Below are positions 1 to 34,618 of a stretch of 34,618 bases of DNA, one piece after another. The first letter of the stretch is position 1. The number at the start of each line of letters is the position of its first letter. The DNA is taken from positions 1-34,618 of the forward strand of contig JAGLCY010000104.1 of the NCBI GenBank assembly GCA_023270185.1, in the 5' to 3' direction. A program made the position numbers and the translations under genes. This stretch comes from Candidatus Krumholzibacteriia bacterium. GTDB lineage: Bacteria; Krumholzibacteriota; Krumholzibacteriia; LZORAL124-64-63. The notes beneath the pieces were generated by a model. That model made no database searches and was not told the DNA's origin. It was given only the letters and a program-made list of their open reading frames with translations.

Positions 1-1157
1 TGGGGATTGAACGGGTTCGGGACCACATAGGGTCTGTTGATCAGCGCAGGTTGGATGTCGTCTCCCACGGCGGAAGCCCGCGAGATGATCCAGTCCAGGA
101 CCGAGGTCATCACGGTGTTCCGCTGGCTCGCCGAAGACAGGCCTTCGAAGCCGAAGGCGGCGAAGAAGGTGCGTCCCCTGTCGTAGGCCCCCCGGACTGC
201 GGCGTCCTGCCCTGTGTTGTAGGTCATGGAGGTTGCGCCGTTACCAAGGGTGACGATCTCGTCGGGGCTGGTATTGTTGTTGGCCCCGTCGCCACCGTTG
301 ATACCCAGCATCATTCCGTTCGATACGGGGTCGCCAGGCACGCCGTTGACGATGCTGGCGGCCGCGTTGTCGGCCAGGTAGTCGACGCCCAGCAGATCCT
401 GGAACCAGGCGTGGGCCGAGGCCGAGTAGAGTGGGCTGCCGGGGTTACAGAAATCACGGGTAAGATTCTGGCCCGTCAGGAAAAGATTGCCGCCGTTCCT
501 CACGTATTCCATCAGGCTCGATCGATCGCCATCGTCAAGACCCTGGCCGTTGGTGCCGACGGACCAGACCACAGCGTCGAAGGAGGCCAGATCGGTCGTC
601 GTCAAAACGCCCATCACCTCACGGGTCCAGGTGGCATGGGAACGGCCGGTGGAAGCAATGGCGTCACTGAAATAAGTCTCGTATCCCGCGCCGCCGTCCG
701 CGTCGACATTCAGGACATCCAGGCCTGATGTGATGATCGAAAACTCGTTGGTTTCAACAACGGCCGGGTTGCTCAGGCTTTTTACCGTGACGATGGACGT
801 TCCCTTGCCTTCTTCGACGGCGGCGGTGATGGCGAAATCGAGATTGGTGGATTCCCCGGGCCCCAGAATGAAGGTGTGGACCGTATAGGAGGGAGGGTAA
901 CAGACCGGCCCCTCGCAGATGGTGGCCTGCCAATAGACGGGCATGTCCTTGACCAGGGTGACCCGGAACGAGTCGGTCAGGGCGCTGGTGTTGGTGAAAT
1001 GGGTCACGTAATCCTGGAGGACAAGCATGTCCTTGACCGCGCCCTGCTGGCCGAAGGACCAGTCGAAGGAATACTGGGCCAGGGCGGAGCCGGCAGTCAG
1101 CAGGACCAGAATCGTCGACAGGATGATGATGACAGGAGCAGGGCGAAGGGCTCTCAT
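1..1157 (-). CDS. Secreted protein with a GATase1-like domain and a FlgD-like C-terminal tail (partial, 3' end outside window)
   Basis: About 385 residues are visible and the frame runs off the left edge without a stop. It starts with a signal peptide (MRALRPAP, a hydrophobic stretch, then LTAGSALA|Q). Residues about 30-135 look like a beta-rich domain. Residues about 145-360 resemble a glutamine-amidotransferase-like or ThuA-like fold seen in secreted FCB proteins, opening with 'LDVLNVDADGGAGYETYF' and containing 'DAVVWSVGTNGQ' and 'YVRNGGNLFLTGQNL'. I see no obvious catalytic Cys-His-Glu triad. The last visible residues are 'VVPNPFNP', the opening of a FlgD-like Ig tail often used as a sorting or anchoring domain. 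The ATG overlaps the stop of the upstream lipoprotein gene (ATGA), so the two are probably cotranslated. The enzymatic role is unknown. Export and the tail are well supported; the domain assignment is from pattern memory. Confidence 0.75.
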   Translation of the reverse strand, partial: MRALRPAPVIIILSTILVLLTAGSALAQYSFDWSFGQQGAVKDMLVLQDYVTHFTNTSALTDSFRVTLVKDMPVYWQATICEGPVCYPPSYTVHTFILGPGESTNLDFAITAAVEEGKGTSIVTVKSLSNPAVVETNEFSIITSGLDVLNVDADGGAGYETYFSDAIASTGRSHATWTREVMGVLTTTDLASFDAVVWSVGTNGQGLDDGDRSSLMEYVRNGGNLFLTGQNLTRDFCNPGSPLYSASAHAWFQDLLGVDYLADNAAASIVNGVPGDPVSNGMMLGINGGDGANNNTSPDEIVTLGNGATSMTYNTGQDAAVRGAYDRGRTFFAAFGFEGLSSASQRNTVMTSVLDWIISRASAVGDDIQPALINRPYVVPNPFNP

Positions 1158-2389
1158 CGGGGGTTCCTTTCAGGTGATGTGGAGGGGGCCTTGCTGGAGC
1201 CCGCCTGCAGGATTGCGTGGCTGATGTCGTGCTGGACGAACGCGATGGCGACATAGTTGTCGGGCGCCGCGCCGCCTCTGCTCAAGGTGAGGTTGAATTC
1301 CTGGGGATCCTCGACGGTCAGGGCGCCCAGGGCCGGCAAGGTGTCCACGCGGTCACGGAAAACATGGTGGAATTCGGTCTGGGTGTTGAGACCGGGGGCG
1401 GGATCGATCACGATGACTTCCTCGAAGATGGCCACGAACAGGACATGACCTGTCAGGTCAGCGTCCCGGATTGCGGTCAGTTTGACGGTGACGGGCACGT
1501 TCGTGTTGGTGAAGTCCGCGGTGACATCGACCAGGAAACCAGGGTCGGACTCCAGTGCGGCCAGGACGGCCAGTTCCATGTCGTCGGCATTGAGCGCGTC
1601 GGCCTGCTTGACGCCATCGACGTAAAGATCCGGAGCCCCGAGAACCTGATACTTGTTGAACCGGTCGGAGTTTTCCTGGGGATTGGCCAGGAAAAATGGA
1701 TCGCCGAGTTCAGGCCAGGACACGCTGAATTCCATGAACAAAGCCCGGTCGGAGGAAAATTCCGGTTTGGCGGCCATGGCCACCAGGTTGTCGGTCAACT
1801 TGGGGCAGGGCATGCAGCTGACGTTGGCGAAGCCCTCCAGGAAAACAGTCTTTTTCGATCGCGTGAGGAAGGCATCGTCGGGAATGTCGGTGATCTGTTT
1901 GTCGACGATGGTGACTTCGTACTGCAGGGGTTTGATCAGGAACCCATCCATCTCCAGGGACACCATGACCGTGCCCGGCTCGAGACCCGCCACGGCCGCC
2001 GGCACGATCTTGCCCGTGTCGTTCAGGTCGACCAGGATGCGGGCGCCGACGGGGCTGTTGATCCTGAAGCCCGTCTGGGAAAGGGTAAAATTCACCGGCA
2101 GGGTGTCCAGGGGCTTCAGGTCGACGCTGACCGTGTCCGGGTCGGACACGAAGTCGGTCAACTCCACCGAGACAACATAGACGGCGGGATCCAGGCCCGT
2201 CAGGGTGTGGGGGGTAATAAAACCGGAGTCCTGACCGTCGAGGAAAATGGCCGCACTCTCGGGATCGGACGTAACAATGATGTTGCCCGGTTCGAAGGTG
2301 GGCTCCTCGGCCCCGCAGGCCGCGAGAAGCAGTAATCCCGCCAAACTCAGCCCGATCACAAGGGCCCTGCCAATGGAAATTCTGGTCAT
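1154..2389 (-). CDS. PEGA-domain / Omp28-like thioredoxin-fold lipoprotein
   Basis: A 411-residue lipoprotein. The hydrophobic leader ends in lipobox LAAC with acylated Cys25. Two PEGA-like repeats follow: residues about 30-90 ('GNIIVTSDPESAAIFLDGQ') and about 103-160 ('FRINSPVGARILVDLNDTG'). A domain from about residue 175 resembles the Omp28/thioredoxin-like family. It has 'KKTVFLEGFANVSCMPCP' with a CxxC pair (Cys192, Cys195) and later 'YQVLGAPDLYVDG', which matches the cis-Pro region of thioredoxin folds. A periplasmic or cell-surface role is likely, but the redox function is untested. The chosen ATG gives a clean lipoprotein signal. A TTG two codons upstream (2395) has a better-spaced AAGG and could be the true start, adding only two residues. 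A frame open further upstream has no supporting ribosome site. The gene is first in an operon with the secreted protein whose ATG overlaps its stop. Confidence 0.82.
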   Translation of the reverse strand: MTRISIGRALVIGLSLAGLLLLAACGAEEPTFEPGNIIVTSDPESAAIFLDGQDSGFITPHTLTGLDPAVYVVSVELTDFVSDPDTVSVDLKPLDTLPVNFTLSQTGFRINSPVGARILVDLNDTGKIVPAAVAGLEPGTVMVSLEMDGFLIKPLQYEVTIVDKQITDIPDDAFLTRSKKTVFLEGFANVSCMPCPKLTDNLVAMAAKPEFSSDRALFMEFSVSWPELGDPFFLANPQENSDRFNKYQVLGAPDLYVDGVKQADALNADDMELAVLAALESDPGFLVDVTADFTNTNVPVTVKLTAIRDADLTGHVLFVAIFEEVIVIDPAPGLNTQTEFHHVFRDRVDTLPALGALTVEDPQEFNLTLSRGGAAPDNYVAIAFVQHDISHAILQAGSSKAPSTSPERNPR

Positions 2390-2444
2390 GCGCAAGACGT
2401 TACCTTTTTCCCAAAAACCCGGATGAACAATCAATATCCTACCA

Positions 2445-2474
2445 AGTATATGTAACTATATCAGGAGGCGTCAA
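2445..2474 (-). promoter_or_regulatory. Sigma70-type promoter for the lipoprotein operon
   Basis: On the minus strand, TTGACG (2474-2469) is followed after 18 bases by TATACT (2450-2445). These match the -35 and -10 consensus at 5 of 6 positions each. Transcription would start near 2438, leaving a leader of about 45 nt before the lipoprotein start. Confidence 0.55.
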
Positions 2475-2525
2475 TTTTTTGGAGTTTGGCTGAACCGGGG
2501 CCCCCGGGCATTCGGGTCCGGAACG

Positions 2526-2534
2526 TGTTATAAT
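2526..2534 (+). promoter_or_regulatory. Extended -10 promoter for the M14 carboxypeptidase gene
   Basis: The plus strand carries TGTTATAAT, a perfect extended -10 (TG-n-TATAAT). No good -35 lies 16-18 bases upstream, as expected for extended -10 promoters. Transcription would start near 2541, about 18 nt before the GTG start. It is back-to-back with the minus-strand lipoprotein promoter. Confidence 0.55.
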
Positions 2535-2558
2535 CAGGAATGGATCAGGGGGAGAGTC

Positions 2559-4397
2559 GTGGAGAAAGGATCTTTGAAGTTGCTGCATCAATGTCGGTTG
2601 AGGGTTTCCAAAGGAATTTGTTTGAAGGGCCTGGTGTTAGGGTTCCTGGTGTTGATTTCGGCCCCAATGGCCGCGGCTGCGGGGGTTGAGGGAGCCGGAG
2701 ACATCCCGCGGGACTCCCGTGGCCTGCCTCTGTGGAAAATTGCTGAATGGGACAATTTTCCCGTGCGCCTGGAATTGTCCAGCAGTGAAGAGCTGACCCG
2801 GTTGCTGGCGGAGGTTCCCCTGGCTTCCTTCAGCCGGGATCAAATTACCCCGCTGGCAGGCAGTGGAAATGCCGGACGGCTGACCTTCGAACCCCGCGTC
2901 ACCGAAGCCGAGGCCGCTGCCCTGCTGGCCGCCGGTTACCGGTTCATCAGGTTGCCGGACCAGGAAAAGGAATCCCGCCGGGCCGCTGAGAAGGCCTGGG
3001 CTCACCAAGGTCTCAAGACAGCAACCGACCTCAAACTCGAGACCACGGGATATTACCCGACCTATGACCAGATAGGGAGCCTCTTTGCCCAGTTGGAGAT
3101 CGATTACCCGGATATCTGCCGCACTTTTTCATGGGGTCTTTCAGTGGAGGGCCGCCAGTTGTGGGGGCTGGTGATTTCCGCGGACGTTGATAACTCGGCG
3201 GCCGAGCCCGAGGTTCGCCTGAGCAGCACCATGCACGGTGACGAGCCGCCGGGCATGGTCATGCTGATGAATCTCGCCGATTATCTGGCCAAGAATTACG
3301 GACAGCAAGGGTTCGAGGATGTCACCCATCTGGTGGACAACTACGAGATCCACATCATGCCTTTGCACAATCCCGACGGTTACGTGGGCGGCACCAGGAC
3401 CAACGCCAACCACGTGGATCTGAACCGAAATTTTGCCGATCCCGCGGGAACCCATACCGTCCAGGAAACCGAAAACATCCACTTCATGGACTACGCGAAC
3501 GCCGGCCACTTCGTTATCAGCGAAAACGGACACTCCGGAGCCCTGGTCGTGAACTACCCCTGGGATTACCAGTACGCTTTGGCTCCCGATGACGCGGCCC
3601 TGATCCGGTTGAGTCTCGAATACTCGACCTACAATCTGCCGATGTACAACGGGTCGTTTAGCCAGGGCATCACCAATGGGGCGGAGTGGTATGTAGTCTA
3701 CGGTACTTTGCAGGATTGGTCATATTTCGCAACGGGTTGCATCGATGTCACTATCGAGTGCAACAACGTAAAGTGGCCTCCCGCCAATCAGCTCGACGGT
3801 CTGTGGGACGACAATCGGGAAAGTTTCCTGCACTTCATCAAGGCGGCTCGGTATGGAATCAACGGTGTGGTGACCTCTGCCTCTACGGGGCTTCCCTTGG
3901 ACGCGGAAATCACGGTGACAGGCAATAGCGAACATGTGTTCACCGATCCGGCTCACGGGGATTATTACAAGCTGCTCGACACTGGGACCTATGACCTCGT
4001 ATTCGAGGCGGACGGCTACGATGCGCGGATGATCACCGGAGTCGAGACGGTTTGGGGTGTGCCGACGGTACTCGACGTGGCGCTGGCTCTGGATCTTTCC
4101 GATGTTCCTGACCGGACGGCGGCAACGATGCAATTGACCGCGGCCCCAAATCCCTTCAATCCGCGTACGACCTTCGTCCTCACGAATCCCCGGGCCGGGT
4201 GGATCACCCTGGATATCTACGACCTGAAGGGACGACGCGTTCGCCAACTGCTGGACCGACAGCTTCCGACTGGCAGGACCCGGGTAGCCTGGGACGGTTT
4301 GAATGATCAGGGAGAACAGGCGTCCAGCGGGGTCTTTTTTGCTTGTATGTCCAGTGGGGATCAGCGGGTTTCGGCCAAGGTTGTTCTGTTGAAATAA
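2559..4397 (+). CDS. Secreted M14 zinc carboxypeptidase with transthyretin-like and FlgD-like C-terminal domains
   Basis: A 612-residue exported metallocarboxypeptidase. A long N-terminal region ends in a hydrophobic signal segment (LVLGFLVLISAPMAAAA). After a propeptide-like region (about 45-155), the M14 domain spans about 165-430. The zinc ligands fit 'HGDEPPG' (His226, Glu229) and 'GHSGALVVNYPWDY' (His325). The substrate motifs 'NPDGY' and 'VDLNRNF' are present, and Glu400 in 'CIDVTIECNNVKWP' fits the general base. The 'NPDGY' and 'NYPWD' motifs place it near the carboxypeptidase N/E/D (M14B) group. A carboxypeptidase regulatory (transthyretin-like) domain follows at about 433-510, as is usual in that group. 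A FlgD-like Ig tail starting at 'PNPFNP' (530-535) ends the protein. The start is a GTG preceded by AGGGGGAG at 5-base spacing; an ATG at 2540 is out of frame. It would trim C-terminal residues from extracellular peptides. Confidence 0.9.
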   Translation: MEKGSLKLLHQCRLRVSKGICLKGLVLGFLVLISAPMAAAAGVEGAGDIPRDSRGLPLWKIAEWDNFPVRLELSSSEELTRLLAEVPLASFSRDQITPLAGSGNAGRLTFEPRVTEAEAAALLAAGYRFIRLPDQEKESRRAAEKAWAHQGLKTATDLKLETTGYYPTYDQIGSLFAQLEIDYPDICRTFSWGLSVEGRQLWGLVISADVDNSAAEPEVRLSSTMHGDEPPGMVMLMNLADYLAKNYGQQGFEDVTHLVDNYEIHIMPLHNPDGYVGGTRTNANHVDLNRNFADPAGTHTVQETENIHFMDYANAGHFVISENGHSGALVVNYPWDYQYALAPDDAALIRLSLEYSTYNLPMYNGSFSQGITNGAEWYVVYGTLQDWSYFATGCIDVTIECNNVKWPPANQLDGLWDDNRESFLHFIKAARYGINGVVTSASTGLPLDAEITVTGNSEHVFTDPAHGDYYKLLDTGTYDLVFEADGYDARMITGVETVWGVPTVLDVALALDLSDVPDRTAATMQLTAAPNPFNPRTTFVLTNPRAGWITLDIYDLKGRRVRQLLDRQLPTGRTRVAWDGLNDQGEQASSGVFFACMSSGDQRVSAKVVLLK

Positions 4398-4400
4398 CAA

Positions 4401-4423
4401 GCGGGCCCGAAATCCGGGCCCGC
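4401..4423. terminator. Strong GC hairpin between convergent genes
   Basis: GCGGGCCCG (4401-4409) pairs perfectly with CGGGCCCGC (4415-4423) around a five-base AAATC loop, four bases after the carboxypeptidase stop. T-runs on either side are weak, so it is probably a bidirectional terminator or 3'-end stabiliser serving both convergent genes. Confidence 0.65.
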
Positions 4424-4453
4424 ATTGATTCATCCCTTGGGAAAAGCTCTGAT

Positions 4454-4735
4454 CTAGCCTTCGCCCTGACCCTCCGCCTGGATCTTCTTGGCGCAACCGG
4501 GGCAATACCACTTGCCATCGATTTCGACCATCTCGTCTTCCGACATGGCTGTCATTCCACATCCGCCGGAGCAGTCGTGGAGCGCGATGGTTTCAGCGGC
4601 GGGGGCCGCTTCTTCCGTGGGAGCGGCACTTTCGGCCTCGGCAGCAGTGTCGTCGCCGCCGCCACAGCCGGCGATCAGCAAACCAAATGCGAGCAGGGTA
4701 ATCAGGGCTGCTCCAAGGATTACACGCTTATTCAT
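4454..4735 (-). CDS. Small lipoprotein with a C-terminal Cys-rich, probably metal-binding motif
   Basis: A 93-residue protein in three parts. A lipoprotein signal ends at LIAGC (Cys24). An Ala/Glu/Pro-rich linker follows (about 28-51). A compact C-terminal module has His53, Cys55, Cys59, Cys78 and Cys81 in the pattern 'HDCSGGCGM' ... 'GKWYCPGC'. The C-x3-C / C-x2-C arrangement looks like a small zinc ribbon or a metal or sulphur-handling site displayed in the periplasm. The start has AAGGAG about 8 bases upstream. It is convergent with the carboxypeptidase gene and appears monocistronic. No family name is recognised with certainty. Because it is short, the real-gene call rests on the lipobox, the ribosome site and the clean domain structure. 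Confidence 0.8.
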   Translation of the reverse strand: MNKRVILGAALITLLAFGLLIAGCGGGDDTAAEAESAAPTEEAAPAAETIALHDCSGGCGMTAMSEDEMVEIDGKWYCPGCAKKIQAEGQGEG

Positions 4736-5007
4736 TATGAACTCCTTGTCGGGGATGTTTCCGGGCCAGCTCCCGGAATTTCCAGGGTCGAGCTAAGGCA
4801 ATCGTCCTTTCGTGCCGAACATCAAAGTGGACACGTGGGACTTGCATGCTCATTGAAGCTTTGCTTTCCACATCCGTCAAGGGAAAGGGCTTTCCGGCGC
4901 TGGGATTATTTTTTTGCCATCGCCGGGTCTTGTGGGAAAAATGAGTTTGGAATTCGGGGGAGCTCTTGGAATGGGAATCGTCAAATTATTGTAAGGGAGT
5001 TGGATAG

Positions 5008-5628
5008 ATGAAGATCGCGCTCATCGTTTTGATAGTTATAATGGGCATCGGAATTGCGGCCTTGGCCGATCCGATCGATCCGGATGATGATATGATCGGA
5101 ATCTTCTTCGATGAGGGGGCCATCGACGAAAGTTGGTGTGCCACCGCGAGCACCGGCAGCCAGATTACCGCGTACCTGTGCCTGACCCGGGCCACCGATT
5201 CCTCGGGATTCACGAACTGGGAGGGACGCATCGAGTCTTCGGTGCCCGGCTCCCTGGTCGGGTTCGTCATCCGGGGTGACGGAACCAACTCTGCTGTCGA
5301 ACCCGAATTCGTGGTGAGCTACGACACACCGCTGCCCTACCAGCTTTCCACCGTGCTGTTGGAAATTAACGTGGAGGTGGTCTGGCAGTGGCCGACCGGT
5401 TTGAGAGTCTGGCCCGCCAGCGAGTTCAGCGGCAGCGTTGAACTGCCGGCTTACGCGACGGTGGCTTCGGCTGGTGTTTACCAAACACTGGGATATTCCT
5501 TCGGTTGGAACGCGGTGACGAAGGTTCCCGCCTGGTGCGCCGCGATCAACGATGACACTTGTCTGACCAAGCCTTCAGTCCCCGTCGATTCCGCCACTTG
5601 GGGCGGAGTCAAGGCCTTGTACAGGTAG
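5008..5628 (+). CDS. Secreted protein of unknown function, 206 aa
   Basis: An N-terminal signal peptide (hydrophobic residues 4-19) is probably cleaved after ALA20. The mature part starts 'DPIDPDDDMIGIFFDEGAID'. It is predicted to be beta-rich and holds four Cys: Cys44 ('ESWC'), Cys58 ('AYLCL') and two near the C-terminus ('VPAWCAAINDDTC'). These could form disulphides outside the cytoplasm. It ends 'ATWGGVKALYR', a W-G-x-x-K-x-L-Y ending that I recall from other unnamed exported proteins of FCB-like candidate phyla; this is memory, not a search. The ribosome site AAGGGAG lies about 10 bases before the ATG. It is convergent with fadE, 43 bases away, and no function can be assigned. The 272 bases upstream (4736-5007) show no convincing -35/-10 pair on the plus strand and no RNA gene. 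Confidence 0.75.
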   Translation: MKIALIVLIVIMGIGIAALADPIDPDDDMIGIFFDEGAIDESWCATASTGSQITAYLCLTRATDSSGFTNWEGRIESSVPGSLVGFVIRGDGTNSAVEPEFVVSYDTPLPYQLSTVLLEINVEVVWQWPTGLRVWPASEFSGSVELPAYATVASAGVYQTLGYSFGWNAVTKVPAWCAAINDDTCLTKPSVPVDSATWGGVKALYR

Positions 5629-5671
5629 GATATCACCGGCCAAACACAATTTCAGAGGCACAACCTGACGT

Positions 5672-7462
5672 TTACCCCACCGTATACCCGTCCGCGTCGA
5701 TCACCTTCTCGGCGATCAGATCATGCAGATGCGTACGGTTGACCGGATCGTGTTTGGTCAGCCGGCGCAGGCCCGCGAGCATGGTGCGCAATTCGTCGCC
5801 CTCGACGGTGGCGGCCATGATGTTGCGGCCCCACCCACCAACGCGATCCATGGCGTCGTGGATGTACAGGGTGGTCATGTCGGCCATCAACCGGGTTGAC
5901 TCTTCGCCGTCCTTGTCCGCTTTTTTCAGTGTCCGCAGAAGCGCGCTTTCGCAGGCGTAGGCTTCGATGATGATGTCGGCCACGTCCGACAGAACCTCCT
6001 GCTGGTCCTTCAGACCCTTGCCGAACTTCTGGGCGGCAAGGCCCAGGGTCGCCAGGACGACCTTCTTCATGTTGGCCACCAGCTTGCTTTCGGTTTCCAG
6101 GTATTCGGGTTCACCGGGTTCGGCGAACGAGGGCAGGCCCATCAGTTCCTCGGCCACGGTCTGGGCAGCCTGCAGGAAGGGCAGTTCGCCCTTGAGGGCC
6201 TTTTTCATGATCATGCCGGGCACCAGCATGCGGTTGATCTCGTTGGTGCCTTCGAAGATGCGGTTGATGCGCTCATCCCGGTACAGCCTCTCCAGCGGAT
6301 ATTCCTGGCAGTAGCCGTAGCCGCCCAGCATCTGGAGACATTCCTCGGCGGCCAGGGCGCAAACCTCGGTCGCGAAGACCTTGATCATCGAACATTCGAT
6401 GGAGAATTCCTCGACCTGCGAAATGCTGGCCCGGTCATAACCCGGGTCGCTCTTGTCGAGGGTTTCGATGGCGACATCGAGCAGGCCGGCCGTGCGGTAG
6501 ACCATGGATTCGGCCAGGAACAAGGCGGTGTTCACATCGGCGATCTTGCGACGGATCAGCCCGAACGAGCACAATGGTTTCCCGAACTGGTGGCGCTCCT
6601 TGGTGTACGGGACAGCCGCCTGGAGGGCCAGTTTGCCCCCGCCGACGGTGCTGGCGCCCAGCTTGAAGCGGCCCACGTTCAGGATGTTGAAGGCTATGTG
6701 GTGGCCTTTGCCGATCTCGCCGAGCTGGTTCTCAACCGGTACCTTGACGTCTTCGAGGGTGATGGATCGGGTCGAAGATCCCTTGATGCCCATCTTCTTT
6801 TCCTCAAGCCCGATGGTTACGCCATCACTCCCGAGGTCAACGATGAACCCGGTGAACTTGTCCCCGTCGATCTTGGCGAACAGGATCACGACTTCCGCGT
6901 AACCGGCGTTGGTGATGTACTGTTTCGAACCATTCAGGACGTAGTGCTTTCCGTCGTCGGTCAGCACGGCGGTTGTGGCAGCGGCCAGGGCGTCCGATCC
7001 GCTGCCGGGTTCGGTCAGGGCGTAACAGGTCAGCATCTCACCGGTGGCAAACTTGGGCAGGAACCTCTGCTTCTGCTCCTCGGTGCCGAAATAGACGATG
7101 GGCAGCGTCCCGATACCCGATTGGGCGCCGTGGGTCACGGCGAAACTGCCGGCCGCGGCGATGTATTCGCTGATGATCATGACCGTGGCCTTGTCCGAGC
7201 CCATTCCGCCGTAGGCTTCGGGAATGTCGGCCATCAGCAACCCCATCTGGCCGGCCTCTTTCAAAAGGCCCTTACCCAGTTCCGTCTTGCCCTCGTATTC
7301 GAGCTCTTCATGGACCGGCATGATGAAACGTTCCACGAAATCCTGGACGGTCGTGGCGAACATCCGCTGGTTCTCGCTGAAGTCTTCCGGAGTGAAGACG
7401 CTCTGGGGGGAAGCCTCGGTGAGAAGGAACTCGCCGCCGGTCGGGTAACTCTTGTCGGCCAT
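5672..7462 (-). CDS. fadE: Acyl-CoA dehydrogenase, VLCAD-like (FadE)
   Basis: A 596-residue FAD-dependent acyl-CoA dehydrogenase for the first oxidation step of beta-oxidation, with electrons passing to ETF. The usual helical N domain, beta middle domain ('TCYALTEPGSGSDA', 'YVLNGSKQYITNAG') and C-terminal helical domain are present. 'RIFEGTNEINRM' holds the predicted catalytic base Glu404. A further C-terminal domain of about 160 residues, absent from short- and medium-chain enzymes (about 380 aa), makes it VLCAD/ACAD9-like, close in size to Bacillus FadE. The start has AAAGGAG 8 bases upstream; a frame open 30 codons further upstream is Arg/His-rich and lacks a ribosome site. It is the last gene of fadN-fadA-fadE, 41 bases after fadA. 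No etfAB is present in the window. The family call is firm; the chain-length preference is inference. Confidence 0.93.
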   Translation of the reverse strand: MADKSYPTGGEFLLTEASPQSVFTPEDFSENQRMFATTVQDFVERFIMPVHEELEYEGKTELGKGLLKEAGQMGLLMADIPEAYGGMGSDKATVMIISEYIAAAGSFAVTHGAQSGIGTLPIVYFGTEEQKQRFLPKFATGEMLTCYALTEPGSGSDALAAATTAVLTDDGKHYVLNGSKQYITNAGYAEVVILFAKIDGDKFTGFIVDLGSDGVTIGLEEKKMGIKGSSTRSITLEDVKVPVENQLGEIGKGHHIAFNILNVGRFKLGASTVGGGKLALQAAVPYTKERHQFGKPLCSFGLIRRKIADVNTALFLAESMVYRTAGLLDVAIETLDKSDPGYDRASISQVEEFSIECSMIKVFATEVCALAAEECLQMLGGYGYCQEYPLERLYRDERINRIFEGTNEINRMLVPGMIMKKALKGELPFLQAAQTVAEELMGLPSFAEPGEPEYLETESKLVANMKKVVLATLGLAAQKFGKGLKDQQEVLSDVADIIIEAYACESALLRTLKKADKDGEESTRLMADMTTLYIHDAMDRVGGWGRNIMAATVEGDELRTMLAGLRRLTKHDPVNRTHLHDLIAEKVIDADGYTVG

Positions 7463-7503
7463 TATGACTCTCCTTTGCGGATCCGCGGCCGGGCCGCGGC
7501 CGA

Positions 7504-8688
7504 TTAAATCGCTTCGAAAATTCCAGCGGCGCCCATGCCTGTGCCGATGCACATGGTCACCAGGGCGTACTTGCCGCCCCGGCGTCTGAGTTCGTGCAGG
7601 GCCGTGGCGGTGAGCTTGGCCCCGGTGCAGCCCAACGGATGGCCCAGGGCGATCGCGCCGCCGTTGGCATTCACCCGGGGATCGGCCGGATCCAGACCCA
7701 GACCTTTGCAGACGGCAAGGCTCTGGGCGGCGAAGGCTTCGTTGAGTTCGATGACATCCATCTGGTCCAGGCTCAATCCGGTCTGCTTCATGACCTTCGG
7801 GACGGCTTCGACCGGACCGATGCCCATGATTTCGGGTGGGACGCCCGCCACCGCGTAACCCACGAAACGGGCCAGGGGTTCGGCGCCGATCTCTTTGGCG
7901 ATCTCAGGTGTTGTCAACAGGGACGCCGCTGCTCCGTCGCTCATTTGGCTGCTGTTGCCCGCGGTCACGGTGCCCCCCAGCTTGAAGGCTGGTTTCAGGC
8001 GGGCCAGGGCCTCGACCGTCGTGTCTTCGCGGGGACCTTCGTCTACCTTGAATTCGACTTCCAGCAGCGTAGGTCGACCGTTCTTGTCCTTACCCGGCAG
8101 TGCAGCCATCACCGGAACGATCTCGTCCGCAAAGCGGCCTTCCTTGATGGCAGCCACTGCTTTCATGTTGCTGTGGAAGGAAAATTCGTCCTGGACCTCG
8201 CGTGAAAGGTCGTCACGCACGGCCAGATTCTCGGCGGTCAGGCCCATGTTGGTCAGATACTCCGGGTGCTCGCGGGCCATGGCGGGGCTGGGCATGTAGC
8301 GCAGGCCGCCAATGGGCACCAGGGTCATGGTTTCGGTGCCGCCGGCGATGACGATATCGTCCATGCCCGCGGCGATCTTCATGGCCCCGTAGTTTATGGT
8401 CTCAAGACCGGAACAGCAGAAGCGGTTCATGGTCATGCCAGGCACGGTCACCGGCAGGCCCGCCATCAGGGCGATGTTGCGGCCCACGTTCATGCCCTGT
8501 TCGGCTTCGGGCATGGCGCAGCCCATGATCACGTCGCCGATGCGGGCGGGATCCATGTTGGGATGCGAGGCGACCAGTTCTTTCACCACGGCGGCGGCCA
8601 GGTAATCCGGCCGGGTATGGCGCAGCGTGCCCCTGATGGCCTTTCCGACGGCGGTTCGGCGGGCGGCGGCAACGACGACTTCTCTCAT
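7504..8688 (-). CDS. fadA: Acetyl-CoA C-acyltransferase (3-ketoacyl-CoA thiolase, FadA)
   Basis: A 394-residue type I thiolase catalysing CoA-dependent cleavage of 3-ketoacyl-CoA, the last step of beta-oxidation. The nucleophile is Cys91 in 'NRFCCSGLE', with a second Cys just after it in place of the usual Gly. Also present are the oxyanion-hole motif 'NEAFA', the catalytic His350 in '[17 protein letters not shown]' and the catalytic Cys380 in '[12 protein letters not shown]'. The length is standard for the family. GGAAGGG precedes the ATG at about 6 bases. It lies 24 bases after fadN and 41 bases before fadE, so one transcript is likely. The operon context points to fatty-acid degradation rather than a biosynthetic acetyl-CoA acetyltransferase. 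Confidence 0.94.
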
Positions 8689-8712
8689 GATTTACCCTTC
8701 CTAGTTCCGCAG

Positions 8713-11082
8713 TTAGTTCCGCAATGGTTTGCCGGTCTTGAGAATATGTTCCATGCGTTCGAGGGTTTTGCGTTCACCCAGCAGGCGCATGAAACTCTCG
8801 CGTTCCAGGCTCAACATGTCGGTTTCGGTGATCGTGGTGCCCGGCGGCACAACGCCGCCGCTGAGGATTGTTCCCAGTTCCACGCCGATTTTCATGTCGT
8901 GTTCCGAGATGTATCCACCCTGCATCATGTTGTAGAGAACCGATTCGGCCAGGGCGATTCCCGAGGTGCCCATCACCGGAATGGCCTCGTCAAGATTAGG
9001 GGAGGCGTAGTTGCCCGCAGCCAGAGCCAGGGCCAGGTCCTTGGCGTCTGCCGCCAGGTGGTCGCGGTTCATGGACCAGCTGTCGCCCGGCCGCAGGAAG
9101 CCCAGCTCCCGGGCCTCGGCAGCGCTGGTGGCGACTTTGGCCATGCCGATGGTTTCGAAGGTCTTGCGGAAGGCGGGCTGCAGGTCGCGCTTGTCCATCA
9201 GTTGCGCGACGTTGCGTTGGTAGAGCCTCAGGCAGCCGCCCCCGGCGGGGATCACGCCCGCGCCGAATTCGACCAGCCCGATGTAGAGTTCGGCCGCGCC
9301 TCGCACCGCGTTGCCGCCCATGGTGACTTCGCAGCCTCCACCGAGGGCCAGTCCGGCGGGAGCGGTCACGACCGGTACGGCGCAGTGCTCAAGACGGCTG
9401 GTGGCCGCCTGGAAGGCGCGGACGATCATGTCGATGTCTTCCCAGTTGCCCTCCATGGCTTCCATCAGAAGCATCATCAGGTTGGCCCCGACGGAGAAAT
9501 TGTCCGCCAGGTTCGTCACGACCAGGGCCTGCCAGTTCTGCTCCGCTTCACTGCAGGCGGTCATGACCATGTTCAGTGTGTCCTGGCCGATGGCGTTCAT
9601 CTTGGAGTGGAATTCCAGGCCCAGAATACCGTCACCGAGATCCAGCAGGCTGGCGCCCGGATTGCGTTTCACTTCCCTGTCCTGGCCGCGCAGGAATTCG
9701 AAATCGAAGACCCTCGGATCGGCGGGTACGGCCGCGAACTCGCCCGCGGTTGCGGTCGGGCTCTGCAGCATGCCGTCTTCGGTCCGGTACAGTTTTTCGG
9801 CACCGCTTTCGTACAGGGCGTCTACCCATGAGGGCAGCGGCAGGCCGTCGGCGCGCATCCTGTCGGTGACCTTGCGGAAACCGAGGGTGTCCCACACCTC
9901 GAACGGACCCAGTTTCCAGTTGAAACCCCAGGTGACGGCCTGGTCGATTTCAGCAGCCTGGTCACATATTTCACCAACGCGCATGGCGCTGTAGCTGAAG
10001 CTGGCCGCGAGCATCTTCCAGATGGCCTCGCCGGCCTTGCCTTTGCCGAAGGCCAGCATTTTCAGGCGTTCGTCCAAGTCGTCGATGCCCTTGGCCATGG
10101 CGATTTCAGGCAATTTCACCTTCTGCTTGTCGCGGTATTCCAGGGTTTCCAGATCAAGGGTGAAGAACTTCTTTTTGGGTTTCTTCTCAAGCTTGTAAAA
10201 ACCACTTCCGCTCTTGCGTCCGAGCAGGCCCTTCTCGACCATGCGATACAGGTAGTCAGGCACCTTGAAGGTTTCGCGGGCTTCGTCATCCGGGATGAGG
10301 GGATAGATGTTGTCCGCCACATGGACGAAGGTGTCCAGGCCCACAAGGTCGGCCAGCTTGAAGGTCGCGGTTCCGGGACGGCCGATGGCCGGGCCGGTGA
10401 GCGCATCGACCTCCTCGATGGTCAGGCCCATTTCGTTCATGACCTGCACCGTGGCCATCATGGCGTGAACGCCCACGCGGTTGGCGATGAAGTTGGGAGT
10501 GTCCTTGGCCATCACGATGCCCTTGCCCAGGCGATCGCGCGCGAAGGCTGCCACGAATTCGACGATTTCAGGGTCCGTATCCGTCGTCGGGATCAGTTCG
10601 AAGAGCTTCATGTAACGCGGAGGGTTGAAAAAGTGTGTGCCCAGGAAACGGGGCTTCAAATCGTCGGGCAGGATGGCGGACATTTCAGCCAGGGACAGCC
10701 CGGAAGTATTGCTGGTGAAGATGGCCCCGTCCGCGATATATGGCGCGGCGCTTTCCAGGACGATCTTCTTGATCTTCATGTCCTCCTTGACCACCTCGAT
10801 GACCCAGTCCGCTTCCTTCAACCGCGGCAGGTCGTCTTCCATGTTGCCGGTCTCGATGAGCGCCAGACCGTCGGTGGTGAACAAGGGAGAGGGACGAGCT
10901 TTTTTCATGGCGGCCACGGAGCCCGCGGCGATGCTGTTGCGGGCTTTCGGGTCGTCACCGGCGTCCTTGGGGACGATGTCCAGGACGATGGAGGGAATTC
11001 CGGCGTTGGCGAAGTGTGCGGCGATGGCGCTTCCCATGACGCCCGACCCCAGCACGGCCACTTTCCTGATCTGCCTGCGCAT
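8713..11082 (-). CDS. fadN: 3-hydroxyacyl-CoA dehydrogenase / enoyl-CoA hydratase fusion (FadN type)
   Basis: A 789-residue bifunctional enzyme that hydrates enoyl-CoA and oxidises 3-hydroxyacyl-CoA with NAD+. The domain order is dehydrogenase first, hydratase last, the reverse of E. coli FadB/FadJ and the same as Bacillus FadN (YusL). The NAD site is 'VLGSGVMGSA' (Gly12-x-Gly14-x-x-Gly17). Dehydrogenase catalysis maps to 'FTSNTSGLS' and to His150 in 'GTHFFNPPRYMKLFELIP', with 'DTPNFIANRVG' after it. Crotonase motifs lie in the C-terminal third: 'NFSVGANL', Glu585 in 'ALGGGCEVTMGG' and Glu605 in 'GLVEFGAGVIPAGGG', so both hydratase glutamates are present. It is first in the fadN-fadA-fadE operon, read from the FadR-controlled promoter near 11168-11196. 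The stop region is tandemly duplicated: CGGAACTAA, then CTG, then CGGAACTAG. Confidence 0.94.
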   Translation of the reverse strand: MRRQIRKVAVLGSGVMGSAIAAHFANAGIPSIVLDIVPKDAGDDPKARNSIAAGSVAAMKKARPSPLFTTDGLALIETGNMEDDLPRLKEADWVIEVVKEDMKIKKIVLESAAPYIADGAIFTSNTSGLSLAEMSAILPDDLKPRFLGTHFFNPPRYMKLFELIPTTDTDPEIVEFVAAFARDRLGKGIVMAKDTPNFIANRVGVHAMMATVQVMNEMGLTIEEVDALTGPAIGRPGTATFKLADLVGLDTFVHVADNIYPLIPDDEARETFKVPDYLYRMVEKGLLGRKSGSGFYKLEKKPKKKFFTLDLETLEYRDKQKVKLPEIAMAKGIDDLDERLKMLAFGKGKAGEAIWKMLAASFSYSAMRVGEICDQAAEIDQAVTWGFNWKLGPFEVWDTLGFRKVTDRMRADGLPLPSWVDALYESGAEKLYRTEDGMLQSPTATAGEFAAVPADPRVFDFEFLRGQDREVKRNPGASLLDLGDGILGLEFHSKMNAIGQDTLNMVMTACSEAEQNWQALVVTNLADNFSVGANLMMLLMEAMEGNWEDIDMIVRAFQAATSRLEHCAVPVVTAPAGLALGGGCEVTMGGNAVRGAAELYIGLVEFGAGVIPAGGGCLRLYQRNVAQLMDKRDLQPAFRKTFETIGMAKVATSAAEARELGFLRPGDSWSMNRDHLAADAKDLALALAAGNYASPNLDEAIPVMGTSGIALAESVLYNMMQGGYISEHDMKIGVELGTILSGGVVPPGTTITETDMLSLERESFMRLLGERKTLERMEHILKTGKPLRN

Positions 11083-11151
11083 GTTCCCAGCCTTTCATTG
11101 GCCTGATTGCGTCAATCCTTGTGGAGTCAACCTACAGTTGTTGGAGTTTAA

Positions 11152-11165
11152 TGAATGACTATTCA
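11152..11165. promoter_or_regulatory. FadR-type operator on the fad promoter
   Basis: TGAATGACTATTCA matches the first 14 positions of the Bacillus subtilis FadR consensus as I recall it (TGAATGAnTAnTCATTCA), including a perfect 5-base inverted repeat (TGAAT/ATTCA). The four bases after it diverge from the consensus. On the minus strand it lies directly after the fad -10 and over the expected start of transcription, an ideal position for repression. The adjacent gene encodes a FadR-like TetR protein, which supports the assignment. Confidence 0.7.
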
Positions 11166-11167
11166 GT

Positions 11168-11196
11168 ATACTACCTGTGATCGGCTGAAGTGTCAA
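11168..11196 (-). promoter_or_regulatory. Sigma70 promoter of fadN-fadA-fadE
   Basis: On the minus strand a perfect TTGACA (11196-11191) is followed after 17 bases by TAGTAT (11173-11168; 4 of 6 to TATAAT). Transcription would begin near 11161, inside the FadR operator, giving a leader of about 80 nt before fadN. Confidence 0.65.
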
Positions 11197-11244
11197 TGGC
11201 TTTAGGGCAAGATTGTCATTTAGGCTTGATGGGGTTTAAATGTG

Positions 11245-11253
11245 TGATATAAT
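11245..11253 (+). promoter_or_regulatory. Extended -10 promoter for fadR
   Basis: TGATATAAT is a perfect extended -10 (TG-n-TATAAT) about 90 bases upstream of the fadR ATG. It diverges from the fad operon promoter. The spacing leaves a leader of about 80 nt. Confidence 0.5.
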
Positions 11254-11320
11254 CAGATTGAAGGTTGATTCAGGTAGTCGGAACCTTGTCCGGCCAAGGC
11301 CGCCAAACACATCATTTCAA

Positions 11321-11334
11321 TGAATAAGGCTTCA
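11321..11334. promoter_or_regulatory. Possible weak second FadR site ahead of fadR
   Basis: TGAATAAGGCTTCA keeps the TGAAT half and the TCA arm of the operator at 11152 but differs in the centre. It overlaps the AAGG that probably serves as ribosome site for fadR, so it could support autoregulation. The match is weak and may be chance. Confidence 0.2.
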
Positions 11335-11340
11335 TAAATC

Positions 11341-11931
11341 ATGGCTCGAATTAGTGATGGTACAAAAAGGGAAGCGATTCTGGACGCGGCTGTGGTCGAG
11401 ATCGCCCGCCACGGGTACCATCAGACCACCGTGGCCATGATCGCCCGCCGGGCCGGAGTGGCCGACGGAACCATTTACCTCTATTTCAGCAACAAGGAAG
11501 AAATCCTGTTCTCCCTGTTCGAACGCGCCATGGGGCGATTCATTTCCGAGGGGCGCACCGAGGTGGACCAGGGGGCCAGCGCCACGGAAAAGCTGAGCCG
11601 GATCGTGGAGCTTCACCTGACCCTGGTGGGCAGGGACCGGGATCTGGCCATCATCTCCCAGGTGGAGCTGCGCCACAGCCTCCACTTCATGGACCAGTTA
11701 TCGCGTAACCAGGTTGGGGAGTACCTGGCCATCCTCGGCCAAGTGGTAGTTCAGGGCATGGAAGAGGGTAATTTTCGCGCGGATCTGGACCCGGTTTTCG
11801 CGGCCAAGGCCATCTTCGGGGTGCTGGATGAGATGGCCACTGACTGGGTGCTGTCCCGCAAGAACAAGCGGCTGGAAAGCCAGGCGGGATCGGCACTCGA
11901 TTTCCTGTTTGGGGGACTGGGGGTTAGTTGA
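11341..11931 (+). CDS. fadR: TetR-family fatty-acid regulator, FadR-like
   Basis: A 196-residue TetR repressor. The N-terminal helix-turn-helix (about 10-56) reads 'EIARHGYHQTTVAMIARRAG' then 'VADGTIYLYFSNKEEILFSL'. It is strikingly close to Bacillus subtilis FadR (YsiA) as I recall it ('GYHQ', 'GVADGTIYLYF', 'NKE.IL.SLF'). The similarity continues into the ligand domain ('DLAIISQVELRHS', 'KAIFGVLDEMATDWV'). That protein represses fad genes and is released by long-chain acyl-CoA. The divergent fadN operon and the FadR-like operator at its promoter fit the same role here. A probable AAGG ribosome site lies rather far (about 12 bases) from the ATG. The plus-strand mut operon begins 138 bases downstream. 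The TetR family is certain; the FadR function is well-supported inference. Confidence 0.9.
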   Translation: MARISDGTKREAILDAAVVEIARHGYHQTTVAMIARRAGVADGTIYLYFSNKEEILFSLFERAMGRFISEGRTEVDQGASATEKLSRIVELHLTLVGRDRDLAIISQVELRHSLHFMDQLSRNQVGEYLAILGQVVVQGMEEGNFRADLDPVFAAKAIFGVLDEMATDWVLSRKNKRLESQAGSALDFLFGGLGVS

Positions 11932-11943
11932 TCACCGACCCCT

Positions 11944-11952
11944 TGTTATAAA
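11944..11952 (+). promoter_or_regulatory. Putative extended -10 promoter for mutA-mutB
   Basis: TGTTATAAA fits an extended -10 (TG-n-TATAAA, 5 of 6 in the hexamer) just after the fadR stop, with no convincing -35. Transcription would start near 11959, giving an untranslated leader of about 110 nt before mutA. No clear terminator separates it from fadR, so readthrough is also possible. Confidence 0.4.
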
Positions 11953-12069
11953 TTTATCTTTTTAGGGCCTTCCCTTGACTTGCGGGTCCGCCGGAGATCA
12001 CCTTTCTCTTTACAGGAGACTTATTGGGAACTTGTCCGGCCGGGTTCGGCGATCCACAGGGTTCATATC

Positions 12070-14187
12070 ATGAATGAAAAAAAATCCCTGCTGAACGACT
12101 TCGCCGTTCCCACCCTGGATGAATGGCGGGTGGAAGTCGAGCGTCTGCTCAAAGGCGCCCCCTTCGCCAAAAAGATGTTCACCAAAACCCTGGAAGGTCT
12201 GTCCGTCGGCCCCATGTACACGGCCGCCGATTCGTGTGACTTACCCTGGGGTAACGGAATGCCGGGGCAGGCTCCTTTTCTGCGGGGCAACCGGGCCGCG
12301 GGTTTCCACGCCGCTCCCTGGCTGGTCGCCCAGGAACTTCCCTTCCCCACCTGCGAGGCGTTCAACCAGGCGCTACACCATGATCTGCAGCGAGGACAGA
12401 CCGCAGTGAACCTGGTCCTGGACCGGGCCGGCCACGAGGGTCTGGATCCCGACCAGGCCGCCAGCAATCTGGTTGGCGCCGGTGGGACTTCCCTTGGTTC
12501 CCTGGCAGATCTCGAGACTGCTCTGGAGGGGGTCGATCTTTCCACTACCCCGTTTTTCGTGCAATCGGGTTCCTCGTTCCTGGCCGTTTGCGCCATGCTC
12601 ATCGCTCTGCTGAAAAAGCAGGGGATCGACGGTAATCTTTTGAGGGGCTGCGTCGGCAGCGATCCCATCTTCGGGTTGGTGAAACATGGCCGGATTCCCG
12701 TGTCGATGGATCAGGTCTACGATGAATTGGCCGTCCAGGCGCGGAATGCGGCCGAGCGCGCGCCCGCAATCCGTACCCTGCCCGTGTTCGAGGATCCATG
12801 GCACGAAGGAGGGGCGGACAGTGCCCTGAGCCTGGGCCTGACTCTCGCCGGGGCGGTGCATACCCTGCGGGCCATGGAGCAACGTGGCATCGAGCCAGCC
12901 ACCACCGCGACCCGCCTGCAATTCTTTGTTTCGATAGGCAGTGATTTTTTCATGGAGATCGCCAAGCTCCGCGCGCTGCGGATGCTCTGGTCCGACATCC
13001 TGACCGCTTCAGGCTGCCCGGCGGAGGCCGGCCGCGTTCCGATCCACGCCCGCACGAGCCGGCGCACACAGTCGGTCCTGGATCCCCACGTGAATATGTT
13101 GCGCGCCACGACACAGGCCATGTCCGCGGTCTTCGGCGGGGCGGACAGCCTGCATGTGAGTCCTTTCGATGAATCTTTCCGGGGGCCGGATGAATTCAGC
13201 CGTCGCATCGCCCGCAATGTGCAACTGATCCTGGCCCGGGAGTGTCGTTTTGATCAGGTGGCCGATCCCGCGGGAGGGTCGTGGTATGTGGAATCCCTTA
13301 CCCGGGATCTGGCCCGCGCGGCCTGGGAACATTTCCAGACGATCGAAAAGGCCGGGGGAATCCTGAAGGGCCTGGAGTCGGGGCTGGTTCAGGAGATGGT
13401 GGCAGAAGCGGCCGCTCGCCGGGCTGAACGTCTGGCCACCAGACGGGATGTTCTGATCGGAACCAACCAGTATCCTGATCCTGCCGACGCGCCTGATCCG
13501 GACCCGAAAATGGACCACGAGGAGTTCCATCGTCAACGGAATGCCGCCATGGAGGCCCAACGCACATCCAGCACCCAGGAGGGACACCTTCTGGTGTTGG
13601 CTCATCTGGAAAAGATCGTGGAAGTTGGCCCCGACCGGATGATGGAACGCATGATCGACGCGGCCAGCGAGGGAGCCACTCTCGGCGAACTGACCGGGGT
13701 ACTGCGGTACGAATCCGCTTCGGATCTGGAGATTGAACCCATTCCCCTCAGACGGGATGCCGAACCGTTCGAAAACCTGCGTGTCCGGGTAAAGGAGATG
13801 GGGCAAGCCAATGAAGACGGCGCCCGCGTCATGCTGGCCTGCCTGGGTGACACCGCCCGGTACATGCCCCGTCTGGAGTTCACGCGTCGCTTCTTCCGGG
13901 TCGGTGGGTTCGATATTGTGGAGCAGGGGTTCTTCAGCGATGTCGCTGCCGTTATAGAGGCCGCCCATGTGGCCGGCGCAGGTGCCGTGGCCCTGGTCGG
14001 GTTGGACGACACCTACTCGGAAATGGCCGCCGAGGCCGCCGCAAACCTGGGAGAACTGGATCCACCGCCCATGATATTCCTGGCCGGTCAGGCCGATATC
14101 GCCGGTGTGGATGAAACCATCCATGCCCGCAGTGATGTCCTGGACGTTCTGGGCCGCCTGGCCGCAAAGATGGAGGGTCGGTCATGA
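12070..14187 (+). CDS. mutA: Methylmalonyl-CoA mutase small (beta) subunit
   Basis: A 705-residue subunit homologous to the catalytic subunit but with a degenerate cobalamin domain. The N-terminal barrel region shows family motifs: '[14 protein letters not shown]', 'GPMYTAAD', '[15 protein letters not shown]', 'SLHVSPFDE', '[13 protein letters not shown]'. The C-terminal flavodoxin-like domain (about 565-700) lacks the DxHxxG adenosylcobalamin motif, reading '[14 protein letters not shown]' where the large subunit has 'DGHDRG'. This is the hallmark of the non-catalytic subunit of the heterodimer. The ATG is preceded by AGGG at 8 bases. A frame open upstream from a TTG at 11980 lacks a ribosome site and adds Arg-rich sequence. 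The stop overlaps the mutB start (ATGA), implying translational coupling and 1:1 assembly. Confidence 0.92.
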
Positions 14188-16376
14188 GCCGCATCCCCGA
14201 TTTCAGCGGTGTTCCTTTTCGCGGTCCCGACTCCGCGACCGATGCCGACGCGGCCCGCTGGCAGGATGAATTCACCGCGCAGGCGGGAGACGATACGACC
14301 TGGAATACCAACGAACAGATTCCGGTCAAGCCGTTGTACACCGCCGGCGATGCCGCAGGTCTCGAACACATCGGGCATGTGTCCGGTATGCCGCCGTTCC
14401 TGCGCGGACCCTATGCTTCGATGTACGTGACCAGGCCCTGGACCGTGCGTCAGTACGCCGGTTTCTCGACGGCCGAAGAAAGCAATGCCTTCTACCGGCG
14501 TAATCTGGCCGCGGGGCAGAAGGGTTTATCGGTGGCCTTCGACCTGGCCACGCACCGCGGGTACGACAGCGACCATCCCCGGGTGGTGGGCGATGTGGGC
14601 ATGGCCGGGGTGGCCATCGATTCGGTCCTGGACATGAAGACCCTGTTCGAGGACATCCCGCTGGATCGCATGTCCGTATCCATGACCATGAACGGCGCCG
14701 TTCTGCCGGTGATGGCCTTCTACATCGTGGCGGCGATGGAGCAGGGGGCCTCGTTGGACCAGCTGGCGGGCACCATCCAGAACGACATCCTCAAGGAATA
14801 CATGGTCCGTAACACGTATATCTACGGGCCGGAATTCAGCATGAGGATCATCGCCGACATCTTCGCCTACACCGCCGAGAACATGCCGAAGTTCAACAGC
14901 ATCTCCATCAGCGGTTATCATATGCAGGAGGCCGGAGCGACGGCCGACCTCGAGTTGGCCTACACCTTGGCCGATGGCCTGGAGTACGTGCGCACCGGCC
15001 TTAAGGCGGGGCTGGATATCGACGCCTTCGCGCCCCGGCTGTCCTTTTTCTGGGCCGAGGGCATGAACTATTTCATGGAGATGGCCAAGCTTCGCGCCGG
15101 TCGGGTGCTGTGGGCCAAGATGATCAGCGGGTTCAATCCCAAGAATCCCAAGTCGATGGCCTTGCGGACCCATTCCCAGACTTCGGGCTGGTCCCTGGCC
15201 GAGCAGGATCCCTTCAACAATGTTGCGCGCACCTGCATCGAAGGTATGGCCGCGGCCCTGGGGGGCACCCAGTCGCTGCACACCAACGCCCTGGACGAGG
15301 CCATCGCCCTGCCGACGGATTTCTCGGCGCGCATTGCCCGCAATACCCAGTTGTACCTGCAGGAAGAAACGAAGATCTGCCGCACGGTCGATCCCTGGGG
15401 CGGTTCCTGGTATCTTGAGAGCCTGACCCATGAGATCATGCACAAGGCTTGGGCCCACATCCAGGAGGTGGAGGGCCACGGTGGAATGGCCGCCGCCATC
15501 GGAAGCGGGTTGCCGAAGATGCGGATCGAAGAGGCGTCGGCCCGCCGGCAGGCCCACATCGATTCCGGCAGGGAGACCATTGTCGGGGTCAACAGGTACA
15601 GGTTGGCCAAGGAGGATCCCCTGGAGATCCTTGAAGTCGACAACACCGAAGTGCGCCGGCAACAGGTGGCGCGGCTGGACAAGTTGAAGGTCGAGCGGGA
15701 CAATCAGGCAGTTGCCGCGGCACTGGATGCCCTGACAAAATGTGCTGAAACGGGAGAGGGTAATCTGCTGGCGCTGTCGGTGGAAGCGGCCCTGCTCCGG
15801 GCAACCCTGGGTGAAATTTCCGACGCCATGGAAAAGGTTGTCGGGCGACACCAGGCGGCCATCCGCACCATCAGTGGAGTCTACTCGGCCGAATACGGAA
15901 AGGACGATGAGATCGACACCGTCGAAAGGATCGCCGCAACAATCCGCGCCTTCGAAAAACACGAAGGTCGGCGGCCGCGCCTCCTGGTGGCCAAGATGGG
16001 GCAGGATGGTCACGACCGCGGGGCCAAAGTGGTCGCCACGGCGTTTGCCGATCTAGGCTTCGACGTCGACGTGGGCCCGTTGTTCCAGACGCCCGAGGAG
16101 ACCGCCAGGCAGGCGGTCGAAAACGATGTGCACATCGTGGGCATGAGCAGCCTCGCGGCAGGTCATAAAACGCTGCTGCCCCAACTGGTGGCCGAACTCA
16201 AAAAACTGGGTCGCGAGGATATTCTGGTGACCTGCGGGGGAGTGATCCCGGCCCAGGATTACGAATTCCTCCGTGAGCATGGGGCGGTGGCTATCTTTGG
16301 CCCTGGCACCGTGATACCAGTGGCGGCGGAGAAACTGCTCGAAGAGCTGAATCGGCGACTGGGTTACAAAGACTGA
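14184..16376 (+). CDS. mutB: Methylmalonyl-CoA mutase large (alpha, catalytic) subunit
   Basis: A 730-residue adenosylcobalamin enzyme that interconverts (R)-methylmalonyl-CoA and succinyl-CoA, the final step in using propionyl-CoA from odd-chain fatty acids. The barrel domain has '[18 protein letters not shown]' and '[19 protein letters not shown]', typical of true methylmalonyl-CoA mutases rather than isobutyryl- or ethylmalonyl-CoA mutases. The C-terminal B12 domain has '[13 protein letters not shown]' with the axial ligand His610, then 'GMSSLAAGH' and 'TCGGVIP'. The length is normal for the large subunit. It is coupled to mutA by a 4-base overlap and followed 21 bases after the stop by a hairpin terminator. 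Its chaperone gene meaB lies about 12 kb downstream rather than adjacent. No epimerase or propionyl-CoA carboxylase is visible in the window. Confidence 0.95.
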
Positions 16377-16397
16377 CCCATTCGTAACGATATAATA

Positions 16398-16430
16398 AAC
16401 CGACGCCCTCCTGGTGAGGACGCCGGTTTT
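16398..16430. terminator. Terminator after mutB
   Basis: AACCGACGCCCTC (16398-16410) pairs with GAGGACGCCGGTT (16416-16428) with two mismatches and a CTGGT loop, followed on the plus strand by TTTTGTTTG. It lies between convergent mutB and the S9 peptidase gene and may act in both directions, with the plus direction stronger. Confidence 0.75.
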
Positions 16431-16450
16431 GTTTGCTCGTCAGGTCGGGA

Positions 16451-18499
16451 TCAACCCTCGTCGGGCTTGGAAACCTCAACGGTGCTGACGTCCACTGTGA
16501 TCTCGTCCAGTCGCTTCTGGGTCTCGGGCAGGACATCCTCCTGCACGCGGCCGTCGAGGTGCTTGGCCAGGAACCGTTCCATGGCCACCGCGAGGGCCTT
16601 GCGGTTTTCGGGTGCCCGGAAGCCGTGTCCCTCGTCGGGGGCTACCACGTATTCAACAGCCTTTTCCTTCTGACGCAGGGCCACCACGATCTGATCCGAC
16701 TCGTGCTGCTTGACTCGAGGGTCGTTGGCGCCGTGCACCACCAGCAGGGGTGCCTTGATCTGGTCGCAGGAGAATAGGGGAGAGCGAGCTATCAGGTCGG
16801 CGCGATCCGCCTCGACCTCGGGGTTGCCGACCCTCTTGTACCAGGATCCCTCAAGGAATGGTTTCCAGTATTCGGGGAAACTTTCGATGAGGGTGATCAG
16901 GTTGGACGGCCCGACGTAGGGCACGCCGCAGGCGTACAGGTCGGGCGTGAAGGTAACTCCGGCCAGCGTGGCGTAGCCGCCGTAGCTGCCGCCGAAGATG
17001 CCCACCCGGGTGGGATCGGCAATGCCTTCGGCAATAAGCCATTTCACGGCGTCCGTTACGTCGTGCTGCATGGAGCCGGTGCCCCATTCCCTGTTGCCCG
17101 CGTTCGTGTAGTTTTTTCCGTAGCCTGTTGAGCTGCGATAGTTGACCTGCATCACGGCGTAACCGCGGTTGGCCAGGAACTGGGCGTAGGGTTCGTATCC
17201 CCAGTAGTCACGGGCCCAGGGGCCGCCGTGGATATACATGACCACCGGAAGGTTCGATTCCCCAAGCCCCTTGGGCAGGGTCAGGTAGCCGTGGATCTTC
17301 ATGCCGTCGCGAGCTTCGAAGCTCACGGGTTTCATGTGAGCCAGATCCCCGGTGGGCAGCTCCGGCCGTGAGCGGTACTGCAGTTCGGCCTTGCCCGAAG
17401 CGGCATCGAAGAGATAGACCGAGCCGGGATCGACGTCGCTCGAGACGGACACCAGCATGCGGCCCATGTCCCGCGACATGCTGTTGACGCCGATCTCGCC
17501 TTCGGGTAGGGCCTTCTTGAGATTGGCCCACATCTTCTTCGCTTCGTCAGTCTGGGGATATACCCGGACCCGGTCGCCCACGTACGTTGTGGCGATCAAT
17601 TCGTCGGTATCGGGGTGGAAGACGGCGTTGCCGAAGTCCACTTCGTTTTCGGGATCCTTTTCGACAAGCGTGATCTCACCACTTTCCACATCCATGATCA
17701 TGAGTTCGCCCAGGTCACGTTCACCCTTGTTGGTACTCAGGTAGAAGTGGAGGCGGTCCTTGTGGAAACCGATGGGACTGATGTCCTCTTCGTAGGTGCA
17801 GGTCAGGATTTGCTCGAGGCCCTCCATGTCTACCCGCAGCAGCTCGATACCGCCATCGGGAAGCTGACGGTAGGCCAGACGCAGCTCGCCCTCCAGGTCG
17901 AAGATCCAGTAGCCAACGCCCTCGTCGTTTTGTTTAACAAGAACCCTCTCGCCAGTTGCGATATCCACCTTGTAGATGTCGTGGAAGCTGGGGTCGCGGT
18001 CGTTCATGCCGACCAGAATCACGTCCGGCGCGTTCTTGGGCACTGAATAGATCCTGGTCCGGACACCGTCGACGGGGGTCAGGTTGCGCGCGGCAGGGAC
18101 GTCGTCCGGGCCGACTTCACCCGCGGGGTCGACAGCCCACACGTGGAAGTTCTCATCGCCGTCCTTGTCCTGAACGTAAAGGACGTAGCGGCTGTCGCGG
18201 CTCCAGAAATAACCGGGCACGGGCCGTTCGTCCGCCGTTACGGGCCGGGCGGTGTCGAAGGGCTCGTCAGCCGCCTTGATCCAGATGTTGCGGGCACCGT
18301 TGTAAGGCTTGATGAAACTCATCCATTTGCCGTCTGGTGAAAGCTGGGAAGCGGAGATTTCCGGATCTCCAAAGAAGAGCTCCCTGTCAATCAGGGGAGC
18401 AGGTTCAGCGGCCGCCACCGCGGTCTGTTCCTGCGTGTCGCCGCAGCCGGCTGCGGCCAGAAGGGCCAGGCCCAGCACAAGTAGAGTCAAACGCTTCAT
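16451..18499 (-). CDS. S9 family (prolyl oligopeptidase / acylaminoacyl-peptidase-like) lipoprotein
   Basis: A 682-residue serine peptidase anchored as a lipoprotein (lipobox AAGC, Cys19). Residues about 40-400 form the beta-propeller of WD/PD40-like blades ('[14 protein letters not shown]', '[13 protein letters not shown]'). Residues about 410-650 form the alpha/beta-hydrolase domain. '[11 protein letters not shown]' gives the oxyanion region. The triad is Ser505 in '[11 protein letters not shown]', Asp593 in 'VHGANDPRV' and His625 in 'DEGHGF'. It would cleave oligopeptides in the periplasm or at the cell surface, complementing the secreted M14 carboxypeptidase. The start has AAGGAG 8 bases upstream. 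It lies downstream of the RND pump on the same strand with hairpins between, so it is probably a separate unit. The S9 call is firm; the exact specificity cannot be read. Confidence 0.92.
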
Positions 18500-18520
18500 G
18501 GGTATGTCTCCTTAAAGATG

Positions 18521-18545
18521 AGAGTCTGGAAATTCCCCGGACTCT
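18521..18545. other. Hairpin in the leader of the S9 peptidase gene
   Basis: AGAGTCTGG (18521-18529) pairs with CCGGACTCT (18537-18545), nine pairs including one wobble, with a seven-base loop. On the minus strand it precedes the peptidase ribosome site and is followed by CATCTTT. It may terminate the pump operon or act as a leader structure. Confidence 0.45.
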
Positions 18546-18575
18546 ACGGGACCGGGAGCAAAATGTTCGGACGGA

Positions 18576-18596
18576 AGCCCCGTTCCCGTCGGGGCT
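18576..18596. terminator. Short hairpin at the 3' end of the RND pump gene
   Basis: AGCCCCG (18576-18582) pairs with CGGGGCT (18590-18596) around a seven-base loop and overlaps the pump stop codon. There is no real T-run, so alone it is a weak terminator. Together with the hairpin at 18521-18545 it may separate the pump operon from the peptidase gene. Confidence 0.35.
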
Positions 18597-21500
18597 AAGG
18601 TCCGGCCGTTGTCACCTTGGCCGTTTTCAGGTCTTCCTCGCCATCGACATCATCGGAACCGACCCGTTTGGCCTTGGAGAACCGTGCCAGCAGCGAGTAG
18701 ACCACCGGCACCAGCAACAGGGTCAGGAACGTCGAAAAAAGAACCCCACCCACCACGACGATGCCCAGGGGCCGCCGTGACTCGGCGCCGGCGCCAAATC
18801 CGATGGCAATGGGCAGGATCCCGAACACCGTCGAGAAAGAGGTCATCAGGATCGGACGCAGGCGGATGCTCGCGGCCTCGATCACCGCGTCGGCGATTTC
18901 CCGTCCGCGGGACCGGAGCTGGTTGGCGAACTCCACGATCAGGATGGCGTTTTTGGTTACCAGCCCGATCAGCATGATCATTCCGATACGCGAGAAGATA
19001 TTCATGGTCTGGTCGAAAATCCATAGCGACAGCAGCGCCCCGAAAATAGCCAGCGGCACCGACAATAAAATGGTCATCGGGTCGATGAAGCTTTCGAACT
19101 GCGCCGACAAGACCAGGAAGATGAACACCAGGGCCAGGATGAACATGAAGTAGAGGGTGCCTTTGCTGTCACGATATTCCCGCGATTGCCCGCCCAAGTC
19201 GCGTTTGACCGCCGACGGCAGGTCGTTTTTCCAGATGTTGTCCAGATCGTTCAGGGCCTCGTCGATGCCCACGCCGGGCGTCAGGTTGGCCGTGATGGTG
19301 GCCGAACGCACCCTGTTGAAGTGGTTCAGCTCCTTGGGCGCCACCGTCTCTGTCACGGTGACCACGTTGGCCAACTGGACGAGTCCGCCGATACCGCGAA
19401 GATAAATCTGGTCGATGATGTCGGGTGTGGAGCGGTCGGTCGGTCGCATCTGGGCGATGACGTCATACTGCTTGGCTCCGCGTTTGAAGTTGCCGACCAC
19501 ACGGCCGCCCAGGTAAGTCTCCAGGGTGGTGCCGATGTCGGTCACGGACACGCCCAGTCCCGACGCGCGTTCGCGATCGATATCGATCTGGAGTTCGGGT
19601 TTGTTTAAACGCAGATCCGAGTCCAGGTTGATCAGGTAACCCAGTTCACCGGCTTTGGCCATCATGGTGCCTACTGCCTGGCCGAGTTCTTCATACGTAT
19701 CGGCCTGCAGGACGTACTCGATCTCGGAAGAGGAGAAGTTGCCTCCAAGGCTGGGGGGATTCACCAGGAAGGCCAGCACGCCGGGAACACCAAGCAGGCG
19801 CGGGAACATCTGGCTGACGATTTCCTGCTGGGTGTGTTCCCTTTCGCGATGGTTCTTCAGGTCCAGGAACACGAACCCGTTGGTCACGCGACCGGGACCG
19901 CCGAAGCCCAGTCCTATGGCACTGAACAGCCCCCGGCGTTCGGGCAGGGGAAGCAATTGGGCCTCGATCATGCGCATGTAGCGGTCGGTGTATTCCAGGG
20001 TCGAGCCTTCAGGGGCCAGCACGATCCCGAAGGCCGTGCCCCGGTCCTCGGTGGGCACCAGTTCTTCCGGCAGCTGTCCAAAGATCCACCCCGCGGCAAT
20101 AACCAGGGCCAGGCTGCCCAGGATCACGGGAATTTTCATTCTCAGCGAAAAGCGCAGGGTGGCCTCATACGTGCGGCCCAACCAGTCGAAAAAGGTGTCG
20201 AAGGACCGTTCCGCCCAGCTGCGCGGCTTGTCCCGGTCGACTTTCTTCAGGATGCGGGAGCAAAGCACCGGCGTCAGGGTCAGCGCCACGAACGACGACA
20301 GCATGACCGCCACCGCCAGGGTGATGCCGAACTCGCGGAACAGCCGACCCACAGACCCGGTCAAAAACGCGACGGGAATGAACACGGCGACCAGCGCGAC
20401 GGTGGTTGCCAGCACGGCAAAGCCGATTTCCCGCACGCCGTCAAAGGCCGCCCGGCGCCGTGACTTTCCCATCTCCATGTGCCGTACGATGTTTTCAAGG
20501 ACCACGATTGCGTCATCAACCACAAGGCCGATGGCCAGGACCAGGGCCAGCAAAGTCAGGATGTTGATGGTGAATCCCAGGGCGAACGCCACGGTAAATG
20601 CCCCGATAATCGAAACGGGAATGGCCACGATGGGAATCACGGTAGCCCGCAGGCTCTTGAGGAAGGCGAAGACCACCAGAACCACCAGGCACAGGGCGAT
20701 GATGATCGTCTTGCGCACTTCGTCAACCGAGGACTGGATGAATTCCGACGAGTCGTAGGCCATGTGGATGCGCATACCCGCGGGCAGCAACTGACCCAGA
20801 TCGGGCAGGCTGGCGCGAACGGCGGCGGCCACATCGAGAGTGGAGGCCTGCTTCTGCTTGACGATGCCCAGCCCAACCGCGGGGTCGCCATTGAAGCGCG
20901 TCTTGGTGCGTTCGTCCTCGGGTCCGACCTCGACTTCGGCGATCTGGTCCAGCCGCACGATTTCATTGCCGCGATGGGCCACGATGATGGCCCCGAAACC
21001 TTCGGGAGTATTCAACTCACCCCGCGTCCTGACGGCGAATTCGCGGGCGGTGCCCTCGACCCGGCCGCCGGGGATTTCGGCGTTTTCCCTGCGGACGGCC
21101 CTTTCCACATCCTGAACGGACAGGTCGTATGCCGCCATTTTCAAGGGGTCCAGCCATACACGCATGGCGTAGCGGCGCTCGCCGCCGATAAAGATGTTGC
21201 CCACACCCGGCAGTCGCTGGAGGCGCTCCTTGAGGATGCGGTCGGCGATGTCGGACAGCTCCAGAGTGGTGTGTTTTTCACTCGAGATGGCCAGCCAGAT
21301 GATCGGCTGGGCGTTGACGTCGACCTTGGCCACGATGGGGTCTTCGGCCTCGCGGGGAAGCCGGCCGCCCACGCGTGAAACCCGGTCACGCACATCGTTG
21401 GCGGCTTCGTCCACGTCGCGGGACAGCTCGAACTCTATCGTGATGACCGATCCCTGCTCACGGCTGCTGCTGGTGATGGTCTTGATCGATTCGATGGTGG

Positions 21501-21714
21501 AGAACTGTTCCTCGAGCACGTCGGTGATCTCGGTCTCGACCACCGTGGGGCTGGCCCCGCGGTAGAAAGTGGTCACCGAAACGATCGGCGGATCGGTTTC
21601 GGGATATTCCCGCACGGGCAGCCGGGTGAACGAGATATAACCCACCAGCAGGATCGACAGGCTCATCACCGTGGCGAAAACCGGGCGTTTGATGGCAACT
21701 TCGCTCAGTTTCAT
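18595..21714 (-). CDS. RND multidrug efflux pump, HAE1 family (AcrB-like)
   Basis: A 1039-residue inner-membrane proton-driven transporter. The N-terminal helix region 'IKRPVFATVMSLSILLVG' and the pore-domain opening 'LPVREYPETDPPIVSVTT' are typical of the HAE1 (drug) rather than the HME (metal) group. TM4 has the proton-relay pair Asp400-Asp401 in 'GLVVDDAIVVLENI', and TM10 has Lys921 in 'IGLVTKNAILIVEFA'. The two-fold repeat, two large periplasmic loops and twelve membrane segments are as expected. The C-terminus carries an acidic and Lys-rich tail. The start overlaps the adaptor gene stop by 4 bases. Substrates cannot be inferred from sequence alone, and no adjacent regulator is present. 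Confidence 0.94.
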   Translation of the reverse strand: MKLSEVAIKRPVFATVMSLSILLVGYISFTRLPVREYPETDPPIVSVTTFYRGASPTVVETEITDVLEEQFSTIESIKTITSSSREQGSVITIEFELSRDVDEAANDVRDRVSRVGGRLPREAEDPIVAKVDVNAQPIIWLAISSEKHTTLELSDIADRILKERLQRLPGVGNIFIGGERRYAMRVWLDPLKMAAYDLSVQDVERAVRRENAEIPGGRVEGTAREFAVRTRGELNTPEGFGAIIVAHRGNEIVRLDQIAEVEVGPEDERTKTRFNGDPAVGLGIVKQKQASTLDVAAAVRASLPDLGQLLPAGMRIHMAYDSSEFIQSSVDEVRKTIIIALCLVVLVVFAFLKSLRATVIPIVAIPVSIIGAFTVAFALGFTINILTLLALVLAIGLVVDDAIVVLENIVRHMEMGKSRRRAAFDGVREIGFAVLATTVALVAVFIPVAFLTGSVGRLFREFGITLAVAVMLSSFVALTLTPVLCSRILKKVDRDKPRSWAERSFDTFFDWLGRTYEATLRFSLRMKIPVILGSLALVIAAGWIFGQLPEELVPTEDRGTAFGIVLAPEGSTLEYTDRYMRMIEAQLLPLPERRGLFSAIGLGFGGPGRVTNGFVFLDLKNHREREHTQQEIVSQMFPRLLGVPGVLAFLVNPPSLGGNFSSSEIEYVLQADTYEELGQAVGTMMAKAGELGYLINLDSDLRLNKPELQIDIDRERASGLGVSVTDIGTTLETYLGGRVVGNFKRGAKQYDVIAQMRPTDRSTPDIIDQIYLRGIGGLVQLANVVTVTETVAPKELNHFNRVRSATITANLTPGVGIDEALNDLDNIWKNDLPSAVKRDLGGQSREYRDSKGTLYFMFILALVFIFLVLSAQFESFIDPMTILLSVPLAIFGALLSLWIFDQTMNIFSRIGMIMLIGLVTKNAILIVEFANQLRSRGREIADAVIEAASIRLRPILMTSFSTVFGILPIAIGFGAGAESRRPLGIVVVGGVLFSTFLTLLLVPVVYSLLARFSKAKRVGSDDVDGEEDLKTAKVTTAGP

Positions 21715-22784
21715 CTGGAGCCCTCCGCAGAGTTCGGTTCGCCGCCGACTGGCATGACCTTGGCCCCTTCATAGAGTTTTTGGTGGCCGGCCTTGACCAC
21801 CTGTTGGCCCTCGTCCAGGCCTTCGAGAACTTCAACCACGTCCGACAGCCGAGTGCCCAGCGACACAGCCGAGCGGGTCACAACGCTGTCGGGTTTGATG
21901 ACGTAGACATAGGCCTGTCCACCCTCGACAAAGACGGCGTCGGTGGGAACGGTCAGGGCTTCGGCCCTTTCCTTGAGGACCACGGCGATGGTGGCGGACA
22001 TCCCCGGTCTGAGGATCTCTTCGGGGTTGTCGACCAGGGCCAGGATACCAACGGTGCGTGTGGAGGTGTCGAGCTGGGGCTCGATGACGTCGACCACTCC
22101 GGTCAGCTTGATTTCGGGGAAGGCGGGGGTGGAAACGTCGACTTTGGCTCCGAGGTGTATCGACCCGAGGATCCGTTCGGGAACGGCGAAGGCGACACGC
22201 AACCTGTCGATCTGAGCCAGTTGGGTGATGGGAGTGCCCGCGCGCATGAAGGTCCCCGGGCTTACCAGGCGCCGGCCCGCCAGACCCGCGAACGGTGCGG
22301 TGATGCGGGTTTTATCGTGCCGGGTCTCGGCCAGGGCGAGATTCGCTTCGGCCACCTTCAGGTCGGCCGTGGCATCGTCTAGATCCTGGGCCGCCCCGGC
22401 GCCCTGGTCCACGATGGATTTGACTCGTTCCCAGGTGGCTTTGGTTTTGTCCCGCAAGGCACGGGCTCTTTGCGCCTCGGCCTTCAACTGGTCGTCGTCC
22501 AATCGGGCGATCAGTTCCCCCTCGGCCAGTCGCCGGCCCTCGCGGAATGGAACCTCCACAATGATGCCATCGATTTCGCCGGTCACCGTGATGGAGTTGA
22601 AGGCCTCAAGTGTGCCTACAGTCGTGAACCCGTCAATGACGGGTCCCAACACCACGGGCGCTGCTTCCACCGGTGTCGGCGGGCGTTGGAATCCACCGCC
22701 GGCCTGTTCGCCGTTGCCACCGCAGCCTCCCAATAGAACCAGGGCCAATCCCAATGTCGCGATACCGTATTTCTTCAAACTCAC
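21711..22784 (-). CDS. RND efflux periplasmic adaptor subunit (membrane fusion protein)
   Basis: A 357-residue AcrA/MexE-like lipoprotein with lipobox LGGC (Cys21). The barrel-sandwich lipoyl halves are 'GTLEAFNSITVTGEIDGII' and 'ITAPFAGLAGRRLVSPGTF', flanking an alpha-hairpin of Ala-rich heptads (about 100-160). Beta-barrel and membrane-proximal domains follow ('VPTDAVFVEGGQAYVYVI'). It bridges the pump and the outer-membrane channel. The start is GTG with AGGAG 9 bases upstream, and the channel gene stop codon overlaps that ribosome site. The stop overlaps the pump start, so translation of all three genes looks coupled. Confidence 0.92.
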   Translation of the reverse strand: MSLKKYGIATLGLALVLLGGCGGNGEQAGGGFQRPPTPVEAAPVVLGPVIDGFTTVGTLEAFNSITVTGEIDGIIVEVPFREGRRLAEGELIARLDDDQLKAEAQRARALRDKTKATWERVKSIVDQGAGAAQDLDDATADLKVAEANLALAETRHDKTRITAPFAGLAGRRLVSPGTFMRAGTPITQLAQIDRLRVAFAVPERILGSIHLGAKVDVSTPAFPEIKLTGVVDVIEPQLDTSTRTVGILALVDNPEEILRPGMSATIAVVLKERAEALTVPTDAVFVEGGQAYVYVIKPDSVVTRSAVSLGTRLSDVVEVLEGLDEGQQVVKAGHQKLYEGAKVMPVGGEPNSAEGSR

Positions 22785-22796
22785 GATCCGTTCTCC

Positions 22797-24419
22797 TTAG
22801 TTTCCGTTTCCGGGATACCAGCCGCCGCTCAGCTGCCGCAACACGGCGGCCGCGCTGGCGGTGCGGACCAGGGCATCGGAATAGCGTTGTTGTGCGGTGG
22901 CCAGGTCGGCTGCCAGGCGTACGATTTCAAAGGCGGTGGTGCGGCCATTGTTGTACTCGATCATGCCTATTTCCACCTGTTTGATGGAGGCGGCCACGCC
23001 ACGCGTCGCGATGGCGAGGCGTTTGGTGCCTCTTTCGAGCTCACGGTGCTGGGCGCGCACCTCTTCCTCCAGCAAACGCCGGCCCGCAAGGATGTCCTGT
23101 TCGGCGCGCACGATCTGGGCGCGCAACCGGTCCCGTTCTCCCTTGCCTTCGCGATTACCGAGGGGGATGGCAAAAACGAAACCGACGTTCCAGTTGGGGA
23201 AATCCCGGCCCACGGCCTGGTTCACGCTGTCGCCCCGGTCACCGTCGACGTCAGTGCGTACGGGATTGGGGTCCCCGGGAAAATAGACATCCTGGGCCGT
23301 CCCGGACAGGCCGTTGCCGCCCAGGCTGCCGATGAGATCCAGCGTTGGACGGGCGTCCCACACAGCGCCCTTTTCCAGGGCGCGCATGGCATCGGCATCG
23401 CTGCCAAGGGCCTTCAGGTCCGGGTTGCGACGCAGGACCACTGCAACCAGTGTATCCTGGGAGACAGTGGGAAAGGTCGTAGGCGGTTCATCCCCGGAGC
23501 GGTAGCGGAGGTCGTTGGCCCGGCGCCCCATCAAGGTGGCCAGCCGATCGGAAAACCGATCCAACTGTTCTTCGGTGTCCAGGAGAGTTTGTTCGGCCTC
23601 GGTCAGGAAAAACTCGGCGTTGGCAACATTGCTGGGACCGATCATGCCCGCCTTGGCGCGGAGTTTGGCGTCTTCGTGGAAGGCGGCTGCCCGGTCACGG
23701 ATCAGAAGGGTGACGGCGTGATTCCGTTCGGCGGCGTAAAGCTTCCAGTAGGCCGTTTCCACTTCCGCCCTCACAGCCAACACTGCCCCGTCGTAGCGGG
23801 AACTGGCACTGTCAAAATTGCGTTCGGCGAAGGCAAGATCACCGCTGGCCGAAGGTCCGAAGCCCTTGAGCAGGGGTTGCCGCAGGGTCAGGGCGCCGAA
23901 AGCCTGGTATTCAGGATCCAGCGTCGAAAAATCCGAGTTCGAGGTGGATCGCAGGGAATTGAGCGAGGCGGATAATTCCGTGCCCAGCCGCAGACGCATG
24001 CGGGCGCCGGCCTCGTAGTTCGAGGTTTCGGTTTTCAGGACATCGGCCCCGGCGAACAGGGAGGCGCTGGGGGTGTCCGCGCCATACCATTCGCCCGATC
24101 CGAACAGTTCCGGATCGAAGGCGCCCTTTTCCCGGCGCACGGCGTTCGTGGCCGCGACCATCTCGGCCTCGGCGATGCGCGCTTCAGTGGCCTGTATCGC
24201 GGCGTCGGCAACGGCGTCGTCGAGCAGGAGCCTTTCGCCGGGCAGACCCTCGATCGCGTCCGCCAGGGCGCTGTCGGGGCTGGCGGAAAGGACCGATTGC
24301 GGGGTCATTTGGGCGGGTGAATTCCCGGCCGATAAGGCCAGGAGGGCCGCGATCAGGGAAATGGTCCAGACAAGCCGGCAGGCAAATCCGGAAGTCTCGT
24401 GCAGAACCCATCGGCTCAT
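22797..24419 (-). CDS. TolC-family outer membrane efflux channel
   Basis: A 540-residue outer-membrane factor with a signal peptide (hydrophobic 'LVWTISLIAALLALSAG', cleavage near SPAQ). Two repeated OEP halves follow, rich in long amphipathic helices ('ATEARIAEAEMVAATNAVRR', 'RAEQDILAGRRLLEEEVRAQ') and containing 'PLLKGFG', common in TolC proteins. It would form the trimeric exit duct of the pump. The ATG at 24419 gives a sensible export signal; the frame is open 27 codons further, but that region is not signal-like. It is the first gene of the pump operon, the reverse of the common adaptor-pump-channel order. In the 186 bases shared with the divergent plus-strand gene I see only weak minus-strand promoter candidates. 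Confidence 0.9.
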   Translation of the reverse strand: MSRWVLHETSGFACRLVWTISLIAALLALSAGNSPAQMTPQSVLSASPDSALADAIEGLPGERLLLDDAVADAAIQATEARIAEAEMVAATNAVRREKGAFDPELFGSGEWYGADTPSASLFAGADVLKTETSNYEAGARMRLRLGTELSASLNSLRSTSNSDFSTLDPEYQAFGALTLRQPLLKGFGPSASGDLAFAERNFDSASSRYDGAVLAVRAEVETAYWKLYAAERNHAVTLLIRDRAAAFHEDAKLRAKAGMIGPSNVANAEFFLTEAEQTLLDTEEQLDRFSDRLATLMGRRANDLRYRSGDEPPTTFPTVSQDTLVAVVLRRNPDLKALGSDADAMRALEKGAVWDARPTLDLIGSLGGNGLSGTAQDVYFPGDPNPVRTDVDGDRGDSVNQAVGRDFPNWNVGFVFAIPLGNREGKGERDRLRAQIVRAEQDILAGRRLLEEEVRAQHRELERGTKRLAIATRGVAASIKQVEIGMIEYNNGRTTAFEIVRLAADLATAQQRYSDALVRTASAAAVLRQLSGGWYPGNGN

Positions 24420-24546
24420 GGCTTCGAAACCTTTCGGTGGATGGGAAAATCTACAATGGAAGCTCGAAAGCGAATTAAGGCAAGTTAACACAAAGCCCAC
24501 AACTTAGCCCGGGAATGTGATCCGTTCTTTCATGATCCCTGTCCTG

Positions 24547-24555
24547 TGTGATAAC
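24547..24555 (+). promoter_or_regulatory. Possible promoter for the DUF3857 gene pair
   Basis: TGTGATAAC has the extended -10 TG and matches TATAAT at 4 of 6. Seventeen bases upstream CTTTCA matches a -35 at 3 of 6. The position, about 50 bases before the GTG start, is sensible, but the signal is weak. Confidence 0.3.
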
Positions 24556-24605
24556 CTGACGCCCGAATTGATCGGAGTCCTCACCTTCAGCTCGACGAGG
24601 TCATT

Positions 24606-26633
24606 GTGAAATTTTCAGCATCCCGATTCCTGACGACCGTCGCTTTTGTATTCCTGGCCAGCACGGTCTTTGCCGAACCCCCAGGTGAACAATCGATACC
24701 AGACGTCTTTTCCCGCCTTGAGGATGCCGGTCAGGCCTCCGATCACGAAGGGGCCGACCACCTGGTTGTGTTTACCGAAGCTGTCAACAACGTCAAACCC
24801 TCGGGCGTGACCTATGTGGACGGTTACGACTTGACCAAGGTGCTTACTCCGGAGGGCTGCCGGGACCAGTCTGTCCTGAGCTGGCACTACGATCCCCAGA
24901 GTAGTCACGTGGAGGTGCGTGAGGTCAATATCGTGCGCGGGGGAGAGCTGATTCCCGTGGACGTATCGGCAGTAAATGATTTACCCGCACCCCAGGCGGC
25001 GATCTACTGGAACGACCGGATCAAGACCCTTCAACTGCCCCGCCTGAGGGTTGATGACGGTATCGAGGTCAAAACCTTTCGCAAGGGATTCACCTATGCC
25101 CTGTTGTCTCAGGGTGAGGCGGGGGGCGCGGGTTCCTCGGAAGCTCCCGACGACGACCGATATATCCCGCCCATGCCCGGCGAGTATTTCGACATCGTTT
25201 TGTTTTCCGGCGGCGCGCCCATCCTGGAGAAGCGTTACGTGCTGCGGTTGCCGGCGGACAAGCGTCTGCACGCCGAGGTCTATAACGACGCCCTCTATTC
25301 CAGTGTCACCTACGACGACGAGATCACCGAATACGCCTGGTGGGGCCTGGATCTGCCGGGTGAGCTTCACGAACCGCGCCAGCCGGCTGCCAGCGACCTG
25401 TTTCCCAAGGTCGTCATGGCCACGGCCAAGAGCTGGGAAGCGAAGAGCCGCTGGTTTTTCGACGTGAACAGCAACCAGTTCGAAGTCACGCCAGCGATCC
25501 AGGAAAAGGTGGATGAGATTCTGAAGGATCAGGGCCTGACCCGGGCCGACGAGGAGCGCAAGGCCAAGGCCCTGTTGCACTGGGTGGCACAAAACATCCG
25601 CTACAGTGGTCAGACCATGGGTGAGGGTGAGGGGTTCACGCTGCATTCCGGGGAAATGATCTTCGAACAACGCAGCGGCGTGTGCAAGGACATCGCCGGG
25701 ATGCTGGTCACCATGATGCGCGCCGCGGGCATGGATTCCTACGCGGCGATGACCATGGCCGGCAGTCGGATCGACGAAGTGCCCGCCGACCAGTTCAACC
25801 ACTGCGTCACCGCCCTCAAACTGGAAGACGGCACCTTCCGCATGTACGACCCGACGTGGGTACCCTTCAACAACGACATCTGGTCGATGCTGGAAACCGA
25901 ACAGCATTACCTGGTGGGTACGCCCGAGGGCGAGACTCTCAGCCGTATCCGTTACAGCCCGCCTGCCGAGTCACCATTGAAGGTGACCCATGAAGCTAAG
26001 CTGGATACGGATGGCACCCTGACCGGGACCTTCCGATTCGAGGGCTCCGGTGCCATGGACGGCCGCCTGCGGCGCATCGTCAACGGGTCCAGGAAAAATG
26101 AATTGAACCACCGCTGCGCCCGCCTGCTGGACCCGGTCAGTTCGCGGGTCGAAGGCGTGAAGGTCAAACATCATCCCGTGGATGATTTCAGCGGTGATAT
26201 GTGGCTCGAATTCGAATACAGCATCCCGGTCTTTGTGCATCCGATCGCCGACGGGTTCGAATTCACAAGCCCCCTGATGCAGGTCGTGCTCAACGATGGG
26301 AACCTGTTCCGTTCCGGCGGCACGACCTGGGCCGAAGAACGGGAATCCGATCTGCTGCTCTGGTACACCCAACTGCTGGATGGATCCGAGACCATCAGGA
26401 TCCCCGGGGGTTACGCGCTGAACGATCCGCCGGAAAATGAAGAGGTCGACGAAACGTATGCTTCATTCAACGGATCGGTCGTGGAGAAGGGAAGCAAGCT
26501 GGTGTTGACCCACCGGGCCGAAGTCAGGCGCCGGCAGATCCCGCCCGATGGTTATCCCGGCTTCCGCAAGGCCATGGAAGCAGCGCGCGAATGGGGCGAT
26601 CAAACCTACCGCATCGAGAAGGGGGGCAAGTGA
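24606..26633 (+). CDS. Exported DUF3857 / transglutaminase-like protein (catalytic triad intact)
   Basis: A 675-residue protein with a signal peptide (hydrophobic residues to about 23, 'STVFAEPP'). A beta-rich DUF3857-type domain covers about 45-260 ('HVEVREVNIVRGGELIPVDV'). The transglutaminase-like papain-fold domain covers about 310-450, and a beta-rich C-terminal DUF3858-like part follows. The triad is intact: Cys360 in 'RSGVCKDIAGML', His399 in 'FNHCVTAL' and Asp415 in 'MYDPTW'. Such proteins are predicted periplasmic proteases or crosslinkers; true substrates are mostly unknown. The start is GTG with GAGG 6 bases upstream. Its stop shares one base with the next start (TGATG), coupling it to a paralogue that has lost the Cys. 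Confidence 0.88.
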   Translation: MKFSASRFLTTVAFVFLASTVFAEPPGEQSIPDVFSRLEDAGQASDHEGADHLVVFTEAVNNVKPSGVTYVDGYDLTKVLTPEGCRDQSVLSWHYDPQSSHVEVREVNIVRGGELIPVDVSAVNDLPAPQAAIYWNDRIKTLQLPRLRVDDGIEVKTFRKGFTYALLSQGEAGGAGSSEAPDDDRYIPPMPGEYFDIVLFSGGAPILEKRYVLRLPADKRLHAEVYNDALYSSVTYDDEITEYAWWGLDLPGELHEPRQPAASDLFPKVVMATAKSWEAKSRWFFDVNSNQFEVTPAIQEKVDEILKDQGLTRADEERKAKALLHWVAQNIRYSGQTMGEGEGFTLHSGEMIFEQRSGVCKDIAGMLVTMMRAAGMDSYAAMTMAGSRIDEVPADQFNHCVTALKLEDGTFRMYDPTWVPFNNDIWSMLETEQHYLVGTPEGETLSRIRYSPPAESPLKVTHEAKLDTDGTLTGTFRFEGSGAMDGRLRRIVNGSRKNELNHRCARLLDPVSSRVEGVKVKHHPVDDFSGDMWLEFEYSIPVFVHPIADGFEFTSPLMQVVLNDGNLFRSGGTTWAEERESDLLLWYTQLLDGSETIRIPGGYALNDPPENEEVDETYASFNGSVVEKGSKLVLTHRAEVRRRQIPPDGYPGFRKAMEAAREWGDQTYRIEKGGK

Positions 26634-28525
26634 TGAAAACCTTGAAGATAGTTTTGTTTGTCATTGCAATCATGTCACTTGCGGCCTTGTCTCTTGCTGC
26701 CGAGATGGGGGTTTCCGGTGGCCGCAATCTGGACGAGCTCTGGGCGCGGGCCCAGGCCGACCGTGATCTCTCGGCCGAGGACGCGGTGCTATTGTTGGAG
26801 AGTCAGCAGGTCACCCAGGCCGCCGACGGATCCCTCGCCACGCGTGTTCACCGGGTTGTCTGGATCGGTTCATCGGTTGGTATCCGCGGCTACGCGGATC
26901 TGCGGATTCCCTGGAACACGGCGACCTCGCAATTGGATGTCGAGATTCTGCGCACATGGCGCGACGGCAAGTGGTGGCCGGACGCCGAGACCATCAGCGA
27001 AACGGCCGTGGTCAACACACTGCCCTACGCGGTGAACCTCGCCGACGACTACACGACCATGCGCGAGACCATGCTTTTGCACGACGGGGTGGAACTGCCC
27101 TGCATCATGGAGACGGCCTACACCATCACCGAAACCGGTCTGCCGGGCGCCGACGGTTTGTTCGTGATGCCCCGGCGTGATTTCTCCGCGCTCACCGAAC
27201 TGCAGGTGACCGTCCCGGCGGCATCGGCGCTTCACTATGAAATGTTGAACGGTGTGACCGAACCGGTCATCGAGGAAATAGAGGGCGCGGTGACCACGTC
27301 CTGGCGTATGGAAAATGTTCCTTCCCTGCTGACACCGGTCACTGACGCTCCGGCAGCGTATGAACCGACGGTCGTCTGGTCGACCTGGTCGGAGTGGACG
27401 GCCCTGCGCGACCACTGGCGTAAAGGGTTCGATGAAGCTGCCGTCCTGGATGAGGCCCTGACGGATTCACTTCAAACCTGGGTCGAAAATGCACCCAGCT
27501 ATTGGAGTCGGCTCCAGGCAGTGACTGACCAGGTGAACCGGTACGTCCGGGGCGTCCATTACCCCGACAGGTTCTGGACGTTCACCCCGCGCGATGCCGT
27601 CCGCACCTGGGACACCGCGTACGGCCATCCGTTGGATCGCGCCGTACTGACCGCCGCCTTGTTGCGCGCGGCGGGTTACGAGGTCACCCCGATTTTCGTT
27701 GGTACCGGTCACAGCCTGGTCGGACCGGAGATCGCCCGGCTGAATGGAATGGGGAAACTGCATCTGAGCATCAAGGGTGATCCCGCAGGTCTGTACGATC
27801 CCGACCATGGCGTATTGTCGGGACAGGCCCCGCTGATTGGTTTGCCCATTTGGCGCACCGACAAGTTCTTTGAGCCCTTCCTGGGCAATTCCCAGTGGCC
27901 GAACCGTCTGGAAGTGACGGTGACCCTTGAGCCCGGGGACGACGGCCATTGGCAGGGGTCGGGCCAGTTCCACGCCGCGGGTATTTTCTGCCCTCAGGGC
28001 GATATGGCGGGCATGGATGAAGGCGCCCGCGATTACCTCACCGGTGTTGTCGGCGGCGTGATCGACGGTGCGATCCTTGGGTGGACCAACCCCGAGATAT
28101 TCCATCAGCATCAGGTCATTTTCGGCTTTGGTGTCGATGTGGAGAAACCGGAACCGGAGGCTTCGGGCCGGACGCGCCTGATCGTCGGCTCTCCGAGCCA
28201 CGGTCTGGCGAGCAGGGCTGGGAGTATCCATCTTTATGAGGATGCACGAAAATCCCCGGTCATGCTGGCCGGACCCATGGAACAGTTGGTTAAGGTTCGT
28301 CTGAAAGTCGGCGAGACCGAGGCTGCTCATTTGCCGGAACCCGTTTCCCTGGTGAATGAAGCCGGGGAGTTCACGGTAACCTCGACGACAAAGGACGGCT
28401 GGATCACCATCGAACGGGAGTTGAAACTCACGGCGGATTCATATCCGGCTGAAATGTGGCCCCAGTTGCGGGCCCTGCTGCTGGAGGATGCCGATCCTGC
28501 CAACGGCGTCATTCTGCTGGATTGA
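26633..28525 (+). CDS. Exported DUF3857 / transglutaminase-like protein lacking the catalytic Cys (pseudoenzyme)
   Basis: A 630-residue paralogue of the preceding gene, with a signal peptide (hydrophobic 'IVLFVIAIMSLAALSLAA') and a DUF3857-like domain ('VLLLESQQVTQAADGSLATR'). Its transglutaminase-like region reads 'AYGHPLDRAVLTAALLRAAG' where the neighbour has 'RSGVCKDIAGMLVTMMRAAG', so Pro333 replaces the catalytic Cys. The His (His377, 'KLHLSIKG') and the Asp (Asp389, 'LYDPDHG') are kept. It is probably catalytically dead yet keeps the fold, so a binding or scaffolding role with its neighbour is likely. The frame is intact and its structure conserved, so it is not a decayed pseudogene. The start follows GGGGGG and overlaps the upstream stop by one base. 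meaB begins 43 bases downstream. Confidence 0.85.
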   Translation: MKTLKIVLFVIAIMSLAALSLAAEMGVSGGRNLDELWARAQADRDLSAEDAVLLLESQQVTQAADGSLATRVHRVVWIGSSVGIRGYADLRIPWNTATSQLDVEILRTWRDGKWWPDAETISETAVVNTLPYAVNLADDYTTMRETMLLHDGVELPCIMETAYTITETGLPGADGLFVMPRRDFSALTELQVTVPAASALHYEMLNGVTEPVIEEIEGAVTTSWRMENVPSLLTPVTDAPAAYEPTVVWSTWSEWTALRDHWRKGFDEAAVLDEALTDSLQTWVENAPSYWSRLQAVTDQVNRYVRGVHYPDRFWTFTPRDAVRTWDTAYGHPLDRAVLTAALLRAAGYEVTPIFVGTGHSLVGPEIARLNGMGKLHLSIKGDPAGLYDPDHGVLSGQAPLIGLPIWRTDKFFEPFLGNSQWPNRLEVTVTLEPGDDGHWQGSGQFHAAGIFCPQGDMAGMDEGARDYLTGVVGGVIDGAILGWTNPEIFHQHQVIFGFGVDVEKPEPEASGRTRLIVGSPSHGLASRAGSIHLYEDARKSPVMLAGPMEQLVKVRLKVGETEAAHLPEPVSLVNEAGEFTVTSTTKDGWITIERELKLTADSYPAEMWPQLRALLLEDADPANGVILLD

Positions 28526-28568
28526 AATTCGTGAAACCCGGGGCACTTTCCCGAAAAGCCAGGGAGCC

Positions 28569-29687
28569 ATGAGCAGTCAGGACAAGAAAAAACAGCCGGC
28601 CAATCCTTCGGCCCTCAACGTCCGCAAAGGTGTGGACGGCGGTCATGATGGATTGCCTGGCCATTCCACCGGCAGCGGTGGCGACAACGGTGACGGGCCC
28701 CGGCGGCGCCTGCTGTCCGCCCGGGAATACATCGACGGTGTCCTGTCGGGGGACCGGGTCCTTCTGGCCCGGGCCATCACCTTGATTGAATCCAACGCGT
28801 CGGCCCATCAGGAAGTGGCCCAGGAAGTCCTGACCGCCCTGCTGCCCAGGCGCTGCGAATCGATCCGCGTGGGCATCACCGGGGTGCCGGGCGCGGGCAA
28901 GAGCACCTTCATCGAAGCCCTTGGTAAAGGCCTGACTTCTCGCGGGCACCAGGTCGCCGTCACGGCGGTTGATCCTTCCAGCAGCCTGACCGGTGGCAGC
29001 ATTCTGGGCGACAAGACCCGGATGGAAAAGCTGGCGGCCGACCCCAATGCCTTCATTCGCCCCTCGCCGACCGGCGGCACCCTTGGCGGGGTGGCCCGCA
29101 AGACCCGCGAGACGATCATGCTGTTCGAGGCGGCGGGCTTCGACGTGATCCTGGTCGAGACCGTAGGGGTGGGGCAGAGCGAGATCCAGGTCCGGTCCAT
29201 GGTCGACTTCTTCCTGCTGGTGCTGCTGGCCGGGGCCGGGGATGAACTTCAGGGCATCAAGAAGGGTGTGGTCGAGATTGCCGACGCCATCCTCGTGAAC
29301 AAGGCCGACGGCAAGGGCCTGGCGGCGGCCCGGAGCGCCCGCTCCGAATTCGAACGGGTGCTGCACTACCTGAGACCGGCCACCGAGGGCTGGGTCACTG
29401 GGGCCTTCAACTGCTCTTCGGCCACCGGTGAAGGCGTTATGGAGATGTGGGCGGTGGTGGAGAAATTCGCCGAACTGACCCGCGGGTCAGGGGTGCACGA
29501 CCGGCGCCGCTCGACACAGGAACAGGCGTGGGTCAGGGCCCTGGTCAGGGAGGGGCTGGAGGATCTGTTCCAATCCCACCCCGGTGTTTCCGAACAGATG
29601 GCCATCCTCGAACAGCAGGTGGCGCGGGGCGAACTGCCCGCCACGTCGGCTGCCCGGAAACTGCTGGATATGTTCCGAAACGGCTGA
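28569..29687 (+). CDS. meaB: Methylmalonyl-CoA mutase-associated GTPase MeaB
   Basis: A 372-residue G3E-type P-loop GTPase that loads and protects the adenosylcobalamin cofactor of methylmalonyl-CoA mutase. The Walker A motif is 'GVPGAGKST' (105-113, Lys111). The family motifs 'VDPSSSLTGGSILGDKTRM', 'IRPSPTGGTLGGVARKTRE' and 'ETVGVGQSE' are all present, and 'NKADG' is the guanine-specificity motif. The N-terminal stretch 'LNVRKGV' followed by a Gly-rich low-complexity linker resembles Bacteroidota MeaB proteins. The chosen ATG follows AGGGAG closely. It is not next to mutA-mutB (about 12 kb apart) but sits behind the transglutaminase-like pair and ahead of cysS. ArgK is an older name for this family. 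Confidence 0.93.
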   Translation: MSSQDKKKQPANPSALNVRKGVDGGHDGLPGHSTGSGGDNGDGPRRRLLSAREYIDGVLSGDRVLLARAITLIESNASAHQEVAQEVLTALLPRRCESIRVGITGVPGAGKSTFIEALGKGLTSRGHQVAVTAVDPSSSLTGGSILGDKTRMEKLAADPNAFIRPSPTGGTLGGVARKTRETIMLFEAAGFDVILVETVGVGQSEIQVRSMVDFFLLVLLAGAGDELQGIKKGVVEIADAILVNKADGKGLAAARSARSEFERVLHYLRPATEGWVTGAFNCSSATGEGVMEMWAVVEKFAELTRGSGVHDRRRSTQEQAWVRALVREGLEDLFQSHPGVSEQMAILEQQVARGELPATSAARKLLDMFRNG

Positions 29688-29770
29688 CGGTTCTTCGGGA
29701 CTGGTTCCCGGACGCCCTTCATACTAGATTCTGTTGATCTTATCACGCCACTTAATCCGGGAACGGAACC

Positions 29771-31378
29771 ATGAGCGAAATGAATGCCGCGACACTGCCG
29801 ACCATCTCACTGTTCGATACCATGACCGGTAGGAAACAGGAACTTCAGACCCTTGAGCCCGGCCATTGCGGAATGTACTGCTGCGGGCCGACGGTCTACG
29901 GCCTGAGCCATCTGGGGAATGCCCGGGCCGCGCTGGTTCCGGACGTGATGGTGCGCTTTCTGCGGCACCAGGGTTACGAGGTGAAGTACGTGCGCAACAT
30001 CACCGACATCGACGACAAGATCATCAAACTCGGCAGCGAAGAAGGCATCCCCGCGCAGGAAGTGGCGGACAGGTACGCGGCCGAATACAAACGGGACATG
30101 GCGGACCTCAACATCCTCGATCCCGATGTCGAGCCCCGGGTCAGCGAGCACGTTCCCCAGATCGTGGATCTCGTGCAGACCCTGATCGACAAGGATCTGG
30201 CCTACGAGGTGGAGGGTGACGTCTACTACCGGATCAAAAACTTCAAGGGTTACGGCAAACTGAGCAAGCGGAACATCGAGGAGATGCTCGAAAGCGCCGG
30301 TAGCCGTATCGATGTGGACCAGCGCAAGGAATCGCCCCTCGATTTCGCCCTCTGGAAGGCGGCCAAACCGGGTGAGCCCGGCTGGGACAGTCCCTGGGGA
30401 CAGGGGCGGCCCGGTTGGCATATCGAATGCTCGGCCATGAGCTCCACGCATCTGGGCGACAGCTTCGACATCCATGGTGGGGGACGCGACCTGATCTTCC
30501 CTCACCACGAAAACGAGATCGCCCAGAGCCAGGGCGCCCACGGTGAGGATACGTACGCCCGCTACTGGTCGCACAACGGGTTCATCGACTTTGATGGGGA
30601 GAAGATGTCCAAGAGCCTGGGCAACTTCTTCACCACTCGGGAAATCACCGCGCTGTACGACCCCGAAGCGGTGCGCTACTTCCTTCTGACTGTCCATTAC
30701 CGGAGCGGGCTGAACTTCGAGGTCGAGGTCAAGTGCCCCTCTTGCGGGGCCTTGATGGACAAGGAAGGTCAGGAGAGCGGTCGCTGCCCCACCTGCGAAA
30801 CCGAAACGCCTACGGATGTGCTGCGCAAGCAGGTGCGGTTCCCCGGGTTGGAGGAAGCCGATGACCGTATGGCCTACATCTACTCGACTTTGTCCCAGGC
30901 TCGCCGTTTTCTCGCCACGGCCAAAAAGCCGGGCAACGAAGAGCCGGTCACCAGCGGCGTGGAGGGCATGCTGATGACCTTTGTCGCCCACATGCGCAAT
31001 GACTTCAACACCAGCGGCGCGCTCGGAGCGCTGAGCAAGGCGCTGGGCGAGGTCAATGGTCTGCTGGATTCGGGCAAGGGCGTCAGCAAGGCTGTTCGGT
31101 ACCTGACCATCGAACGCTTCGTGAGCGATATGGCGGAGGTGGCGGATATTCTTGGCTGCTTCGGGCAGGATCCCGACCAGTGGCTCGCCAATCGCCGGGA
31201 TGGGAAAGCCGCTCGGATGGGACTGGATATCGCCAAGGTGGAGAATCTTCTGGTCAAGCGGACCACCGCCCGCGGCGACAAGGACTGGGAAGCCGCCGAC
31301 CGCATCCGGGACGAGCTTACCGAACTGGGTGTGGGTGTGCAGGATGGTCCCGACGGCTCGGTCTGGTCGTTTCTCTGA
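29771..31378 (+). CDS. cysS: Cysteinyl-tRNA synthetase with a zinc-ribbon-like insertion
   Basis: A 535-residue class I synthetase that charges tRNA-Cys in the cytoplasm. The HIGH motif is 'HLGN' (His47), the KMSKS loop spans 278-282, and the active-site zinc ligands fit 'MYCCGPTVYG', 'WHIECSAMSS' and 'FPHHENEIAQ'. It is longer than a typical bacterial CysRS (about 460 aa, E. coli 461). Part of the excess is a segment after 'HYRSGLNFEVEV' holding Cys322-x2-Cys325 and Cys339-x2-Cys342 ('CPSCG' ... 'CPTCE'), which looks like a second zinc ribbon at the junction of the catalytic and anticodon-binding parts. The C-terminal helical domain continues normally afterwards ('RNDFNTSGALGALSKALGE'). It stands 83 bases after meaB; I see no clear promoter in the gap, so cotranscription is possible. 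Confidence 0.95.
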   Translation: MSEMNAATLPTISLFDTMTGRKQELQTLEPGHCGMYCCGPTVYGLSHLGNARAALVPDVMVRFLRHQGYEVKYVRNITDIDDKIIKLGSEEGIPAQEVADRYAAEYKRDMADLNILDPDVEPRVSEHVPQIVDLVQTLIDKDLAYEVEGDVYYRIKNFKGYGKLSKRNIEEMLESAGSRIDVDQRKESPLDFALWKAAKPGEPGWDSPWGQGRPGWHIECSAMSSTHLGDSFDIHGGGRDLIFPHHENEIAQSQGAHGEDTYARYWSHNGFIDFDGEKMSKSLGNFFTTREITALYDPEAVRYFLLTVHYRSGLNFEVEVKCPSCGALMDKEGQESGRCPTCETETPTDVLRKQVRFPGLEEADDRMAYIYSTLSQARRFLATAKKPGNEEPVTSGVEGMLMTFVAHMRNDFNTSGALGALSKALGEVNGLLDSGKGVSKAVRYLTIERFVSDMAEVADILGCFGQDPDQWLANRRDGKAARMGLDIAKVENLLVKRTTARGDKDWEAADRIRDELTELGVGVQDGPDGSVWSFL

Positions 31379-31512
31379 TCCTGATCGGCAATCCGGATGA
31401 TGCAAGGTCGTTTGGAAAAGGAAATAACCAGGCCGGATTACTCTTTACATTTTCGCATGGTCGAAAAAATGCAAGCAAGTTCAACCCTGCCTGGCGCACG
31501 GTTGACGACAAA

Positions 31513-31540
31513 GCGCGCCGGCCTTCAAGGACCGGCGCGC
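31513..31540 (-). terminator. GC-rich terminator between convergent genes
   Basis: GCGCGCCGG (31513-31521) pairs perfectly with CCGGCGCGC (31532-31540), with possible further pairing inside the loop. On the minus strand the stem is followed by TTTGTCGTC, 34 bases after the lipoprotein gene stop. It may also stop cysS readthrough. The rest of 31379-31573 shows nothing else. Confidence 0.65.
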
Positions 31541-31573
31541 CATTGGGGAAGGGATTTCGGTAATCCTCCGGGA

Positions 31574-33280
31574 TCAGCGCTCATACCGATCGTCAAAAGA
31601 CGCGGCTTTGAAGCCTATGGCATCGGCCCAGCTGTCGACCATTTCCCCGTCTTCATATTCATGACCCTCGGTTTCCAGGTGCAGCACACCCAGTCCCGGG
31701 CACAGGTAGATATGATCAATCCCGGTCTCCACCGCGACATCCGAACCGGCCGGAACCATCTCATGGTAGAGCTCCACTTCGACGCAATTGTCGAGGAACA
31801 CGCCGTCGGTGAAACCTTTATCGAAGGGAAGGTGCCAGCGATAGGTTTCAACGAAGGTGCCTGTATAATTCATGTTGAGGGTTCCCTCGCCGGTGGCGAC
31901 GGTCGAGGTGCCGGACCAGGTTTCCGGTAACGGTCCCGGCAGGTAGTTTATCGCCGGCGTGAACATGATATTCCCGCTGCCCTCGCGGAACCCACGGAAC
32001 ATCAAATCCGTTCCGGACGTCGTCATGTACCAGTTTTCCATCGGGTCGTCGTAGCCGCTGGGTGTCAGTTTGTTCAGCACCCGTTCGAAGTCGTCGCCGT
32101 TGATATTCTCGAAGGTCTGCCTCGCCATCTGGGGAAAATTCTTGGCTTCCTCGATGTCGTAATATATCCGCAGGTCTTCATACACCGGAAACAAGGAAGA
32201 CTCGCCGCTGGTGGTGAACGAAAGGCTGTCCGCGCTGGTGCTGTGGTTGCCGGCGATATCGTGCAGCTCGGACTCGTTCCAGATGGCGTAGAAACGGATC
32301 CCGCTGGGCAGGGGCCGGTGCAGGTAGACGGTGAGTTCGTCCCCGGCGTCGTTCCAGACCGGCTCACGGGCCATGAAGATGTCCAGCATGGCACTCATGG
32401 AATTGGGCGTGTCATACCTTGGATCAATGCGTTCACTGAAGGTAATGGTGATCGTTTCCAGATCCGGATCCACGATCGTGTCCAGGGCCGGTTCGGTGCT
32501 CACAATGTAGGGCGGGGTTTCATCGACCGTGGTTCCGGCGGTAAAATCAAGGGTGAATGCCTGGTCGAGATGGGTTCCGGTGCGGGTCATCGCTTCGGTG
32601 CTGATGCTGAAATGGTAGGTGTGCAGAGGCGTGAGCTGTCCATCCCAGCGGAAAGTGACCTGCCGGTAATCGCCGTCAAAAGTACCCACGATGATGCCGG
32701 GCAAAGCCGTGATCTTGGACAAATCCTCGGTAAGGGTGTAGGCGGCCAGTATGCTGTCGAGGTCCATTTCCTCGGAAAAACTTATGATGAAAAATCCATC
32801 GGTTGGCACGGCCGTCGAGGGACCGAAGAAATCATAGCCCACCATTGCCGGCACGCTGCTGTAGGTATAGAAGGTGCTGGTGAATGCCTGGGGGATGCCG
32901 TTTCCGGCCAAGTCGGTCAAGTCTGTGCCCACGGTCACGGCCACTGTGGTCGCTTCGGCCCATGTCGAGTGGGTGACGGTCGCCACGGTGCCGTTGTCAT
33001 TCCAGGTGATGTCGCCGACAGTGCCCGAACTCAGGGTCAGGGCTCCATTCAGCGTGGCCTGGGCCATAGGCTCGTTGAAGAAGATCTGAATGTCACGGTC
33101 CAGATCCACCCCGTTGTCATGGTTGTCCGGTGTCATATTGACCACCAGTGGAGTGGTTGTATCCAGGTCCGGATTGTTGTTCGCGGGGGTGGCGGGATCG
33201 CTGTCGCTGCAACCGGACAGGATCACCAGGCCAAAGGCCGCCAGCAGTGACAGCCAACGGATCGACAGACGGTAAGACAT
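31574..33280 (-). CDS. Lipoprotein with Big_5 (SbsA Ig-like) domains
   Basis: A 568-residue lipoprotein with lipobox LSGC (Cys24) and a Pro/Asn/Asp-rich linker. Up to three bacterial Ig-like Big_5 repeats follow. The first begins 'NMTPDNHDNGVDLDRDIQIF' with 'FNEPMA'. The second contains 'VPTDGFFIISFSEEMD'. The third begins 'PPYIVSTEPALDTI' with 'ITFSERIDPR' and ends 'LHDIAGNHS'. The phrases 'FSEPMD' and 'D.AGN' are the usual Big_5 signature. The C-terminal 190 residues (from about 'SSLFPVYEDLRIYYDI') are a separate domain I do not recognise. It is probably beta-rich and contains two Cys. A surface structural or binding role is likely. The ATG follows GGAG at 8 bases and yields a standard lipoprotein signal; a frame open 25 codons upstream lacks this. 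Confidence 0.85.
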   Translation of the reverse strand: MSYRLSIRWLSLLAAFGLVILSGCSDSDPATPANNNPDLDTTTPLVVNMTPDNHDNGVDLDRDIQIFFNEPMAQATLNGALTLSSGTVGDITWNDNGTVATVTHSTWAEATTVAVTVGTDLTDLAGNGIPQAFTSTFYTYSSVPAMVGYDFFGPSTAVPTDGFFIISFSEEMDLDSILAAYTLTEDLSKITALPGIIVGTFDGDYRQVTFRWDGQLTPLHTYHFSISTEAMTRTGTHLDQAFTLDFTAGTTVDETPPYIVSTEPALDTIVDPDLETITITFSERIDPRYDTPNSMSAMLDIFMAREPVWNDAGDELTVYLHRPLPSGIRFYAIWNESELHDIAGNHSTSADSLSFTTSGESSLFPVYEDLRIYYDIEEAKNFPQMARQTFENINGDDFERVLNKLTPSGYDDPMENWYMTTSGTDLMFRGFREGSGNIMFTPAINYLPGPLPETWSGTSTVATGEGTLNMNYTGTFVETYRWHLPFDKGFTDGVFLDNCVEVELYHEMVPAGSDVAVETGIDHIYLCPGLGVLHLETEGHEYEDGEMVDSWADAIGFKAASFDDRYER

Positions 33281-33366
33281 GAAATTTCTCCAGTTTCGGT
33301 AAGAGAATGAACGGGTCGGAAAGGCAGCTCGCCAATCGCGATAAAGCAGTATCACTCAGCGTTTAA

Positions 33367-33379
33367 GCATATGTTATGC
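33367..33379. repeat. Inverted repeat GCATA-TGT-TATGC
   Basis: A perfect 5-base palindrome with a 3-base centre, 87 bases upstream of the Big_5 lipoprotein start. It could be an operator, but it is short enough to occur by chance. Confidence 0.3.
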
Positions 33380-33559
33380 CAGATGGTTGATTCTGAAATA
33401 CTCATGATTTTATTATTTTCGGCGTTGTGGCTACCATTTAATCCATCCGAACTAAATGGGGCTTTATAGCGATTCGACAGCAAGAAAAATGCGGAAAATT
33501 TGTAATAGGCAATCTCGATTACAGCAGCCGATCAGCTTTTTGATCCAGCAATTTCCTGA

Positions 33560-33579
33560 CTGTTTGGGCTACCGAACAG
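33560..33579. repeat. Hairpin or operator-like inverted repeat
   Basis: CTGTTTGG (33560-33567) pairs with CCGAACAG (33572-33579), eight pairs including one wobble, with loop GCTA. It lies about 120 bases before the bax-like gene, with no T-run. Its function is unknown. Confidence 0.3.
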
Positions 33580-33700
33580 ACCGATCCGTGAACACTCGCT
33601 CAATCTGACAAACGACAACCCAATGAACATCCTGTTTTTCATTGATTCTGTTGCAGCTTTCTCCAATGATCCAATTTCACCCCAACGGGAGCCAATTCAA

Positions 33701-34618
33701 ATGAACAGGTTGCATTCCCTGTCCCACCGCAGTCCCAGATCCTTTTCGGTGTTCCTGATCACCATGGCCGTGCTTTCTCTGACCCTCCTGATATCCGGCG
33801 GATGTGCCGAAAAAATTGGCGAGAGCAAGCTGCCCCACCGCACCGTGGTCACCCAATCCACCGAAGATGTCTTCGAGATCTTTGACTCCCTTGGCTACAC
33901 CGCGGAGAACTGGGCCGAAGGCGTGCGTGAAATTCCACGCATCTACATGACCAGGATTCCTTCACGGTGGAAAACCGAGTCCGACAAGATCACCGTGGTC
34001 CGTAAGAAACAAATTTTCTTTCGCCTGCTGGCGCCGGTGATTTTGCGGGCCAACGAATTGATCGTGTTGGAAAGGGAAGAGCTGGAAACCCTGACGGCAA
34101 TGAACCCTGATCCCGGTTCAAGGGATATGAAGGCCCTACTGGATCTGGGCCGAAAATACAAGGTGACCGGTGAGAATGACCAACATCTGACTACAGAGCA
34201 ATTGGCCGAGCTGAAAATCCGCATCGACATCATCCCGCCAAGTCTGGCCTTGGCCCAGGGTGCCGAAGAAAGTGGTTGGGGGACCTCGCGTTTCGCCCTG
34301 CTGGGCAACTCCCTGTTCGGCCAGTGGGATTTTTCCGGAAAGGGCATCAAGCCGGAACAACAACGTTCAGAGCTGGGGGACTACGGCCTGGCCGCTTTCG
34401 ACACTCCGCTGGACGCCGTGATCGCCTACACCCGCAACCTCAACACCCACCGCGCCTACATGCGAATGCGGCAACGGCGAGCCGAAATCAGGCAGAAGGG
34501 ACGCGAACCCAGCGGGTTTGAACTGGTCGATACCCTGGATAAGTACAGCGAGCGGGGCCAGGGCTATGTCGATGGTTTGCACGCCCTCATGCGAGTGAAC
34601 AAACTGGCCGCAACTGAC
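33701..34618 (+). CDS. bax: Bax-like glucosaminidase-family protein (partial, 3' end outside window)
   Basis: 306 codons are visible and the frame is open to the window edge. It begins with a signal sequence (hydrophobic 'VFLITMAVLSLTLLISGGC'). The 'SGGC' lacks the usual aliphatic residue at -3, so lipid modification is uncertain. The rest matches the Bax family (glucosaminidase fold): 'RIYMTRIPSRW', 'SLALAQGAEESGWGTSRFA', 'GNSLFGQWDF', 'AFDTPLDAVIAYTRNLNTHR' and 'YMRMRQRRAE'. The Glu pair in 'AEESGWG' is the expected catalytic position in this peptidoglycan-hydrolase-related fold. It would act on the cell wall in the periplasm. GGGAG precedes the ATG at 9 bases. Family recognition is firm; the catalytic role is inferred. 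Confidence 0.88.
   Translation, partial: MNRLHSLSHRSPRSFSVFLITMAVLSLTLLISGGCAEKIGESKLPHRTVVTQSTEDVFEIFDSLGYTAENWAEGVREIPRIYMTRIPSRWKTESDKITVVRKKQIFFRLLAPVILRANELIVLEREELETLTAMNPDPGSRDMKALLDLGRKYKVTGENDQHLTTEQLAELKIRIDIIPPSLALAQGAEESGWGTSRFALLGNSLFGQWDFSGKGIKPEQQRSELGDYGLAAFDTPLDAVIAYTRNLNTHRAYMRMRQRRAEIRQKGREPSGFELVDTLDKYSERGQGYVDGLHALMRVNKLAATD

Follow-up and report, generated by a model that had tools for sequence, protein, structure and literature searches.

The window, a stretch of 34,618 nucleotides, is a whole contig (JAGLCY010000104.1) of the draft genome GCA_023270185.1 of a Candidatus Krumholzibacteriia bacterium. On its forward strand lie two adjacent genes for DUF3857 proteins, ORF1 and ORF2 (Table 1). 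The original prediction had placed a one-base overlap between them, and both its gene coordinates and the single shared base, which falls within a TGATG stop/start sequence, proved correct. It had also taken both products to be exported, and the two N-termini indeed resemble signal peptides. A simple script detected a lipobox in 1 of 32 ORF1 homologues and in none of 35 ORF2 homologues; because these N-termini look like ordinary signal peptides without a lipobox, both proteins are probably soluble in the periplasm. The pair stands directly in front of the gene for the MeaB GTPase (window positions 28488-29687), and both subunits of methylmalonyl-CoA mutase are encoded on the same contig about 12 kb away (11980-16376). 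The cysteine--tRNA ligase (29771-31378) carries a CPSCGALMDKEGQESGRCPTC zinc-ribbon-like insert at about residues 320-365, between its catalytic part and its C-terminal domains.

Table 1. Features of the ORF1/ORF2 locus, numbered from the first base of the window.
Feature	Position	Strand	Basis
ORF1, predicted exported DUF3857 + transglutaminase-like enzyme, 675 aa, GTG start, Cys-His-Asp intact	24606..26633	+	Pfam, homologue alignment
ORF1 signal peptide, about residues 1-23, without lipobox	24606..24674	+	sequence; cleavage site inferred
ORF1 DUF3857 domain	24834..25343	+	Pfam
ORF1 Transglut_core domain (PF01841)	25545..25853	+	Pfam, E 1.7e-9
ORF1 Cys360 codon	25683..25685	+	sequence, alignment of homologues
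ORF1 His399 codon	25800..25802	+	sequence, alignment of homologues
ORF1 Asp415 codon	25848..25850	+	sequence, alignment of homologues
TGATG stop/start overlap, probable translational coupling	26631..26635	+	sequence; overlap in related loci
ORF2, predicted exported Cys-less pseudoenzyme (DUF3857 / transglutaminase-like fold / DUF3858), 630 aa, ATG start	26633..28525	+	Pfam, alignments, fold model
ORF2 signal peptide, about residues 1-23, without lipobox	26633..26701	+	sequence; cleavage site inferred
ORF2 DUF3857 domain, most conserved portion of ORF2	26822..27322	+	Pfam (7.3e-15), conservation
ORF2 Pro333 codon at catalytic Cys position	27629..27631	+	hhalign, MAFFT
ORF2 Lys375 codon at catalytic His position	27755..27757	+	hhalign, MAFFT
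ORF2 DUF3858 domain	28241..28516	+	Pfam

Pfam detected Transglut_core in ORF1, with a score of 38.3 bits (cut-off 23), and did not detect it in ORF2. Cys360, His399 and Asp415, the catalytic residues originally proposed for ORF1, are present at these numbers, and the triad is kept in all 40 homologues from Krumholzibacteriota relatives that cover the site. Constraint along ORF1 is highest in this catalytic core, with a mean majority frequency of 0.81. Domain and triad together mark ORF1 as a predicted active-type member of the transglutaminase-like superfamily, whose bacterial members are proteases or amidases more often than crosslinkers. The putative chemistry of ORF1 could be that of a protease, an amidase or a transglutaminase, and crosslinking would be suggested by the family name alone.

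In ORF2, hhalign and MAFFT set Pro333, Lys375 and Asp389 opposite Cys360, His399 and Asp415 of ORF1. The proline at the Cys position of an otherwise alignable segment had thus been recognized correctly. The accompanying claim that ORF2 keeps His377 and Asp389 is right as to the residues at those numbers but wrong as to the catalytic His position, which Lys375 occupies: His377 lies two residues away from it and is found in 2 of 41 ORF2 relatives. Of the 36 ORF2 relatives that have a residue at the Asp389 position, 28 keep the Asp, which is therefore frequent without being invariant. Among 41 homologues, the Cys position is held by Ala (8), Asp (8), Val (8), Pro (7), Gly (6), Ser (2), Arg (1) and Cys (1), and the sole homologue with Cys there (locus L037) has Glu at its His position. 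At the sequence level we found no other cysteine in the ORF2 site, a finding that the original prediction had named as grounds for abandoning it. With Pro333 and Lys375 in place of Cys and His, ORF2 is predicted to be inactive as a cysteine enzyme. Mean majority frequency in ORF2 is 0.64 in the DUF3857 domain against 0.50 in the core, and 20 residues are invariant among ORF2 relatives. Pfam further identified a DUF3858 domain in ORF2, and not in ORF1, at 5.3e-6 and 27.0 bits, exactly the cut-off; it is present in 26 of 33 ORF2 relatives.

BLASTP detected no significant similarity between the two proteins (E 0.19), whereas profiles built from their respective relatives aligned over the full length in hhalign (probability 99.6%, 602 columns), which makes them paralogues of one architecture. 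Of the original description of both as DUF3857/transglutaminase proteins, DUF3857 is confirmed for the two, and Transglut_core is confined to ORF1. Since similarity at the BLASTP level has been lost, the duplication must be old; the original prediction understated its age and missed the DUF3858 domain. Divergence has been uneven: ORF2 is more diverged than ORF1 in 300 of 300 species pairs, with mean identities of 39% for ORF2 and 63% for ORF1.

A survey of 78 genomes recovered close ORF1 homologues (E < 1e-30) in 53, and ORF2 was also present in 52 of these, in one case (G048) as no more than a weak fragment, located on a contig other than that of ORF1. The sole ORF1-bearing genome without ORF2 (G074) has a contig that stops inside ORF1, and none of the 78 genomes contained ORF2 without ORF1. 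A single contig holds both genes in 52 genomes, two of which came from the search for ORF2, and in every one of them ORF1 precedes ORF2 on a shared strand; as the genomes of one class are related, the pair counts cannot be treated as independent. Relative to the end of the ORF1 stop codon, 35 of 38 related loci have a start codon at -1 or -4. The Cys-less gene thus always follows the active one on these contigs, the point that the original prediction had proposed to survey, and order, overlap and co-occurrence contradict the outcome it had named as refuting, a pair that is not conserved. The locus accordingly displays the co-occurrence and gene coupling sought in an enzyme/pseudoenzyme heteromer. 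The closest named relative of the draft genome is a Candidatus Krumholzibacteriia MAG (72% identity in ORF2). We detected no other conserved neighbour genes around the pair, so genomic context offers no functional clue. Open frames of about 1360-1470 aa in relatives were considered as ORF1-ORF2 fusions and rejected as overlapping frames of separate genes.

The pair also occurs outside the phylum. In Parabacteroides distasonis, a plasmid record (NZ_OY725779.1) encodes a protein homologous to ORF1 (35% identity over 92%) followed, 13 nt behind, by the gene for a DUF3858 protein whose product is identical over 505 residues to the solved structure PDB 3KD4 (BDI_1141). The first protein has C-H-D at the triad positions and the second P/T/S. 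This pair was reached through the ORF1 search, as no direct ORF2 match was found among plasmids; a wider search in viral contigs likewise found nothing. 3KD4 matches the ORF2 profile at 8.5e-30 and the ORF1 profile at 7.4e-10, and it resembles ORF2 in its DUF3857 and DUF3858 domains, as its best fold match, in the proline at the Cys position and in the place of its gene directly behind an active-type DUF3857-transglutaminase gene. It differs in being shorter (527 aa), only 19% identical, and separated from its partner gene by a gap instead of an overlap; it is titled "putative protease" although it has no catalytic residues. In a tree of 19 ORF1-type and 19 ORF2-type proteins, built without the catalytic columns, the ORF1-type clade (support 100/100) and the ORF2-type clade (100/99) each include their P. 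distasonis member. ORF2 thus shares with 3KD4 both the succession of DUF3857 and DUF3858 and a clade apart from the active proteins. Because the two clades span both phyla, the pair either predates their separation or moved as a unit, with Bacteroidota represented by a single pair.

Within the phylum we observed five further tandem DUF3857 pairs (L092, L093, L094, L095 and L098), each with the intact gene first and the Cys-less one directly behind; a single origin of all Cys-less partners is compatible with the tree but weakly supported (79/37). Other arrangements were also seen. The source genome encodes a third DUF3857 protein of 484 aa (G000:C399:37939-38277; L088:5094-6548, minus strand), which by eye has Ser in the Cys-equivalent stretch, RFGKSALMYAM, and looks like a lone Cys-less member with no adjoining active gene. 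Three loci (L089, L090 and L097) contain open frames of about 1300 aa with an intact DUF3857-transglutaminase part at the C-terminal end.

Structure models were obtained for both proteins, with pLDDT 90.7 for ORF2 and 83.3 for ORF1; in Foldseek searches the best solved match of each is 3KD4 (TM-score by target 0.78 and 0.80, respectively). Foldseek also returned weak local similarity to M1 aminopeptidases, which perhaps reflects their N-terminal beta domain. In the model of ORF1 alone, segments 128-136 and 336-345 fall below pLDDT 50 despite containing invariant residues. These loops may become ordered on partner binding, or their low pLDDT may reflect a shallow alignment (Neff 2.6).

We favor, at a probability of roughly 0.6, an ancient coupled pair of enzyme and pseudoenzyme that probably forms a periplasmic heteromer. 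ORF1, in which the Cys-His-Asp site is complete, would be a secreted transglutaminase-like cysteine enzyme, presumably acting on peptide or amide bonds; ORF2, its ancient paralogue stripped of the catalytic Cys and His, would be retained as a non-catalytic partner. The stop/start overlap would couple translation in vivo, so that the two are made in step before export, and ORF2 could then bind ORF1 and activate it, stabilize it or present substrate to it. The dedicated pseudoenzyme partner of the original prediction is strongly supported by gene order, overlap, co-occurrence, the contrast of kept and lost triads and recurrence in a second phylum, and a heteromeric complex or regulatory subunit appears the most likely reading. 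Conserved adjacency would also be expected if the two proteins worked one after the other or if both bound a single substrate, and the faster evolution of ORF2 would argue against a tight interface across much of its surface.

In an unlikely alternative, ORF2 is a separate periplasmic binding protein, a receptor or chaperone of enzymatic descent, that handles the substrate or product of ORF1 and is co-expressed with it without ever touching it. The retained fold, the conservation of the DUF3857 beta domain above all other parts of ORF2 and the local M1 aminopeptidase similarity would suit such a binder, whereas the frequent gene overlap points to matched production and the two genes are present or absent as a unit. 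It is quite improbable that ORF2 instead has catalytic activity of its own from a site that has moved or changed, for instance at Cys157, invariant among 33 ORF2 relatives, or at the acidic residue that some members carry at the old Cys position, where others have Ser or Cys: eight different residues occupy that position, the model puts Cys157 in a DUF3857 strand rather than where the core helix begins, and its equivalent in the P. distasonis protein is not Cys. An unimportant decaying duplicate, with which the greater divergence of ORF2 in every species pair would agree, is highly implausible because of conservation, as an open frame and a signal peptide are kept across the class along with the fold and the overlap, invariant residues persist and the pair recurs in a second phylum.

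Returning to the enzyme/pseudoenzyme pair, the fold, both domains and the solved structure of one partner were already known. Our literature search, which covered few subscription papers, found no description of an active/dead DUF3857 pair, nor any treatment of 3KD4 or BDI_1141 as part of one, and no account there of the two paralogues, one active and one dead, as a unit. The reading gives DUF3857 and DUF3858, names for domains of unknown function, a testable context, and makes 3KD4, solved as a "putative protease", very likely a pseudoenzyme with an active-type partner gene just upstream. The pair could serve as a simple bacterial model for the retention of dead paralogues beside live enzymes, and it can be tested in P. 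distasonis, a culturable gut bacterium. More tentatively, and less likely than not, it may represent a class of bacterial envelope enzymes that is new to description, kept in Krumholzibacteriota and Bacteroidota and repeated in further DUF3857 lineages, whose catalytic subunit would need an ancient dead paralogue to order a conserved loop before the catalytic Cys.

Single DUF3857-transglutaminase proteins on plasmids of Paraburkholderia, Agrobacterium and Aureibacter have the two domains of ORF1, by annotation or Pfam; unlike ORF1, they have no Cys-less partner next to them in the annotation of the stretches inspected. Erythrocyte band 4.2 is a non-catalytic protein with a transglutaminase fold and a lost Cys; unlike ORF2, it is a structural component of the membrane skeleton and is not known to share a genetic unit with an active enzyme. 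Comparable in working principle are two trypanosome pairs, AdoMetDC with its prozyme and deoxyhypusine synthase with its dead paralogue, in which a dead partner is retained beside the live enzyme and activates it (PMC5201418, PMC3663545). They belong to other enzyme families, are eukaryotic and do not form an exported operon pair, and as precedents for the principle they suggest that ORF2 might activate ORF1.
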